A stretch of 64,000 nt of DNA from Anaerocaecibacter muris (GTDB lineage: Bacteria; Bacillota; Clostridia; Christensenellales; Pumilibacteraceae). Made by a program: the position numbers and the translations under genes. This document shows positions 1 to 64,000 of the stretch, piece after piece. The notes under the pieces are model-generated. The model was not told the origin of the DNA. It made no database searches and saw nothing but the letters and a program-made list of their open reading frames with translations. Position 1 is the first letter of the stretch; each line of letters begins with the position of its first letter. The stretch covers positions 186,001 through 250,000 of the forward strand of contig NZ_CALPCE010000003.1 of the NCBI RefSeq assembly GCF_943192945.1. Reading direction: 5' to 3'.

Positions 1-505
1 TACGCTCGGCTATTATGTCGCACGCGCCGTCGATAGCGGTCTTGGCGTCGGGCACTTCCTTGTCCGCGTCGATATACGGCGCGCACAGTTCCGCCTCGTC
101 GTAAGAAGCAAGCTCTTGCGCCTCGATAATATCGGCAAGCGGTTCCAGTCCGCGCGCAACGGCAACCGACGCGCGCGTCTTTTTCTTCTGCTTGTACGGG
201 CGATAAATGTCCTCCGCCTCGGTAAGCGTTTTTGCCGCGTCGAGCGCGGCGGCAAGCTCGTCCGTCCACTTGCCCTGCGCCTCAATAGAGGCTTGAATTT
301 CCTCTTTGCGCTTTACAAGTCCTTTTAGATACTCGTAACGCTCGGACAGTTCGCGTATGACCTGATCGTCGGTCGCGCCGTGCATCTCCTTGCGGTAACG
401 CGCGATAAACGGAACGGTGTCGCCCTGATCGAGCAAATCCACAATGTTGGAGCAATGCTCCTCTTTGAGCGAAAATTCTTCGGCAAGTTGTTTCTTAATA
501 TCCAT
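1..505 (-). CDS. tex: Tex-family RNA-binding protein, N-terminal part (3' end outside the window)
   Basis: The start codon is at 505 and the frame stays open to base 1, giving about 168 residues. The translation opens MDIKKQLAEEFSLKEEH and continues with TVPFIARYRKE and AEDIYRPYKQKKKTRA. These match the helical N-terminal region of Tex/YqgF-type transcription accessory proteins, which are cytoplasmic nucleic-acid-binding proteins of about 700-720 residues ending in an S1 domain. The RNase H-like and S1 parts lie beyond the window edge and cannot be checked. A GAGGA ribosome-binding site sits 4 nt before the ATG, and a sigma-A promoter lies at 544-572. The gene reads in the same direction as glpK but is separated by about 186 bp and has its own promoter, so it is probably monocistronic from here. 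Confidence 0.9.
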   Translation of the reverse strand, partial: MDIKKQLAEEFSLKEEHCSNIVDLLDQGDTVPFIARYRKEMHGATDDQVIRELSERYEYLKGLVKRKEEIQASIEAQGKWTDELAAALDAAKTLTEAEDIYRPYKQKKKTRASVAVARGLEPLADIIEAQELASYDEAELCAPYIDADKEVPDAKTAIDGACDIIAER

Positions 506-543
506 AAAATCCTCGTGTCGCGCAACTCTTTTGCGCACGTATT

Positions 544-572
544 ATTTTACAATATATCCGCGCGAAAATCAA
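544..572 (-). promoter_or_regulatory. Sigma-A promoter of tex
   Basis: On the minus strand, TTGATT (567-572) is followed by a 17-nt spacer and TAAAAT (544-549). Predicted +1 is near 537, giving a leader of about 32 nt that contains the GAGGA site. Confidence 0.6.
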
Positions 573-691
573 ATATTTTACACCACAATTATAAGCCGAT
601 TTTAGCGGCGGCTGTTCCGCATACCGCGTAAAATAATACAGCCCGCGTGCGTTGAGCATGTTAGCCGACGGCGGACAGCATGCGCCGCATA

Positions 692-2188
692 CTATCTTCC
701 CGCGCCCGACCGCGTGCGCGCCACGGCGTCCGCCCAGCCGTCGAGCAGACGCTTGCGAACGTCCTCCGTCATGCTCGGTTCGAACACGACGTCGCCGTCG
801 CGCGGACGGCGCAAATCGTTCATGTCGTACACGCCCGTCGTCAAGCCCGCAAGGTACGCCGCGCCGAGCGCAGTCGATTCGACAACTGCGGGGCGGACAA
901 TGCGACAGCCCGTAATGTCCGCGGTAAACCGCATGAGAAAATCGTTAGCCGACGCGCCGCCGTCCACGGCTATCTGCTCGACGCGCATGCCGCAATCTTT
1001 TTCCATGGCGACAAGCACGTCGTTCACTTGATAAGCAATGCTTTCGAGCGCGGCTCGGACAAAATGGAAACGCGACGCGCCGCGGGTTATGCCCGTGACC
1101 GTACCGCGCGCATAAGCGTCCCAGTACGGCGCGCCCAGCCCGACGAACGCGGGCACTATGTACATGCCGAGCGTGTCGCTCACCTTTTCGGCGTACTCCT
1201 CCGTTTCCGCCGCGGTGCGCACCAAACGAAGCTCGTCGCGCAACCACTGCACGACTGCGCCGCCCACAAACACGCTTCCTTCCAGAGCATACTGCGGTCT
1301 GTCCGTCACGCCCGCCGCAAGCGTCGTAATAAGCCCGTGCTTGCTTGCAACGGCATTGTCGCCCGTATTAGTAAGCATAAAACAGCCCGTGCCGAACGTG
1401 TTTTTCGACGTGCCGCAATCGAAGCAACGCTGACCGAACAGCGCGGCTTGCTGATCGCCCGCAACGCCGGCAATGGGCACGCTCGCGCCGAACACGCCCG
1501 CGTCCGTGTACCCGAACATCCCGCCCGACGGCAGGACGCGCGGAAGCATGCTCTTGGGTATGCCGAACAGTTTAAGCAGTTCGTCGTCCCAGTCGAGCGC
1601 GTGGATATTAAACAGCATGGTGCGCGACGCGTTGGTGTAGTCGGTCGCAAAAATCTTGCCCGCCGACAGTTTCCACATTAAATAAGTATCGACGGTGCCG
1701 AACAGAAGATCGCCGCGCTCCGCGCGCGCCCGCGCGTTATCTACGTTGTCGAGAATCCACGCGAGCTTGGTTGCCGAAAAATACGGATCGACGGGCAAGC
1801 CCGTTTTGCGGTAAACAATGTCCGCCGCGCCCGCCGCTTTGAGTTCGTCGCAACGTTTTGCCGTGCGGCGGCACTGCCACACGATCGCGTTGCAAACGGG
1901 CGCGCCCGTGGTCTTATCCCACACGATCGTCGTTTCGCGCTGATTTGTTATGCCTATGGCGGCTATGTCGCCGCGGTTTAACCCCAGCCGCGCGATCGCC
2001 TCCGACGCGACCGCTGCAATCGACGAATATATAGCGAGCGGATCGTGCTCCACCCAGCCCTCGCGCGGGTAGAGTTGCGCGTACTCGGCTTGCGCCGTCG
2101 CAACAGCCGCGCCGCGCTCGTCGAAAACAATAGCGCGCGAGCTTGTCGTACCCTGATCGAGCGCGAGAATATAGCGTTGTTTGTCCAT
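692..2188 (-). CDS. glpK: Glycerol kinase
   Basis: FGGY-family kinase of 498 residues, the usual length for GlpK, which phosphorylates glycerol to glycerol-3-phosphate with ATP in the cytoplasm. The phosphate-1 motif LALDQGTTSSR is at residues 8-18, with the catalytic-region Asp at 11. GVAGDQQAALFGQ and KNTFGTGCF follow in the middle, and VDGGASANDFLMR marks the C-terminal nucleotide-binding lobe. The start gives the canonical MDKQRYILALDQG opening; the ribosome-binding site (GGACGG) is modest. No glpF, glpD or glpO is adjacent, so glycerol uptake and oxidation genes must lie elsewhere. A promoter at 2257-2285 gives about 60 nt of leader. The gene is divergent from the MATE transporter. Confidence 0.97.
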   Translation of the reverse strand: MDKQRYILALDQGTTSSRAIVFDERGAAVATAQAEYAQLYPREGWVEHDPLAIYSSIAAVASEAIARLGLNRGDIAAIGITNQRETTIVWDKTTGAPVCNAIVWQCRRTAKRCDELKAAGAADIVYRKTGLPVDPYFSATKLAWILDNVDNARARAERGDLLFGTVDTYLMWKLSAGKIFATDYTNASRTMLFNIHALDWDDELLKLFGIPKSMLPRVLPSGGMFGYTDAGVFGASVPIAGVAGDQQAALFGQRCFDCGTSKNTFGTGCFMLTNTGDNAVASKHGLITTLAAGVTDRPQYALEGSVFVGGAVVQWLRDELRLVRTAAETEEYAEKVSDTLGMYIVPAFVGLGAPYWDAYARGTVTGITRGASRFHFVRAALESIAYQVNDVLVAMEKDCGMRVEQIAVDGGASANDFLMRFTADITGCRIVRPAVVESTALGAAYLAGLTTGVYDMNDLRRPRDGDVVFEPSMTEDVRKRLLDGWADAVARTRSGAGR

Positions 2189-2256
2189 CGTTTTTCCGTC
2201 CGTAAAAATTGTAAAACAGCACGAAACCGTCGCCGCGCATGTTGGTTATACGCCGT

Positions 2257-2285
2257 ATTTTAGCATAAATTCACGGCGTTGTCAA
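2257..2285 (-). promoter_or_regulatory. Sigma-A promoter of glpK
   Basis: On the minus strand, a perfect TTGACA (2280-2285), a 17-nt spacer and TAAAAT (2257-2262). Predicted +1 is near 2250. Confidence 0.7.
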
Positions 2286-2389
2286 TATGCGATCGGCGGC
2301 GCGCGCAACGCCTCGAAATGTATGTTTTAGCACAAAATTACGATCGAATAATACTAAAAAACTATTCGTAAAAACTTGCCTTAAAACAG

Positions 2390-2417
2390 TTGACTTACAA
2401 AAGCGCGGTGCTATAAT
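2390..2417 (+). promoter_or_regulatory. Sigma-A promoter of the MATE gene, placing +1 on the start codon
   Basis: TTGACT (2390-2395), 16-nt spacer, TATAAT (2412-2417). Seven nucleotides after the -10 is the A of the ATG at 2424, so the transcript is predicted to be leaderless. No ribosome-binding site precedes the ATG, which agrees with that. Confidence 0.75.
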
Positions 2418-2423
2418 GAGTGC

Positions 2424-3875
2424 ATGAAAAAGCTCCCGACAATTTTCCGTCGCAAAGGCACGGCGGCGCTCGACCTGACGGTAGGAAGTCCGTTAAAGCG
2501 GATACTGACCTTTATGTTGCCCATGCTCATCGGCAACATATTCAATCAGTTGTACTCCATGGTCGATACCGTTATCGTCGGGCAAACGCTCGGATCGGAC
2601 GCGCTCGCGGGCGTAGGTTCGACGGGCGCGATAACGTTTTTAATACTCGGGTTTGTGTCGGGCTTGACGCACGGGTTTTCGGTAGTAGTCAGTCAACGCC
2701 GCGGCGCGCACGACGAAGAAGGCATGCGCAAATCGTTCGCAACGGGCATTGCGCTTACAGTCGTGATAGTTTCCGTGCTTACGGTGATTGCGTTGGCGGT
2801 GACAAAACCGTTGCTCACGGCAATGCACACACAGCCCGATTTTTACCCTTACGCCTATCAGTATTTATCGGTCATTTTCGGCGGCATGTTGCTGTCCGCG
2901 CTGTCCAATCAGTTCGCGTCCACGCTCCGCGCTATCGGCGACTCGCTCATACCGCTGTTCTTCCTCGTATTCTCGTGCGTGTTCAACGCGAGCTTCGATT
3001 GCCTGTTTATAATGGTTTTCGATATGGGCGTGAGCGGCGCGGCGGCGGCGACCGTGCTTGCCAACGGTATTTCCGCGCTGTCCGTGTTTACTTATATGTG
3101 GATAAAATATCCCATGCTTCGGTTCAAGCCCAAGCACTTCCGACCCAACTTGAAACGTTACGCGACGCATTTGAAACTGGGCGTGCCCATGGCTCTGCAA
3201 ATGTCCGTAATTTCGATAGGTATGATCGTAGGACAAACCGCGCTTAACACCATGAGCCCGACCGAAATAAAAGCATACGTCACCGCGACCAAAATCGACG
3301 GCTTGGCGACGTCCGTGCTGAACACCGCGGGCATTGCAACCGCGACGTTCGTCGGACAGAATTACGGCGCAAAGCGTTACGACAGAATAAAAAAAGGCGT
3401 AAAGCAATACACGATTTTTATGATAATAGTTTCGCTCGCGCTCGGCGCAACGGTGATTGCACTGCACCGTCCGCTCGTCATGCTGTTTATTTCGCGCGCC
3501 GAGCGAACCGAAGCGCTGTACGCGGGCGCGCTTAAATACCTCGTGTTCAATGCGGGATTTTATATACTGCTCGCCACGCTGTGCATTACGCGAAGCGGTC
3601 TGCAAGGCATGGGGCGCGGCACGCTCGCGCTTACAGCGGCAATGGCGGAAGTCGTCATGCGCGTGGGTGTCGCGCTAATCGCAATGCACTACCAAAGCTA
3701 TACGATAGTGTGCATGCTTAACTGTATGTCGTGGATAGGCGCGAATATCATGCTGTTCCCCGCGTTCCTCGCAACATTGCGCAAATACGTGCCGCTGTTT
3801 AAACCGCATGCAAAATTTTTGCACCTGCCCAACCCCTCCGAAATCCCGTTCACTCAACCCAAAGAAGAAGATTAA
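2424..3875 (+). CDS. MATE-family multidrug/cation antiporter
   Basis: Integral membrane protein of 483 residues with about twelve hydrophobic segments, the size and layout of MATE (NorM/DinF-like) exporters, which expel cationic compounds against Na+ or H+. Family-typical stretches include GSPLKRILTFMLPMLIGNIFNQLYSMVDTVIVG near residues 22-54 and the repeated second-half segment MALQMSVISIGMIVGQ. The C-terminus is a short charged cytoplasmic tail. The start ATG coincides with the predicted transcription start (leaderless; see promoter 2390-2417). Substrate cannot be told from sequence. Monocistronic by spacing: the next gene has its own strong promoter. Confidence is high for the family and low for the substrate. 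Confidence 0.93.
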   Translation: MKKLPTIFRRKGTAALDLTVGSPLKRILTFMLPMLIGNIFNQLYSMVDTVIVGQTLGSDALAGVGSTGAITFLILGFVSGLTHGFSVVVSQRRGAHDEEGMRKSFATGIALTVVIVSVLTVIALAVTKPLLTAMHTQPDFYPYAYQYLSVIFGGMLLSALSNQFASTLRAIGDSLIPLFFLVFSCVFNASFDCLFIMVFDMGVSGAAAATVLANGISALSVFTYMWIKYPMLRFKPKHFRPNLKRYATHLKLGVPMALQMSVISIGMIVGQTALNTMSPTEIKAYVTATKIDGLATSVLNTAGIATATFVGQNYGAKRYDRIKKGVKQYTIFMIIVSLALGATVIALHRPLVMLFISRAERTEALYAGALKYLVFNAGFYILLATLCITRSGLQGMGRGTLALTAAMAEVVMRVGVALIAMHYQSYTIVCMLNCMSWIGANIMLFPAFLATLRKYVPLFKPHAKFLHLPNPSEIPFTQPKEED

Positions 3876-3927
3876 ACTATCAACCGCGCAAACTCGGTCT
3901 AATAGACATGTCAATTAAAATCGCCTA

Positions 3928-3956
3928 TTGACAAACGTATAGTAATAGAGTATAAT
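3928..3956 (+). promoter_or_regulatory. Perfect consensus sigma-A promoter
   Basis: TTGACA (3928-3933), exactly 17 nt, TATAAT (3951-3956). It is followed by a leader of about 57 nt that holds a small hairpin (TGACGG/CCGTCA, 3980-3995) and an AGGAGG ribosome-binding site. This is one of the strongest-looking promoters in the window, and it drives an unrecognised gene. Confidence 0.85.
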
Positions 3957-4019
3957 ACAATAAAAGTACGTCAACCACCTGACGGGTATCCGTCACATAT
4001 AACAATAAGGAGGGTTCTT

Positions 4020-4703
4020 ATGAGCGCATTTAAAGTCGTCCGCAATCTAACTATAATTGCGGCTGTTTGCGCCATTGTGTTCTTGATAGTTTATTTAGTT
4101 TACGAAAGTAAATTTGAAAAATCAAGCGATTATACGGAAACTCAACACATACAACGTGTAACCGATTTGGCAAATAAACGTTATCTAAACGATGATACCG
4201 ATTACACCGAGTTGCAAGTGTACCCGTTGTACGACGAAAACGATAAACTCACAAGTTTTTTGATTGAACTTAAACCTGTCGGATTTATGTATGTATTTTT
4301 AAACCATAATTCCAAATTAAATCACTTCGGTAACGGCATGTATTTACAATCAACATCAAATATTAAACCATGGGCAAGATATGTCGTAGAAACCGATAAT
4401 GATGCTTATTTAAAAATACGCAATACTACATATAAGTTTAATGATCGGCGTTGGACGGAATTAGACGGAAACGACATGCCTATATTACATGAAACCAGTC
4501 ATTTCAAAACCGCAAACATACAAGACGAAAAACGCTACTTTTTAAAATATCGCAGTAAATATATACCCGCAGTAAAGCGAAACGACAAATTCTTAAATCT
4601 TATTTCTATGGAATACATGGATATAAATTACAAGGATGAAATAATCGACCAACCAACAATAGATTTTATTGCACTAATACCCGAACCGGCTTTTCAACTT
4701 TAA
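4020..4703 (+). CDS. Membrane-anchored protein of unknown function
   Basis: 227 residues, not recognised. One hydrophobic segment at about residues 9-28 follows a short basic N-terminus and has no lipobox, so it is probably an N-in signal anchor with the remainder outside the membrane. The outer part is hydrophilic and rich in Asp, Asn, Tyr and Lys (for example NDDTDYTELQVYPLYDENDK). Its central section could form a compact beta-rich domain, which is inference only. The start is secured by AGGAGG 7 nt upstream and by the consensus promoter at 3928-3956. The coding sequence is visibly more AT-rich than its neighbours, and no homologous gene sits beside it, so recent acquisition is possible. 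It ends about 100 bp before a bidirectional terminator shared with the convergent J-domain gene. Confidence 0.85.
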   Translation: MSAFKVVRNLTIIAAVCAIVFLIVYLVYESKFEKSSDYTETQHIQRVTDLANKRYLNDDTDYTELQVYPLYDENDKLTSFLIELKPVGFMYVFLNHNSKLNHFGNGMYLQSTSNIKPWARYVVETDNDAYLKIRNTTYKFNDRRWTELDGNDMPILHETSHFKTANIQDEKRYFLKYRSKYIPAVKRNDKFLNLISMEYMDINYKDEIIDQPTIDFIALIPEPAFQL

Positions 4704-4805
4704 TATGGTCAATTATATATTCAATTTTATTAATCATTAGGAAGTTTAATTGTAATTTATGCGCAGGAAATTATAAAGTTTTTCTCTATATGTAAACACA
4801 GCAAA

Positions 4806-4829
4806 AAAGCTCGCAAATCAGCGAGCTTT
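4806..4829. terminator. Bidirectional hairpin terminator
   Basis: AAAGCTCGC (4806-4814) pairs with GCGAGCTTT (4821-4829) over a 6-nt loop. A-runs lie on the left and T-rich sequence on the right, so it can act on both strands. It overlaps the stop codon of the minus-strand J-domain gene (4828-4830). Confidence 0.8.
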
Positions 4830-6651
4830 AATTTTTAGTGGTTTTTGTTTGTTTGGATTTTTCGGTTTTGGACGCGCCGCCGGATTTTTCCGATTTGGTC
4901 GGTTTATCGCTCGTCGCCGCTATCGCCGCTATCGCCGCTTTGGATCCGAGTTTTGCCGCCTGACGAATAAAGCTGTTGCCCGTCGCTTCGTTGCGCTCTA
5001 TACCCTCGCCGTTTACAAAGCACATGCCCAGATTGCACATGCCGTCGGGGTGTTTTTGTTTAGCTGCTTCTTTAAACCAGAACACGGCTTGTTCGTAATC
5101 GCGTTCTATTTCGTCGCCGTAATAGTACATTTCGCCGAGCGCGTTCTGCGCGTTGGGATCGCCTTCGAGCGCGTTTGCGGTAAGCTCGTCGAAGTGCGCC
5201 CAGAACTCCTTGCCCGCAAGCCTGTTGCGGTATTCTTCCATGATACTCTCGTTTTCCGCAATGAGCCGCCGCTCCTCGGCAATCGTTTCTTCGGACACGT
5301 CAATCGATTTGTTGTATTCCGCACGCTTTTCGGCATCCGACAAAACCGCATACGCTTCCTCGACCTTGGCGAGCTTGGCGACGATTGTTTCGTCGGTCTT
5401 GCCCGCGTAACGCTTGACGAGTTTTGCATGCGCGTCGGTTATTTCCTCGTCGGTCGCCCAAATAAGCACGCCCAAAACGCCGTACAGCGTGGGTTTGGCT
5501 TTGCGCCTGTCGGCTTGGGTCTTTTTTGCCCAGTCATCCATGCGCCGTTCGGTATCCGATATAAATTCCTCGCTCTGCGCGTACTGTTGCCACTGATCGT
5601 TTTCGGCGCGCAAAACATCTATTTCCGAAGTCAATGAGCCGACCTGTCGGTTAAGCTCGTCGATTTCCTCTTGCATTTGCCGACGTTTGTCCTGTTGTAA
5701 CTGGATTTGCGCCTGATTGTTGAGATCCGCCTGACTTTTATCTTGTTCGAGCTTCTTTATGCACAGCAACGCTTTTTCCAGTTTTGCGCGCAAGTCCGCG
5801 CTTTCCGATTCCGCTTTGCGCGTCGCCGCCTCGGCTTTTTTAGTTGCCGCTTCCGCTTTTTTAGCCGCATCCTCCGCCTTGCGCACGGCTTCGCTGTTCG
5901 CGCCGCCGTCCTCGCGCAAAGTTTTGAGTTGTTCTTCTATATCCTTGGCGCGAATTTGTTCCTGCGACAACTCCCTGTCGCGGTTGAACAGCTCGACTTC
6001 CAAATCCCTGCGGTCCTGTTCCGCGTCGGCGAGCTGACGTTTTAAATCCGCCGTTTCCGTTTCGAAGTTCTTTTTTATCTTTCTGTTTTCGGCGAGCAGA
6101 CTGCGGACACTCACATTGAGCCGAGATATTTCCGACTCCGCCGCCGCTTTCGCTTCCGACGCGCCCTGCTCCCTGCCGCTCTGGAACGCCTGATTGCGAA
6201 GCGCCTGAACCTGCGCTTGCATTTGTGCGGTTTGATACTGCGCCTGTGCTTGCGCTTGGGCTTGCGCCGCCTGCCGCGCGCGCGCAATCGTCGCGTCGCG
6301 CCGCGCGCTCGCGTTTACGTTCATGTTGTTCATTGCGCCGTTGCGATATGCCGCTTGACGCGCCGCCTGCCGTGCCGCCGCTTGAGCCTGCGCGCGCTGA
6401 CGCGCTATCACGTCCTCGGGATTGAGCCGCGTCGACGTCGCCTCTTTCAGCTTGACGTCATATTCGGCGCGCGCTTTGGGGTCGGACAGCACGGCGTTCG
6501 CCTCGTTGATGTCGGCAAACTTATCCGCCGCAGCCGCGTCACCGGGGTTTACGTCGGGGTGATAACGCTTGGCGAGAACGCGGTAACTCCGCTTAATGTC
6601 CGACTCGGTTGCCGTCTGTTGAACATTGAGAATTTGATAGTAATTTTTCAT
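4828..6651 (-). CDS. J-domain protein with coiled coil, second degenerate J-like domain and Sel1-like repeats
   Basis: 607 residues. Residues 1-70 form a classical J-domain with the Hsp70-stimulating HPD at 31-33 (RYHPDVN). An Ala/Gln-rich linker follows (about 90-165), then a long heptad-rich coiled coil (about 170-365). Near 375-450, LYGVLGVL...VEEAYAVLSDAEKRAEYN reads as a second J-like fold in which the HPD is replaced (KRYAGKTDET). The C-terminal third holds Sel1-type helical repeats (ALGEMYYYGDEIERDYEQAVFWFKEA; NLGMCFVNGEGI). No signal peptide or membrane segment is seen, so it is cytosolic. A role as a DnaK co-chaperone scaffold is inferred from domains only; it is not DnaJ itself (no G/F region or zinc centre). 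The start has a GAGGAG site 5 nt upstream, and a promoter lies at 6693-6721. Confidence 0.88.
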   Translation of the reverse strand: MKNYYQILNVQQTATESDIKRSYRVLAKRYHPDVNPGDAAAADKFADINEANAVLSDPKARAEYDVKLKEATSTRLNPEDVIARQRAQAQAAARQAARQAAYRNGAMNNMNVNASARRDATIARARQAAQAQAQAQAQYQTAQMQAQVQALRNQAFQSGREQGASEAKAAAESEISRLNVSVRSLLAENRKIKKNFETETADLKRQLADAEQDRRDLEVELFNRDRELSQEQIRAKDIEEQLKTLREDGGANSEAVRKAEDAAKKAEAATKKAEAATRKAESESADLRAKLEKALLCIKKLEQDKSQADLNNQAQIQLQQDKRRQMQEEIDELNRQVGSLTSEIDVLRAENDQWQQYAQSEEFISDTERRMDDWAKKTQADRRKAKPTLYGVLGVLIWATDEEITDAHAKLVKRYAGKTDETIVAKLAKVEEAYAVLSDAEKRAEYNKSIDVSEETIAEERRLIAENESIMEEYRNRLAGKEFWAHFDELTANALEGDPNAQNALGEMYYYGDEIERDYEQAVFWFKEAAKQKHPDGMCNLGMCFVNGEGIERNEATGNSFIRQAAKLGSKAAIAAIAATSDKPTKSEKSGGASKTEKSKQTKTTKN

Positions 6652-6692
6652 CTACTCCTCTGTGAGCGCAAACGAATAATTTATACCCTGTA

Positions 6693-6721
6693 ATTGTACA
6701 ACCGCGCGCGAAAATTGTCAA
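6693..6721 (-). promoter_or_regulatory. Sigma-A promoter of the J-domain gene
   Basis: On the minus strand, TTGACA (6716-6721), 17 nt, TACAAT (6693-6698). Confidence 0.65.
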
Positions 6722-6826
6722 GCGCACGCGCACACTTGCTTTATTTGCCGCGCGCCGCTGTTTTTGCGCCCGCAGCGTTTTTCCCGCCCTATTATTTTAC
6801 GCGCCGCGCGCGGTCGATAATGCCCG

Positions 6827-7546
6827 TCATTTTCTGTCCGAACGCTCGACCTTTTCAAACCAAAACGCATAGCCCGTCGCGGGGGTAAGCCCCAGCTTAT
6901 GTTGCAACGCGAGGCTTGCGGTATTGTCCGTATACACGTCGCACAGCGGGACGCGCCCGTATGTCATTATGTAGTTGATTAAAAACCGTTCGAGCGCCGC
7001 GCCTATGCCGCGCCGCTTAAAGCCGTCGTAAACTTCGAGCATACCCATTGTTCCGTCGCCGTGCCTGCCTATAAAGCCCGCGAGCTTGCCGTCCGCAATC
7101 GCGCCGAACACGCCCTGCGTGCGCATGATTTCCGCCATGTGCTCGACTGTGTAGCTTCCGCCGCGATTGGTGTACGCGTCCAAAACCGTTTGAGCGAGCG
7201 ACGGCGCAAGCCGTTTAACGATCACGCCGCGCGGCAAATCCACCGCGGGCGGCATAGCGTCGAGGTATGCGAACATCTTGCACGCGGGCGCGTACAGCCC
7301 GACCGTTTCGGGCAAGTTATTGTCCGCGCCGAACACACATATTTTGCCGTACAGATTGTATTCGTCCGCATAGCGGTAAAAATCTCCGCCGTCCGCGAGC
7401 ACGCACATACTCCACCTGCCGACGGAAATGATAGCGGCGCGATCGTCGCGTACTATAAGCCGCGCGCCCTCGTGCATAAGCGCGTCGTCGAACGCAACGC
7501 GTTCTATTTTATATTCCGATCTGTCGAGAATATCCGCCATGCTCAC
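6827..7546 (-). CDS. GNAT-family N-acetyltransferase
   Basis: 239 residues. The C-terminal half carries the acetyl-CoA-binding core of the GNAT fold: GMLEVYDGFKRRGIGAALERF contains the RRGIGAA pyrophosphate loop, followed by LCDVYTDNTASLALQHKLGL. The N-terminal half is a less conserved, probably GNAT-like, domain. The acceptor substrate is unknown. The first codon taken is GTG at 7546, overlapping the ppa stop as GTGA; an ATG two codons later (7540) is an equally good start, and neither has a clear ribosome-binding site, so translational coupling to ppa is likely. The two genes form a ppa-GNAT operon. Confidence 0.88.
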   Translation of the reverse strand: MSMADILDRSEYKIERVAFDDALMHEGARLIVRDDRAAIISVGRWSMCVLADGGDFYRYADEYNLYGKICVFGADNNLPETVGLYAPACKMFAYLDAMPPAVDLPRGVIVKRLAPSLAQTVLDAYTNRGGSYTVEHMAEIMRTQGVFGAIADGKLAGFIGRHGDGTMGMLEVYDGFKRRGIGAALERFLINYIMTYGRVPLCDVYTDNTASLALQHKLGLTPATGYAFWFEKVERSDRK

Positions 7547-8079
7547 CGCTTTGCGCCGAACTTATCGGCGTAATTTTTTATACATTTTTTTATGATTTCC
7601 AACGCCGCGTCGCGCCTGCACGTTTCCTTGACCGCGGTTATCTTGTGTTCGAGTTCCTTGTACACCTCGAAGAAATGCGTCATTTCCTCGTACACGTGCG
7701 CGGGCAAGTCCGTTATGTCGGCAAACCCGTTATACGTGGGGTCGTTGACGGGCACGGCGATAATCTTTTCGTCCAGCTCGCCGCTGTCTATCATTTTGAT
7801 AACGCCTATCGGCACGCACGTGACAAGCGTCATGGGAAATATAACTTCGTTGCAAAGCACCAACACGTCCAGCGGATCGCCGTCGTCGGCGAGCGTGCAC
7901 GGTATAAACCCGTAATTGGCAGGATAAACGGTGGACGTATACAACACCCTGTCCAGCCGCACAAGCCCCGTATTTTTGTCGAGTTCGTACTTGGCTTTAC
8001 TGCCCTTGGGGATTTCTATTAACGCCTCGAACCTGTCGAACGCGATACGTTCGGGCGATATGTCGTGCCAAATGTTCAT
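7543..8079 (-). CDS. ppa: Inorganic pyrophosphatase, family I
   Basis: 178 residues, the length of soluble family I enzymes that hydrolyse PPi to two phosphates with Mg2+ and pull biosynthetic reactions forward. Visible signatures are EIPKGSKAKYELDKNTGL near residues 22-39, TVYPANYGFIPCT, and the metal-binding motif DDGDPLDVLVL, whose Asp residues bind Mg2+. The start is preceded by GGAGGA with good spacing. A promoter with TTTACA-17-TATAAT lies 20-50 nt upstream. The stop overlaps the GNAT gene by four bases, so the two are co-transcribed. Confidence 0.97.
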   Translation of the reverse strand: MNIWHDISPERIAFDRFEALIEIPKGSKAKYELDKNTGLVRLDRVLYTSTVYPANYGFIPCTLADDGDPLDVLVLCNEVIFPMTLVTCVPIGVIKMIDSGELDEKIIAVPVNDPTYNGFADITDLPAHVYEEMTHFFEVYKELEHKITAVKETCRRDAALEIIKKCIKNYADKFGAKR

Positions 8080-8099
8080 TGACTTATCCTCCGCTCACC

Positions 8100-8128
8100 A
8101 TTATAGCACTTAACGCCGCGATTGTAAA
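8100..8128 (-). promoter_or_regulatory. Sigma-A promoter of ppa-GNAT operon
   Basis: On the minus strand, TTTACA (8123-8128), 17 nt, TATAAT (8100-8105). Predicted +1 is near 8093, leaving a 14-nt leader with a GGAGGA site. Confidence 0.7.
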
Positions 8129-8216
8129 CTCTATTTTGCGCGCAAAAAAAGCCCGCTCGCGCGAACTTCTTTTAACGGTGTTATATGGTATTGTGTGTGG
8201 AGTTTGTAATTGCCGC

Positions 8217-8286
8217 GCTACTCTGCGGCGGTTCGCCTTGATTTCTCCGCTACGCGCGTGGACGCGCTTCGGTCGAAATGATGGGA
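8217..8286 (+). repeat. Dispersed intergenic repeat, long type
   Basis: Core CGGCGGTTCGCCTTGATTTC, then an imperfect palindrome (TTTCTCCG...CGGTCGAAA) and AATGATGGGA. The same module recurs at 23770-24165, 33425-33489 and 53711-53988. It occupies most of the 8080-8344 gap, which holds no gene. Confidence 0.75.
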
Positions 8287-8344
8287 GGAAACGGCGTGAA
8301 CGCGTTGCTCGAAATTATGGGAACACGTGCAACACCATGCCGAT

Positions 8345-9031
8345 TTACTTTGCGGCTTTAATCGCTTTATAAATTCGTTCGGCGATTTCGTTCATGCCTT
8401 TATCGCCCGGGTGCGCGGCGACGCCCGCGTGCTCGAACTTGCCCACCGCTTTCATTTCGTCGAGGTTGCCCAAGTCGTGCAGTTGCGCGAACGCATAGCC
8501 GCGCTGTTCGGCAAGCGCGCGCACCGCCGCGTCAAACGATTCGTATTCCCAAAACAGGTCGGTGATAACAACCATACGCGCGCGTGCGGCGAAGTAGTCG
8601 ATAAGTTTTTCGTAATGCGGCATGAACTCCGCCGCGCGATTTAACAGCCCCGCGTTTTCGCCCAGTCGCACTATCACTACGTCGGCTTCAAAGTCGCGCG
8701 CGGCGCGATATTTAAGGTCGAACAACTGCCCGTCGTTCCACGAACTTTCCCACTCGCTCATATTGCACACACAGTACGACGGTTTTTTGCCGTCGCGTTC
8801 CAACATGCCTATTAGACGGTGGACGTAATCGTTTTGCGCGCACGAAGCCGCCATGCCGTAATCGCCGTGCCAGCCTATATCGGGCTTTACGCCGTGGCGC
8901 GTAATGGAGTTGCCTAAAAACAGTATTTTTATATCCGCGTCGGCGCGCACGTCGAACTTGACGCAATCGCTGTCCGCTATCTGATTGGTCGCGGGCACGT
9001 CGTTGTTTATTAAATCCGATTGAAGTTTCAT
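8345..9031 (-). CDS. SGNH/GDSL-type hydrolase
   Basis: 228 residues from the ATG at 9031, which overlaps the preceding stop as ATGA. Block I is ILFLGNSITRHG, with the Ser of GNS as nucleophile in place of the usual GDS. VVIVRLGENAG gives the oxyanion-hole Asn block, and AHPGDKGMNEIAERIYKAI at the C-terminus supplies the His of the catalytic dyad/triad, although the usual Asp two or three residues before the His is not obvious. Such enzymes deacylate sugars or lipids. No signal peptide is seen, so it is probably cytoplasmic. A longer in-frame start exists but lies inside the upstream gene and is rejected. Its coupling to the ADP-ribosylglycohydrolase gene and place at the end of the glycan cluster suggest removal of acyl groups from imported material (inference). 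Confidence 0.85.
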   Translation of the reverse strand: MKLQSDLINNDVPATNQIADSDCVKFDVRADADIKILFLGNSITRHGVKPDIGWHGDYGMAASCAQNDYVHRLIGMLERDGKKPSYCVCNMSEWESSWNDGQLFDLKYRAARDFEADVVIVRLGENAGLLNRAAEFMPHYEKLIDYFAARARMVVITDLFWEYESFDAAVRALAEQRGYAFAQLHDLGNLDEMKAVGKFEHAGVAAHPGDKGMNEIAERIYKAIKAAK

Positions 9032-10596
9032 TTTTGCGAATTGTCGGCGAACAGCGCGAACGGCACATACATGCGCTCGCCCCTGCCGTTGACGGACAGT
9101 TCTATCGTAAACTCGTACTTGCCGTTGCGGATGTTTTCGGGAGTAAACGCGAACTCGCACGAATTGGTGTGATTAACCTTACTGCCGTGCCAGTGTTCGA
9201 GTCCCACGCAACACTCGGTCGCGCCCGCGCTCGTCCAGTCGTGCGGCAAGCCGTACAGCTTGACCGTGACGTACTGCGGCAAATACAGCTTGTTGCACAG
9301 CGTAACGGTTATGCGCTTTTGCTCGCCGTTTTTGACGGACACCAACGTCTTATCGAACGCGACTTTTGCGGTAAGCCCCGAAAAGTGCCGCCTGATCGTG
9401 TTGGGGCTGTCTTTGAGCAAGTCCTTAAAGTTTTCCTGCTGATAGGGATAAAACGCGTTCTCGTCGTAAGCGAGGCTGTTTGCCGCGATGACGTTAAAAC
9501 CATGCTCGGCAAACTCGCAACGCTCGGACGACACGACGGGAAACTGTTTTACAACGCGGTCGCACAGCGCGCCGACAGATTCGGGCGCGTTTAAAAGCCC
9601 GTCGCCGCGCAGACAGCACGTGACGATTTTGTCCGAACAGCCGTTTTTCCATTTGTCGGGGATTTTATCCGCGCCGTTTATTATGCCGAGAATAGATCCG
9701 AGCGTGCCCGCCGTGCAGTCGGTGTCCTCGCCGCAGTTGACCGCGGTGCAAACGGACTTGCCGAAGTCGCCCTCGCCGTACAGCCAGCCGATTATGACAA
9801 TGCCGATACTCGCGGGCGCGTCGTAACCGTGCACGGAGGGCGGCAGGTCTTTCTCCTTGCTCTGTGCGGGGCATTTTTTGCAAGCGGGAACAAGCGCGGT
9901 ACCCTGCCACTCGCCGTTCATTTCGCCGAAGCTGGACGGCTCCGCAATCAAAAGTTTTTTGCGCGCGGTCTTAAAGTCGTCGCCTTTTTTGTAACAGTCG
10001 AGCGCCAAATTTATCGCGTTGCGCACGCCGCACTTTTCGGGCAAGTACGACAGACCTATCTTTATAAGTTTGTTTACGTCGCTCTCGAAAAACGCCGCCG
10101 CTTGAACCGCCGCGGTAAACACCGCCGCATATATGCCCTCGCCGCTGTGATCGACGCACGCGTCGTAGTATGCGTAATTAGCCGCGAGCGCGGGATTGCC
10201 CGCGCACAGGCACGCCCAAATTTCTGTACGAATCCACGCGCCGTTGCTGTCGCGGTTTTCGTTGCGCAAGTGACCGGAAAGGGGCGGCGCAATACCCATG
10301 CGATAATTATTCGCGCCCGTGCCGTACTCCGAAATAACCGCCGCGACATAGTTTTGCCAATACTGCGCGAGCGTGTGCGAGTCTATGTTTTTGCCCTCGT
10401 GCTCGATAGCGGCTAACCATACAAGCTGTAAATCCACGTCGTCGTTGGGAACGGGCGACGACACGTCCTGCATAAAGTCGTCTATGTCGTAAACGCCGCG
10501 GTAGCACTCGAACGGCGCGCCCAGCGTGCCGCCTACGTTTTTGCCGATATAGCAACCGCGAACCTTGTCGCAATAGGTTTTGTAGTCGATTTTCAT
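9028..10596 (-). CDS. ADP-ribosylglycohydrolase-fold protein
   Basis: 522 residues from the ATG at 10596, which has GGAG 10 nt upstream; a longer in-frame start at 10647 lacks support. The N-terminal 350 residues match the all-helical ADP-ribosylglycohydrolase fold, which removes ADP-ribose from proteins or small ligands using two Mg2+: RGCYIGKNVGGTLGAPFE, PNDDVDLQLVW (metal-binding Asp pair), ACVDHSGEGIYAAVFTAA, and CGEDTDCTAGTLGSILGIINGA (C-terminal metal site). The last 150 residues look like a beta-rich appended domain (RITVTLCNKLYLPQYVTVKL). Many such proteins in Bacillota lie in sugar clusters and may act on glycosides rather than ADP-ribose. It is the first gene of a pair with the SGNH hydrolase and follows the sugar operon. 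Confidence 0.88.
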   Translation of the reverse strand: MKIDYKTYCDKVRGCYIGKNVGGTLGAPFECYRGVYDIDDFMQDVSSPVPNDDVDLQLVWLAAIEHEGKNIDSHTLAQYWQNYVAAVISEYGTGANNYRMGIAPPLSGHLRNENRDSNGAWIRTEIWACLCAGNPALAANYAYYDACVDHSGEGIYAAVFTAAVQAAAFFESDVNKLIKIGLSYLPEKCGVRNAINLALDCYKKGDDFKTARKKLLIAEPSSFGEMNGEWQGTALVPACKKCPAQSKEKDLPPSVHGYDAPASIGIVIIGWLYGEGDFGKSVCTAVNCGEDTDCTAGTLGSILGIINGADKIPDKWKNGCSDKIVTCCLRGDGLLNAPESVGALCDRVVKQFPVVSSERCEFAEHGFNVIAANSLAYDENAFYPYQQENFKDLLKDSPNTIRRHFSGLTAKVAFDKTLVSVKNGEQKRITVTLCNKLYLPQYVTVKLYGLPHDWTSAGATECCVGLEHWHGSKVNHTNSCEFAFTPENIRNGKYEFTIELSVNGRGERMYVPFALFADNSQK

Positions 10597-10638
10597 TGAT
10601 ATGTCACTCCGTAAAAAAGTAATAGTTTTTATACGTCG

Positions 10639-10667
10639 AGTATACACGCATTAACGCTTAATGTACA
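10639..10667 (-). promoter_or_regulatory. Promoter of the ADP-ribosylglycohydrolase gene with an inverted repeat in the spacer
   Basis: On the minus strand, TGTACA (10662-10667), 17 nt, TATACT (10639-10644). The spacer holds CATTAA-gcg-TTAATG (10649-10663), a perfect 6-3-6 inverted repeat placed where a repressor would block polymerase. The -35 is poor, so activator help is possible. Confidence 0.5.
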
Positions 10668-10800
10668 GCGTTTTTTAAAATTTTTTTGCGCGCAGACCCA
10701 AATATTTGCAAAAGAATATCGCCGAGCTACGCAAGACGTAATCCCGCCGATACCTTTAATCGATTGTAACACGCCGATAGCGAGTAAATTTCAACCGTTT

Positions 10801-10893
10801 GCGTGCCGCCGTCGCCGTCGAGGTTATCCCGACGGCGGCTGACGTTCGCTGTAAAGCAGTTTCGTCTTACCACAAAACTACCTGTTAATGGGG
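10801..10893 (-). repeat. Structured tandem motif, copy A
   Basis: Read on the minus strand: a first hairpin GTAGTTT/AAACTGC, a constant single-stranded stretch TACAGCGAACGT, a GC-rich second hairpin GCCGTCG/CGACGGC, and a closing GGCGGCACGCAAA. Copy B at 10970-11060 has the same order. The whole 10597-11077 gap contains these two units, the promoter at 10639-10667 and no plausible gene. Confidence 0.55.
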
Positions 10894-10969
10894 CATTGTT
10901 ATCGCGCCTATCGGCTATATCGCCATGGCGTTGCCGCCTTGTACGTTGCCGTCTGCGCTGTTCTGTTTT

Positions 10970-11060
10970 GCGTACCGCCGTCGCCGTCGGGCTGTCCGAC
11001 GACGACGAACGTTCGCTGTATAGTAGTTACATATTTTATTACGAAACTACCTATATGGGG
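10970..11060 (-). repeat. Structured tandem motif, copy B
   Basis: Same layout as copy A: hairpin GTAGTT/AACTAC, constant TACAGCGAACGT, a 12-bp GC-rich hairpin around loop ACAG, then GGCGGTACGCAAA. Loop sequences differ from copy A while pairing is kept. It starts 17 nt after the stop of the 1573-residue lipoprotein gene. Confidence 0.55.
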
Positions 11061-11077
11061 GACTTGTTAATAGGCCG

Positions 11078-14000
11078 TTACGCCTTTTTTACGCCGTAAA
11101 GCGAAGTGAAGTAGAACGTTTGTCCGTTCCCGTCCATTATGCGGTATTCTAATTCTTCCATACGATGCGATAAAAATTTGTCGTAATTTGATTCGGATAT
11201 AGTGACTTTCGTCCACTGCCCTGCGGTAAGCGCAGTATCGCCGGTCCATTCTATACCTGCTTTTGCGCCGCTCGCGTCGGTATATACGTAGAAGTAAAGT
11301 TCGGAATAGTGATACACGTCGCGCACGTTCACGCCACCTGCATTGATCTTTATATTGTAATAATCTGCGCTGTCGGGCGTAATTTTAAGCGATCCGCTGT
11401 CTGTTACCGTGCTGTCCGTGCCGTTGTATACCTTTTCCGTACTCCACTCGCCTTTTGCTGCGCCGAACGAGAAGTCGAGAATTTTGGGTGAAGTGTACTT
11501 ACCGAGCTTCGCCGACGAAACGTATACCGATTCGTCATTATTGAAGCCCATCAGACGAATTATCCACTTTCCGCCGCTGTATGTCGGTATGTTGGACTCA
11601 CGAAGCCCGAGATGCACTTTCGTCCACGCGCCAGCCGTCAACGCCGTATCGCCGTACCAGTGACAGCCTATGCTCTTGCCGCTCGCCGCGACATATGCGT
11701 AAAACTCGATGTAGTCGTAATCACCGAAGTCGAACGTCAAGTACGCATAGTCTTGGTTGCCGTGATCTTTATCCTTGACGGTTATTTTCGCCGAACCCGC
11801 TTCCGAGTCGTATTTCTGCTCGGTCGAGTATTCTACCGTTGCCTTACCGTCGTTTGCCGTTATGTATTTGGAAATCGCGTTTGCGCTCGGAGTGAATACC
11901 GTACCGTCTTTGGGCATTAAGCGGTAAGAAACAATCTTGTTGGGACAGCCGTCCGCTTTGTACACGGCGTTTATTACCTGCGCGCCTTTGTAAGGAAGCG
12001 TTACCGCCGTGCCCGACAGCGTAAGTCTTTCGCCGAACTGGTCTTCCACGCGATCGATACTTACCGTTCCCTCGCGCTCCTCGCCCAACCAGTTGGCGAC
12101 TTTTGCGTTTGTGGGGATAGTATACGTGTCGTTTTCGTAATAGATGATGTTCTGCGGTCTGTCGATAACTATTTCGCCGTAGTTTTTAAACTCGTTGTTT
12201 CTGTACAGGTTGACTTTTTGTTCGCCCGTAACAAACTCGATGTTGGAGAGCGTGCCGTTGACCATGCCGGTACCCGCTCGCTCGCCTATACCGAACGAAT
12301 TGCCCGTAACTTGAAACCCTGCAAAGGACGCGGTGCCGACGTGCCAACCTTGATTGCTCGCATTGTGGCGTATGTACATGTCTATCTTGTCGCCTTGACG
12401 GACGAATACCACTCTGACGGGGCTTTCGGACGAATTGCGCAAGACCTGCCGCAACGCTTCGGGCAACTCCTGCACAAGTTCCATTTGTTGCCACGCACCG
12501 CCGTAACCGCCGAAACTGCGTTTTGCTATGTCGCTGTGCATTTCCACGCCGAGGAGCTGATTCGTACCGCCGACATACGCGCCGAAGTAGTTCCAACCCG
12601 TTTTAGGCAAAGTCATGTCGTAACGGAGTACCCACTGCTCGCCCTCGCCGACTTTGTAAGATTTTGCGTCATTTCCTTCGGTTTGATAGTCGGTTACCTT
12701 ACCCCAAGTCATGTCGGAGTAGCCGCTTGCGAACTTGACGGAAACGGTATATTGCTTTTCGACCGCGATAAACGTGTCGCCGCCTATGGCTTTGCCGTTT
12801 ACTACGAAACAGTCGAATATTTTGCCGCTCGGCACGGTGCCGTTAAAGACGAGCTTAACTTCGTCCTCTTTGTTGTATACCGTTTTGCCGTCCTCGGTAG
12901 CTATGCCCGTTCCCTCGAACTTAACGGTTGACCGCTCGTAAGGCACGCCGTAAAGCGGAGTTACCCAAACGGGATTGTTTCCGCAATTACCTATTCTGTA
13001 AATGAACGCTTTGGGACCTTTTTCCCAAATGTTTTGTTCGTCTGTATTCTGTGCGGCATGACTTCTGTTAAACGTGACTTTAGTCCACGTATACTTTTTA
13101 ATGAGCGTGTCGTTGCACCACCAACTTCCCGTAAAAGGCTTTGAATTCGGATAAGAAATTGCTCCGCCCTCGGCTTCTTCCGCTTCGGTGTAGATATAGA
13201 AGTAGACTTCCTTGTAATCGTCGAGATTATCCACCAATGCGTTATCGAACGCTATGGTTTTATCGTTGCTGCCCGCAATGACTTTAACCGATCCGTCCAC
13301 CGTGACCGCACTGTCCGCGCCGTTATACGTTACTTCCGTATCGTAACTTACGGACGCGGGCTTATAACCGTCGTTCGGATATACATAGCCGGCTTTGTTT
13401 ATTTCGTTGAGCGCAACATTGTCGTTTGCGACTTTATCGCCGAACACCGCCTCGACATTATGCGTCGTTCCGTTTGCGGTAAACACGTTGCCGTCAAGAA
13501 CCCTACCGTCCACCTTGAAGCCCGTGCAATACTTACCTGCGGGAGCTTTGCCGCGCCAAATAAGCGTAACGGTGTTACCCTTTGCGATGTCCGCAGTGCC
13601 CTTGTATCCGTCCGCCGTTATTATTCCGTCAGCAAGCGTGAGCGTGCTCTTATCGGCGTACACGGCTGCGACACTGTGCGATTTTGCCGTGACCGTCATG
13701 ACGTTGCCCGATATAGGCTGCCCGTCAACGGTGAAGTGCAAGAACATTTTGCCTGCGGGCGCGGGATTTGCGGTAAGCGTTACCCAATCGCCGACCATAG
13801 CGGTCGTGCCGACGTCGGCAGTGCAGTCTGTGAGTTGAAGCGTTGACGCCCACTCTGCCATAAACAGCGCGACTTTTTGTTCGCCCGATACGCCCCTGAT
13901 GTTTGTGTAAGTGTGCGGCTTGATGCTGTCGGCTCTGCGTTCGCCTATGCCGAAGCTGCTGTCAACGCCGAGAGAGTCGTGATTGACCGTCGTGAAGTAC

Positions 14001-15799
14001 AGCATATCGTTGCCTTGGGAGAAGAACACTTTTATCTTGCTTCCGTCGCGCACATAGGTGATTGTTACGGGATTTGCTTGTGTAGCGCCCATCAACAGAT
14101 CTTTAACGCCGCTCGGATTGAATTCGGGGAAGTTCTTATCCCACGGCGAGCCGTAGCTTGCGAACTTTATGCCGTTGGAGAAGCCGGGGTTCAACTCGAA
14201 GCCGATCAGCTTCATTTCCCCGCCGACGTATAAGCCGATATAGCTCAAATCCTTAACGTCGTACACGTCATAGGACAACACCCATTTATCGCCCTCGCCT
14301 ATCTTGTACTTCCAAACGTTGTCGTTGTGGCCCGCATATTCGAGCGTGGGATTTTCTACCGTGCCCCACGTCATGTTGTCTTTGGTGAGTTCGCCGTCTT
14401 TATATATAACGCCTACGTTATAAGTGCCTTCCGCGGAAATAACAAAGTTGTCGGCGATAAGCGGCTTGCCGTTGAGCGTAAAGCAGTCTATCGACTTACC
14501 CGCCTGCTCGACAGCCGACAAATAGACGGTGTCGCCTACGTAATACTTTTCCGATCCCAAAATTACGTTATCGGACTGCGCGGTGACGGTCGCGCGCTGT
14601 TTGGGCGTTGCCGTCATTGCCGAAAAGTACACGTTGCCGTTGGGGATAACCTTTTGACCGTAATCGAAGACCATGCGGATCGTCTGACCGGATATATCCG
14701 TCAAGCCTATGAACTTGCGGTTATCCGCCGTCTTGTTGCCGTCCGTGCCGCCCCAGTTGCGCGTGGACCATGTAACTTTTGTCCATACGCCTTTTTTGCA
14801 CGGGGTGTCGTTCCACCACATCGATCCGACGACTATGTCGGCGGCGGTTTCGTTGTACACCCACATTTCGAGCGATTCGTATTCGGTAAGGTCGATTACC
14901 GCGGGGGTGTGGATATACACAAGCCCCTCGTTGTAACGCGTTTCCTTTTGCCCGTCGAACGAAACTTTATAAGACCCTGCGTCGTTGCCGTGCACCTGCG
15001 CGCCCGCGTCCGTCTTTTTGACGTAACTGCCGCTGTACAGGTTGGGTTCGTACACGCTCGCTTGACGCGCGCCAAACTCCTCGTCGAAGTACGCAACCTT
15101 GTGCTCGACAAAGTTTTGCGGGCCGTCAATATCGCGCTCATACGGATAATCGTTATAGTTGCCCGCCGCGTCCTCGACGTGAATAAGTATGCGATATTTG
15201 CCCGATGCATGCGTCGCCGCAAAGCGGTCGCCGTCGATAAGCTCCACTTCGGTTTCCGTCTTTTTGTCGTCGTCGGCGATGTGGTAAACTTTGGTGTAGC
15301 ACTTGCTCGTTACATAGTCGCCCGACAGCGTGTAGCTGGGTATGCGATACGTGTTGCCCTTAATAAAGAACGACGGCAGCGCGCCCGCATTGAAGTTTAT
15401 CGTCGGCGCGGTTCTGTCTGCAAAGTCTATCGTTATCGTCGCGTCTTTTACTCTGTCCGATTTGGCGGTGTAAGTAAAGTTATACAAACCCGCTTGTTCG
15501 ACAAGCACGGAGTTGTTGGTTACTTGCAAAGCGTCGCCTCTCTCGTCCGTGACCGATTTGAGCGATACGGTGTAGCCCGCGAGGATAAGACCGTAGTCGT
15601 TGACTACGTCGTATTTGGGGCTGATATACGTGCCGAGCTCCGCCTGTATCGTGGCGGACGGAACGTTGATGTGCCCGACGACGGTGTTTCCCGTATCTAT
15701 TTGTTTGTCGCAAGCGACAAGCGCAACGCTTGCCGAACCGACCGCGATTGCCGCAACGACGGCGACGGACAGTTTTTTACGCGAATTTTTATTGTTCAT
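11078..15799 (-). CDS. Giant repeat-containing surface lipoprotein of the glycan cluster
   Basis: 1573 residues. The signal peptide ends in lipobox LVAC with Cys30, so it is anchored to the outer face of the membrane. Two Ig-like segments (about 45-220) precede an array of internal repeats. Four carbohydrate-binding-like beta modules end in a W-x-D/G-D-T...WTKV motif (SMWWNDTPCKKGVWTKV, SWWCNDTLIKKYTWTKV, HWYGDTALTAGAWTKV, EWTGDTALTAGQWTKV). Two lectin-like modules start MTWG and end FGIGER...GEQKV. Four roughly 65-residue beta repeats have the pattern GK-x5-F-x-V-[ND]-G. No catalytic motif was recognised. A glycan-capturing or presenting role beside the solute-binding protein is inferred from domains and position. 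The gene follows the solute-binding gene by 23 bp in the same operon. Confidence 0.85.
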   Translation of the reverse strand: MNNKNSRKKLSVAVVAAIAVGSASVALVACDKQIDTGNTVVGHINVPSATIQAELGTYISPKYDVVNDYGLILAGYTVSLKSVTDERGDALQVTNNSVLVEQAGLYNFTYTAKSDRVKDATITIDFADRTAPTINFNAGALPSFFIKGNTYRIPSYTLSGDYVTSKCYTKVYHIADDDKKTETEVELIDGDRFAATHASGKYRILIHVEDAAGNYNDYPYERDIDGPQNFVEHKVAYFDEEFGARQASVYEPNLYSGSYVKKTDAGAQVHGNDAGSYKVSFDGQKETRYNEGLVYIHTPAVIDLTEYESLEMWVYNETAADIVVGSMWWNDTPCKKGVWTKVTWSTRNWGGTDGNKTADNRKFIGLTDISGQTIRMVFDYGQKVIPNGNVYFSAMTATPKQRATVTAQSDNVILGSEKYYVGDTVYLSAVEQAGKSIDCFTLNGKPLIADNFVISAEGTYNVGVIYKDGELTKDNMTWGTVENPTLEYAGHNDNVWKYKIGEGDKWVLSYDVYDVKDLSYIGLYVGGEMKLIGFELNPGFSNGIKFASYGSPWDKNFPEFNPSGVKDLLMGATQANPVTITYVRDGSKIKVFFSQGNDMLYFTTVNHDSLGVDSSFGIGERRADSIKPHTYTNIRGVSGEQKVALFMAEWASTLQLTDCTADVGTTAMVGDWVTLTANPAPAGKMFLHFTVDGQPISGNVMTVTAKSHSVAAVYADKSTLTLADGIITADGYKGTADIAKGNTVTLIWRGKAPAGKYCTGFKVDGRVLDGNVFTANGTTHNVEAVFGDKVANDNVALNEINKAGYVYPNDGYKPASVSYDTEVTYNGADSAVTVDGSVKVIAGSNDKTIAFDNALVDNLDDYKEVYFYIYTEAEEAEGGAISYPNSKPFTGSWWCNDTLIKKYTWTKVTFNRSHAAQNTDEQNIWEKGPKAFIYRIGNCGNNPVWVTPLYGVPYERSTVKFEGTGIATEDGKTVYNKEDEVKLVFNGTVPSGKIFDCFVVNGKAIGGDTFIAVEKQYTVSVKFASGYSDMTWGKVTDYQTEGNDAKSYKVGEGEQWVLRYDMTLPKTGWNYFGAYVGGTNQLLGVEMHSDIAKRSFGGYGGAWQQMELVQELPEALRQVLRNSSESPVRVVFVRQGDKIDMYIRHNASNQGWHVGTASFAGFQVTGNSFGIGERAGTGMVNGTLSNIEFVTGEQKVNLYRNNEFKNYGEIVIDRPQNIIYYENDTYTIPTNAKVANWLGEEREGTVSIDRVEDQFGERLTLSGTAVTLPYKGAQVINAVYKADGCPNKIVSYRLMPKDGTVFTPSANAISKYITANDGKATVEYSTEQKYDSEAGSAKITVKDKDHGNQDYAYLTFDFGDYDYIEFYAYVAASGKSIGCHWYGDTALTAGAWTKVHLGLRESNIPTYSGGKWIIRLMGFNNDESVYVSSAKLGKYTSPKILDFSFGAAKGEWSTEKVYNGTDSTVTDSGSLKITPDSADYYNIKINAGGVNVRDVYHYSELYFYVYTDASGAKAGIEWTGDTALTAGQWTKVTISESNYDKFLSHRMEELEYRIMDGNGQTFYFTSLYGVKKA

Positions 15800-15822
15800 C
15801 TCATCTTCTCCTTGATATTTTA

Positions 15823-17397
15823 TTATTTAAGGGCGTCAAGATAGTTTTGCCAGTTGTCCTGCAATCCCTTTTTGCAGGTGGCAAGTAAATTTTCCGCCGT
15901 TGTGCCGTTGTACAGTTTGGCGTCGGGACCGTTGGCGTTTACAAGGTCGCCCAAGCCGCCGCGGTAAACCATTTGCGATCTGTTGTGCGGGAAGATAGGT
16001 ATCATGTCGTTGCCGAACGCGTCAAGCCGCGTGCGAACGAAGTCGCTGACAGGCACCGTTTCGTCGGGAGTGTAGCAAGGATAGCACAAGCCTTTAAGCT
16101 CTTTTGCGATTATCTTTTGCGCACGATCGGAATACAAATACGTCAAGAATTTTTTAGCAAGCGCTTTTTTGCTTTCGGGACGGTTGGCAGGTATGCCCAG
16201 CGGATAGTTGGGCGTTGCCGTGTAGCCCATAAGCCGAGCTTGACGCACCGTTTCAAAGTCCTCCGCGCTCACGCCGTCTACCGACGTTTTGCCCTCGTCA
16301 ACCGCTTTGACGACTTCGGACAGTTTTGCGTCGGTGTTGACTGTGGCGAGCTTACCTATTATCTCACTGACAACGGGCGCGCGCATCATGCCTATGTCTT
16401 GCGGGTGCGACAGCAGATAGGACGACATTTCGTTTTCCAGCCAGTCGCCGTTTACCATGAACGCGACTTTCTTTTTGTCGTCCACGAAGCCGCCGCCCAA
16501 GAACGCGCGCTGCGCTTCCTCGAACGTCATGCGGCTCGCAAGCGAGTGCGAATAGCCGTTTTTGCTCGACAACAGGCGCGACAGAGTTTGCAACGAATAT
16601 TTGCGTCCGTCGGTATCGTTTATTTCCGTACCCTTCTTCCATTCGCCGCTCGCGGAATCTTTATATTCGCCGTACCAATAATGCTCGAACGACTCCAAAC
16701 CGTCGTACTGCGCCCACCAAACCGTGCCTAAATAGTCCCAGTTATAGTTGATGCCCGTCGCAAGACCTACGGTATAATAACGCTTTGCTTTGAGCTGATC
16801 GCCCATCTTAAACAGTTCCGTAGTGGTGCGCGGCAATTCCCAGTTGCCCTCGCCGAACGCTTCGTCCAAAGTGTCCGCGTTGTAGCACATCGCCGACACG
16901 GAGTTTTGCGTAAACATTTGATAACGCTTGCCGTCTTTGGCTTCGATATATTCGTAAAGCGTTTGGTTCATCTTGTCTTTAATCGCTTTGTTTTCGCCCT
17001 CGTAGGTCGAATTGTAAACGGACGTGATGTCTTCCAGACGCTTCGCGTCCTCCGCTTGATACATGTTCATAAGCGGCATTACTATGTCGAACCGTTCCTG
17101 ATTGTTTACCAAAAGCTGTTGGATTTCGCCGACGGTATAGCTCGGCTCCCACTTGACGGTTTTGCCCGTAAGCGCTTTAAAATCCGCCGAAAGCAGTTTA
17201 TTTGTTTCGTTGCCGAACCCGCCCGCATAGTAGTGAACGGTTATGCTCGCCGCCAAGCCGTCGTCGTCCGGCTTTATGTTATCATCGCCGCCGTCGCCGG
17301 TCGAGCCGCCGCGTTTAATGGGTCCGCATGCGGTAAGAGCGCTTACCGCCATCAACGCGCCGAGCGCGGCGCATATCGATTTAAAATATTTTTTCAT
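15823..17397 (-). CDS. Extracellular solute-binding lipoprotein of a sugar ABC transporter
   Basis: 524 residues with signal peptide and lipobox LTAC (Cys24), then a Gly/Asp-rich linker, so it is tethered outside the membrane. The body has the family 1 solute-binding layout: ITVHYYAGGFGNETNKLLSADFKALTGKTVKW at the start of lobe 1, a central NTDAKL region, and MGYTATPNYPLGIPANRP...KKALAKKFLTYLYSDRAQKIIAKE near the C-terminus. It would deliver oligosaccharides to the two permeases encoded upstream. The ligand is unknown. It is larger than most maltose-binding proteins (about 400 residues). It lies between the TIM-barrel lipoprotein gene (18 bp) and the giant lipoprotein gene (23 bp). Confidence 0.93.
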   Translation of the reverse strand: MKKYFKSICAALGALMAVSALTACGPIKRGGSTGDGGDDNIKPDDDGLAASITVHYYAGGFGNETNKLLSADFKALTGKTVKWEPSYTVGEIQQLLVNNQERFDIVMPLMNMYQAEDAKRLEDITSVYNSTYEGENKAIKDKMNQTLYEYIEAKDGKRYQMFTQNSVSAMCYNADTLDEAFGEGNWELPRTTTELFKMGDQLKAKRYYTVGLATGINYNWDYLGTVWWAQYDGLESFEHYWYGEYKDSASGEWKKGTEINDTDGRKYSLQTLSRLLSSKNGYSHSLASRMTFEEAQRAFLGGGFVDDKKKVAFMVNGDWLENEMSSYLLSHPQDIGMMRAPVVSEIIGKLATVNTDAKLSEVVKAVDEGKTSVDGVSAEDFETVRQARLMGYTATPNYPLGIPANRPESKKALAKKFLTYLYSDRAQKIIAKELKGLCYPCYTPDETVPVSDFVRTRLDAFGNDMIPIFPHNRSQMVYRGGLGDLVNANGPDAKLYNGTTAENLLATCKKGLQDNWQNYLDALK

Positions 17398-17415
17398 GGT
17401 ATTTCTCCTATTTCC

Positions 17416-18768
17416 CTATATTTTCAATTTGAGAGGTATTACAAACACGCCTTCGCCCGACGGTATATCGAGAGTTAGTTTGTTGTTTTTTACTTCGTAC
17501 ACTTTGCGTTCGCCGCTTTCGTATACGATTGCGCGGTTGCAGTCTTTAAAGTCTATCGTGACTTTGTCGTCCGTGTCGTCGGTCGGCATTGTGAAGTTGG
17601 TCACCATAAGCGCGTTCCTGCCCTCGTCGTCCTTGAACTGACCGATAAGCGTGTCTTGGGTTGCGGTGACTTTTGTTGCGCAGTTGAGTGCGGTGAGTTC
17701 TTTATAGAACCCGAACGAAACGTTTTCGTATTCCTCGTCGTCTTCGAGGTTGTACTGACCCTTGACGGACATTGCGCCGTCCCAGTCGAACGACAGATAT
17801 ACATGGTCGAACTTGGCTATTTCCGCGTTGACTTCCTGCGCCCAGTAATACGAAGGAGTGGGCGTGCAGGACGTATCGTATTCTACGCAACCGCCGCCGA
17901 ATTCTTCTATAAACGACTTGCGGTAAGTAAAGTAGGTGTAGCCGTTAATGCCGAACGCCATGTCGGTATATATTTGATAGGTAAAGTCCTTGCGGCTCAA
18001 CGTTTCGCGGTTGATCGAACTGCTGTAATTCTGTATGAACATGTGGAATTCGCCGTCGTAATCTTTTGCATAGTTGGCGTACACAGCCATTGTGCGCAAC
18101 CACCGCGAATCCAAAGTGTACACGCCGCGCGTTTCCAAAAGCGGATAAATGTCCGTGGAGAATATCTTTCTGCCGTCTATCTTGGACAAAACTTTATTAT
18201 AAAATTGCTCCATGTAGTCTTCGGTCGTTGTCCACGTATTGTCGCCTATGTTGTTGGCGGGGTTGCCGTTTACGTACAGCGTCATGTCTTTGCCCGCATA
18301 CAGCTCGTTATACTCCTCTATCATTGCGGCAACGCTGTCGAAGTTGTTAATATGCGGTTCGTCCCAAACATTTATCATGTCTACCGCGGGATACACGCTA
18401 TAATCGGTCATATCCGCGGGCTTATTGTCGCTGTTGCCCGTCGCAATATCGTTGCCGACAATCGCTTTAAGCCCGACTTTTTCGCAATGACGGAGCTGAT
18501 CCAAATATGCTTCGGTGCCTTTTGTCGCCATCGATCCGTCTATGAACATGTGCGTAAGACCCATGTCTTTCGCCATTTTGTAATCGGCTTCCGTGTTAAT
18601 AGGAACGTCCCAGCCGCCGACCCACATCGACTTATTATCTTGCCATTCGGGATATGTTTCCTTGCCGTAAGCGGATCCGCCGCCTCCGCCGCCTCCGCCG
18701 CATGCCAACAGCGTGCAAGACGTTATCACCGCCGCCATTGTCAATGCCGATTTTTTGCCTAATTTCAT
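17416..18768 (-). CDS. Lipoprotein with a glycoside-hydrolase-like TIM barrel
   Basis: 450 residues; signal peptide with lipobox LLAC (Cys23) followed by a run of eight glycines as a flexible tether. The remainder reads like a clan A-type (beta/alpha)8 barrel: MWVGGWDVPINTEADYKMAKDMGLTHMFID, CEKVGLKAIVGND, DMINVWDEPHINNF (Glu in the position of a barrel acid/base), GRKIFSTDIYPLL, and FGINGYTYFTYR near the last strands. A C-terminal beta domain ends LDIPSGEGVFVIPLK. No specific GH family could be assigned. A surface enzyme or binder acting on the glycan later imported by the neighbouring transporter is inferred from the operon. Confidence 0.8.
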   Translation of the reverse strand: MKLGKKSALTMAAVITSCTLLACGGGGGGGGSAYGKETYPEWQDNKSMWVGGWDVPINTEADYKMAKDMGLTHMFIDGSMATKGTEAYLDQLRHCEKVGLKAIVGNDIATGNSDNKPADMTDYSVYPAVDMINVWDEPHINNFDSVAAMIEEYNELYAGKDMTLYVNGNPANNIGDNTWTTTEDYMEQFYNKVLSKIDGRKIFSTDIYPLLETRGVYTLDSRWLRTMAVYANYAKDYDGEFHMFIQNYSSSINRETLSRKDFTYQIYTDMAFGINGYTYFTYRKSFIEEFGGGCVEYDTSCTPTPSYYWAQEVNAEIAKFDHVYLSFDWDGAMSVKGQYNLEDDEEYENVSFGFYKELTALNCATKVTATQDTLIGQFKDDEGRNALMVTNFTMPTDDTDDKVTIDFKDCNRAIVYESGERKVYEVKNNKLTLDIPSGEGVFVIPLKLKI

Positions 18769-18851
18769 AAAATTCCTCCTGAATTTTTTATTCGGTTATT
18801 TAACGCTTACCGCGTTGGAGTTGTAGAAGCCGCGCCGCGCGCGACCGAGGT

Positions 18852-19730
18852 TTAGCCTTTTATTCCGCCGACGCTCATGGATTCCATCATCGTCTTTTGG
18901 AAGCATATAAACAGAACTATTACGGGTATTACGCTCAACAGCAAGCCTGCGAACAATACGGGATAGTTGAACTGCCGCGTTTGCGAGAGCTGGAATATAT
19001 ACAAGCCCGACGACAGCGTGGGGAACGATTTTAAGAACAGCGTCGGTTCCATATAGTCGTTCCACATGCCGACCATGGACACTATAAACAGCGATCCCAT
19101 GACGGGCAACGCTTGCGGCAACATAATTCTGAAAAACACTTTCAGGTGCCCCGCGCCGTCTATGAATCCCGCTTCCGCATACGTCCACGACAGAGTTTTA
19201 AAGAACGACAGCAGTACGACGAAGTTAAAGCCGAAGCCCGCCATTTTGGTTACAAGCAGTAACGGCGAGTCGTATATGCCCAAATTGTTGTAAACGAGAT
19301 ACTGTGCGGGGAACGCGCCGACAATGGGGATCATCATCGTCACTATCGCCATCCAGTAAATCACGTTGCGACCGGGGAAACGGTATTTGGCGACTACGTA
19401 GCTTGTGATTGCCGACGTGAACACGCCGAGCGCCGCGCCGCCGCACGCATACCATATCGAGTTCCACAGCATGACGAACATGTTGCTGTCGCCCGCTTTA
19501 ACTTCCTTAAACGCCTGACCGTAGTTGGAAAACAGCCATTCTTTGGGCAATAGATTTTTTTCGTGAAACTCGTCTACGCCTTTGAGCGATATGGAAAACG
19601 CGTACAGTACCGCGAATATGAGCGAGGCGGCGTACAGCGTGAATATCACGAACACGATTATCTTTATCGCCAAAAAGTCCTTTTTGACTTTGACTGTCGG
19701 TTTTGTTCCTATCGGTTTTACTTTTGCCAT
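18852..19730 (-). CDS. Carbohydrate ABC transporter permease, MalG type
   Basis: 292 residues with six hydrophobic segments. The EAA loop that contacts the ATPase is EAGFIDGAGHLKVFFRIMLPQALPVMG (about residues 190-216). The C-terminal ESMSVGGIKG is the usual tail of CUT1-type MalG-like subunits. It pairs with the MalF-like permease directly upstream (19-bp gap). No ATP-binding subunit is encoded in the cluster, so a shared MsmK-type ATPase from elsewhere is expected; this is established for many Gram-positive CUT1 systems and inferred here. Confidence 0.95.
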   Translation of the reverse strand: MAKVKPIGTKPTVKVKKDFLAIKIIVFVIFTLYAASLIFAVLYAFSISLKGVDEFHEKNLLPKEWLFSNYGQAFKEVKAGDSNMFVMLWNSIWYACGGAALGVFTSAITSYVVAKYRFPGRNVIYWMAIVTMMIPIVGAFPAQYLVYNNLGIYDSPLLLVTKMAGFGFNFVVLLSFFKTLSWTYAEAGFIDGAGHLKVFFRIMLPQALPVMGSLFIVSMVGMWNDYMEPTLFLKSFPTLSSGLYIFQLSQTRQFNYPVLFAGLLLSVIPVIVLFICFQKTMMESMSVGGIKG

Positions 19731-19749
19731 GATTTTTACCGCCTCCTCC

Positions 19750-20772
19750 TTAATACGTTACCTGCGGATCGACCTTGTTGAGCGCCCAGCGCACAAGGAA
19801 CACGATCGGCACGCTTACGAGCGTAAAGAACACGCCCACCGTTGCCGGATAGTTGAGGTTGGCTTTGGACGTTTGGTTGTATATCCAGAACGATATTGTC
19901 ATGTGCGCCGCGTTGTCCACGCTGTCGCCCGCGCCGAAAAACAGCAGTATCGGTCCCGTGCTGTTGAACATGGACGTTATTACGAGTATGAGCGTCGTGG
20001 ATATTGTCGGCCACACCATGGGGATTATTATTTGAAACAGCTCGCGCCACCACGGCACGCCGTCGAGCATGCCCGCTTCTATTACTTCCTGCGGGATACG
20101 GCTCATCGCGCTTTGGTACAACAGCATGTTTACGCCCAAGCCCGTCCAAACCGTATACGCGATTATCGTGCCCGTAACGCGGGATTCTTCGCCCAACAGG
20201 TTGGGCATTCTCAATCCGAACACCGTAAGAAGTTTGTCGAGCGGTCCGCCGTAAGATATGATCTGTTTGTACGTTGCGACAAACAAAACCGCGCTTATTA
20301 TCGCCGGCAAGAAGAACATGACGCGGAAAAACTTGAAGCCCCACACCTTTTTGTAAAGGAAGTACGCTACAAGGAAGGACACGGGGATCATGCACAGCCC
20401 CGCCGCAAAATATTTCATTGTGTTGATCAACGCGATATGCACCACTGCGTCGGAATTGCCCAACTCCTTAAACAGTCGCGTAAAGTTATCCATCGACCAA
20501 ATAAACAACTCGCCGCCGTCGTCCGCGTATCCGAAGAACGACTGAAACGCCATCATGATGGAGTTGGCGTTTATCCAGATATAAAATATAGCGAACTGGA
20601 TAAGCGGCAACAACAGCATGCCGTAAGCGAAAATTATTTCTTTCAATCGCCTGTTGGATATGCGCGATCTGCGTTTGCCGTTTTTTGCGTTCGGCTTTTT
20701 CGCCTTTACGTCCGCTTCAGACGTTTCCGCCGCGTTTACCGCGGCGATCGCTTGTTCTGCGGTTGCTTCCAT
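19750..20772 (-). CDS. Carbohydrate ABC transporter permease, MalF type
   Basis: 340 residues; a roughly 45-residue cytosolic N-terminal extension rich in Ala and Lys, then six membrane segments. The EAA loop is EAGMLDGVPWWRELFQIIIPMVWPTI. The sequence starts its membrane part with EIIFAYGMLLLPLIQFAIFYIWIN, typical of CUT1 MalF-like subunits. It heterodimerises with the MalG-like protein to form the channel served by the solute-binding lipoprotein. It follows the GH2 gene by 22 bp; a GGAGG ribosome-binding site is present. Confidence 0.95.
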   Translation of the reverse strand: MEATAEQAIAAVNAAETSEADVKAKKPNAKNGKRRSRISNRRLKEIIFAYGMLLLPLIQFAIFYIWINANSIMMAFQSFFGYADDGGELFIWSMDNFTRLFKELGNSDAVVHIALINTMKYFAAGLCMIPVSFLVAYFLYKKVWGFKFFRVMFFLPAIISAVLFVATYKQIISYGGPLDKLLTVFGLRMPNLLGEESRVTGTIIAYTVWTGLGVNMLLYQSAMSRIPQEVIEAGMLDGVPWWRELFQIIIPMVWPTISTTLILVITSMFNSTGPILLFFGAGDSVDNAAHMTISFWIYNQTSKANLNYPATVGVFFTLVSVPIVFLVRWALNKVDPQVTY

Positions 20773-20794
20773 CGAACTACCTCCTTACTTACTT

Positions 20795-22501
20795 TTATTT
20801 TTCGATAGCGGCGACGCGCGTATTGCACTCCGCTATCCGTCTCATAGCGTCGTCGCTGAACTTTTTGTCGCGCGCGTATGAATACAGCCCGTTTTGTTCC
20901 TGCTCCACGTCGTATAACTGCGTGTAGCAAAATCCGCTTATCTTTTCGCAGTCGAGGTACGCCGTCGTCATTTGCAGGTATTCCGCCAAAAACAGCTCCT
21001 CGCTCGCCACAGACCTATAACCCCAGCCGTCGTCGTCGCTTTTTGCAAACAACATTCCGCCGTACTCGCTCGCGTTGAGCGGCAGTCCGCAGTCATACAA
21101 AATTTGCTCCTGCGCGCTGTCCGGCGCGTACACCGTGTCCATTGTTAAAGTATCTGTATTTTTTATATCTTCTATATACGATACCGTTTCCGCGCCGCTG
21201 TGGTAGTTGTGAAAATCGAATATGTCCGTGTACCTGCCGTGATAGCCGCCGCTCGCGTCCACGCACGGGCGCGTCGGGTCGAGCGATTTGGTCACGTTGT
21301 ACGCCGCTTCGACAAACCGCACGTCGCGCACGAGCTTGGCGTTGTCGAGGTCGCTCCACGCTTCGTTGAGCGGACACCACGTTATTATGGACGGGTGGTT
21401 GAAGTACTGTTCCACGACCTCGCTCCACTGCGACACGAACACGCCGAGCGCTTTTATGTCGTCGCATTTCATGCCCCAGCTCGGGAACTCGCACCACACC
21501 AGGTATCCCGCTTTGTCACATTCGTACAAAAACCGTTGCTCGAACACTTTTTGGTGCAGGCGCGCACCGTTAAAGCCGAGCGCTTTGGACAAAGCTATGT
21601 CGTGCGCAAACTGCGCCGCGTCCTTCGCAGTATATATCCCGTCCGCGTAATAGCCCTGATCGAGCACCAGACGTTGAAAAACGCTTTTGCCGTTTAGCAT
21701 GAATTTTCTGCCCTGATACGTCGCTATGCGGAAGCCGAAGTAACTTTGCACTTCGTCCTCGCCGAACGTCGCCGTTACGTCGTAAAGATTTCCCTCGCCC
21801 ACGCTCCACAGCGCGATCTCGGACAGCTCTATATCGAACGTGTGGCGGTACTCCACCTCGCCGCGCGCTTCGCCCACGCGCTTGCCGTTTAAAAACACGC
21901 CGATACTCGCCATGCCGCAACCTTCCGTCAATAACTCGACGCGCACCGTTTTGTAATCGGATTGAGGATAGAACTTAATCGATTTTATGTAATTTACGGG
22001 CGTGCGTTCCAACCACACCGTTTGCCATATACCCGTCGAACGCGTGTAAAAGCAACCGTGCGAATCGGGCTTTTTGCTCTGCTTGCCGCTCGGTATGTTT
22101 TCGCGCACGTCGTCGTGCACCGCCACCGTTATGCGGTTTTGCCCCTTGAACACATAAGGCGTAATGTCCGCCTCGAACGCCGTGTAGCCGCCGACGTGTT
22201 CCGTCACACGCCTGCCGTTTACATACACGGTCGCAATATAATCCACCGCGCCGAAATGAAGCACAAGCCTACCGCGCATATCCTCCGCGGTCACGTCCAC
22301 CGTTCTCGAATATACGCAGTCCGTTATGTAGTCACGATCGCCTATACCCGATAAAACGGATTCGGGGCAAAACGGCACTTCAATCTTTTGCGTAAACTCG
22401 ACGTCGGAAGTATAAAGGCACTTTGCGAAATCCCATGCTCCGTTAAGGCACATGTACGAACGTCGTTGAAATTGGGGGTTGGGATGTTCGTTCCTGCTCA
22501 T
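20795..22501 (-). CDS. Glycoside hydrolase family 2 enzyme
   Basis: 568 residues without a signal peptide, so cytoplasmic. Order: jelly-roll sugar-binding domain (about 1-160, with FCPESVLSGIGDR and LHFGAVDYIATVYVNGRRV), Ig-like sandwich (about 165-245), then the TIM barrel. The barrel has HPSIITWCPLNEAWSDLD, in which Glu of NEAW is the GH2 acid/base, and LNASEYGGM, in which Glu is in the nucleophile position. It is short for GH2 (beta-galactosidases are about 1000 residues) and resembles beta-glucuronidase-sized members; substrate unassigned. It is first in the operon and would split the imported oligosaccharide. Ribosome-binding site AGGAG; promoter at 22534-22562. Confidence 0.93.
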   Translation of the reverse strand: MSRNEHPNPQFQRRSYMCLNGAWDFAKCLYTSDVEFTQKIEVPFCPESVLSGIGDRDYITDCVYSRTVDVTAEDMRGRLVLHFGAVDYIATVYVNGRRVTEHVGGYTAFEADITPYVFKGQNRITVAVHDDVRENIPSGKQSKKPDSHGCFYTRSTGIWQTVWLERTPVNYIKSIKFYPQSDYKTVRVELLTEGCGMASIGVFLNGKRVGEARGEVEYRHTFDIELSEIALWSVGEGNLYDVTATFGEDEVQSYFGFRIATYQGRKFMLNGKSVFQRLVLDQGYYADGIYTAKDAAQFAHDIALSKALGFNGARLHQKVFEQRFLYECDKAGYLVWCEFPSWGMKCDDIKALGVFVSQWSEVVEQYFNHPSIITWCPLNEAWSDLDNAKLVRDVRFVEAAYNVTKSLDPTRPCVDASGGYHGRYTDIFDFHNYHSGAETVSYIEDIKNTDTLTMDTVYAPDSAQEQILYDCGLPLNASEYGGMLFAKSDDDGWGYRSVASEELFLAEYLQMTTAYLDCEKISGFCYTQLYDVEQEQNGLYSYARDKKFSDDAMRRIAECNTRVAAIEK

Positions 22502-22533
22502 TTTCGACTCCTTTTAATATTTTAGGTACTTTA

Positions 22534-22562
22534 ATTTTAGCATACGGCTTGCAGTTATACAA
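22534..22562 (-). promoter_or_regulatory. Promoter of the glycan operon
   Basis: On the minus strand, TTGTAT (22557-22562), 17 nt, TAAAAT (22534-22539), with about 26 nt to the GH2 start. The divergent regulator's promoter is 180 bp away. Inverted repeats lie between them: CCAAA-t-TTTGG at 22713-22723, and a separated CCATAAT/ATTATGG pair near 22609 and 22667. These are candidate operators. Confidence 0.55.
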
Positions 22563-22740
22563 TACATACGACGGTTCCGCTTTTCGACTGTTTGTCGGGC
22601 GAATACTTCCATAATTTAAAAGCCTTGCCAACTATTGCGCAAATGCGCGCAGGCACGCTCCCACATTATGGAAACGACACAGACAAAATTGACGATAAAA
22701 AACTAACCGTTACCAAATTTTGGAAGTTATACTCAAACAC

Positions 22741-22769
22741 TTGAAAATCCGCGCGACTTGCGGTATAAT
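22741..22769 (+). promoter_or_regulatory. Sigma-A promoter of the ArsR-type regulator
   Basis: TTGAAA (22741-22746), 17 nt, TATAAT (22764-22769). It leaves about 22 nt of leader with an AGGGGA-like ribosome-binding site before the ATG at 22798. Confidence 0.7.
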
Positions 22770-22797
22770 ATAGAAAAACACATACGGGTTAGGGGAC

Positions 22798-23748
22798 ATG
22801 GCTGACGTTAGCAACGAAAAACATCTGTCGTTTAAAATAGACAAGACTGCCGACCACGAAAAAATAGTCAAGGTCGCGCGGGCGTTCGCCTCCGAGGAAC
22901 GGTTGGCGATTTTGAAATACATGCTCAACAAGTCGGTGAGCGTGTCCATGATTGCGAACGAATTAGACATGCCTATATCCAGCGTGTCGCGGCATATAGA
23001 CGTGCTGTCCGACGCGGGGCTTATAGTAATAAGCTATCAACCGGGACTTAAAGGGCACACAAAGTTCTGCGCGCAAGCCGTGCTCGACGCAAAAATTTCG
23101 CTCGACGCAAAAGGACTCGAAAACAAGTCCAAGTCCTTTATCGTGGAAATGCCGATCGGTATGTATTCGGACTGCAATATCGACGCTCCGTGCGGCATTG
23201 CGGGTAAGGACGACGCGCTCGGCACGTTTGACGACGTCAAGCTGTTTTACACGCCGACGCGCGCGCTCGCGGATTGTCTGTGGTTTAAATCGGGGTTCAT
23301 ATCATATCTGTTCCCCTCCCCACCCCTTGCCGAAAAGACCGAACGTCACCGCATAAGTTTTTCGCTTGAAATATGTTCGGACACTATATATTACAACAAC
23401 GATTGGCCGAGCGACATAACGGTCAAGATAAACGGCGCGGAAGTAATAACGTTTACTTCCCCCGGCAACTTCGGCGGCAAGCGCGGCAAGTACACGCCGC
23501 AATATTGGCCCGTTAATTGCTCGCAGTTCGGTCAGCTCAAAAAGATTTCGATTGACGCCGACGGCGTGTATTTGGACAACGTTTTCCAACACAAAAAACT
23601 GACGTTCGCGGACTTGCACCTGTTTGACGACGAATATATTAAGTTTGAAATAGGCGTTGACCGCAACGCCGTGCACTGCGGCGGCATGAGCCTGTTCGGT
23701 AAAAACTTCGGCGACTTCGACCAAGCCATTATCATGAAAATATCGTAG
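22798..23748 (+). CDS. ArsR-type winged-helix transcriptional regulator of the glycan cluster
   Basis: 316 residues. The N-terminal 100 residues are an ArsR-like winged helix: KIVKVARAFASEERLAILKYMLNKSVSVSMIANELDMPISSVSRHIDVLSDAGLI, with the recognition helix around PISSVSRHIDVL. The remaining 200 residues have no cysteine metal site; they look like a beta-rich ligand domain (ISFSLEICSDTIYYNNDWPSDITVKINGAEVITFTSPGNFGGKRG). That layout, ArsR-HTH plus a C-terminal sugar-binding-like sandwich, occurs in regulators next to carbohydrate genes in Bacillota. It is divergent from the GH2-led operon, which it most likely controls in response to a sugar; this is inferred from position. Confidence 0.87.
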   Translation: MADVSNEKHLSFKIDKTADHEKIVKVARAFASEERLAILKYMLNKSVSVSMIANELDMPISSVSRHIDVLSDAGLIVISYQPGLKGHTKFCAQAVLDAKISLDAKGLENKSKSFIVEMPIGMYSDCNIDAPCGIAGKDDALGTFDDVKLFYTPTRALADCLWFKSGFISYLFPSPPLAEKTERHRISFSLEICSDTIYYNNDWPSDITVKINGAEVITFTSPGNFGGKRGKYTPQYWPVNCSQFGQLKKISIDADGVYLDNVFQHKKLTFADLHLFDDEYIKFEIGVDRNAVHCGGMSLFGKNFGDFDQAIIMKIS

Positions 23749-23769
23749 TGGGATTAGCGGTAAATTTCC

Positions 23770-23822
23770 GCCTCACTCCGCGGCGGTTCGCCTTGATTCC
23801 TCGACAAGCTCGGAATGATGGG
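23770..23822 (+). repeat. Dispersed intergenic repeat, short type
   Basis: CGGCGGTTCGCCTTGATTCC, then CTCGACAAGCTCGGAATGATG. First of four copies packed into the 23749-24350 gap, which holds no gene. Confidence 0.75.
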
Positions 23823-23884
23823 TATTGTGGGCTTTACACGCACATCATTTCGAGCAAGCTCACAAAGGCGTGTCCCGTTTTTTT

Positions 23885-23945
23885 CCCATCATTTCGACCG
23901 TAGCGAGCATAGCGAGCGAAGCGGAGAAATCAAGGCGTAAGCCGC
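23885..23945 (-). repeat. Dispersed intergenic repeat, long type, inverted
   Basis: CCCATCATTTCGACCG, an insert with tandem AGCGAGC-like units, then GCGGAGAAATCAAGGCG and GCCGC. This is the reverse complement of the 8217-8286 type. Confidence 0.75.
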
Positions 23946-24049
23946 ACCAAGCACAGCTTGGATTTCTGCCGTGTGTGAGCTTTGAACGTTTATTGTGTTT
24001 GCACCCGAATAATTGCGTTACGTTAATGTGACAAGCGTAACGGCTTGTC

Positions 24050-24099
24050 CTCTCTGCGGCGGTTCGCCTTGATTCCTCGACAAGCTCGGAATGATGGGG
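24050..24099 (+). repeat. Dispersed intergenic repeat, short type
   Basis: Near-identical to 23770-23822 over about 48 bases, ending AATGATGGGG. Confidence 0.75.
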
Positions 24100-24115
24100 T
24101 GTTGGTTATTGCTTT

Positions 24116-24165
24116 ACCTCTTTGCGGCGGTTCGCCAGCTCAATCGGCAAGCTCGGAATGATGGG
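24116..24165 (+). repeat. Dispersed intergenic repeat, diverged short type
   Basis: TGCGGCGGTTCGCC, a changed middle (AGCTCAATCGG), then CAAGCTCGGAATGATGGG. Confidence 0.65.
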
Positions 24166-24197
24166 TGTATAAGCATTTCTTTCTATATATAAAAATC

Positions 24198-24222
24198 AAG
24201 GCTTGCGCGTAGCGCAAGCCTT
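24198..24222. terminator. Strong hairpin between regulator region and gyrA
   Basis: AAGGCTTGCGC (24198-24208) pairs perfectly with GCGCAAGCCTT (24212-24222) over a 3-nt loop. The stem core matches the hairpins at 24300-24335 and 33548-33568. Confidence 0.6.
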
Positions 24223-24299
24223 CCGCAACTATTATCTCTTATCTCTTATTTATTATCTTATTTTTATTATCTTATCCCCGCCGCACTATCTTTCATTAT

Positions 24300-24335
24300 A
24301 AAAGGCTTGTGCATTTCACTCTGCACAAGCCTTTT
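24300..24335 (-). terminator. gyrA terminator
   Basis: A 13-bp stem, AAAAGGCTTGTGC (24300-24312) with GCACAAGCCTTTT (24323-24335), 10-nt loop, lying 16 nt after the gyrA stop. On the minus strand it ends in a T-run. Confidence 0.8.
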
Positions 24336-24350
24336 ATAATGCTTTTTATA

Positions 24351-26885
24351 CTACTCTGCCGCGGGTTCGCCGCCCTCGCCGTTATCGTCTATAATTTCCT
24401 GATGCGGCGCGGTCGCAACGCACACGACGTTGCCCTGGTTCTTGACGCGCATCATTCTTACGCCCTGCGATCCTCTGCCTATCTTGGAAATTTCCTTGAC
24501 GAGCATTCTTATAATCGTGCCGTTGTCGGAAATGACCATGACGTCCTCTTCGGGATCGACGAGTTTCAAGTTGACAAGCCTGCCCGTCTTTTGGTTGAAC
24601 GTGCCTGCTTTTATGCCTTTGCCGGCGCGCGACTGCAAGCGGAACTCCTCTATATCCGTGCGCTTGCCGAAGCCGTTTTCGCTGACCGTAAGCACGTCGC
24701 AATCGGGCTTGACGATGGTCATATCTACTACGTTATCGTCTTCGTCGAGCCGCATTGCTCTAACGCCTTGCGTATCCCTGCCCATGAGCCTGACGTTTTC
24801 TTCGGAGAATCTTATGCACTTGCCGCTCTGCGACGCGATAAGAATTTCGTCTATTCCGCCCGACTGTTGCACCGAGATAAGCTCGTCGCCGTCGTTGAGC
24901 TTGATTGCGACCTTGCCGACCTTGCGTATCAGTCGGAACTCGGTCAAGGCAGTCTTTTTAATCATGCCGCGCTTGGTCGCCATGACGAGATTGCCTTTAT
25001 ATTCGTCTTCCTTAATGGGAATAACCGCGCTGACCTTTTCGCCGTCGCCCAACTGCAACAGGTTGACAATGGCTCTGCCGCGCGCCGTGCGCTCCGCTTC
25101 CGGCACTTCGTAAGCCTTTGCCGCATACACTCTGCCGAAGTTGGTAAAGTACAACAGCGTGTCGTGCGTATTGGTGACGAACATTTTTTCGACAAAGTCC
25201 TCTTCCTTGGGACGGTGCGCCGTAACGCCCTTGCCTCCGCGGTGCTGGGCTTTGTATTCCGTCGTCGGCAAACGCTTGATATACCCGTAATGGGTCATGG
25301 AAATTACAACGTCCTCTTTGTCGATAAGGTCGCCGATGTCTATTTCGTCGTAATCTATAACGAGTTCGCTTCGGCGCGGGTTGTCGTAAGTTTCCTTTAT
25401 CTGTTGCAATTCGTCGCGAATAATGTCCGTAACGCGTTTGGGACTGGCGAGTATGCTCTTGAAGTCGGCTATCTTTTCCTGCAAAGCGACAAGCTCGGCT
25501 TGTAGCGCGTCTATTTCCAGACTGGTCAAGCGACGCAACTTCATTTCGAGTATTGCGTTTGCCTGCTTGTCGGACAGGTAGAACTCCGCCATCAATCGTT
25601 CCGCCGCTTCCACGTTGTCGCGGCTCTGCTTGATTATCTTGATAACGCGGTCGATATTCGCTTGCGCCTTTACAAGCCCCTCGACTATGTGTTCGCGCTC
25701 CTGCGCCGCCGCCAAGTCGTGCTTTGTGCGACGCACGATAATTTCCTCTTGATGCTTCAAATAGTATTCGAGCATCTCTTTGAGGTTGAGGATTTTCGGC
25801 TCGCCGTCGGCAAGCGCGAGGAACGTTATGCCCTGCGACACTTGCAGGTTGGTATGCTTGTACAGCATGTTGAGCACGACTTGCGCTTGCGCGTCGCGCT
25901 TGACTTCTATAACGATGCGCATGCCGCTGCGGTCGGATTCTTCCTTGATGTCCGAAATGCCTTCGATGCGTTTGTCCTTGACAAGCTCGGCGATTTGGAC
26001 GATAAGTTTTTCCTTATTGACTTGATACGGCAATTCGGTTACGACTATGCGCTGGCGCATGAGGTCGCTGCCCTCGCGCACGGGATATTCTTCTATATCC
26101 GTCTTGGCGCGGATTATAACCCCGCCCTTGCCCGTTTTGTACGCGCGCTTGACGTTGGCTCTGCCCATGATAAGCCCGCCCGTCGGGTAGTCGGGCGCGG
26201 GCACTATTTTGCAAAGATCGTCGATTGTAATATCGGGATTGTCGATAAGCGCGTCGATTGCGCCTATTACCTCGCCGAGGTTGTGCGGCGGGATTGCCGT
26301 CGCCATACCTACCGCGATACCGTCCGAACCGTTGACCAACAAGTTGGGAAAGCGCGACGGAAGCACGGTCGGCTCTTGCAACGAGTCGTCGAAGTTGTTT
26401 GTCCAATCGACCGTTTCTTTGTCTATGTCGCGCAACATTTCCGCGGAAATCTTGGCAAGACGGCACTCGGTATAACGCATAGCCGCGGGCGGATCGCCGT
26501 CCACAGAACCGAAGTTGCCGTGCCCGTCTACAAGCGGATAGCGCATGGAAAAGTCCTGCGCAAACCGCACCAAAGCGTCGTAAACCGACGAATCGCCGTG
26601 CGGGTGATACTTACCCAAAACGTCGCCGACGACGCGCGCGCACTTGCGGTACGGCTTGTCCGACCACAGCGACAGCTCGCCCATAGAGTACAGTATGCGG
26701 CGGTGAACGGGTTTAAGACCGTCGCGCACGTCGGGTATGGCGCGCGACACGTTGACCGCCATAGCGTAAGCGATAAAGCATTGCTTCATTTCGTCTACGA
26801 CGTGCGTTTCGACTATCTTGGTGTTGTCTATATATTCCTTGCTCGGCATGTCGCCGCCCTTGATATGGATACCTTTTCTTGCCAT
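24351..26885 (-). CDS. gyrA: DNA gyrase subunit A
   Basis: 844 residues; together with GyrB it introduces negative supercoils using ATP. The breakage-reunion winged helix has [17 protein letters not shown] at 94-110 and the catalytic Tyr at 138 ([10 protein letters not shown]). The GyrA box is QHRGGKG, one residue off the QRRGGKG pattern, and is followed by the six-bladed C-terminal beta-pinwheel (repeated blades such as [47 protein letters not shown]). Positions equivalent to E. coli Ser83 and Asp87 are Ser99 and Asp103, a quinolone-sensitive genotype as far as these two sites tell. An AGGAGA site precedes the ATG. It follows gyrB by 44 bp. Confidence 0.98.
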
Positions 26886-26929
26886 AACGTTCTCCTATTT
26901 ATTGCTCCGTGTAATCCGTATGAACGCAA

Positions 26930-28966
<2,037 letters not shown>

Positions 28967-29122
28967 TCAAACGCTCAAAAACACGTCTATTTGACACAAA
29001 CCCGCAGTTTCGGGGTGGAATATATCGCGAACGTTTTATCCGTCACGGCGCAAATTACAAACCCGCGACAAAAAACGGCAAGGCTTTTTCGCCCTGCCGC
29101 AACGTCGTTTTTGCTTTTATGG

Positions 29123-29671
29123 TCAAAACTGAATTTTATCCCTGATTTCGTCGGCTTGACCGTCGCCTATCAACAGGCGGACAAGCTCCAAACCGAGCTC
29201 GATAGTACAGCCCAAGCCGCGCGCCGTCGTCACGTTTCCGTCGGTTACAACGCGCGCGGAGGATTGTATTTGCGCGCCTGTCATATTATCCTCGAAGCCC
29301 GGATAGCAAGTCGCTTTTTTGCCTTTTAAAAACCCGTTCGCGCCCAACACCAACGCAGGCGCAGCGCATATCGCCGCGACGCGCCGACCGTCAGAAAGCG
29401 CTTGCTTTATTCCGTTTATAAGAGGTTTGCATACGGCAAGGTTGCGCGTGCCCGGCAATCCGCCCGCGACGAAAATAAGATCGGCGTCGCCGAAATCGAC
29501 TTCGTCAACCGTTTTGTCCGCGGTAATGGTCACGCCGTGCGAGCTTACTATGGTTTTGCCGCCGACCGCGACAAGCGAGGTTTGCACGCCCGCGCGCCGC
29601 AGTATGTCCACTACGCCCAGGCACTCGACTTCCTCCGTGCCGTCGGCTATCATTGCAATCGCTTTAATCAC
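29123..29671 (-). CDS. DJ-1/PfpI superfamily protein
   Basis: 182 residues, the length of DJ-1/YajL proteins. The nucleophile-elbow Cys is at 102 (RRVAAICAAPALVLG), and the partner Glu is Glu16 in DGTEEVE; VAGGLPGTRNL supplies the oxyanion side. Members act as glyoxalase-like, deglycase-like or chaperone-type stress proteins; the precise activity here is not shown by sequence. It lies 6 bp after the TldE-like gene on the same strand, so it is the last gene of a tldD-tldE-DJ-1 group. Confidence 0.92.
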   Translation of the reverse strand: MIKAIAMIADGTEEVECLGVVDILRRAGVQTSLVAVGGKTIVSSHGVTITADKTVDEVDFGDADLIFVAGGLPGTRNLAVCKPLINGIKQALSDGRRVAAICAAPALVLGANGFLKGKKATCYPGFEDNMTGAQIQSSARVVTDGNVTTARGLGCTIELGLELVRLLIGDGQADEIRDKIQF

Positions 29672-29677
29672 AGTCTA

Positions 29678-31015
29678 TTACGCCTCTTGCTTGACGCCCG
29701 AAACCGAAATGCCGCCGATTGCCACCGACGGGGCTTTGACGGCGAAGTACGTCAGTTTTTCGTCGTTGCCCACCGCCTTGACGTTGGCAAAATCGGTCAT
29801 TATGTTGCCCGCGACCGTTATGAGCGACGCAGGGCGGTCGAGCTTGCCGTTTTTGATTACAAACCCGCTCGCTTGCAACGAGTAATTGCCCGACTGTCCG
29901 TCAAGCCCCGAATGTACGCCGTTAAGCTCGGTAATATACAAGCCGTCGCGCACCGCCGCAAAGACCTCGGCTTGCGTCATGTTTCCGTTTTTGACCGTTA
30001 TGTAACCGATCGACGGGCGAATATTCCCGCCGACAAGTTTGCCGTTGCCGGTGGACTCAACGCCCGCGCGCTTCGCCGTTTCGAGATCGTACACATATCC
30101 CGTCGGCACGCCCTTGTCGATTAGCGGCATATTTTTGCAAGGCACGCCCTCGTCGTCGAACGCAGAGCAAAACACGTCGCCGCCTATGGGCGTTTGCTCG
30201 ACGCAGAACAAAGGCGAAAACACCTGCTCGCCCATTTTGCCCTCTAACAGCGACATGTGCTGTTCCGCGTCGAACGCCGAAAATCCCGCGCACAACGCCT
30301 GTACAAGCGTCGCCGTGCAGTCGGGCGAATACACAACGTCGTATTTGCCGGTATCGACCGTGCCGCCGCCGAACTGCTTTATTGCGTCGTCGGCAAGCGT
30401 TTTTACAAACCCGTCCGCGTCGAACGCGTCGAGGTCGGATATTATTTTATAGTGCGACCCGCTTTGCACCTCTTTGCCGTCGGTCGCCTTGACCTCGGCG
30501 AAAATAAGCGCGAAGTTAGCTCGACCCGTGACGTCCAAACCTTTGCTGTTTATAAGGCGTTGCGTCATGTCCGAATATTCGAGCGTAACGTTTACATGCT
30601 CTATGCGCTTATCTGCGGCAAGCGCGCTCGCCGCGATATTCTTTGCCGTCGCTATAAACCGCTCCGCAGGTACTTGCGCCAAGCCCGCGCGGAACGTATC
30701 TACTTTATCGTACTTGTACTTCGACCCGTCCACAAAGAACTCGGGATCGACCGGATTGCCGTACTCCGCCGATTCTTTGAGCGAGGCGATCGCTATATCT
30801 ATAACCTCGTCGTCGGCGCGGTCGGACGTGAACACGCCGCACTTGCCGCCGACAAGTCCGCGCACCTTGAACGTCCCGTCGTCGGCGACCGTGTAGTTTT
30901 CCAGTTCGCTATCGAACACGGCGACAGACAGCTTGCTTTGCGCGCCTATCCGAGCCTCGAATACGTCTATTCCCGCCGCTTTTGCGGCTTTGAAAAGTTT
31001 ATCTATATTCAACAT
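29678..31015 (-). CDS. TldE/PmbA-family protease partner
   Basis: 445 residues, family U62. TldE pairs with TldD to form a barrel-shaped heterodimeric metalloprotease that clips unfolded peptides and, in other organisms, matures peptide antibiotics such as microcin B17. The family is recognised by RGLVGGKCGVFTSDR in the N-terminal half and by GVESTGNGKLVGGNIRPSIGYITVKNGN and LYITELNGVHSGLDGQSGNYSLQASGFVIKNGK in the C-terminal barrel. It has no HExxxH, as expected for the non-catalytic subunit. It follows tldD by 134 bp on the same strand. Confidence 0.93.
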   Translation of the reverse strand: MLNIDKLFKAAKAAGIDVFEARIGAQSKLSVAVFDSELENYTVADDGTFKVRGLVGGKCGVFTSDRADDEVIDIAIASLKESAEYGNPVDPEFFVDGSKYKYDKVDTFRAGLAQVPAERFIATAKNIAASALAADKRIEHVNVTLEYSDMTQRLINSKGLDVTGRANFALIFAEVKATDGKEVQSGSHYKIISDLDAFDADGFVKTLADDAIKQFGGGTVDTGKYDVVYSPDCTATLVQALCAGFSAFDAEQHMSLLEGKMGEQVFSPLFCVEQTPIGGDVFCSAFDDEGVPCKNMPLIDKGVPTGYVYDLETAKRAGVESTGNGKLVGGNIRPSIGYITVKNGNMTQAEVFAAVRDGLYITELNGVHSGLDGQSGNYSLQASGFVIKNGKLDRPASLITVAGNIMTDFANVKAVGNDEKLTYFAVKAPSVAIGGISVSGVKQEA

Positions 31016-31149
31016 TTTCGTTATCTCCTTTTTAGATCGAATAAAATTATAAGCGGTAAAATGCTTGCTTCGTTATTCTAAACAGAATACCGCTAACATT
31101 CACAGTTTAATGCGGTGAACGGGCACGACGCAAGCGTCCGCGAAACGCA

Positions 31150-32538
31150 TTATGATTTGCCGCCGACGGTCATTTCTCTGACACGCAACGTCGGTTGCCC
31201 GACAGCCGCCGCGACCGAACCGGATGCCGCACCGCACATGCCCGCGGCGAGTTCCGCGTCGTTGCCGACCATGTCGATTTTGGTCAGCACGTCGTAACCG
31301 TACCCGACAAGGCACGCCGCTTTTACAAGCGTGTCGAGCTTGCCGTTTTTGACGATATACGTCTTGGACGAAGTAAAGTTGAACTTGTCTGTTGTGTGGT
31401 TGACCGACCCGCCGTTGAACGCCACGCAGTACAAGCCGTACTCGGTTGCTTTTATAATTTCCTCGGGGGTGCTTTCGCCCGCCGCTATGTACGTATTGGT
31501 CATGCGCGTAGTAGGCAGATATTTGTACGATTCGCGACGGCACGCGCCCGTCGGTTGCGCGTTCATGCGCCGCCCGTCGAACGTATCGACCATATACGAT
31601 TTTAGCACGCCGTTTTCTATAAGCACGTTACGCGTGCACGGCTCGCCCTCGTCGTCGAAGCACGCGCTGCCCCAGCCGTGCTCGACAGTGCCGTCGTCTA
31701 TCGCAGTGACGACGTCGGACGCGACTTTTTGTCCGAGCTTGCCCGCAAACGGCGAAGAATTATGCGAAATTGCCGTGCCTTCGAGCGGGTGCCCGCACGC
31801 CTCGTGGAACAGCACGCCGCCGAACCGATTGCCGATAATTACGGGCATGTTTCCCGACGGGCAGTCCGGCGCGGACAGCAACGCCACCGCGTCCTCCGCC
31901 GCCTCCTTCGCGCCCGCGACAAAATCGGTCTGCGTATAAAATTCCGCGCCCTTTGTAAGTCCCGGGGAGAACGTGCCCGTTTGGAACTCGCCGTTCTCGG
32001 ACGCGACCGCCATTGCCATTACGCGAGTGCGCACGCGCCTGTCGTCAACGACCCGACACGTGTTTTGCGTAGCGGTATAAATTTGCACGTATTCGTCCGT
32101 TTCAATAGCCACGCACCGCGCGTTGACTATGAGCGGCGAAGTTTCGTACATAGCCGTTTCGCCGCGCTTTAAGTATTCAATTTTTTGCGCCGTCGTCATT
32201 GCGCCGTGCTCTTGTTCGGGCGCGTGCATGCCGTTACCCGTCCGTTCCTCGAACTCGGTTACTTTAATAACGCGCTCGCCGTCAAACGACGCCGCGAGCT
32301 TTTTGGCAAGATCGGTAAGCGACCGCTCCGATAAATCCGACGTGTAGCCGTAAACCTGCCGCAGTCCGCGCATCAACCTTACGCCCGCGCCGTAAATGAG
32401 CCGCGACGACACGTTGTCCACGCGCTTATAGTTTAGCTCGACCGTGCGCGCCGTCTTGTTCTGCACGTACAGTTCCGCAAAGTCCGCGCCCGTCGCAAGC
32501 GCGGCGTTTAGCACGTTTTTAGCAATTCCGTTATCCAT
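31150..32538 (-). CDS. tldD: TldD metalloprotease subunit
   Basis: 462 residues, catalytic subunit of the TldD/TldE protease. The zinc-binding HExxxH is HEACGH at 245-250 within GVLFHEACGHPLEGTAI, and a downstream metal-ligand Cys region lies in the C-terminal barrel (YCVAFNGGSVNHTTDKFNFTSSKTYIVKNGK). The N-terminal region has GAGVRLMRGLRQVYGYTSDLS. No microcin-type or RiPP precursor gene was noticed nearby, so a general peptide-clearing role is the default. A minus-strand promoter (TTGCAA-18-TATAAT) is visible at about 32635-32670, and the ribosome-binding site is GGAGGG. Confidence 0.95.
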   Translation of the reverse strand: MDNGIAKNVLNAALATGADFAELYVQNKTARTVELNYKRVDNVSSRLIYGAGVRLMRGLRQVYGYTSDLSERSLTDLAKKLAASFDGERVIKVTEFEERTGNGMHAPEQEHGAMTTAQKIEYLKRGETAMYETSPLIVNARCVAIETDEYVQIYTATQNTCRVVDDRRVRTRVMAMAVASENGEFQTGTFSPGLTKGAEFYTQTDFVAGAKEAAEDAVALLSAPDCPSGNMPVIIGNRFGGVLFHEACGHPLEGTAISHNSSPFAGKLGQKVASDVVTAIDDGTVEHGWGSACFDDEGEPCTRNVLIENGVLKSYMVDTFDGRRMNAQPTGACRRESYKYLPTTRMTNTYIAAGESTPEEIIKATEYGLYCVAFNGGSVNHTTDKFNFTSSKTYIVKNGKLDTLVKAACLVGYGYDVLTKIDMVGNDAELAAGMCGAASGSVAAAVGQPTLRVREMTVGGKS

Positions 32539-32711
32539 AAACTAACCCTCCGTTCCCGAATTTTAATACGATCCCTCGCGCCGCTGATGCCGCGGCGTTG
32601 TCTTTGGTTTTTCATATATAATGTAACCGCAATTATTATATCACATATTCGCAACGAATTGCAATCTTTTTAACCGCGCCGCGCGGTGCGGTTTATCGCG
32701 GTTTTCGCCGC

Positions 32712-32740
32712 TTGATTTAGCCGCGCATTTGTGATATAAT
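32712..32740 (+). promoter_or_regulatory. Sigma-A promoter of thiN, placing +1 on the start codon
   Basis: TTGATT (32712-32717), 17 nt, TATAAT (32735-32740). The seventh base after the -10 is the A of the ATG at 32747. No ribosome-binding site is present, so a leaderless mRNA is predicted. No room exists for a TPP riboswitch. Confidence 0.75.
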
Positions 32741-32746
32741 GCGCGT

Positions 32747-33367
32747 ATGGAAAAACTGTGCGTGATTTTCGGCGCGGGCGACGTGTTTGCGCCGCGCAAA
32801 AAGTTCGGCAAGACCGACCTAATCATCGCCGCCGACGGCGGATATAGCGCGGCGGTTGCGGCGGGACTTAACCCCGACGTTATTATCGGCGATTTCGATT
32901 CGAGCGACGCGCCCGAAAACACCGCCGCGCACGTGATAAAACTAAACCGCGACAAGGACGACACTGACATGCTCGCCGCGGTCAAGCTCGGACTGCGCCG
33001 CGGATACAAAACGTTTGTCATTTACGGCGGCACGGGCGGCGACAGGCTCGACCACACCGTCGCCAACTTCGGCGCGCTCGCCTATTTAAACGCGTTCGGC
33101 GCGCAAGGCTATCTTGTGGATCGCGACGCCATTGCGACGGTTATAACCGACGGCAAGTTCGCCGTGCCCAAACAGGCGCGCGGCACGGTGTCCGTTTTCG
33201 CATACGGCGGCGTCGCCTCGGGCGTGAATTTGGAAAACCTTCAATATTCGCTTACCAACGCCGAGCTTACCCCCGAATATCCGATAGGCGTTTCCAACGC
33301 GACAGGCGACAAAGCGGGCGTTGTGTCCGTAAAAAGCGGATCACTGTTAATTTTCTTTCCGCGATAG
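32747..33367 (+). CDS. thiN: Thiamine pyrophosphokinase
   Basis: 206 residues, the usual length. The enzyme transfers pyrophosphate from ATP to thiamine to make the cofactor TPP. Signature stretches are IIAADGGYSAAVAAGLNPDVIIGDFDS (Asp residues bind Mg-ATP), DKDDTDMLAAVKLGLRRG, and GGTGGDRLDHTVANFGAL, all in the N-terminal catalytic half; the C-terminal beta domain binds thiamine (GVSNATGDKAGVVSVKSGSLLIFF). It stands alone and divergent from tldD; in many Bacillota it follows rpe and rsgA, which are not here. The start lies at the predicted transcription start. Confidence 0.96.
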   Translation: MEKLCVIFGAGDVFAPRKKFGKTDLIIAADGGYSAAVAAGLNPDVIIGDFDSSDAPENTAAHVIKLNRDKDDTDMLAAVKLGLRRGYKTFVIYGGTGGDRLDHTVANFGALAYLNAFGAQGYLVDRDAIATVITDGKFAVPKQARGTVSVFAYGGVASGVNLENLQYSLTNAELTPEYPIGVSNATGDKAGVVSVKSGSLLIFFPR

Positions 33368-33424
33368 TTGCGTGCCCTTATTCCCATCATTTCAATCGAT
33401 CATTAAAGACGCGTTCGTGCCTTC

Positions 33425-33489
33425 CCCCCATCATTTCGACCGAAGCGTGTAAGGACGCGCGCAGCGGAGAAATCAAGGCGTCAGCCGCA
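33425..33489 (-). repeat. Dispersed intergenic repeat, long type, inverted
   Basis: CCCCATCATTTCGACCGAAG, a spacer, GCGGAGAAATCAAGGCGTCA and GCCGCA. A second partial start (CCCATCATTTCAATCGA) lies just upstream near 33381. Confidence 0.7.
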
Positions 33490-33547
33490 TTGTTTTTTGT
33501 TTTGCTTTTCCTCTTTGCGATAAGCGTTTCTTTTCTATATAAACAAA

Positions 33548-33568
33548 GGCTTGCGATTATCGCAAGCC
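33548..33568. terminator. Bidirectional terminator between thiN and the amylase gene
   Basis: GGCTTGCGA (33548-33556) pairs with TCGCAAGCC (33560-33568). T-rich sequence follows on the plus strand and AAACAAA precedes it. It serves two convergent genes. Confidence 0.75.
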
Positions 33569-33592
33569 TCGATTTATTTTTCTTTATTATTT

Positions 33593-36340
33593 TTAATTCT
33601 TAATCACTGCCGTGCCGTAAGGCGCGATATTACTCGCATTGCCGAAAACGGCGTTACCGCTGACGCGTTTGCTTTCGGTCGTGAAGTTGTGATATACGGT
33701 CAACGACTGCGTTCCGTCGGTCACGGTTATTTTGAGCATGCCGTCGCTCGTCGAGCACGTCGCGTCGCCGTTTATCAAGCACGGGTATTCGTTGCGCAAC
33801 GCCGTCAAGCTCTTTAAGTAGTTTAGCAGCGAGTTTTGGTCGTCGGACTGCTCCGCAACGCTCACCGTCGCGGCGTTTAGCTCCTTGCCCGAAATAACGT
33901 TACTGCAACCGTTTTCCCAGTCGCGCGTCCACTTCATAGACTGACGATAGTTTTTATCGTTGCCCGCTTTTCCCATCAGCCCGATCTCGTCGCCGTAATA
34001 TATCCAGCTCAACCCCTGCATTGTCATAGTGACGGCAAAGTACAGTTTTATCTGGTCTTGGTTTGTAAAGTACGACGACAGCCGCGGAATGTCGTGGTTG
34101 GAACTTATATTGGAATTGATTGCTCTGTCCTTGCGGAAGGACGCGTACTTTTGCGCGTTTGCGTTTGCGGAGTTTGCCACCGCGCTCGCATTGCCCGATT
34201 TAATTCTGTCGGGCAGAGAGTAGTGCATACTGAAATCGAACAGCGAGTCCATGCCCGCATAGAATGGCGCGACGTTGTCGGCATTGCCGTCAAGCTGTTC
34301 GCCGAGCAAAAAGCAATGCGGATATTTGGATTTGAGTTTGCCGTTGAACTCCTTAAAGAACTCGACGTTTTTATCGAGGTTGTACTGCCAACCGCTGTCG
34401 CCCGCTATTCTGTCGGTCGACGCGTTCTCGCTTTCGTCGGACATAAACACGTGCTTGATTGCGTCCATGCGGAAGCCGTCCAGCCCGAAGTTCATCCAGT
34501 ACGCCGCGACGTCCGCCATGGCGTTGCGAACCGCTTGACAGTCGTAATTGAGTTCGGGCATGTTACTGCCGAACGACGAATAAAAATACCAGCCGTCGCC
34601 CGACGAATATTTGCGTGTGCCGCCCGTCCTGCTCCATCTGTAAAAATCGCGGTAATGCACTTCGGCGGTGGTGCCGTCCTGATACGTAACCGTTTCCACA
34701 ACACCCGCTTTGGACTTGATAAACCACTCGTTATTGGGCGAAGTGTGGTTGACGACCAAGTCCATAATGACCTTTATTCCTTTTTGGTGCGCTTTGTACA
34801 CAAGCTCGCGATAGTCGGCGTTTGTGCCGAACTTGCCGTCGATACAGTAATAGTCGTAACAGTCGTAACCGTGATAGGAATTACTGCTCTGCACGGGCGT
34901 CAGCCACAAAACGTCCACGTTGAGATCGTCGAGGTAATCCAGTTTTTGGATTATGCCGCGAATATCGCCCACGCCGTCGCCGTCGCTGTCGCAGAACGAC
35001 GCGACGAATATCTGATACCCTACGCCCGTTTCGTCGTATTCGGTCGCGGTTGCGGCGACGGGCAGGCTTGCCGCCTCACTGCGCACAACGTCGCTTATGT
35101 TCTCGCGCAACGGCTCGGTCACGCCGCCGCCGGACAACGACCCGTCGGACAGATAGTTCTTGCCGTCCGATGTGTTGCCCTGCTTGATAAACCAATGATA
35201 GCTCCCGCCCACGCGCATGGCGTCGGCGAGCTTGACCGAATTGTCGCCGCCGTCCTTTTCCCAGCCGGGGCGCGTAACTATAAAGTTTATTTCGTTCAAT
35301 CCCACGCACGGCGCGTCCGTCAAATCCACGGCGAACACCGCGCCGCTTTCGTCCGTAACAACTATATCGCCGTATTCCGCATTTTGTCCGTTGCCCCACA
35401 CGTACATATAATAATTTTCGTAATCGCCCGCGGGACGAAGATAATGTATGTACAGTGTGTTATCCGCGCTGACGGACGGCGTGTAATCTACGCGATCGCT
35501 CGATCCGCCCGAGCCCTGCTTCCACCGCGCATAAAGCGTGGTATTGCCGTAAACTTTATCCGACGCGAACCGCCACGCGGTATCGCCGTCCTCGACATAC
35601 CAGCCCGCAAGCTCGTACCCGTCGCGCGAAATCGTCGGCGCGACAATCGTGCCGCCGCTCTTGACGCGTTGCGCGGGAGGGTTGGACAGCCCGCCTTTGC
35701 GCGCGTCCAGTCCGACGTTAAAAGTTACCGTGACAACGTCGTTGCCGCCGACTTCGCCGCCGCCGACGTCCCGCCACTTGGCATAAAGCACGGTCGCTTT
35801 GGTTACGACGTCCGTATCGAAATTCCACGCGGTGCGATACGTCCTATCCGTGTACCAGCCGTCGAACGCTTTGCCCGCCATGCTCGGCGCGGGCGGCTCG
35901 GTTATCTTCCCGCCTTTCGGCACGGACTGCGACGGCACTGCGGTACCGCCGTCCGTTACGAACACAACCGCAACTTTCCCGTCGCTCTCCTCCGTACTGC
36001 CGTCGGGTTTTATCCATTTGGCGTACAAAACGGTTTCGCCTTTGACGACGTCGGTATCGAAATTCCACGCCGTCTTATACGCTTCGTCGGCGTACCAACC
36101 GCCAAAGGTCAAGCCCATTTTTGTCGGGTCGGGCGGGCGCGTTATATTTTGCCCGCTTGTCACCGTCTGTTGCTCGACGGGCGTGCCGCCGTTTACGTCG
36201 AACACGACTGTATAACTCGTCGGTTCGGGCGTAGGTTGCGCGGCTTTTCCGCACGCGGTCAAAAACATGCACAACGCCAAAACGCCGACGAGCAAAACAG
36301 CAATCGCCGACACACTTTTTTTTGCGTTATTTTTTACCAT
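33593..36340 (-). CDS. Surface-anchored GH13 alpha-amylase with InlB-type repeats and a pullulanase-associated domain
   Basis: 915 residues. Signal peptide with lipobox LTAC (Cys30). Three InlB/Listeria-Bacteroides-type repeats of about 70 residues (each with G-x-F/L-x-GWY...TAWNF/WRF-D...LYAKW/RW) span about 40-280. A starch-binding PUD-like domain follows (LYIHYLRPAGDYENYYMYVWG). The GH13 barrel occupies the rest: region I DLVVNH, region II GLDGFRMDAIKH with the nucleophile Asp, region III LLGEQ with the acid Glu, region IV SNHDIPR, and a DGDGVGDIRG calcium-type loop. The protein would cut starch-like glucans at the cell surface. It has its own promoter (36382-36410), is monocistronic, and has a separate terminator. 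Confidence 0.95.
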   Translation of the reverse strand: MVKNNAKKSVSAIAVLLVGVLALCMFLTACGKAAQPTPEPTSYTVVFDVNGGTPVEQQTVTSGQNITRPPDPTKMGLTFGGWYADEAYKTAWNFDTDVVKGETVLYAKWIKPDGSTEESDGKVAVVFVTDGGTAVPSQSVPKGGKITEPPAPSMAGKAFDGWYTDRTYRTAWNFDTDVVTKATVLYAKWRDVGGGEVGGNDVVTVTFNVGLDARKGGLSNPPAQRVKSGGTIVAPTISRDGYELAGWYVEDGDTAWRFASDKVYGNTTLYARWKQGSGGSSDRVDYTPSVSADNTLYIHYLRPAGDYENYYMYVWGNGQNAEYGDIVVTDESGAVFAVDLTDAPCVGLNEINFIVTRPGWEKDGGDNSVKLADAMRVGGSYHWFIKQGNTSDGKNYLSDGSLSGGGVTEPLRENISDVVRSEAASLPVAATATEYDETGVGYQIFVASFCDSDGDGVGDIRGIIQKLDYLDDLNVDVLWLTPVQSSNSYHGYDCYDYYCIDGKFGTNADYRELVYKAHQKGIKVIMDLVVNHTSPNNEWFIKSKAGVVETVTYQDGTTAEVHYRDFYRWSRTGGTRKYSSGDGWYFYSSFGSNMPELNYDCQAVRNAMADVAAYWMNFGLDGFRMDAIKHVFMSDESENASTDRIAGDSGWQYNLDKNVEFFKEFNGKLKSKYPHCFLLGEQLDGNADNVAPFYAGMDSLFDFSMHYSLPDRIKSGNASAVANSANANAQKYASFRKDRAINSNISSNHDIPRLSSYFTNQDQIKLYFAVTMTMQGLSWIYYGDEIGLMGKAGNDKNYRQSMKWTRDWENGCSNVISGKELNAATVSVAEQSDDQNSLLNYLKSLTALRNEYPCLINGDATCSTSDGMLKITVTDGTQSLTVYHNFTTESKRVSGNAVFGNASNIAPYGTAVIKN

Positions 36341-36381
36341 TTAGTTTCCCCTGCCGATATATAATTGATTGACGTATATAC

Positions 36382-36410
36382 ATAATACTTTTTTTCGCGC
36401 GGTTTGTCAA
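36382..36410 (-). promoter_or_regulatory. Sigma-A promoter of the amylase gene
   Basis: On the minus strand, TTGACA (36405-36410), 17 nt, TATTAT (36382-36387). The leader is about 35 nt and ends in an AGGGGA site. Confidence 0.7.
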
Positions 36411-36503
36411 GCGGTTGACCCGCAACCGACCGACAAGAGTCTAACCGTTATTGCACAGTCATAAAAGTCGTGACCGATTGTTCGATTTCATAAATCAATC
36501 AAC

Positions 36504-36541
36504 AAAACCCCCGCGCTCATGCTTGGTTGCGCGAGGGTTTT
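36504..36541 (-). terminator. Terminator of the MarR/ABC exporter operon
   Basis: AAAACCC-c-CGCGC (36504-36516) pairs with GCGCG-a-GGGTTTT (36529-36541) with one internal mismatch. It lies 20 nt downstream of the second exporter gene's stop on the minus strand. Confidence 0.75.
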
Positions 36542-36561
36542 GCTTTTACATATAATCTCTA

Positions 36562-38361
36562 TCAATCGGTTGCGCCTGCGAACTGCGCGTTGTACAGCTC
36601 GGCGTAAAAACCTTTCTTCTGCAATAACTGTTCGTGGTTGCCCTGTTCTATAATATCGCCGTCTTTAAGCACCATTATTACGTCTGCGTTTTTAATGGTA
36701 GACAGTCTGTGCGCTATTACGAACGACGTTCTGCCTTCGGTCAGTTTATCCATTGCGTTTTGTATAGCCAACTCGGTGCGCGTATCGACGTTGCTTGTCG
36801 CCTCGTCGAGTATGAGTAGCGGCGAGTCTTTTATCATTGCGCGCGCGATAGTGAGCTGTTGCTTTTGCCCTTCCGAAATTTGCGAACTTTCGCTTATTAC
36901 AGTATCGTACCCGTCGGGCAGACATGCTATATAGTGCGACAACCCCACCGCGGCGCACACCTCGTTCAGCCGTTCGTCGGTCACGCCCTGTTTGTTGTAC
37001 ACAAGGTTCTCGCGAATAGTGCCCTCGAACAGCCAAGTATTTTGCAATATCATATCGAACAGGTCGTGGACGCGCTCGCGCTTCATGTCCTTTATCGACG
37101 TGCCGTCAATCCTGATGTCGCCCGCGTTAAGCTCGTAAAAGCGCATTAACAGATTGACTATCGTCGTTTTGCCTGCGCCCGTCGGACCGACTATCGCCAC
37201 CTTTTGCCCCTTTTTGAGTTCTGCCGAAAAACCGTGGATAATCTCCTTATCGGGCAAATATCCGAACCTGATGCTGTCGAACGTGACGTCGCCTCGCGGG
37301 TTGTCTATGTGCGCCGTCTTTTTGCTCTCGTCCGACATTTCCTCGCTTTCGAGCATGCCGAACACTCGGCGACTCGCGGCGGACGCTTGCTGTATAGACG
37401 TCATTGCCTGCGCCATTGTGCCGAGCGGTTGAGAGAACAGTCGCGCGTAAATTACAAACGCCATGAGCGTGCCTATATCCACCGCCTTGCTTCCGTTTAT
37501 TATCATGGAAATGCCCACGACGAATATAAGCAGGTACGACAGGTTGCCGACAAACATCATTATAGGTTGCATCATGCCCGACAAAAACTGCGACTTCCAA
37601 TCGCTTATCGCAAGCGCGCCGTTTACTTTGGCAAACTTACGTCTTACGGAATGTTTTGCGTTGTACGCTTTGACCGTGGTGTGTTGCGTAAATACTTCCT
37701 CGATTTGACCGTCGAGCTCGCCCAACTGTTCCTGTTTTTTGTCGAAGTGCTTTTGCGAAATTTTAAGAATAATCGCCATAAACACAAAGCCCAAAAGCGA
37801 CGCGCCTATCGTGGTGAGCGCGAGCACCGCGTTGGTCTTAAACATCATTACCACCGCGCCGATAAACAGCGCAATAGCCGATACAAGGTTTGCCGTGCTC
37901 TGGCTCAACGTCTGCGAAATCGTATCGATGTCGTTTGTCATGCGACTCAATATGTCGCCCGTCGTCGTAGTGTCGAAGTAATTAAGCGGCAACTTGTTTA
38001 TTTTGCCGTTTATGTCGCTACGCAGTCGCTTGGTCGCGCGTTGCGTCACGGTCGCCATTATAAACTGCTGACCGTAAGACAGTATCGCGCCCACGCCGTA
38101 AATTATTACAAGCCCTACGCAAATGTCGAGCACCGCGCGCATGTCTATGCCCAACATCAAGCCGTCCTTGATCGTGTTTGTCAAGTCGGATATTCTGTCG
38201 GGACCGATAATCGTGCACACCGCGCCGCCCACGGCGAGCAGTATCGCCGAGATTATGGCGGGCAAATACCCTTTGCAGTACGCGAGCAGTTTTCCGAACG
38301 ATTTGAAATCGGCTTTGTCGCGCTTTGCGCCCTTGTCGTGTTTTTTCATCATAGGGGGCAT
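36562..38361 (-). CDS. ABC exporter half-transporter (consensus ATPase site), partner of the upstream gene
   Basis: 599 residues from the ATG at 38361, which has GGAGG 9 nt upstream and starts 1 nt after the preceding stop; a longer in-frame ORF runs into the upstream gene and is rejected. Residues 1-330 are a type IV exporter membrane domain with six helices; the ATPase follows with Walker A GPTGAGKTT, signature SEGQKQ, Walker B LLILDEATS (catalytic Glu present) and switch His in IAHRLSTI. It pairs with the gene at 38363-40111 in the manner of heterodimeric LmrCD/TM287-288-type drug or peptide exporters. Cargo unknown; control by the adjacent MarR protein suggests a toxic small molecule. Confidence 0.94.
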   Translation of the reverse strand: MPPMMKKHDKGAKRDKADFKSFGKLLAYCKGYLPAIISAILLAVGGAVCTIIGPDRISDLTNTIKDGLMLGIDMRAVLDICVGLVIIYGVGAILSYGQQFIMATVTQRATKRLRSDINGKINKLPLNYFDTTTTGDILSRMTNDIDTISQTLSQSTANLVSAIALFIGAVVMMFKTNAVLALTTIGASLLGFVFMAIILKISQKHFDKKQEQLGELDGQIEEVFTQHTTVKAYNAKHSVRRKFAKVNGALAISDWKSQFLSGMMQPIMMFVGNLSYLLIFVVGISMIINGSKAVDIGTLMAFVIYARLFSQPLGTMAQAMTSIQQASAASRRVFGMLESEEMSDESKKTAHIDNPRGDVTFDSIRFGYLPDKEIIHGFSAELKKGQKVAIVGPTGAGKTTIVNLLMRFYELNAGDIRIDGTSIKDMKRERVHDLFDMILQNTWLFEGTIRENLVYNKQGVTDERLNEVCAAVGLSHYIACLPDGYDTVISESSQISEGQKQQLTIARAMIKDSPLLILDEATSNVDTRTELAIQNAMDKLTEGRTSFVIAHRLSTIKNADVIMVLKDGDIIEQGNHEQLLQKKGFYAELYNAQFAGATD

Positions 38362-38362
38362 A

Positions 38363-40111
38363 TTACAATTCCTCCTTCGACAGTTGCGACAGCGCGATCT
38401 CTTTGTACACGGGACAGGTTTGCAACAGTTGTTCGTGCCTGCCCATGCCCGCAATCTTGCCGTCGTCCAAAACGATTATTTTGTCCGCGTTCATAATTGT
38501 GCCTATGCGTTGCGCTACTATGACAATCGTCGCGTTTTCAAACCGCTTTTTGATATTGCCGCGCACCAGCATATCGGTCTTGTAGTCGAGCGCGGAAAAC
38601 GTGTCGTCGAATATCATAAGCTCGGCGTTTTTGTACACCGCGCGAGCAATGGACAATCGCTGTTTTTGCCCGCCCGAAAAGTTTGCGCCGTCCTGCGCGA
38701 CGGGCGCGTTAATCCCGTCGTCCAGTCCCGCGACGAACTCCGCGGCGCACGCCGTTTCGAGCGCGACGGTTAAGCGCGCTTCGTCCGCCTCGTCCGCGCC
38801 GTAAGCGACATTGTCCTTTATATCGCCTTTAAACAGCACTGCGCGTTGCGGCGCGAGCGCGATGTTGTCGCGCAAAACTTCTTCGTCGTAATCCTTTACG
38901 TTTACTCCGTTGAACAGCACTTCGCCGTCGGTCGCGTCGTAGAACCGTTCCATAAGATTGACTATCGTCGTTTTGCCCGAACCCGTCGCGCCGATAAACG
39001 CGACCGTTTCGCCGCGATTGACAGAAAACGATAAGTCGGACACGACCCTGCCGTCGCCGCGATCGTATGCGAACCCGACGTTTTTAAACTCCATAACGGG
39101 CACGCCGTCCGCGCGCTTTACCTCTTTTACCGCGCCGCTTCGCACGGAACGGTGCATGACAAGCACTTCGTTTATGCGCTTGCCCGAAACAAGACTGCGC
39201 GGCAGAATCATAAATATCATGATTAAAAGCATGAACGCCATGACCACTTGTATCGCGTACTGCGTAAATACGGTCATATCGGCAAACATTTCCACTTTGT
39301 CCATGCCGACCGCGTCGTTTATGAGCGCCGCGCCTATCCAGTACACCGCGAGCGTAAGCCCGTTAAGACATATCGTCATAATCGGCATCATAAGCCCCAA
39401 CCACCGCGACGTAAACAGTTGGTTGGACGCGACCTTGTCGTTGACCGTTTCAAACTTGCCGCTCTGATAATCTTCTGCGTTGAACGCGCGCACTACGCGC
39501 ACGCCCGTAACGCTCTCGCGCGTCGCGGTGTTGAGCGCGTCGGTCAGCTTTTGTATGCGCTTGAACTTGGGATAGCAAATGCCCACAAGCATGCCCACTG
39601 TCACGACGATTACGCCCACGACCACTGCGGTCGCTACCGTCCACTCCACGGCGGTAGACGATACCTTTAATATAGCCCATACCGCAAGCACGGGCGCTTT
39701 TATCAGAAGTTGCAAGCCGACAGCGATAAAAGTCTGCATTTGCACCACGTCGTTGGTCGTGCGCGTTATAAGACTGGACGACCCGAACTTGTTTATTTCC
39801 GCCGCGGAAAACGAAGTAACCCTGTCGAGCATTGCCTTTCGCAAAGTCTTGGAAAAATTTGCGGCGGTGTGCGCGGCGAAAAATCCGCACACGACCGAAC
39901 ACGCCGCGCTCCCGAACGCATACAACAGCATAAACCCGCCGTTGCGCCACACCACGCCCATAGTCATACTGTCGCCCACAACCTCTTTCATAAGCCGCTG
40001 CGTGTATTCCGGCATAGTCATGTCGCAGTAAACCTGCGCGACGACAAACCCCGCGCACAGCGCGGCGAACAACCAGTCGCGCGGCTTCATATATCTTAAC
40101 AGTTTAAACAT
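38363..40111 (-). CDS. ABC exporter half-transporter with degenerate Walker B
   Basis: 582 residues from the ATG at 40111 (AGGAGG 5 nt upstream). Six-helix exporter domain with MKPRDWLFAALCAGFVVAQVYCDMTMPEYTQ at the start, then the ATPase: Walker A GATGSGKTT, signature FSGGQKQR, and Walker B LMIFDDTFSALD. The catalytic Glu after Walker B is replaced by Asp, and the usual switch His region reads IVAQRIGTI, with Gln in place of His. Both changes are the hallmark of the non-hydrolysing site in heterodimeric exporters, so it must work with the 36562-38361 product. It is second in the MarR-led operon. Confidence 0.94.
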   Translation of the reverse strand: MFKLLRYMKPRDWLFAALCAGFVVAQVYCDMTMPEYTQRLMKEVVGDSMTMGVVWRNGGFMLLYAFGSAACSVVCGFFAAHTAANFSKTLRKAMLDRVTSFSAAEINKFGSSSLITRTTNDVVQMQTFIAVGLQLLIKAPVLAVWAILKVSSTAVEWTVATAVVVGVIVVTVGMLVGICYPKFKRIQKLTDALNTATRESVTGVRVVRAFNAEDYQSGKFETVNDKVASNQLFTSRWLGLMMPIMTICLNGLTLAVYWIGAALINDAVGMDKVEMFADMTVFTQYAIQVVMAFMLLIMIFMILPRSLVSGKRINEVLVMHRSVRSGAVKEVKRADGVPVMEFKNVGFAYDRGDGRVVSDLSFSVNRGETVAFIGATGSGKTTIVNLMERFYDATDGEVLFNGVNVKDYDEEVLRDNIALAPQRAVLFKGDIKDNVAYGADEADEARLTVALETACAAEFVAGLDDGINAPVAQDGANFSGGQKQRLSIARAVYKNAELMIFDDTFSALDYKTDMLVRGNIKKRFENATIVIVAQRIGTIMNADKIIVLDDGKIAGMGRHEQLLQTCPVYKEIALSQLSKEEL

Positions 40112-40149
40112 TAAACCTCCTTTCGGCAATTACGGCACGACGTTCGGCA

Positions 40150-40596
40150 TTACTCTTTGCCGTCCGACTTTTCGACTATCTTGTTGAGCGCCGCGCCTAT
40201 CTTTCGGGAAACGCGCAAAAATTCGTACATGTCCGCTTCGCCGACGTTTTCCATGAGATAGTCCACGAGTTTCGCAAGCTCCGCCTGCTTGGCGCGCAAT
40301 GCTTCCCGCCCGCCCATTGTTATGCGCACGACCGTCCTGCGCGCGTCGCGGTCGGACGGCATGCGCGCAATGAGTCCGCGCGATTCGAGCGTCCGCAACG
40401 CCGAAGCAACGCGCGGCGTGGACATGCCGAGCGCCACGGCAATATCGCCCGCAACCGTTTCGTCGTCCGCCAAAGCAAGCATGCGCAATATCGCATAAAG
40501 CCCCTTGCCGCTGTCGTCCAGATCGCGGAAGAACCGCTTGGGCTGACCGTCTACAAATCTGTCGAGAAAGTCGATAGCTCTTTGTTCGTCTACCAT
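40150..40596 (-). CDS. MarR-family repressor of the ABC exporter operon
   Basis: 148 residues, the usual MarR length. The winged helix is visible as LRMLALADDETVAGDIAVALGMSTPRVASALRTLESRGLIARMPSDRDARRTVVRITMGG, with the recognition helix at TPRVASALRTLESRG and the wing at PSDRDARRTVV. MarR dimers bind palindromes and release them on binding phenolic or other ligands. A 9-5-9 inverted repeat at 40601-40623 overlaps its own predicted +1, so autoregulation is likely. It is the first gene of a MarR-ABC-ABC operon (38 bp to the next gene). Confidence 0.92.
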   Translation of the reverse strand: MVDEQRAIDFLDRFVDGQPKRFFRDLDDSGKGLYAILRMLALADDETVAGDIAVALGMSTPRVASALRTLESRGLIARMPSDRDARRTVVRITMGGREALRAKQAELAKLVDYLMENVGEADMYEFLRVSRKIGAALNKIVEKSDGKE

Positions 40597-40600
40597 AAAA

Positions 40601-40623
40601 ATTACCTAACCATATTAGATAAT
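40601..40623 (-). promoter_or_regulatory. Predicted MarR operator
   Basis: ATTACCTAA-ccata-TTAGATAAT, 9-bp arms with one mismatch, between the ATG (40596) and the -10 (40626). It covers the predicted +1 near 40619, the expected place for MarR autorepression. Confidence 0.65.
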
Positions 40624-40625
40624 TT

Positions 40626-40655
40626 ATTATACCGCCGCGTCGCGCTTTCCGTCAA
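40626..40655 (-). promoter_or_regulatory. Promoter of the MarR-ABC-ABC operon
   Basis: On the minus strand, TTGACG (40650-40655), 18 nt, TATAAT (40626-40631). Confidence 0.7.
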
Positions 40656-40748
40656 GCGAATTTGCGCGCGATTTCGCAAATACACAAAACCGCGCGCAAT
40701 ATACACATATATGCTTAAAATATTCATTTTGTTATTTTCCGCGTGCGG

Positions 40749-43091
40749 TCAGTCCGCCGCGAGGATATTTTTGGGCGATATTTTTCGTATGCGAAGCGAC
40801 ATCAAGCAAGCGAGCGCGAACGACGCGGCTATAAGCCCGAAGCCTGCGGCGACGTTAAACGCTATGGGAATATTGAAAGTGCATTTGACAATGCCTATCC
40901 CGCTTAAAAACAGCGCGGTGAGCGGATTGATTATAACGCTGCTCAACACCAACCCCAACACCGTCGAGAGTACTACCGCGGGCATAAACGACAGCGACGT
41001 TTGAAGTATCAGTTGTTTGGTGGTAAAGCCTATCGCTTTGAGTATTCCGTAATCGCGCATTTTGTTATTAAGCGTCGTGCGCGTCAACAGATACAGAACG
41101 AACGCGATAATAAGCGCGGACAAAATCAAGATCGCGACGACTATTATTGTCACCAAAGAAATGTAAACGCTGCCCGTTCCCTCGATAGTCGCCTGCATGT
41201 TGACTGTGACGTTTACAAACCCCGCGAATTTGGTTTTGTATTCGATGTTAAACGCGTCTATGTCTACGCCGTCGGCAAGATTGACGTAATAACTTATGTC
41301 CGAAAGCGTGCCCAACCGCTCGTAACCGCTTCGCGTCAATAGGCAATCCCTGCCGAGGTTATTTGATATTTGCGTAAAACCGCTTATCAAATATTTGTAC
41401 GTTTTTCCGCCGGCCGTTATTTCTATTATGTCGCCTATTTCAAAATCGTTTGCTTTGGCGTACTTGGCGGCGATTGCTATTTCGTTGTCGTACTTGGGAA
41501 ACCGACCTTTGTAAACAACGTTTAAATTATTCACACGCGAAAAGTCGTCGCACATCGTAGCCATAAGCTCCGCGCCGCCGACGTGCGCGACGTTTACGGA
41601 GTTGTAGACGTATGCTTTTTGCACGCGTTTGTCCGCGTTTATCGTCGATAAAAAGTCGCGCTCTATTTCCGACCGAATATTGATACAACTGTCCGACGTT
41701 TCGCCGACTATAAGATTGATAAAAGGCTCTTGATCGACAATCACGTTTTCGATCATCAGTCCCGAAAACACGACCACCAACGACAAAACAAGCATTGTTA
41801 TGCAAACAACGACGTTGTGTTTTATACCCGCGAGCGTGGTTTTCAGCGCGAGCGCGCCGTTTAGCGGCGCTACCGTCGATTCGAGCGGAACGCGGTTGCG
41901 CTTAAAGTTGTGCGTGCGCACGCCTTGCCGCAACGCCGCTATCGGTTCTATGCGCTTTATCTTGCGCGCCGCAAGCCACACGACAAGCGCGACCGCGCCG
42001 CACAGTATGGCGACGGAAATCAACAGCGGCAACGGCAAAAACTTAACGGCGTAAGGTATGCCCGTCTGCGCTATCATCATGGCGTTGACTGCGGGGAATA
42101 CGCAATAGGACAGTCCCGCACCCGCAAGCGCCGCGACGACGGTTATAAAAAGGAACTGCGCGAGCAGCGTAGTAACGAGTTGCCGCGACGTATAGCCCGC
42201 GGCTTTGAGCGCGCCGAGGTTTTTGATATTGACCTGTATATAATTGACTATGTTGGACGCAATTACGACAAGCGCAATCAACAGCACGAAAAACGCCATT
42301 GCGCTGACTATGCCCGAACATATCATTTGCGAGATGTACCGCGACTGCGAAACAATGTCGTAACAGTTGCTCGCCATGCGCGCGTCGTTAAACCGTTCGG
42401 CAATGCGCGCTTTTAGTTCCGATTCGTAATTGAGGTTGATCGATTTGTCTTTGAGCCGCACCGAACACAAGGCGGACGGCGACGCGTATCCCGTCGCTTC
42501 AAGCTCGGCGTACTTGTCGCCCGTAAGTATTATTTGCGTGAGCGAGCAGTTGTGCGACCCCATCATCACGCTGTTGAAAAATCCGCAAACATCATACTCG
42601 ACGGTGCGACTGCCTATCGTAATTTCCACCGTTTTGCCGACGGCTGTTTCGTCCGATTTATAAATCATAGGCATGTATACTCCGCTGTCGGCGGCGCCCG
42701 TTTCCACTATTTCCGCCCTGCCTATGCGGCGGGTCAACGCCGCGGCTTTTTCGGTGAACACAAACTGCGCGTTCATTACTCCGCCGTTATACGGGAATGT
42801 TCCTACCGCGAACATACAATCCGTCAAACAGTATTGCGCGACGCGATTGTCGCCGTCGAGTAGCTCCGTCATGAAATCCTCGACGGGAGCGGACGAACCA
42901 TACGAAACAACCGTGACGTGTTCGGCGTTCAGCTTGTCGTGATAGCGGTCGAAATTTGCTTTATAATCCATGGACAGCATGAGCCATAGATTGAACATAA
43001 ACGACGCTATAATTACAAGCGCTATTAACGCCGCCGTCTGCCCTTTGGCTTTGCGCATGTTCGATCGGGCGATTATAAACGTCTTGCCCAT
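40749..43091 (-). CDS. FtsX-type ABC transporter permease
   Basis: 780 residues. An N-terminal membrane segment (about 15-38) is followed by a roughly 220-residue outer domain, three membrane segments with a first FtsX domain (ICSGIVSAMAFFVLLIALVVIASNIVNYIQV...ALKAAGYTSRQLVTTLLAQFLFI), another outer domain, and a second FtsX domain at the C-terminus (ILSALIIAFVLYLLTRTTLNNKMRDYGILKAIGFTTKQLILQTSL). This is the duplicated layout of large LolC/BceB-like permeases. With the ATPase one base upstream it forms a mechanotransmission or efflux transporter. The linked two-component system suggests induction by a cell-envelope stress such as a peptide antibiotic (inference). Confidence 0.93.
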   Translation of the reverse strand: MGKTFIIARSNMRKAKGQTAALIALVIIASFMFNLWLMLSMDYKANFDRYHDKLNAEHVTVVSYGSSAPVEDFMTELLDGDNRVAQYCLTDCMFAVGTFPYNGGVMNAQFVFTEKAAALTRRIGRAEIVETGAADSGVYMPMIYKSDETAVGKTVEITIGSRTVEYDVCGFFNSVMMGSHNCSLTQIILTGDKYAELEATGYASPSALCSVRLKDKSINLNYESELKARIAERFNDARMASNCYDIVSQSRYISQMICSGIVSAMAFFVLLIALVVIASNIVNYIQVNIKNLGALKAAGYTSRQLVTTLLAQFLFITVVAALAGAGLSYCVFPAVNAMMIAQTGIPYAVKFLPLPLLISVAILCGAVALVVWLAARKIKRIEPIAALRQGVRTHNFKRNRVPLESTVAPLNGALALKTTLAGIKHNVVVCITMLVLSLVVVFSGLMIENVIVDQEPFINLIVGETSDSCINIRSEIERDFLSTINADKRVQKAYVYNSVNVAHVGGAELMATMCDDFSRVNNLNVVYKGRFPKYDNEIAIAAKYAKANDFEIGDIIEITAGGKTYKYLISGFTQISNNLGRDCLLTRSGYERLGTLSDISYYVNLADGVDIDAFNIEYKTKFAGFVNVTVNMQATIEGTGSVYISLVTIIVVAILILSALIIAFVLYLLTRTTLNNKMRDYGILKAIGFTTKQLILQTSLSFMPAVVLSTVLGLVLSSVIINPLTALFLSGIGIVKCTFNIPIAFNVAAGFGLIAASFALACLMSLRIRKISPKNILAAD

Positions 43092-43092
43092 G

Positions 43093-43851
43093 CTACCACC
43101 CCATGTCGCGCAAAAACGCAGACAGCTTTTCGTGCCGCGCCGCGTCGCCGTGCTCGTATTTGCCCAGATCGCACTCGCCCAAAATCACGCCGTCTTTTAA
43201 GTACACTATGCGGTTGCCGCGCCGCGCCGAACGTATGTCGTGCGTGACCATGACCACGCTTTGCCCGCGCGAATTAAATTCCGTCAGCACGCCCAAAACG
43301 TCCAAGCCCGTCTGCGAGTTGAGCGCGCCCGTCGGTTCGTCGGCGAACAGTATTTCGGGCGAATTGATAAGAGCGCGCACTATGCCGACGCGTTGCGCTT
43401 CGCCGCCCGACAGTTGCGAGGGGAACTTTTTTTGCGTTTGCTCTGATATGCCGACCGCCGCAAACAGTTCGCGTGCGCGCCGTACAACCGCCTTTTTGTC
43501 CTTGCTTACAAGCAAGCCAGCCGTCAACACGTTGTCCGTAACGCTCATGCCGTCTATAAGATAAATTTGCTGAAACACAAACCCGCAGTGTTCGCGGCGA
43601 AACACCGCCAACCCGTCCTGCGACATGTCCGATATTACCTTGTCGCCGAACGTGACCGCGCCCAGCGACGGCGTGTCCATGCCCGATAGCGCGTATAAAA
43701 GCGTGGACTTGCCCGCGCCGCTCGCGCCCATTATAACGGTAAAATCACCCTCGTACAGTTCGAGGTTAATATTTTTGAGGACGTGTTGAAGCTCGCCGCC
43801 GTTGGAAAACGACTTGCTCAAATTTTCGGTTTTCAATAAAACTTTATTCAC
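43093..43851 (-). CDS. ABC transporter ATP-binding protein of the FtsX-type transporter
   Basis: 252 residues, MacB/LolD-like. Walker A GASGAGKST, Q-loop FVFQQIYL, signature LSGGEAQRVGIVRALI, Walker B EILFADEPTGALNSQTG, switch His MVTHD. It drives the permease encoded directly downstream (1-bp gap) and follows the histidine kinase gene by 60 bp, in the order regulator-kinase-ATPase-permease, typical for envelope-stress detoxification modules in Bacillota. Confidence 0.96.
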   Translation of the reverse strand: MNKVLLKTENLSKSFSNGGELQHVLKNINLELYEGDFTVIMGASGAGKSTLLYALSGMDTPSLGAVTFGDKVISDMSQDGLAVFRREHCGFVFQQIYLIDGMSVTDNVLTAGLLVSKDKKAVVRRARELFAAVGISEQTQKKFPSQLSGGEAQRVGIVRALINSPEILFADEPTGALNSQTGLDVLGVLTEFNSRGQSVVMVTHDIRSARRGNRIVYLKDGVILGECDLGKYEHGDAARHEKLSAFLRDMGW

Positions 43852-43911
43852 GGTTTTCTCCTTTACGCCTCGATTATACGCTCTATAATATTAACCGTCT
43901 TTAACGATTTC

Positions 43912-45189
43912 TTAATTATTTCTTAAATTCGCGCCGCTCGTCGCAAGCGAAACCGTGACGCGCAAACCGCGATCGCCGTTCTCTATTATAAGCGCGCCGT
44001 GCATTTCCGTCATAAACCTGTCCGAAATATACAAGCCCAACCCCGCCCCGTCTATGCCCGCGCAGTTACCGCCGCGCATGAATTTTTCTTTGAGGCGCGG
44101 CAGTTCTTCCGCCGCAACGCCGCCGCCCTCGTCCTCCGCCGCGATATTCAGCCGCCCGTCCCGTAACTCTGCCGTTAAGGATACAGGCGTGTCGGCGTAC
44201 TTGTACGAATTGGCAAAAACGTTGTCGAACACCTGCTGTAACCGAAGTTTGTCCGCGACCACCATCACGGACGGAATTTCGGGCAACGCCGCGCGGCGTT
44301 TATAGTCCGCGTTTTGTATGAGCGCGACAAGATCCGCGCTGTCAATGTCGGCGGGCGACACCGTCAGTTTGTCCAACTCCTCCAAAGTCGCCGTGAACAG
44401 GTTGGATACAAGCGCGTTGACAAGGTCGGCTTTTTCGGTTATTCGCGCATAGCGTTCGCAATCCCTGTCGTCGGACGACTGCGCCGCGCCCACTTCCGCA
44501 ACGGCTTTTATGCTTGCTATGGGCGTTTTTATGTCGTGCGACAGCTTTGCAACAAGTTCCTTTTTGCTCGCGTTGGCGCGCGCTTCAGCAATGCGCGCTT
44601 TTTTCAGCTCCGACCGCATAAGGTCGAAACTTTCCGTGAACGCGCCGAACACGTTTTGCCTGTCCATTTCGAGCGGAATATCCAGATTGCCGCCGGCAAC
44701 TCGCTCTGCAAAGCCTTTAAGCCCGTAAAACGGCTTGACTATCGTGCGGCGCACATAGTAAAAATACGCCGCGCACAAGCCCAGTTGCGCAACGACCGCC
44801 ACGGCAATAAAGATTATAACCGCGCGCCGACGGGCAACCGCCGCACTCGACGACGTATTGTAAATTATTATCTTGCCGACAGTTTCGCCGTTTACTTCCG
44901 CGTCGATAATCGTGTCGCGGTGCGCTATCGCCTCTGTAAGCGTTTCGCTCAACCCGCTCCGCGTGCGGTATACGACATTGCCGTCCGCGTCTATGACCGT
45001 ATAGTCGAGCGACGTTTTGTTTTTATGATTGCGCATGTCGGCGAAATCGACGGCGACGGTTTGCGCGACCTCGTTGACGGCGACCGCGTCCTGTCGCGTT
45101 TCTGTCGTGACGCACGCAAACACTATTAGCGCGATTATTTCCGCGACGAACAGCGCGGCAACGCCCGATATGAATAAGTAACGCCTCAT
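43912..45189 (-). CDS. Sensor histidine kinase
   Basis: 425 residues from the ATG at 45189, overlapping the response regulator stop as ATGA; the longer ORF reading into that gene is rejected. Two membrane segments (about 7-27 and 123-146) enclose a roughly 95-residue outer sensor domain. A HAMP linker follows, then the H-box LVAKLSHDIKTPIASIKAV with His218, N-box VFANSYKYADTP, G1 EDEGGGVAAEELP and G2 GAGLGLYISDRF. It phosphorylates the regulator encoded upstream. The sensor is larger than the tiny loop of BceS-type kinases, so direct ligand sensing is possible. Confidence 0.95.
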   Translation of the reverse strand: MRRYLFISGVAALFVAEIIALIVFACVTTETRQDAVAVNEVAQTVAVDFADMRNHKNKTSLDYTVIDADGNVVYRTRSGLSETLTEAIAHRDTIIDAEVNGETVGKIIIYNTSSSAAVARRRAVIIFIAVAVVAQLGLCAAYFYYVRRTIVKPFYGLKGFAERVAGGNLDIPLEMDRQNVFGAFTESFDLMRSELKKARIAEARANASKKELVAKLSHDIKTPIASIKAVAEVGAAQSSDDRDCERYARITEKADLVNALVSNLFTATLEELDKLTVSPADIDSADLVALIQNADYKRRAALPEIPSVMVVADKLRLQQVFDNVFANSYKYADTPVSLTAELRDGRLNIAAEDEGGGVAAEELPRLKEKFMRGGNCAGIDGAGLGLYISDRFMTEMHGALIIENGDRGLRVTVSLATSGANLRNN

Positions 45190-45872
45190 CTCTCGCCCGC
45201 TCCCGAAACAAAACAATAACCGTCGCCCCACGCCGTGATTATATATTGCGGATTGTTGGGGTCGCGTTCTATAGCCTCGCGCAATTTTCGCACGTGCACG
45301 TTGAGCGTGCCGTCGCCGGTGAATTTGTCGTGCCATACGTTGTCGAACAGTTCGCGCTTGGTCACGACGCGATCGGCGTTTTGTATAAGATACGCGAGCA
45401 GTCTGAATTCGAGCGACGTCAGCTTGACGGGCGCGCCGTCCACCGTCACGCGCTTGGCGGGTATGTCCACAAAAATTCGCCCGTCGTCGAACCGCGCGTC
45501 GCCGCGCTTGTCATAGCGTTTGAGCACGGCTTTAACCTTGGCGCACAGCACGCCCAGCGAGTACGGCTTTTGGATATAGTCGTCGCCGCCTATGCCCAGC
45601 GCGACAATCTTGTCGTCGTCGCTCGTGCGCGCGGATATAAACAGAATGGGTATGTCCGTCGTTGCGCGCAAGGTCTTGCACAGCGCAAACCCGCTCCCGT
45701 CGGATAGATTTATATCGAGCAATAAAAGAGCCGCCGAGTGATCGCGCATAAACGCGTCGCAATCCGCAACCGAGTATGCGACCGCGGTCTTGACCCCGAA
45801 CAGGTTAAAATATTCGGCGGTGCTGTCGGCAAGTAATTTTTCGTCGTCTATTATAAGACAGTCGAACTTCAT
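45186..45872 (-). CDS. OmpR-family response regulator
   Basis: 228 residues. Receiver domain with acidic pocket IIDDEKLLAD, phospho-acceptor Asp53 (LLLDINLSDGSG), switch Ser (FISARTSDD) and Lys (YIQKPYSLG). The DNA-binding winged helix includes LTSLEFRLLAYLIQNADRVVTKRELFDNVW and TLNVHVRKLREAIERDPNNPQYIITAWGDGYCF. It is first gene of the four-gene regulator-kinase-ATPase-permease group. A TATAAT -10 lies about 35-40 nt upstream without a clear -35, consistent with activator-dependent transcription. Confidence 0.96.
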   Translation of the reverse strand: MKFDCLIIDDEKLLADSTAEYFNLFGVKTAVAYSVADCDAFMRDHSAALLLLDINLSDGSGFALCKTLRATTDIPILFISARTSDDDKIVALGIGGDDYIQKPYSLGVLCAKVKAVLKRYDKRGDARFDDGRIFVDIPAKRVTVDGAPVKLTSLEFRLLAYLIQNADRVVTKRELFDNVWHDKFTGDGTLNVHVRKLREAIERDPNNPQYIITAWGDGYCFVSGAGER

Positions 45873-46031
45873 AATTTTTCGTCCCGCTGATTATATGATA
45901 CATACATTATACACCAAATCCCACGCGATAATCTTTAAAATTTCCTTAAATTTACGCCCGTCTAAACCGCCCTCGCAAATTTCCGCCTGCGCGAAATCAC
46001 GCGCCCGAATACGTTTCGCGCAATGTAAAAA

Positions 46032-46047
46032 ACCGCCTTACGGCGGT
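46032..46047 (-). terminator. Terminator of the toxin/immunity-like operon
   Basis: ACCGCC-ttac-GGCGGT stem; on the minus strand it is followed by TTTTTT. It lies about 55 nt past the DUF4417 gene stop. Confidence 0.8.
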
Positions 46048-46101
46048 CTTTACTAACGCGCTTATTTAACGAAAAATTATTACATCACTGTTACTCTGAT
46101 T

Positions 46102-46803
46102 TTATGTATTTAACTTATACCGCGAATTTTTTTCTATCAGGAATTTAGCTTTTTCTTTCCAGTCCAGTTTTTCCGTCCATTCGTATTGAGTAGGTAGAAA
46201 AGATTTGATGTTCCCCGTCATTTCGGCAAACGGCTCGTCGTAACAAATTATCGCGCTCGGTTTTATCCGTTTTATCATTTCGTTATATCCCGGCATAAAA
46301 TCGTCCTCGCAATTTTCACGGTAATATGTACAGACCGCAACAATCGAGCCCTGCTCTATCCCGTCGAAACAAAACTCGAACGTGCGCGCGTCGCCCCACG
46401 CCACAGTGGGAATTACGTTCAATCCTTGACTTTGCCAATACGCGCCGCACCAACGATTTTTAAATACGCTCTCTATTTGTAGCGCGAGCGGCATATCGGT
46501 AAACAAACTGAAATCGGGCGTTAGAATAGCAAAGTATTGTCTTAATTTTTCCGCCTCGTCATACGGCTTATCGTAAACCCTATCGAACTTCCAATCGTGC
46601 ATAAAAAAATGCACCGTTTTGTGTGCATTTTCAATATCGTTAATTTTTGTTTTAGTGTAATCCAAAAACTTTATTTTGTTTATGTCGATTTGCTGTTTGC
46701 GCACAATCGGAATATCATACTTGCCTATGCCGCGATATTCGTTTCGCACCAATAGCCGCTTATGTTTAGCCTTTTGTATTTCATATTCGGTTAATTCTTT
46801 CAT
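46102..46803 (-). CDS. DUF4417 family protein
   Basis: 233 residues. The body matches DUF4417, a family of unknown function common in phage and mobile regions of Bacillota: FLDYTKTKINDIENAHKTVHFFMHDWKFDRVYDKP, ILTPDFSLFTDMPLALQIESVFKNRWCGAYWQSQGLNVIPTVAWGD, and SIVAVCTYYRENCEDDFMPGYNEMIKRIKPSAIICYDEPF. No signal peptide or membrane segment. An AAGGAG site precedes the ATG, and the gene follows the zinc-ribbon protein gene by 15 bp, so it is the third gene of an operon with a toxin-like domain. Codon use is AT-richer than in the flanking two-component genes. Confidence 0.85.
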   Translation of the reverse strand: MKELTEYEIQKAKHKRLLVRNEYRGIGKYDIPIVRKQQIDINKIKFLDYTKTKINDIENAHKTVHFFMHDWKFDRVYDKPYDEAEKLRQYFAILTPDFSLFTDMPLALQIESVFKNRWCGAYWQSQGLNVIPTVAWGDARTFEFCFDGIEQGSIVAVCTYYRENCEDDFMPGYNEMIKRIKPSAIICYDEPFAEMTGNIKSFLPTQYEWTEKLDWKEKAKFLIEKNSRYKLNT

Positions 46804-46818
46804 TTATTTATCTCCTTT

Positions 46819-47352
46819 TTAATCCTCGGGCGGATTATCGTAATCCCCTTCGACGCCGCAATACATAAAGCACGGGTGCACCACTTCGCCCCAAAGGTCT
46901 TTAAGCAAAACTCCGTCGATGTTGGCTTTATCGCGAAATTCATTTAAATGGTTGTATTCTTGCTTAATTTCTTTGCTACAAAAAACCACAATACAGTCAC
47001 CAGAAACATACGCTTCCAAATCTTGACTTTTCATTTTCGTATATACTTCATGCACTAAACCATGATGCCAAAATAACATTTCCGAATAGAACATCAACCC
47101 GTTTATAAAATCATCGAATGTCGCTTTAAACTTTTGCCCTGCTTTGTACTGTTCACGGGCGCGCGATAGCGGCACAAGCATTGGATAACTAATCCCTTGT
47201 TTTATATCCATATCTTTGTTATCTACACACTGACGCCAACCACAGTGTTTGCATTTACCGCTATTACCGTAATCATCTACAAACGTAAGCTGTCCACATA
47301 CCTCGCACGGCACTGCGTTGTTATATTCATGTGGATTATATTTCTTTTCCAT
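46819..47352 (-). CDS. Zinc-ribbon immunity-like protein
   Basis: 177 residues. Two CxxC pairs, PCEVCGQ and GKCKHCGW (about residues 14-40), form a zinc ribbon. The rest holds a conserved ISYPMLVPLSRAREQYKAGQ segment and a C-terminal HPCFMYCGVEGDYDNPPED. The layout recalls small cysteine-rich proteins found as immunity partners of polymorphic toxins, but function is not proven. It follows the toxin-like ORF by 4 bp with the ribosome-binding site inside that ORF, so the pair is translationally linked. A paralogue, truncated by one stop codon, is at 47874-48395; the two share about 60 percent of residues in the first half by eye. Confidence 0.8.
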   Translation of the reverse strand: MEKKYNPHEYNNAVPCEVCGQLTFVDDYGNSGKCKHCGWRQCVDNKDMDIKQGISYPMLVPLSRAREQYKAGQKFKATFDDFINGLMFYSEMLFWHHGLVHEVYTKMKSQDLEAYVSGDCIVVFCSKEIKQEYNHLNEFRDKANIDGVLLKDLWGEVVHPCFMYCGVEGDYDNPPED

Positions 47353-47356
47353 ATAG

Positions 47357-47662
47357 CTACACCTCGTCGGAATTATAATGCTCGTAATCGGGATCCAGAT
47401 TCGTTGATATTCGTACAGTGTTTCCGTTTACTTGTTCCCATCTATGATCGTGTGGAAACTTATGATCACCCTTTGGATCCGAATGAAAATAATCTCTGTT
47501 TCTCACCACAACCCCATTTGAGTCATACCATCGACTTTGTTTTCTTCTACCGTCAACATACAAATCATACCGCGAATTTATGTGTTCCACCTTTTTCAGA
47601 AGTCCTTTATGTTCGCTGTCAACCTTTAAAACGCCACCGCTTGGCAATCCTCCCGCACCCAT
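47357..47662 (-). CDS. Stand-alone polymorphic-toxin-like C-terminal domain
   Basis: 101 residues, starting at an ATG with AGGAGG well placed, so it is a complete small protein and not a visible remnant of a larger gene. The sequence has the pattern of toxin tips of secreted polymorphic toxins: DLYVDGRRKQSRWYDSNGVVVRNRDY, then DHKFPHDHRW with clustered His and Asp that could be catalytic. No export domain (LXG, RHS, WXG) is attached. It lies directly before the zinc-ribbon gene, the expected place for an immunity partner. It could equally be an orphan toxin cassette left by recombination. The family name is inferred from motif style, not from a search. Confidence 0.6.
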   Translation of the reverse strand: MGAGGLPSGGVLKVDSEHKGLLKKVEHINSRYDLYVDGRRKQSRWYDSNGVVVRNRDYFHSDPKGDHKFPHDHRWEQVNGNTVRISTNLDPDYEHYNSDEV

Positions 47663-47736
47663 TATATCATTCCTCCTTGTGTATTGTCAATGCGCCTTAC
47701 TTTTGTCACCGTAAACTCCTCCTTTTTGGGCAACAA

Positions 47737-47764
47737 AAAACGGAAACCGCAAAGATTCCGTTTT
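47737..47764 (-). terminator. Terminator after the broken paralogue
   Basis: AAAACGGAA (47737-47745) pairs with TTCCGTTTT (47756-47764). On the minus strand the stem is followed by a T-run, separating the 48395-47874 gene from the toxin-like operon. Confidence 0.8.
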
Positions 47765-47873
47765 AGAGAGTATAATATTTCCCTCAAGCACAGTATAACA
47801 CACCTTGTCAAGACCATAAAATCATAACTATTTTTATTTTATGACAATGTTAACTTTGCCACACTTTAATAAT

Positions 47874-48395
47874 TTAATCCTCGGGCGGATTATCGTAATC
47901 ACCTTGAACGCCGCAATACATAAAGCACGGGTGCACCACTTAGCCCCAAAGGTCTTTAAGCAAAACTCCGTCGATATTCGCTTGCGCGACGAAATCGTCT
48001 ACGCTCTTATAAATTCGTTTCGTTTCTTTATTTTCAAAAAATATTCCCATATCGCGATAACGCACGGCATAATACTTGTTGTTATACCAAAACAGCATTT
48101 CTTTGTACCAATTCAACCCGTTTATAAAGTCCTCAAACGTAGCCTTGAATTTTTGACCTGCTTTATATTGTTCGCGGGCGCGCGATAGCGGCACAAGCAT
48201 TGGATAGCCTATTCCATGCCATTTCTCCATCAACTCGTCGCCACTACAACCCATCCACCCGCAATTCGGGCATTTATCCGTATTACCGTAATCATCCGCA
48301 AACGTAATATTGCCGCATACCTCGCACAGCACGGCGTTGTTATATTCGTTTGGATTATATTTTTGTACATGTCTTTGCTCTTTATTATTTGACAT
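47874..48395 (-). pseudogene. Paralogue of the zinc-ribbon immunity-like gene, cut by one nonsense codon
   Basis: The open part (47940-48395) encodes 151 residues with the same zinc ribbon (LCEVCGN; DKCPNCGW) and the same GYPMLVPLSRAREQYKAGQKF block as 46819-47352. It stops at TAA (47940-47942) where the paralogue has GAA; the change is one base at 47942 (C in the paralogue, A here, plus-strand reading). Past the stop the frame continues VVHPCFMYCGVQGDYDNPPED to a natural TAA at 47874-47876, still matching the paralogue in all but one residue. The break is therefore recent. The 151-residue product may still be made and partly active. Promoter at 48408-48437; predicted leader only about 6 nt and no ribosome-binding site. 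Confidence 0.8.
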
Positions 48396-48407
48396 TTACT
48401 TATACCC

Positions 48408-48437
48408 ATTATACTTTTTTGCCTTGCGTTTAGTCAA
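48408..48437 (-). promoter_or_regulatory. Sigma-A promoter of the broken zinc-ribbon paralogue
   Basis: On the minus strand, TTGACT (48432-48437), 18 nt, TATAAT (48408-48413). Predicted +1 near 48401 is 6 nt before the ATG. Confidence 0.7.
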
Positions 48438-48532
48438 TGTTTGGTCTTTTCGTGTCTTATCGTTTTAAATATTTTCAGCGGCGCGAGGCAATACAGGCTT
48501 ATCAACCCGATCAAACGCAACGAATTATCCAA

Positions 48533-48563
48533 CAAAAAAACGACCTTTCGATGGAAAAGTCGT
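48533..48563 (-). terminator. tuf (str operon) terminator
   Basis: A 10-bp stem, ACGACCTTTC (48540-48549) with GAAAAGTCGT (48554-48563), 4-nt loop. On the minus strand it is followed by seven T. It lies 30 nt after the tuf stop. Confidence 0.88.
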
Positions 48564-48593
48564 TCTTTTTGTTTTATGATATTGTTAATTGAC

Positions 48594-49796
48594 TTATTTG
48601 ATGATCTCGGTGATAACGCCCGAGCCAACCGTTCTGCCGCCTTCGCGGATAGCGAAGCGCAAGCCTTTTTCCGCCGCGATCGGGTGGATAAGCGTGACGG
48701 TCATCGTTACGTTGTCGCCCGGGGTAACCATTTCGATGCCCTTCGGCAATTCGACCAAGCCGGTAACGTCGGTCGTGCGGAAGTAGAACTGCGGACGGTA
48801 GCCATTGAAGAACGGAGTATGACGTCCACCCTCTTCCTTTTTAAGCACGTACACCTCGGCTTTGAATTCCGTGTGCGGGGTGATCGAACCGGGTTTGGCG
48901 ATAACCTGTCCGCGCTCGATGTCTTTACGGTCAACGCCGCGCAAAAGGATACCGGCGTTGTCGCCGCTCTGCGCGAAGTCAAGCGATTTGCGGAACATTT
49001 CGATACCGGTAACAACCGAGCTCTTCGTCGCTCTGATACCGACGATTTCTACGGGGTCGCCGACTTTGATGGATCCGCGTTCTACACGGCCGGTAGCAAC
49101 GGTGCCGCGACCGGTAATCGTGAAGATGTCCTCGACGGGCATAAGGAAAGGTTTATCCACGTCGCGTTCAGGGGTCGGGATATACTCGTCAACCGCCGCC
49201 ATGAGTTCCATAATGCAGTTGCAAGCGGGATCGTCCGCTTTGCCGTTCTGCGCCGCTTCCAACGCTTTGAGCGCCGAGCCGCGTACAACGGGCGCGCCGT
49301 CGCCGTCGAAGCCGTACTTGGAAAGAAGTTCGCGAACTTCCATATCGACGAGGTCAAGCATTTCTTCGTCGTCTACTTGATCGGTTTTGTTCATGAAAAC
49401 AGCGATTTTCGGAACACCGACCTGACGCGCGAGAACGATGTGCTCACGGGTCTGGGGCATAACGCCGTCGGTCGCCGCAACAACGAGGATTGCGCCGTCC
49501 ATCTGCGCCGCGCCGGTAATCATGTTTTTAACATAGTCCGCGTGCCCCGGGCAGTCAACGTGCGCGTAGTGACGGTTTTCCGTCTGATACTCGACGTGCG
49601 AAGTGTTAATGGTAATTCCGCGCGCTTTCTCTTCCGGCGCTTTGTCGATCTGGTCGTAACGCATTTGTTCCGCCAAGCCTTTCGCCGCAAGAACCATGGT
49701 GATTGCCGCGGTCAAAGTGGTTTTGCCGTGGTCAACGTGACCGATGGTACCAATGTTGACGTGCGGTTTGCTTCTGTCAAATTTTGCCTTTGCCAT
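48594..49796 (-). CDS. tuf: Elongation factor Tu
   Basis: 400 residues. GTPase that carries aminoacyl-tRNA to the ribosome. G1 [10 protein letters not shown], switch I with RGITIN, G3 [13 protein letters not shown]4 NKTD, then beta-barrel domains 2 and 3 with [13 protein letters not shown] and the tRNA-contacting C-terminus [13 protein letters not shown]. The start has GGAGG upstream. Last gene of the rpsL-rpsG-fusA-tuf operon, 150 bp after fusA, followed by a strong terminator. Confidence 0.99.
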
Positions 49797-49946
49797 TTTT
49801 AAATATCCTCCAAGAGAATCTTTTTTTATTTATTTGCCTTATTATAACACTCTTTTACTAAAATCTCAACCGTTTTAACGGTGATTTCCAAAAGATTTTA
49901 ACGCGCAGTAAGGCGACGCGCGCTATATAGAAAACGTAATAAAGAT

Positions 49947-52046
49947 TTAAGCGTTAGCTTTGGCGCGTTCGCCGATAACCTTTTCCGCTATGTTGCGCGG
50001 AACTTCGGCATAGTGGTCGAACTGCATGGTGTAGTTGCCGCGGCCCTGCGTGCGCGAACGAAGGTCGGTCGCGTACCCGAACATTTCGGACAGCGGGATT
50101 TCCGCGTGGATAATCTGACTGCCGTTGTTAAGGTCTGTGCCGAAAATCGTGCCGCGACGCGAGCTAACATTGCCCATAACGTCGCCCAAGTATTCGTCGG
50201 GCAAAGTTACGTCCACTTTCATGATAGGTTCGAGCAAGTACGCGTCGCCTTTTTTCATGCCGTCTTTAAACGCCATGGAACCGGCAATTTTGAACGCCAT
50301 TTCGGAGGAGTCAACCTCGTGATAGCTTCCGTCGTAAAGCGTGACTTTAAAGTCAACACATTCGTAACCGGCAAGGATACCGCTCATGCGCGCTTCCTGA
50401 ATACCGTTATCGACCGCAGGGATATACTCCTTGGGAACGGACCCGCCGACGGTCTTATCCTCGAACACATAGCCTTGACCCTGTTCGAGCGGCTCCATAA
50501 TGACCTTACAGTGACCGTACTGACCTTTACCGCCCGACTGACGGATATACTTGCCTTCCGCCTCGATCTTCTTGCGGATGGTTTCGCGGTAAGCGACCTG
50601 CGGTTTGCCGACGTTGGCTTCGACCTTGAATTCGCGGAGCAAGCGATCGACAATTATGTCGAGGTGCAGCTCGCCCATACCCGCGATAATGGTCTGACCC
50701 GTTTCCTGATCGGTATATGTCTTGAAAGTCGGGTCTTCCTCGGCGAGTTTGATAAGCGCCATGGTCATTTTTTCCTGACCGGCTTTGGTCTTGGGCTCGA
50801 TAGCGACGCGAATAACGGGTTCGGGGAACTCCATGCTCTCCAAAATAATGGGGTGCGAAACGTCGCAGAGCGTGTCGCCCGTGGTCGTGTCTTTAAGTCC
50901 GACTATCGCGCAAATATCGCCAGCGCGGACTTCTTCGATATCGGTACGGGAATTGGAGTGCATAAGCAAAAGTCTGCCGATACGCTCTTTTTTATCCTTT
51001 GTCGAGTTGAGCACGTACGACCCCGCGGGGCATACGCCGCTGTAACAACGGAAGAACGCGAGCTTACCGACGAAAGGGTCGGCGGCAATCTTGAACGCCA
51101 AGCCCGAGAACGGCTCTTTGTCGTCGGTCTTGCGCTCGACTTCCGCGCCGCTCTTATCCGTGCCTTTAATGTTGGCAATGTCGAGCGGGCTGGGCAGATA
51201 GTAAACAACCGCGTCCAAAAGTTTTTGCACGCCTTTGTTTTTATACGACGAACCGCAGAACACGGGGTTCATGGTCATGCCGATGGTCGCTTTGCGCACG
51301 GCATTGCGAATTTCCTCGACGGACAATTCTTCGCCCGCAAAGAATTTTTCCATAAGCGCGTCGTCTGTTTCCGCAACCGCTTCCAAAAGGATCTGGCGGT
51401 ATTCTTCCGCCTGCGCCTTCATGTCGGCGGGGATTTCGGTTTCGTTGATAACGTTGCCGAGCTCGTCCTCGTAAATTTCCGCTTTCATGGTCACAAGGTC
51501 GATCATGCCTTTAAACGTGTCTTCCTTGCCGACGGGAATCTGCAACGCGACGGGGTGCGCGCCCAACCGATCTTTCATCATTTTAAGCACGTTAAAGAAG
51601 TTCGCGCCGTTGATGTCCATCTTGTTGACGTAAGCGATACGCGGCACGCCGTACTTGTCCGCCTGCCGCCAAACGGTTTCGGACTGCGGCTCGACGCCGC
51701 CTTTTGCGCAGAACACCGCAACCGCACCGTCGAGAACTTTAAGCGAACGCTCGACCTCGACCGTAAAGTCAACGTGCCCCGGCGTGTCTATAAGATTGAT
51801 GCGCGTCATAGGCGCGTCGGGAGAGGTGCGCCACTGCGTGGTGGTAGCGGCGGAAGTAATGGTAATGCCGCGTTCCTGCTCCTGAACCATCCAGTCCATG
51901 GTCGCGCCGCCGTCGTGAACCTCGCCAATCTTGTGCACCTTGCCCGTATAGAACAAAATACGCTCGGAAGTAGTGGTCTTGCCCGCGTCGATATGCGCCA
52001 TGATACCGATGTTACGCGTGTTTTCCAATGCAAATTGTCTTGCCAT
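49947..52046 (-). CDS. fusA: Elongation factor G
   Basis: 699 residues. Translocation GTPase of the ribosome. G1 [15 protein letters not shown], switch [11 protein letters not shown]4 NKMD, domain IV with [27 protein letters not shown], the tip that enters the A site, and C-terminal [12 protein letters not shown]. No duplication or ribosomal-protection signature, so it is the housekeeping EF-G. It lies 267 bp downstream of rpsG, with the first 161-bp structured element in that gap. Confidence 0.99.
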
Positions 52047-52149
52047 AATAATTTCCTCTTATTAAATTCGGAACTCGCAATGCGACGTTCGGAATTACGG
52101 AGCGGCTATGCCGCCTTACTAAACTTAAATTGTATACGATATTAGCAGA

Positions 52150-52310
52150 AACCGATGAGCAAGCGTGACGCGACAATATTTGCGTCGGCGTTTTGCGCCG
52201 AGAACAAGGCGCGTCCGCGCCGTCGTATGTTCACTATACGACAAGCGGGCGCAACGCAGTTATCGCACAAAACGACAGCAAGATGTCGCACGAACGCTTG
52301 TGAATCGGTT
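52150..52310 (-). repeat. 161-bp self-complementary element between rpsG and fusA
   Basis: The ends AACCGAT...ATCGGTT and then CAAGCGT...ACGCTTG pair, and pairing continues in blocks to the centre (inner hairpin GTCGTA/TACGAC). Conserved internal strings shared with 52936-53096 are GAGAACAAGGCGC and CAACGCAGTTATCGC. It begins 3 nt after the rpsG stop codon. The outer stem sequence differs from the other copy but is still complementary within the element, which favours a folded RNA over a simple transposon remnant. Confidence 0.7.
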
Positions 52311-52313
52311 ATA

Positions 52314-52784
52314 TTACCAACGGAAATGCGCGAACGCCTTGTTGGCTTCTGCCACTCTGTGCATTTCCTCTTTGCGCTTGACCGACGCGCCGGTGTTGTT
52401 GTACGCGTCGATAAGCTCGCCCGCGAGCCGTTCGTCCATGGTCTTTTCGCCGCGCTTGCGAGCGAACGAAACAATCCAACGTATGGCGAGCGTCTGCTGA
52501 CGGTCGGCACGGATTTCCAGCGGAACCTGATAGGTCGAACCGCCTACTCTGCGCGCCTTAACTTCCAACTGCGGCTTAACGTTTGTCATTGCTTGATTAA
52601 AAACGTCAACCGGTTCGAGCGACGTCTTTTCCTTAATAATGGAAAAAGCGTCGTAAACAATAGCCTGTGCCGTACCCTTTTTGCCGTCTTGCATAACCTG
52701 ATTGACGAGCTTGGTAACGACTTTGCTGTTATATATAGGGTCGGGTAAAACGTCCCGTTTGGGGACACCGCTTCTTCTCGGCAT
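52314..52784 (-). CDS. rpsG: Ribosomal protein S7
   Basis: 156 residues, standard length, from the ATG at 52784 with GGAG 8 nt upstream; a slightly longer in-frame ORF is ignored. It binds the 3' major domain of 16S rRNA and organises the 30S head. Family stretches: [81 protein letters not shown] and [18 protein letters not shown] at the C-terminus. In E. coli S7 autoregulates this operon; whether it does so here is unknown. Confidence 0.99.
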
Positions 52785-52935
52785 GATAATCTCCTTATTC
52801 AAATTTTTTCGGGGCATGTCCGCCCCGCGTCGCGCTTTCCTTTATATATAATAATGAAAAGCGATTGCTTGCGCCAAAGAACAAAGTATTCGCCTATGCC
52901 TGACTAAAATAATAATTAAGACAAACATAGCGCAC

Positions 52936-53096
52936 GTACTGTCGAACAAGCGCGGCGCGAACGGATTGCGTCGGCGTTTGCGAGCGAGAACAAGGCGCAA
53001 CCGCGCAGTCGTAGCAGCGCTACGTCAAGCGGTTGCAACGCAGTTATCGCCGAAAACGGCAGCAATGCGTCGCGTGAGCGCGCAGAGAAACAGTAC
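52936..53096 (-). repeat. 161-bp self-complementary element between rpsL and rpsG
   Basis: The ends GTACTGT...ACAGTAC pair, followed by GCGCG/CGCGC and ATTGC/GCAAT blocks, CAACCGC/GCGGTTG, and an inner hairpin CGTAG/CTACG. It has the same length as 52150-52310 and the same core strings. It begins 4 nt after the rpsL stop. The 52785-53100 gap holds this element and otherwise only the rpsG ribosome-binding region. Confidence 0.7.
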
Positions 53097-53100
53097 TGAA

Positions 53101-53472
53101 TTACTTCGCTTTTTTAGCGCCGTACTTCGAGCGAGCTTGCTTGCGCTTGGCAACACCCGCGGTGTCTAATGCACCGCGAATGATGTGGTATCGCACACCC
53201 GGCAAGTCCTTCACACGCCCGCCCCTGACGAGCACAACAGAGTGTTCCTGCAAGTTGTGTCCGATACCGGGGATATAAACCGTACCTTCCATCTTATTGA
53301 CAAGCCGCACACGAGCGATCTTGCGCAAAGCGGAGTTAGGCTTTTTAGGCGTGGTCGTTGTAACCGAAAGGCACACGCCGCGTTTCTGCGGGTTGTTATC
53401 GAGAATAGGGCTCATGGACTTATACTCGACCTTTTGCCGACCTTTCCTAACAAGCTGGTTAATCGTAGGCAT
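53101..53472 (-). CDS. rpsL: Ribosomal protein S12
   Basis: 123 residues. It sits at the decoding centre and affects accuracy. [17 protein letters not shown] carries the streptomycin-site lysines (Lys43/44 here, the region of E. coli Lys42), and [23 protein letters not shown] carries the second site (region of Lys87). Both are wild type, so no streptomycin-resistance change is seen. AGGAGG precedes the ATG. First gene of the str operon; promoter at 53576-53605. Confidence 0.99.
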
Positions 53473-53548
53473 ATTACTCTACCTCCTTATAGTAGTATTG
53501 CCGCTCCCGCTTCGAGTACGCGACCCGAATAAAGAGCAATTGAGACCT

Positions 53549-53570
53549 GTACGCATATTTTCACGCGTAC
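53549..53570 (-). promoter_or_regulatory. Hairpin at the 5' end of the str operon mRNA
   Basis: GTACGCGT-gaaaat-ATGCGTAC on the minus strand, an 8-bp stem that starts at the predicted +1 (about 53569). It may protect the 5' end or take part in control of ribosomal protein synthesis. Confidence 0.45.
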
Positions 53571-53575
53571 TCCTT

Positions 53576-53605
53576 ATTATAGATAATTTTATGCCCCCTT
53601 GTCAA
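53576..53605 (-). promoter_or_regulatory. Sigma-A promoter of the str operon
   Basis: On the minus strand, TTGACA (53600-53605), 18 nt, TATAAT (53576-53581). It gives about 97 nt of leader before rpsL. Confidence 0.8.
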
Positions 53606-53710
53606 GCGTTTTAAAGCGAGTGAATAACGAAAAGTGATGGGTGAAAATTTACAAACGTATTACGCGGTACTACATAGGCTGATTTTACTATATAGAAAAG
53701 ATAAGTCTAT

Positions 53711-53758
53711 ACCCCCATCATTCCGAGCTTGCCGAGCAATCCGAGCGATCCGCCGCAG
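53711..53758 (-). repeat. Dispersed intergenic repeat, short type, inverted
   Basis: CCCCCATCATTCCGAGCTTG, CCGAGCAATCCGAGCGATCC, GCCGCAG. One of three copies in the gene-free 53606-54003 stretch. Confidence 0.7.
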
Positions 53759-53779
53759 AAAAATACAGCATTATCACCC

Positions 53780-53840
53780 ATGCGGCTTACGCCTTGATTT
53801 CTCCGCTTCGCGCGTTCCGCGCTTCGGTCGAAATGATGGG
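53780..53840 (+). repeat. Dispersed intergenic repeat, long type
   Basis: TGCGGCTTACGCCTTGATTT, CTCCGCTTCGCGCGTTCCGC, GCTTCGGTCGAAATGATGGG; matches 8217-8286. Confidence 0.75.
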
Positions 53841-53940
53841 AAGAAAAACAAAACACGCCTTTATACGCTTTGTCGAAATTATAAGCATAGAGCGTGCGCG
53901 CTTTGGTAGAGATAGTGTATATAGAAAAGAAATGCTTTTA

Positions 53941-53988
53941 CCCCCATCATTCCGAGCCTGTCGAGGAATCAAGGCGATCCGCCGCAGG
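53941..53988 (-). repeat. Dispersed intergenic repeat, short type, inverted
   Basis: CCCCCATCATTCCGAGCCTG, TCGAGGAATCAAGGCGATCC, GCCGCAGG; reverse complement of the 24050-24099 type. Confidence 0.75.
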
Positions 53989-54003
53989 AAGTTAAATATA
54001 AAT

Positions 54004-54213
54004 TCACGGCGCGTCTGTTATCCCTAATAAATAATCTGCCGACACATTAAACAAAGTACATATTTTTAAGAAAACAGTAAGCGACGGCAATCGCCTACCG
54101 TTTTCATAATGAGAGTAAGCATTGCGCGTCAATCCGAGTGCCAACGAAACCTCATACGCCGACATACCTTTCTCTAAACGCAATTCCTTTAATTTTTGAG
54201 ATAATTGTTCCAC
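54004..54213 (-). CDS. Small XRE-family (Cro/CI-like) repressor
   Basis: 69 residues, a bare helix-turn-helix domain: LRLEKGMSAYEVSLALGLTRNAYSHYENGRRLPSLTVFLKICTLFNVSADYLLG. The recognition helix is at LTRNAYSHYENG. The start is GTG at 54213, exactly at the predicted +1 of a TATAAT promoter (54220-54225), so the message appears leaderless; there is no ribosome-binding site. It is divergent from 54310-54615, with two matching 13-bp palindromes between them, so it most likely represses both genes. Confidence 0.88.
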   Translation of the reverse strand: MEQLSQKLKELRLEKGMSAYEVSLALGLTRNAYSHYENGRRLPSLTVFLKICTLFNVSADYLLGITDAP

Positions 54214-54219
54214 ATTTGT

Positions 54220-54225
54220 ATTATA
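54220..54225 (-). promoter_or_regulatory. -10 element of the XRE repressor gene
   Basis: TATAAT on the minus strand; the seventh base downstream is the G of the GTG start. The -35 region is weak and lies next to operator 1. Confidence 0.6.
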
Positions 54226-54247
54226 TCATATAATTTATATAATAGTT

Positions 54248-54272
54248 AAAATGACACTTTAAGTGTCATTTT
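54248..54272. promoter_or_regulatory. Operator 1 of the divergent switch
   Basis: Perfect palindrome of 12-bp arms around one base; its core ACACTTTAAGTGT (54254-54266) matches operator 2. It abuts the -35 regions of both promoters. Confidence 0.7.
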
Positions 54273-54274
54273 GC

Positions 54275-54303
54275 TTGACGCGACACTTAAAGTGTGCTAT
54301 TAT
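54275..54303 (+). promoter_or_regulatory. Promoter of the small Cys-rich gene with operator 2 in the spacer
   Basis: TTGACG (54275-54280), 17 nt, TATTAT (54298-54303). The spacer contains ACACTTAAAGTGT (54283-54295), the second copy of the operator. Predicted +1 is 54310, the A of the ATG. Confidence 0.7.
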
Positions 54304-54309
54304 TTTAAT

Positions 54310-54615
54310 ATGATTGACAATACCGACGATTATCAAATATATCCTATTCCGCCGAGCTGTACAAACTGTCGGCATTTTGCGCAACACTATATAAAATGGG
54401 ATAAAAAGTTTCATGCGATCATGCAAGGGCATTGTCTTTGTCGGAGAGTGAACGATATTCATTGCCCCGATCGCATAACAAAATGCGACCGCTGGGAATA
54501 CAACGCAGACTGCCGTAAACAGAAAATTAAATCTATTAAGCAAACTTTGGAAAACATAGAAATTACCGTAAGAATGATAGCCGAAACGCTTACGGACGAA
54601 GAACTGTTATCATAA
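54310..54615 (+). CDS. Small cysteine-rich (zinc-finger-like) protein
   Basis: 101 residues from the ATG at 54310. PSCTNCRHF, GHCLCRR and IHCPDRITKCDRWE provide CxxC-type pairs that could bind zinc; the C-terminal third is helical (KSIKQTLENIEITVRMIAETLTDEELL). No signal peptide. Similar small proteins occur in phage-like or conjugative regions, but no function is known to me. The reading frame extends upstream to 54271 only through non-ATG codons inside the operator, so the ATG at the predicted transcription start is preferred. It is controlled by the divergent XRE repressor, judging by the two shared palindromes. Confidence 0.75.
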   Translation: MIDNTDDYQIYPIPPSCTNCRHFAQHYIKWDKKFHAIMQGHCLCRRVNDIHCPDRITKCDRWEYNADCRKQKIKSIKQTLENIEITVRMIAETLTDEELLS

Positions 54616-54706
54616 AACAATCGACGAAATTTTTAACTACGTTTTTCGTTCGTATAAAAAACAACCGCTTTGGTTTACTGCAAAGCGGCTGTATGCGTTA
54701 TGTACT

Positions 54707-55366
54707 TTATTCGTCGTCGCAACGCTCGACGGAAATAATGAACGGATTGTTTTCCATAATTTCGTTAAGCGTTTGCGAGGAGTATTCCTTGTCGGTTTTG
54801 AGTACCGCGTGATATACGGTTTGGTCGCCGTCGCGGGCAATTGACAGACTGTTAAAGTGTTCGGTTTCAAACAGTTCTTTTACCTTATTGCTCTCGTCGC
54901 CGACGTTTTTAAACGCTATGCGCACGCGATAGAATTTTTTGGTGCTGAACAGTTTGCAATTTATATGGCAAATGCACTGTACGGCGATTATCAGGATTGT
55001 CGCGCCGACAGCGACGACGTACAAGCCCGCGCCCGCCGCCATGCCGACGCCCGCAGTCGCCCATATTCCGGCGGCGGTGGTGAGCCCGTGCATTTTTTGT
55101 CCGCGTAGCATGATTATGCCCGCGCCCAAAAAGCCCACGCCCGAAACTATTTGCGCCGCAACGCGCGAAGCGTCCGCATCCATGCCCGCAAACGCGTACT
55201 TGCTGACGACCATGATTAACGCCGCGCCCACGCACACGATTGCGTGCGTGCGTATTCCCGCCTCCTTGTAGCGCAGCTTGCGCTCGAACCCTATGGCAAA
55301 ACCCAGCACAACCGCCACGGCTACGCCTATAAGGTGCATAAGTTCGTTGATAATTATTTCTTTCAT
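54707..55366 (-). CDS. MgtC/SapB-family membrane protein
   Basis: 219 residues. Four or five membrane segments in the first 140 residues with the family core FAIGFERKLRYKEAGIRTHAIVCVGAALIM and ASRVAAQIVSGVGFLGAGIIML, then a cytosolic ACT-like domain (RVRIAFKNVGDESNKVKELFE...). MgtC-type proteins modulate ATP synthase, phosphate or Mg2+ homeostasis; SapB-type members have poorly known roles. The start has AGGAAGG about 8 nt upstream. A 108-nt structured leader (55367-55474) precedes it. No Mg2+ transporter gene adjoins. Confidence 0.92.
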   Translation of the reverse strand: MKEIIINELMHLIGVAVAVVLGFAIGFERKLRYKEAGIRTHAIVCVGAALIMVVSKYAFAGMDADASRVAAQIVSGVGFLGAGIIMLRGQKMHGLTTAAGIWATAGVGMAAGAGLYVVAVGATILIIAVQCICHINCKLFSTKKFYRVRIAFKNVGDESNKVKELFETEHFNSLSIARDGDQTVYHAVLKTDKEYSSQTLNEIMENNPFIISVERCDDE

Positions 55367-55474
55367 GTCCGACCTTCCTACAATGTTTTTTTAACGCCGA
55401 TAAAAACCCGCGCTCACCGCGCGAAGCCCGCATATAACAATTTATATGTTGCGGTTTCCTACCCCGATAACGAT
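55367..55474 (-). promoter_or_regulatory. Structured 5' leader of the mgtC-like gene, class unassigned
   Basis: From predicted +1 (about 55474) three hairpins can form in order: CATATA/TATATG closed further by CCG/CGG; CGCG/CGCG around CGGTGAG; and GTTTTTA/TAAAAAAC. The last could compete with the ribosome-binding region. It does not match the M-box pattern as far as I can tell by eye. Confidence 0.4.
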
Positions 55475-55480
55475 TAGTTA

Positions 55481-55509
55481 ATTATAGCACACATATTTTA
55501 AAATTTCAA
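55481..55509 (-). promoter_or_regulatory. Sigma-A promoter of the mgtC-like gene
   Basis: On the minus strand, TTGAAA (55504-55509), 17 nt, TATAAT (55481-55486). Confidence 0.75.
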
Positions 55510-55578
55510 TGCGATTTTTTAAATACTTTTAATTTTTTTAATTAAATTTCGCGCGCCGTAATTATTGTTAAATGCTAT

Positions 55579-56151
55579 TTATTCGGTTTTATCGCGTCGC
55601 GCTAAATTCGTGTATTTAGTGACAAACTCGGTTTTTGCCGCAGTGTACGCGTCGCGATCGTGCTCAAACTGCTTCCATAACCGCAATTTAAGTTGTTCGT
55701 ATTCTCGTGCGACGTCGGGGTGCGCGTTAAGATAGTCGCGGAACAACACCTCGGCTTTTTCGCTTTTGTGCTGTAAATGCAAATGAAAAACGCGCTCGGC
55801 AAAACCGTCGGGCGTGTAGCCTTTGTTAAGCGAAATGCGCGCGTCGCCTGCGAACATTATTATATAGCCGTTTCGCGCAAGGGTCGCAGCCACCGATTTT
55901 AAATCGCACGAGCTATCGATCTCCGCAAGAATATCTATTATCGGTTTTGCCCAAATGCCGGCGACCGCGGTACTGCCGATGTGATACAAGTCCGTATCGT
56001 CGGGCAATAAAGGGATAAGCCGCGCCGCCTCTTGCGCGTACCAATCCGACCACGCTGCATTGTGAGCGGTTAGCATTATCGGAAACAACTGCCAAAGCTC
56101 CTCGACAGTCATGTCGCATAATTGTTTTGGCGCGCCGCAAAACTCGGACAT
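55579..56151 (-). CDS. GrpB/UPF0157-family protein
   Basis: 190 residues. The family core DTDLYHIGSTAVAGIWAKPIIDILAEI is a minimal nucleotidyltransferase fold (GS motif plus Asp), followed by RVFHLHLQHKSEKAEVLFRDYLNAHPDVAREYEQLKLRLWKQFEHDRDAYTAAKTEFV, the usual C-terminal helical stretch. Some members are fused to dephospho-CoA kinase, but the role of stand-alone copies is uncertain. Monocistronic by context, between the mgtC-like gene and a gene-poor stretch. Confidence 0.92.
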   Translation of the reverse strand: MSEFCGAPKQLCDMTVEELWQLFPIMLTAHNAAWSDWYAQEAARLIPLLPDDTDLYHIGSTAVAGIWAKPIIDILAEIDSSCDLKSVAATLARNGYIIMFAGDARISLNKGYTPDGFAERVFHLHLQHKSEKAEVLFRDYLNAHPDVAREYEQLKLRLWKQFEHDRDAYTAAKTEFVTKYTNLARRDKTE

Positions 56152-56542
56152 TAACGCAAAACTCCTATCGCAATAATAAATAAAGTATAGCCCAAATTTT
56201 CCGCCGTGTCAAATCGCAACAAAAAAGAAACAAACCGAAAAGCGTTTGCGGCAAGGGATTGTGAGGGCGTGGCAATAGCAAACAAAAACAAACAATATTC
56301 CCAAAGACCGATAATTGCCCGCCGAGTGAAATTTTGATATTCTATTTATAACGACATCAGTCAAGCCGTCCGCCGCAATGCGACGGGCTAAATAAAATCA
56401 AAGCCGTTATATTTAAGCCGTATGTGTGTCCTTTACACTTACAAGCAAATATATTCCGCTAATCCGCCGAGCGTCGGGGACATTTTGCGCGCTCGACTGT
56501 TTTTGCTTTGAAAAAACTTCAACGAACAAAGGAGAAATACAA
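56152..56542. other. Gene-poor stretch before the Spo0A-C-like gene
   Basis: About 390 bp without a convincing gene. It holds one imperfect hairpin (AGCCGTC with GACGGGCT, 56364-56389) and no clear consensus promoter. An in-frame upward extension of the Spo0A-C-like gene (from 56426) lacks a ribosome-binding site and looks non-coding. Confidence 0.4.
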
Positions 56543-56917
56543 ATGCCCGATTCGACAATACCGAAATTCCTACTCAACCGAGCCAAAACCATACTGAAAG
56601 ATATGCGCGTGCCCGAACACTTGCAAGGCTTTACGTTCCTCGCGGAAGCGGCGGCACTGAAAAGCCTGTTCACCTGCCGCCGATACATGCAAATATATAC
56701 GCACATCGCAAAGGCGCACGACATCTCGAGTAAAACCGTAACCAACTCGATGTCATATGCCCTGGATTGCAACCGCGAAAACATTTGCGCCAATCTCAAA
56801 ATAAACCTCAACGAGCTATGTTGCAGTCGCGTCATATCCATGGCAGCCCTTCGCCTCGCCCATGCCGACGAACTCCCCACCCCGTCGCCCATCAACCTCG
56901 CCAAACCCTATAAATAA
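56543..56917 (+). CDS. Stand-alone Spo0A C-terminal-like DNA-binding protein
   Basis: 124 residues from the ATG at 56543, which has AAAGGAG 9 nt upstream. Residues 20-90 resemble the helical DNA-binding domain of Spo0A: MRVPEHLQGFTFLAEAAAL aligns with the GVPAHIKGYxYLREAI pattern, and IYTHIAKAHDISSKTVTNSMSYALDCNRENI aligns with the [28 protein letters not shown] pattern. There is no receiver domain, so it cannot be phosphorylated like Spo0A. It may be a short transcription factor or an antagonist of Spo0A-type sites. No sporulation gene adjoins. The similarity is judged by eye and is moderate. Confidence 0.65.
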   Translation: MPDSTIPKFLLNRAKTILKDMRVPEHLQGFTFLAEAAALKSLFTCRRYMQIYTHIAKAHDISSKTVTNSMSYALDCNRENICANLKINLNELCCSRVISMAALRLAHADELPTPSPINLAKPYK

Positions 56918-57019
56918 CCCATAAATATATAGTAACTGAAAATGCTATATTCCAATAAACTTATCCAATATGTAGGATATATTTATAACTTATAACTATT
57001 GCCCAAAACAGATTTTCTC

Positions 57020-57048
57020 CTTACAATAACTAAGGATTATTTGGAGAA
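57020..57048 (+). repeat. Left arm of a perfect 29-bp inverted repeat around the two-gene cassette
   Basis: Runs CTTACAATAACTAAGG then ATTATTTGGAGAA, and ends on the A of the ATG at 57048. The reverse complement is exact at 58737-58765. It contains a TACAAT (57022-57027) that lies 17 nt after TTGCCC (56999-57004), so it may carry the -10, and AAGGA, which is a possible ribosome-binding site 11 nt before the ATG. Confidence 0.85.
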
Positions 57049-57899
57049 TGGACAATATAGTTGCATCATTATTAATAGCAGCAGGTCAAACTTTTATAGG
57101 CGCTTTGGGAACTATAGGCGCCTGCGTATATAATAAGTTCTACAAAGAGAATTCTTTCGACTGCCCATTGGATTTATGGCATAGAGGTATTAACTCACAA
57201 AAACTTGGAGAAAACGATACGGTAAGATTAGATTGTTTAATATCCCCGTATGTACAGTTATTCCCACGAGATCCATTTGAAAATGCAAAAAGATGGAATA
57301 CTCTTTATGATTTTGAAGGAAAAATCAACTCTCAGCAATACAGTAAACTAGAGTTTTATGCTGGCTCAGACGATACTGTAAGAACAGGTTCTTTGAACGG
57401 CGAAACATTGGTTGGTTTATATGCTAGGTACGGTTATATCGGCGAGGGTATTTTAGGGGTTATACCAACAAAATATTTATTGAATAAAATACCGAATTTC
57501 TTTAAAGAAGACTTCTTTGGTTGTCGAGTTAGATTAAAGGGTACATTATCTCATTGCCCCACCCAACATAGTTATATAGCGAAAGGAATGTTTTTATCTG
57601 CCGGTATAAATTTAGAAACCGATAATTACAGAAATATACCGTATTTGAAGATATCTAATATCGAGCTTTTTAACGATAAACATGCTGCTTGTTCATTATT
57701 AGGCTCACCTTGGGCAGCTACAAATCTTTCCAAAGAACCTTTTATAGTCCAATATGGGTATATTAACAATCGTGAAGAACTCGATACTTGCAATAAAAAA
57801 ATACTCAATTCTCCGCAATGGGATAATGTAGAAGTCTTTTACGACACTTTAAGATGCCCTACGAAAGAATTGAGCTTTTCATCTAATTTCATTAAATAA
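57048..57899 (+). CDS. Membrane-anchored protein of unknown function (cassette gene 1)
   Basis: 283 residues, not recognised. One N-terminal membrane segment (about 4-27, VASLLIAAGQTFIGALGTIGACVY) without a lipobox, then a roughly 250-residue soluble part with few strongly charged runs. The region VRLKGTLSHCPTQHSYIAKGMF...YLKISNIELFN could be a small beta-barrel (OB-like), which is a guess. Cys residues are at CVYNKF, FDCPLD, LDCLI, FGCR, SHCP and CSLL. The start is fixed by the 29-bp leader, though GGAG is too close to the ATG and AAGGA is the better ribosome-binding site. Strongly AT-rich. It converges with and overlaps gene 2 by 21 bp at the 3' ends. Membrane anchor plus enzyme pairs of this style occur in defence cassettes; inference only. 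Confidence 0.8.
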   Translation: MDNIVASLLIAAGQTFIGALGTIGACVYNKFYKENSFDCPLDLWHRGINSQKLGENDTVRLDCLISPYVQLFPRDPFENAKRWNTLYDFEGKINSQQYSKLEFYAGSDDTVRTGSLNGETLVGLYARYGYIGEGILGVIPTKYLLNKIPNFFKEDFFGCRVRLKGTLSHCPTQHSYIAKGMFLSAGINLETDNYRNIPYLKISNIELFNDKHAACSLLGSPWAATNLSKEPFIVQYGYINNREELDTCNKKILNSPQWDNVEVFYDTLRCPTKELSFSSNFIK

Positions 57900-58733
57900 A
57901 TTTTTAATAAATGTAGGTATATAGAAATAATATGATAGGTGTTTAGGCGAATACATATTGTATCGGATTATGTTTTTATTCGTTAGAAAATTATTTTGAA
58001 TCTCGTTAATAGGTTTTTCGATAATATTTTTCAATACACCTTTCTCGCTCCATATTGTTTGCAAATGAAATATCCCAGGATATTCGGGTATTGTTATAAG
58101 TGATAGTTTATATGAAATATCCTCATCATTTAATAATTTTAAAGAGTCATGGGTCGTATTGATTTCAAAAATATGTTTATAAATAACATCGGTACATACA
58201 CCTCTTTCGGAAGCAAAATTTAATAAAAGTTTATAGTAGGACTTATTATGTGATTGGCTTTCTAAGCTAAGATTAAAACAATCATTAACAATCAAGTCGT
58301 ACTTTCCGGTATGCTCTAATAAAAATGAATGGGCATCTTGTTCTATGTAATGGAATTTAGGATTGCTAATAACATCTTTAACATGCGAATAATACCTTTC
58401 CATTAAATCCAATACTGTATGATCATAATCACATAACACAATTTTTTCTATAGTTGGGTATTTTAGTATTTCGTAAGCCGCAAATAAAGAACCCCCGCCG
58501 ATAATTAATGCAGTCTTTACTTGCGGAATAAAAGCGATTGGTAAATGTACTAGTTGTTCGTGATAAAACTGTTGATAAAATTCTATATGTTGAATTTCAC
58601 CATTTATAACTAATATTTTTCCTAAGTTTTTATGTAGATATAGTATGATTTGTTGTTTATCGGATTGAAATGATTCTAATATTTCCATATCTTGTAAGTA
58701 CAAGCTTACGGATTCATTTTCAAAAAAATACAT
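57879..58733 (-). CDS. Spermidine-synthase-fold protein (cassette gene 2)
   Basis: 284 residues. The middle matches the aminopropyltransferase/Rossmann methyltransferase fold: YHEQLVHLPIAFIPQVKTALIIGGGSLFAAYEILKYPTIEKIVLCDYDHTVLDLMERYY corresponds to the SpeE pattern HE-x-hhhP...hhhIGGGDG...V-x-hVEID. The motif after it is YDLIVNDCFNLS where spermidine synthases have D-S-x-D-P, so the first catalytic Asp (Asp in NDC) is kept, but the second is replaced by Asn; GGGDG is GGGSL. The substrate is therefore probably not the standard putrescine/dcSAM pair. About 70 extra C-terminal residues are unlike SpeE. No speD, speA or speH is nearby. Ribosome-binding site GGAG 5 nt before the ATG, inside the shared 29-bp leader; promoter TTGCAC-17-TAAAAT at 58768-58796. 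Confidence 0.8.
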   Translation of the reverse strand: MYFFENESVSLYLQDMEILESFQSDKQQIILYLHKNLGKILVINGEIQHIEFYQQFYHEQLVHLPIAFIPQVKTALIIGGGSLFAAYEILKYPTIEKIVLCDYDHTVLDLMERYYSHVKDVISNPKFHYIEQDAHSFLLEHTGKYDLIVNDCFNLSLESQSHNKSYYKLLLNFASERGVCTDVIYKHIFEINTTHDSLKLLNDEDISYKLSLITIPEYPGIFHLQTIWSEKGVLKNIIEKPINEIQNNFLTNKNIIRYNMYSPKHLSYYFYIPTFIKNLFNEIR

Positions 58734-58736
58734 AGT

Positions 58737-58765
58737 TTCTCCAAATAATCCTTAGTTATTGTAAG
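58737..58765 (-). repeat. Right arm of the 29-bp inverted repeat
   Basis: Exact reverse complement of 57020-57048, here forming the leader and ribosome-binding site of the spermidine-synthase-fold gene. Confidence 0.85.
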
Positions 58766-58767
58766 AT

Positions 58768-58796
58768 ATTTTACCATAAAAATCAGGTGTGTGCAA
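58768..58796 (-). promoter_or_regulatory. Promoter of cassette gene 2
   Basis: On the minus strand, TTGCAC (58791-58796), 17 nt, TAAAAT (58768-58773). Predicted +1 falls just inside the 29-bp arm. Confidence 0.6.
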
Positions 58797-58823
58797 TAAT
58801 TATATAGGAACACAAATATCAAC

Positions 58824-59048
58824 TTAAAAAATATTTGTACTTTTTTGTATATTTTTGATTTTAATAGACTCGCGAACAAAAACCCCAAAAAAGAAACAAA
58901 ACAAATATTGGATTGATATATTTTCATTAGATACCGACAGTTCGCTGCTTGTTTCGTCGTCATTATTTAAATCGATGCAACCGACGAACGCAAACGAAAC
59001 ACATACCGCCATTAAAACAGCGCAAAGCATAGTCACAATTTTTTTCAT
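58824..59048 (-). pseudogene. Truncated lipoprotein (signal peptide plus short tail)
   Basis: 74 residues. It begins as a normal lipoprotein: MKKIVTMLCAVLMAVCVSFAFVGC with lipobox FVGC (Cys24), then an acidic linker IDLNNDDETSSELS. The following residues (ISIQYLFCFFFGVFVRESIKIKNIQK) look like non-coding read-through, so the gene appears cut off soon after its export signal. A good AGGAG ribosome-binding site lies upstream. It is divergent from the XRE gene at 59196 and shares operator-like palindromes with it, so it was probably a regulated surface protein before truncation; a functional micro-lipoprotein cannot be excluded. Confidence 0.55.
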
Positions 59049-59064
59049 AACGTTTAACTCCTAA

Positions 59065-59084
59065 ATGGGTGATTTATAACCCAT
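59065..59084. promoter_or_regulatory. Operator-like palindrome 1
   Basis: ATGGGTGATTTATAACCCAT, just upstream of the truncated lipoprotein's ribosome-binding site. Same TGGGTGAT...AACCCAT pattern as 59118-59137. Confidence 0.55.
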
Positions 59085-59117
59085 ATTGTACGCCATATTT
59101 ATTTAGAAGTCAAGCGA

Positions 59118-59137
59118 TTGGGTGATATTTAACCCAT
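59118..59137. promoter_or_regulatory. Operator-like palindrome 2
   Basis: TTGGGTGATATTTAACCCAT, centred between the two divergent genes; differs from palindrome 1 mainly in the central bases. Confidence 0.55.
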
Positions 59138-59167
59138 AAATAAATTATCAATAATAATAAACTTAAA

Positions 59168-59181
59168 GGTGAAATTTCACC
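59168..59181. promoter_or_regulatory. Operator-like palindrome 3
   Basis: GGTGAAATTTCACC, a perfect 14-bp palindrome 14 nt upstream of the XRE start codon; related to the other two (GGTGA...ACC). Confidence 0.5.
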
Positions 59182-59195
59182 CGAGGGGGTTTGCT

Positions 59196-59438
59196 ATGAA
59201 TATCAGCCAAGCGGTAGCAATAAGGATTAAAGAACTATTACTTGAAAACAATTTAACTCAATATCGGTTAGAGCAAAAGGCTTGCCTATCGCACGATACT
59301 GTTAAAAGCATTATGAAAGGCAAAGCAAAAGGCGTTAATTTAAAAACATTGGTTGCAATTGCGGACGGATTCGGAATAACCGTCAGCGAATTTTTAAATT
59401 CAGATTTATTTTTATATGATAACTTAAATATGGACTGA
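59196..59438 (+). CDS. Small XRE-family regulator
   Basis: 80 residues from the ATG at 59196, with AGGGGG 8 nt upstream; the longer in-frame ORF from 59169 begins inside palindrome 3 and is not preferred. Helix-turn-helix domain: IRIKELLLENNLTQYRLEQKACLSHDTVKSIMKGKAKGVNLKTLVAIADGFGITVSEFLNS, with recognition helix around SHDTVKSIMKG. Three related palindromes upstream suggest that it represses itself and the divergent truncated lipoprotein gene. The coding sequence is AT-rich like the neighbouring cassette. Confidence 0.88.
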   Translation: MNISQAVAIRIKELLLENNLTQYRLEQKACLSHDTVKSIMKGKAKGVNLKTLVAIADGFGITVSEFLNSDLFLYDNLNMD

Positions 59439-59499
59439 AACAAATTTCAATGTTTTAATAATCGAATTTTAATATATATTATAGAAATAAAAGCGCGCA

Positions 59500-59690
59500 C
59501 TACTCATACAGTGCCGCTACCACGAAAAAAACACCCTTTCGGGAGTACAACCGGATTGTGCCGCAAAATGCGGCACGGGCTTCGGCTTTGCCGAGCGCCT
59601 AACGAACTGCGCGCCGAATTTGTTTTTACGTATTATGGTGTTGTGGTTTTTTATATATTTTCGCCATCATATATAGTTTTTTGCGGCGCG
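59500..59690 (+). repeat. 190-bp tandem repeat, unit 1
   Basis: Starts CTACTCATACAGTGCCGCTA, then a copy of the tRNA-Met 3' tail and terminator stem (GCCGCTACCACGAAAAA, ACACCC), then hairpins GTGCCGC/GCGGCAC and GGGCTTCGGC-type, and an AT-rich end. Slightly diverged from unit 2. Confidence 0.85.
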
Positions 59691-59880
59691 CTACTCATAC
59701 AGTGCCGCTACCACGAAAAAAACACCCTTTCGGGTGTACAACTGGATTGTGCCGCAAAATGCGGCACGGGCTTCGGCTTTGCCGAGCGCCTAACGAACTG
59801 CGCGCCGAATCTGTTTCCACGTATTATATGTTGTAGTTTTTTATATATTTTCGCTATCATATATAGTTTTTTGCGGCGCG
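59691..59880 (+). repeat. 190-bp tandem repeat, unit 2
   Basis: Same order as unit 1, period 190-191 bp. No coding potential is likely, although the frame stays open by chance across the units. Confidence 0.85.
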
Positions 59881-59935
59881 CTACTCATACAGTGCCGCTA
59901 CCACGAAAAAAACACCCTTTCGGGTGTCTTTTTCG
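59881..59935 (+). repeat. 190-bp tandem repeat, partial unit 3 merging with the tRNA-Met terminator
   Basis: The first 47 bases match units 1 and 2, after which the sequence becomes the tRNA's own terminator. GCCGCTACCACGAAAAA (59894-59910) is the exact inverse of 59929-59945, and ACACCC (59912-59917) pairs with GGGTGT (59922-59927), giving a long cruciform. Confidence 0.8.
59912..59927 (-). terminator. tRNA-Met terminator
   Basis: On the minus strand, ACACCC-gaaa-GGGTGT followed by TTTTTTT, starting 8 nt after the CCA end. Confidence 0.85.
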
Positions 59936-60012
59936 TGGTAGCGGCAACTGGATTCGAACCAGTGACCAATCGGGTATGAACCGAGTACTCTAGCCAGCTG
60001 AGCTATGCCGCC
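59936..60012 (-). tRNA. tRNA-Met (CAT anticodon), elongator type
   Basis: 77 nt including encoded CCA. Acceptor GGCGGCA pairs with TGCCGCT (first pair G-U). D-arm GCTC...GAGT, anticodon loop TTCATAC on stem TCGG/CCGA, T-arm CTGGTTCGAATCCAG. The first base pair is not the C-A mismatch of initiators, and the body resembles elongator tRNA-Met; tRNA-Ile2 (lysidine type) is the alternative for a CAT anticodon. Promoter at 60025-60053. Confidence 0.93.
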
Positions 60013-60024
60013 ACAGTAGAAACT

Positions 60025-60053
60025 ATTATAGCAAAGTTTGTTGCGTTTGGCAA
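60025..60053 (-). promoter_or_regulatory. tRNA-Met promoter
   Basis: On the minus strand, TTGCCA (60048-60053), 17 nt, TATAAT (60025-60030). Confidence 0.75.
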
Positions 60054-60164
60054 GGATTTTTGACTATATTTTTTTATTTAAACGCATAAATTAAGCGCGC
60101 AACATCTCGACGCGACGGCTGTTCTTTTCCGTCGCGTCGTTTTTGTCGCTTAATTCAGCTTATC

Positions 60165-60467
60165 CTACATGCCGAACGCTTTTTTTATTTCCGCCGCGCT
60201 TGTCAATCCGACAAAACGTTCCACGACAACACCGTCCTCGAAAAGCACGAGCGTCGGGATACTGCTCACCTGAAAATCCATAGGCAACGTGTCGTCAACG
60301 TCCACGTCTATCTTAACAAGTTTTATATCGGTCGTGTTCGCCAAGTCCTCGACAATCGGGGCTTGCGCACGGCACGGACCGCACCAGCCCGCCCAGAAAT
60401 CGACAAGCGTTTTGCCGCTCGAAGTTATTGCATTAAATTCTTCCGCAGTAGGATTGAGTTTTATCAT
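60165..60467 (-). CDS. trxA: Thioredoxin
   Basis: 100 residues, single thioredoxin fold. Active site WCGPC with Cys29 and Cys32 (VDFWAGWCGPCRAQAPI), cis-Pro in SSIPTLVLF, and a C-terminal helix. It reduces protein disulfides in the cytosol; no signal peptide. A GGAG ribosome-binding site is present. No thioredoxin reductase is adjacent. It lies 65 bp after the dipeptidase gene on the same strand. Confidence 0.95.
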   Translation of the reverse strand: MIKLNPTAEEFNAITSSGKTLVDFWAGWCGPCRAQAPIVEDLANTTDIKLVKIDVDVDDTLPMDFQVSSIPTLVLFEDGVVVERFVGLTSAAEIKKAFGM

Positions 60468-60532
60468 GATTCCAATCTCCTTAATTGTATTTATTTTAGT
60501 ATTTGTTCTCTCGCCGTTTTTACACCCGACTC

Positions 60533-61945
60533 TTACAAATCGGCAAGTTCGATCGCCGCAGCGAGATAAATTTCGTAGTTTTTAAACAGTTGCGCGATCG
60601 GGAAATTCTCGTCGGCGCGGTGCATGTTTATATCTATATCGACAGGTGTACAGCCGAACGCGACGGCATTGGGCAATTCCCGAGCATACGTTCCGCCGCC
60701 GACTTTCAGCGGCGCGGTCATATCGCCCGTAAGTTTGCGATAAACCTTTAGCAAAGTCTTAATGAGCGGCGCGTCCTCCTCGATATACAAGTTCCCGTGA
60801 TAATCGCGCACATGCGCTTTACAGCCCGTCGCCTTTTCCAAATGTTCCGCGACAAATTCCGCAGTCACGCCGAGCGGCAGTCGGAAGTCTATCAACAGTT
60901 CCAGCTCGCCGTTTACCATGCGCGCCTGCGACAGGCACATGGACAAATCGCCGCTTTTGGGGTCGTTCACGTAAATTCCGAGCTTACTGCTCGCCAGCGG
61001 CGTGCACAGATACCCGCTTATTTTTTCCAAATATTTCGACCCGATAACGTTATTAAACGCCGCGAGCGCGCCGAGCGTTTTCCACAACGCGTTATCGCCT
61101 TTTTCGGGTGTGGACGCATGCTCCGCCGTGCCGTTAGCGGTGACAGTAACGCACTCGCCGTTGGTGATTTCGTAATCGGAAAAAGCATTGCCCGCCGACA
61201 CGATATACTCCGCGAGCGGCGCGGTCTTAAACACGTCCGCCGTCGGCGCGCCGCCGCAAAGCTCTTTTAACGCGTTGTCGAGCGCACTGCCCTTTATTAT
61301 CTTAAAACTCGATTTATCGGGCACGGCGTTCGCGCACTCCGCGCCGTCAATATAAGAAATATTTTCGGCGAGCTTGTCGTCCGCAAACTTCAAAATTATA
61401 TGCGCGATACCCTTTTCGCTGTTGATAACGGGGAATTCCGAATCGGGCACAAACGACATTGCGGGCACCTCGCCGCCCTTTTCGAGGTAGCGTCGAATAC
61501 ACGAACTGCCGCGCTCCTCATCCGCGCCGACGATTAGCCGAACGCGTCGCTTTAATTTTTGCTTGGATTCGGCGAGCGTTTTGAGCGCGTGCAAGCACAC
61601 GACCACCGCGCCTTTATCGTCGCCAACACCCCTGCCGTAAACCTTGCCGTTCTCCTCGACCATCTTAAACGGGTCGGTAGCCCAACCGTTGCCGGCGGGC
61701 ACGACGTCGAGGTGTCCGAGAATCCCGACGCACTCTTTGCCCTCCCCGACCTCGGCATACGCGCACGCGCCGTCGATAAGCTCCGCTTTAAGCCCGTAAG
61801 CTCGGGCTTTTGCTACAAACCATTCGAGCGCGCGCAAGCACTGCTTGCCGTAAGGCGCGCCGTCTTCGGGCGTGGAGAACACGCTGGGTATGGCAATAAC
61901 TTCCGCCAAATCGTCGAGGATTCGGCGCGTCAACATTTCGTCCAT
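60533..61945 (-). CDS. M20-family Sapep/PepV-type dipeptidase
   Basis: 470 residues, the length of PepV/Sapep metallo-dipeptidases, which split short peptides with two Zn2+ (or Mn2+). GILGHLDVVPAGNGW gives the first metal His and the following Asp; GRGVGDDKGAVVVCLHAL gives the bridging Asp; VGADEERGSSCIRRYL gives the Glu general base and a metal Glu. The lid domain (about 190-370) contains ATANGTAEHAS-like sequence (TVTANGTAEHASTPEKGDNAL). C-terminal catalytic part: VGGGTYARELPNAVAFGCTP. Promoter TTGACA-18-TATAAT at 61991-62020; GGAAG ribosome-binding site. Cytosolic amino-acid recycling is the likely role. Confidence 0.94.
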   Translation of the reverse strand: MDEMLTRRILDDLAEVIAIPSVFSTPEDGAPYGKQCLRALEWFVAKARAYGLKAELIDGACAYAEVGEGKECVGILGHLDVVPAGNGWATDPFKMVEENGKVYGRGVGDDKGAVVVCLHALKTLAESKQKLKRRVRLIVGADEERGSSCIRRYLEKGGEVPAMSFVPDSEFPVINSEKGIAHIILKFADDKLAENISYIDGAECANAVPDKSSFKIIKGSALDNALKELCGGAPTADVFKTAPLAEYIVSAGNAFSDYEITNGECVTVTANGTAEHASTPEKGDNALWKTLGALAAFNNVIGSKYLEKISGYLCTPLASSKLGIYVNDPKSGDLSMCLSQARMVNGELELLIDFRLPLGVTAEFVAEHLEKATGCKAHVRDYHGNLYIEEDAPLIKTLLKVYRKLTGDMTAPLKVGGGTYARELPNAVAFGCTPVDIDINMHRADENFPIAQLFKNYEIYLAAAIELADL

Positions 61946-61990
61946 AATAACTTCCTTATTCGCTTGCGTTTTGCGCTGAAAAGCATTAAA

Positions 61991-62020
61991 ATTATATCAT
62001 GACGGGACAAGCGTTGTCAA
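61991..62020 (-). promoter_or_regulatory. Sigma-A promoter of the dipeptidase gene
   Basis: On the minus strand, TTGACA (62015-62020), 18 nt, TATAAT (61991-61996). Confidence 0.75.
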
Positions 62021-62061
62021 GCGCGCCGTCAACGCGATACGACAAAAAGGAGAACTGACAC

Positions 62062-63471
62062 ATGGTACGCACACGTTTTGCGCCCAGCCCGACGGGGTAT
62101 CTTCATATCGGCGGGTTGCGCACCGCGCTCTACGCCTATCTTTTCGCCAAAAAGCACGACGGGAAATTCATACTCCGCATAGAGGACACCGACCAAACCC
62201 GCGAAGTCGAGGGCGCGGTCGATATTATAATTTCCGCGCTCGACAAGGCGGGTATTCATTACGACGAAGGTCCTATCGTCGGCGGCGAATACGGTCCGTA
62301 TGTGCAGTCGCAACGCAAAGACATATATTTGAAGTACGCGCAAAAACTGCTCGACAGCGGCGACGCGTATTGCTGTTTTTGCACGAAAGAACGGCTTGCC
62401 GAAATGCACGAAAAAGGCGCGACCAAGTACGACAAGAGCTGTTTGCATTTGTCCAAAGCGGAAGTGCAAGAACGCATTGCGCGCGGCGAGCCTTACGTTA
62501 TTCGTCAAAATATTCCCGAGAGCGGAACTTCCACCTATCACGACGAAGTGTTCGGCGACGTCACGGTCGATTTCAAAGACCTCGAGGACAATATTCTTAT
62601 CAAGTCCGACGGCATGCCGACTTACAACTTTGCAAACGTAATCGACGATCATCTGATGGGCATAACCCACTGTATTCGCGGCGTGGAATATTTGATGTCC
62701 ACCCCCAAATACAACCTGTTGTACGACGCGTTGGGCTGGGAACGCCCCGTGTATATTCACTTGCAACCGATAATGCGCGACAGCCAACACAAATTGAGCA
62801 AGCGCGACGGCGACGCGGGCTTCGAGGACTTTTTGCGCAAGGGCTTTTTACCGCACACGATCGTCAATTATATAGCGCTCCTCGGCTGGAATCCCAAGGA
62901 CAACAACGAAAAAATGTCCATGAACGAGCTTGTCGAAAAATTTTCGATAGAGGGCTTGCAAAAATCGTCCTCGATTTTCGACGAAGTAAAAATGCGCTGG
63001 CTCAATTCGCTGTATATAAAAGAAATGCCCGCCGCACAGTTCCACGCCGCGGCGACGCCGTTCTACAACGAATACTATCCGAACAGAAACATAGACTATG
63101 CGTATCTATCGGAACTGTTGCAATCGCGCGTCGAAACCCTGTCCGACATAAAAGACCGCGCTGCGTTCTTGGACGCGTTCGACAACTTCGACAAAGAACT
63201 GTTTGTCAATAAAAAATGGAAGACCACTATCGACATGGCGCGCGAGCTGATAGACGATTGTATCGCTTGTACAAACGCCGACGACCTAAATGCCGCGCTC
63301 GACGCGCTTGCCGAGCGCAAGGCTCTTAAAAAAGGTCAAGTGCTGTGGATATACAGAATAGCGGTGACGGGCGCGGCGGCGACCCCCGGCGGCGGCGCGG
63401 AAATGGTGCGGCTGTTCGGAAAAACCGAAGCGTTGCGCAGACTTGAAGCAGTCAAAAACATGCTCGGTTAA
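62062..63471 (+). CDS. gltX: Glutamate-tRNA ligase
   Basis: 469 residues, class I synthetase. It charges tRNA-Glu and, in many Bacillota, also tRNA-Gln for later amidation. HIGH-type motif HIGGLRTALYAYLF at about 12-25, KMSKS-type motif KLSKRDGD in the middle, and zinc-loop region AYCCFCTKE. The C-terminal helical anticodon-binding domain ends FGKTEALRRLEAVKNML. An AAGGAG ribosome-binding site lies 8 nt upstream. It is divergent from the dipeptidase gene and followed by ridA after 27 bp. Confidence 0.98.
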   Translation: MVRTRFAPSPTGYLHIGGLRTALYAYLFAKKHDGKFILRIEDTDQTREVEGAVDIIISALDKAGIHYDEGPIVGGEYGPYVQSQRKDIYLKYAQKLLDSGDAYCCFCTKERLAEMHEKGATKYDKSCLHLSKAEVQERIARGEPYVIRQNIPESGTSTYHDEVFGDVTVDFKDLEDNILIKSDGMPTYNFANVIDDHLMGITHCIRGVEYLMSTPKYNLLYDALGWERPVYIHLQPIMRDSQHKLSKRDGDAGFEDFLRKGFLPHTIVNYIALLGWNPKDNNEKMSMNELVEKFSIEGLQKSSSIFDEVKMRWLNSLYIKEMPAAQFHAAATPFYNEYYPNRNIDYAYLSELLQSRVETLSDIKDRAAFLDAFDNFDKELFVNKKWKTTIDMARELIDDCIACTNADDLNAALDALAERKALKKGQVLWIYRIAVTGAAATPGGGAEMVRLFGKTEALRRLEAVKNMLG

Positions 63472-63498
63472 ACTATATATAAATAAAGGGAGAACATT

Positions 63499-63891
63499 AT
63501 GCGCAAAACCGAAATAGCGACCGAAAACGCGCCCCAAGCGATAGGTCCGTACTCACAGGCGATTGCCGTCGGCAAAACGCTGTACTGCTCGGGGCAAATC
63601 CCAATAAATCCCGCAACGGGCAATATAGAAAGTACGGATATAACGGAGCAAACGCACCGCGCATTGAACAACGTGCACGCCGTTCTCGCGGCGGCGGGCG
63701 CGGATATGAACGACGTCGTAAAGACGACGGTGTACTTGACCGACCTTAACGATTTTGCAACCGTAAATGCGATATACGGCGAATATTTTGAAAAGCCCTA
63801 CCCCGCGCGCAGTTGCGTACAGGTCGCGGCTTTGCCTAAAAACGCCAAAATCGAAATCGAGGTCACGGCGAGATTGCGCGACAAACTTTAA
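63499..63891 (+). CDS. ridA: RidA-family reactive-enamine/imine deaminase
   Basis: 130 residues, standard length. RidA proteins hydrolyse reactive 2-aminoacrylate-type enamines and imines, protecting PLP enzymes. Visible signature: NAPQAIGPYSQAIAVGKTLYCSGQIPINP at the N-terminus and PARSCVQVAALPKNAKIEIEVTA at the C-terminus, with the Arg that holds the substrate carboxylate in PARSCV. GGGAG ribosome-binding site. Probably co-transcribed with gltX (27-bp gap). No gene is seen from 63892 to the window end. Confidence 0.97.
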   Translation: MRKTEIATENAPQAIGPYSQAIAVGKTLYCSGQIPINPATGNIESTDITEQTHRALNNVHAVLAAAGADMNDVVKTTVYLTDLNDFATVNAIYGEYFEKPYPARSCVQVAALPKNAKIEIEVTARLRDKL

Positions 63892-64000
63892 TACAAACCA
63901 TATTTATATAAAGAAACTTTTTAAAAAACGCACCGTTTAAAGGGAACTTCACGTAGGGAATTGAAAAAACTAATATTTTATTGATACGCTTTCAGATTAT

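Follow-up and report, generated by a model that had tools for sequence, protein, structure and literature searches.

DNA inversion is an established source of phase variation in surface structures and in hsdS genes. RecV and PsrA belong to the tyrosine recombinases, and gene-altering inversions are said to have been surveyed systematically by Milman et al. in 2023. The closest mechanistic precedent for the locus described here comes from Ureaplasma, where the oppositely oriented genes of mba/UU376 and UU172/UU171 alternate by inversion at short inverted repeats, which puts either gene behind one expression site (PMC3047005). In phages Mu and P1, the orientation of the G and C segments, respectively, likewise picks which gene set is expressed, but the recombinases (Gin and Cin) are serine enzymes and the genes are those for phage tail fibres (PMC12529663). 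Inversion between short inverted repeats also underlies phase variation of cwpV in Clostridioides difficile (PMC2784873) and of pneumococcal hsdS (PMC4948785), although what flips in those cases is a regulatory leader or portions of a specificity gene. For the PinQ/e14 P-segment, the recombinase is encoded elsewhere on the chromosome, as we propose here, and inversion influences phage infection; unlike our proposal, this involves a serine recombinase, a chimeric tail-fibre gene and a block of adsorption (PMC12529663).

The window considered here is the whole 64,000-nt stretch of Anaerocaecibacter muris DNA that was analysed. Judging from the sequence and that of its relatives, segment 57020–58765 is probably (at a probability of roughly 0.78) an invertible two-gene switch, in which site-specific inversion puts either of two genes, A or B, behind one fixed promoter. 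An order-restricted, Xer-like tyrosine recombinase would cross over within the 7-nt spacer of both inverted sites and thereby flip the 1.7-kb segment, so that A or B lands behind a single fixed outer promoter, while the gene at the far end is left without one. In the assembled orientation, the spermidine-synthase-like gene B would be ON and gene A OFF. The Ureaplasma elements carry surface antigens, whereas the cargo of the window family is enzyme- or effector-like; moreover, the mba inversion fuses a common 5′ coding part, while in the window the sites are in the leaders and two whole genes would be exchanged (PMC3047005). In the open-licence literature searched, we came across no case of a dedicated tyrosine recombinase switching whole, alternative gene pairs of the defence type. 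The class of mechanism has precedents; neither the family nor its sites, cargo or proposed role turned up in that literature, and the window cassette apparently belongs to an undescribed family, a novelty that is provisional.

The cassette and its inverted sites

The cassette is bounded by 57020–57048 on the A side (plus strand) and 58737–58765 on the B side (minus strand), which are reverse complements of each other and identical at all 29 positions, against a chance expectation of ~3e-10 (3 kb of the same composition). An earlier, sequence-only reading had described perfect 29-bp repeats around an AT-rich block with two convergent genes, and all of this holds: the cassette has a G+C content of 31%, compared to ~50% in its surroundings, and the gene coordinates of A (57048–57899, plus strand) and B (57879–58733, minus strand) give a 21-nt overlap of the 3′ ends (57879–57899). 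That both repeats are 5′ leaders needs some correction, since the inner end of the left repeat, which holds the ribosome binding site (GGAG), ends on the A of the gene A ATG, and this repeat is thus not entirely 5′ UTR. A general leader element placed before many unrelated genes of the genome had been foreseen as the finding that would speak against a special role for the repeats; there are no further copies in the 1.97-Mb genome, even allowing up to three mismatches.

Within the repeats lie the putative inversion sites, at 57023–57041 (plus strand; ACAATAA-CTAAGGA-TTATT, with arms AATAA/TTATT around a 7-nt spacer) and at 58744–58762 (minus strand), with the same spacer, CTAAGGA. Invertible elements of tyrosine recombinases are flanked by two identical inverted sites with inverted arms around an overlap of 6–8 nt that is the same in both, and this is the arrangement found around the window segment (AATAA-CTAAGGA-TTATT).

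Gene A encodes 283 aa with an N-terminal hydrophobic helix and no known family, consistent with its earlier description as a membrane protein without assigned function. Searches of Pfam, NCBIfam, PADLOC, PHROGs and PDB returned no significant match; the top PDB profile hit was ThsB (E=0.26), which was set aside, and an AlphaFold model from three sequences reached a pLDDT of 38.6. Among 20 genomes of the genus, two encode full-length A, as does one further genome (L006); it was not found elsewhere among 391 genomes of the class. Its orthologues are those in L006 (73% identity) and G015 (60%); no relatives were found in viral contigs, and a weak match in G032 was dismissed because it runs across another gene.

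The product of gene B (284 aa) does have the spermidine-synthase fold that had been predicted for it, matching PF01564 with E=4.9e-27 and having relatives in PDB. It shares this fold and family with SpeE, but falls far under the SpeE equivalog cut-offs (110 bits against 250 for TIGR00417; 130 against 260 for NF002010). Furthermore, in the alignment, the dcSAM-binding Asp of the GGGD SAM motif, intact in spermidine synthases proper, is replaced by Ser82 (GGGS) in all three B orthologues.

Paired sites and a recombinase in related genomes

Co-occurrence of A and B in other genomes had been proposed as a check on the cassette, and orthologous pairs are indeed found in two, L006 and G015. In the former, a Clostridia MAG, A and B (B with 51% identity) converge and overlap by 18 nt; in the latter, a member of the window's genus, they are at the ends of two contigs. 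In each of these genomes, both genes have the same leader, which differs from genome to genome: TACAATAACTAAGGATTATT in the window, TACAATAACTCTTTATTATT in L006 and TACAATAACTTAGGATTATT in G015. Such identity within genomes, combined with divergence between them, is characteristic of paired sites that have to match.

This pattern is not confined to A and B. A search of the order with ACAATAACTNNNNATTATT in 396 genomes, and with a looser form in 26, yielded further inverted pairs, most with a spacer of their own, and at least 8 further loci have the window-type layout with different cargo. Every complete relative cassette has a convergent 3′ overlap, of 6–23 nt. The sites have the core layout of tyrosine recombinases (AATAA-7 nt-TTATT), and each locus carries inverted sites of the form AATAA-CTNNNNA-TTATT, with a spacer that is matched within the locus and different between most loci. 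Both sites of every same-contig pair (window, L006, G260, G264, G014 and G006) have the same four free spacer bases. In the G264 pair, and in the cross-contig pairs of G228 and G141-2, the two sites differ in their outer arms yet share their spacer. Because the cross-contig pairs (G015-2, G141-2, G179 and G228) were matched up by spacer identity itself, only the same-contig pairs are independent tests of the spacer rule, and a figure of 1/34459425 for spacer agreement was set aside for that reason. As a control, exact site matches in viral contigs were all single and unpaired among the 80 matches listed. Single sites in G214, G367, G392, G131 and G413, inside or between ordinary genes, were dismissed as chance.

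In about 10 loci, one site is adjoined by a divergently oriented gene for a Xer-like tyrosine recombinase of ~295 aa with all catalytic residues present (R, K, HxxR, H, Y). This is the case in G015 (twice), G179, G208, G264, G347, G228 (twice), G201 and G014; in G014, recombinase, site, gene, convergent gene and site are all on one contig, and in G006 an identifiable start of the recombinase gene is found at a contig end beside the site. A further clade (f20, with G093, G141-C49 and others) lacks sites next to its genes and is left out of the site-linked set. Of 297 genomes of the order, 23 encode the recombinase; the same threshold gave no match in 398 further genomes of the phylum. The window genome has one intact member (G000:C3:116915-117796), which has all catalytic residues and groups with the G015 members. 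Since this enzyme, the nearest family member, is encoded 126 kb from the window cassette with no site beside it, we can only infer that it acts in trans on the window sites. The recombinase of the L006 genome is likewise encoded elsewhere and not at the cassette.

Promoters, assembly breaks and alternative explanations

If orientation determines expression, a promoter should be expected on one side only. The putative outer promoter of the window is at 58768–58796 on the minus strand (TTGCAC-17-TAAAAT, with an extended TG), its −10 ending 5 nt before the site, and is predicted to read into B. It matches a family promoter, TTGNNA-17-TANAAT with an extended TG. Outside the window's genus, most recombinase-linked loci have this promoter on the recombinase side, ending 4–6 nt short of the site, and it is absent from the partner side wherever that side is readable. 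Promoter scores on the two sides are 10 vs 6 in the window (B side higher; shuffle P=0.002), 11 vs 6 in L006 (A side higher), 11 vs 6 in G179 and 10 vs 7 in G228; the asymmetry is less clear in G015 and G014, two other members of the window's genus. The predicted promoter thus points towards B in the window and towards A in L006, which would put these orthologous cassettes in opposite phases. The sequence-only reading had suggested that inversion changes which gene a promoter drives, and this agrees with our best model; it had placed an outer promoter on each side, of which the right one is present, as just described, while the left one (TTGCCC-17-TACAAT) has its −10 inside the repeat, and there is no promoter at the family position on the A side.

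Assembly breaks provide a further line of evidence. Of 27 recombinase genes, 9 start less than 200 bp from a contig end on the cassette side, where 0.17 would be expected (P=4e-14). In G264, contig C12, which bears the recombinase, stops at the final base of the repeat and has an overlap of exactly 55 nt with C27, the contig of the cassette; C27 begins, at its other end, 55 nt before the inner edge of the repeat. Such an overlap is produced by a de Bruijn graph with a word length of 55 that has two continuations after the repeat, corresponding to both orientations. In G260, contig C28 spans precisely from repeat to repeat, and in G228 a 406-kb and a 357-kb contig both end at partner sites. Contig ends at the sites of these relatives are as expected if both orientations coexist. 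Multi-copy recombinase genes (there are three in G015) could be a partial cause of the breaks, but most breaks are at the sites and not within the recombinase gene, a position that multiple gene copies cannot account for.

Could the window cassette be a former switch, its sites and genes intact in this strain, on which the recombinase no longer acts? No recombinase adjoins it, and its contig is unbroken, with no direct sign of the other orientation, so that inversion in the window strain is likewise something that we infer. However, the two sites match perfectly along all 29 nt, both reading frames are open, the G000 recombinase is intact, and L006, too, has its recombinase elsewhere in the genome, all of which makes such a frozen state doubtful, if worth bearing in mind. 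It is unlikely that A and B form a toxin–antitoxin or two-component defence pair that must be co-expressed, with the repeats being incidental: their pairing and overlap are conserved in three genomes, but one fixed promoter cannot co-express convergent, overlapping genes with inverted promoter-proximal sites, and other cassettes hold two paralogous effectors (SIR2/SIR2 in G179, TIR/TIR in G260). The earlier idea of an enzyme and a membrane effector working together is not supported, as the layout implies alternatives, expressed one at a time from one promoter.

The sequence-only reading had left three roles open for the repeats, namely a shared regulatory leader, the ends of a mobile cassette, or inversion sites, and it is the last of these that comparison with relatives strongly supports. 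Co-regulation of A and B from two promoters, through an operator, riboswitch or translation leader, would be in keeping with the position of both copies in 5′ leaders, ribosome binding site included, and with the polyamine-type enzyme encoded by B. It is nevertheless very unlikely, considering that no Rfam family matches the repeat/leader region, that the element, 20–42 nt long in the family, has a spacer that varies between genomes but is identical within each locus, that unrelated genes follow it in relatives (SIR2, TIR, pentapeptide, ATPase), and that the family-type promoter is one-sided in loci where it is clear. Equally unlikely are terminal inverted repeats of a transposon, or of a unit moved by a transposase in trans. 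The AT-rich block in a GC-richer chromosome, its scattered presence in the genus (2 of 20 genomes) and flanks that are not syntenic in sister genomes would all suit a mobile cassette. Against this, transposons and insertion sequences combine terminal inverted repeats with target-site duplications and a transposase, while there is no target-site duplication in the sequence flanking the window or L006 repeats and no transposase among the genes of the window segment. In addition, the spacer rule and the arm mismatches outside the spacer are unlike terminal repeats, the repeat includes the ribosome binding site and start-codon context, only two copies exist in the genome, loci differ in their cargo, and the enzyme associated with the sites is a tyrosine recombinase.

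Cargo, a possible antiphage role and neighbouring genes

What might a two-gene inversion switch be for? The same switch would serve other alternative gene pairs in the family, several of them Thoeris-type antiphage genes. The domains of Thoeris (ThsA SIR2/STALD, ThsB TIR) are found in the cargo of G260, where a TIR and a PNP-STALD gene face a gene for a TIR-SLOG protein, and of G179, where two different ThsA-like SIR2 genes face each other; in G228, a PNP-STALD gene is just outside one site. Other cargo consists of PRTase-like and SHMT-like genes facing a membrane protein with a TPR-type repeat match (G264), a pentapeptide-repeat protein facing an ATP-grasp (G014), and an AAA-type ATPase facing ADH-like and GNAT-SHMT genes (G006). 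PADLOC gave no matches in the complete G014 and G006 cassettes. Genes neighbouring family sites include AbiL, type I restriction-modification, bSEFIR and HipA.

That some relatives carry Thoeris-type genes speaks for an antiphage role in part of the family and, by association, makes one plausible for A and B. The window genes themselves have no Thoeris domain in the sense of a ThsB TIR with a ThsA SIR2/STALD effector, A having no Pfam or PADLOC match and B only Spermine_synth, and neither is recognised by the PADLOC defence models. The earlier suggestion of an antiphage candidate is therefore plausible from the cargo and the defence neighbours of relatives, but finds no backing in the defence models for A or B. 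Given the Thoeris-type genes among the cargo, the switch would likely let a single population hedge its bets between two alternative functions that are probably antiphage. On a broader view, to which we give about an even chance, recombinase-driven dual-gene cassettes across the order would let clonal populations alternate two complete antiphage modules, Thoeris-type as well as undescribed ones such as A/SpeE-like, behind one promoter. The result would be a phase-variable immune repertoire, with locus-specific spacers preventing cross-recombination between cassettes of one genome. If so, innate antiphage immunity can diversify stochastically within a clone, paired AATAA-CTNNNNA-TTATT sites, often beside a recombinase, are a simple signature for finding undescribed defence genes, and inversion accounts for assembly breaks in many genomes of the order. 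The differing spacers constitute a testable natural set of specificity variants.

Several other features were seen around the cassettes. SHMT-like PLP enzymes recur in the otherwise different cassettes of G006 (L312 3541–5241) and G264 (L271 756–1982), on the opposite strand to the ATPase or the membrane protein, respectively, and an enzyme-versus-effector split may be a family rule that includes A and B. Genes for a sigma-70-like factor, a secreted protein and a single-pass membrane protein recur near the sites of G015, G010, G014 and G006 (L060, L082, L311 and L312), possibly marking a preferred location or a partner. Beside the second G015 site (L037 1–12000), a type I restriction-modification operon is interleaved with bSEFIR and FRG-like genes.

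Around the window cassette, the XRE gene noted earlier is present on one side, while the left neighbour's resemblance to Spo0A-C (E=0.0018) falls short of the Pfam cut-off. Small Spo0A-C-like proteins are encoded near cassettes both here (56543–56917, sub-threshold) and in G015 (L060 3751–4086, similar by eye). Between the cassette and the XRE gene (59196–59438) is a small lipoprotein-like ORF at 58824–59048 on the minus strand (MKKIVTMLCAVLMAVCVSFAFVGC). Two almost identical 20-bp elements, TGGGTGATwTwTAACCCATA, lie shortly before the XRE gene at 59066–59085 and 59119–59138 and are probable operators of this regulator. Farther along, 59448–59946 contains ~190-bp direct repeats in three partial copies, each with a terminator-like GCCGCTACCACGAAAAAAACACCCTTTCGGG, beside tRNA-Met (59936–60012, minus strand), which looks like repeated duplication or integration at the 3′ region of the tRNA gene.
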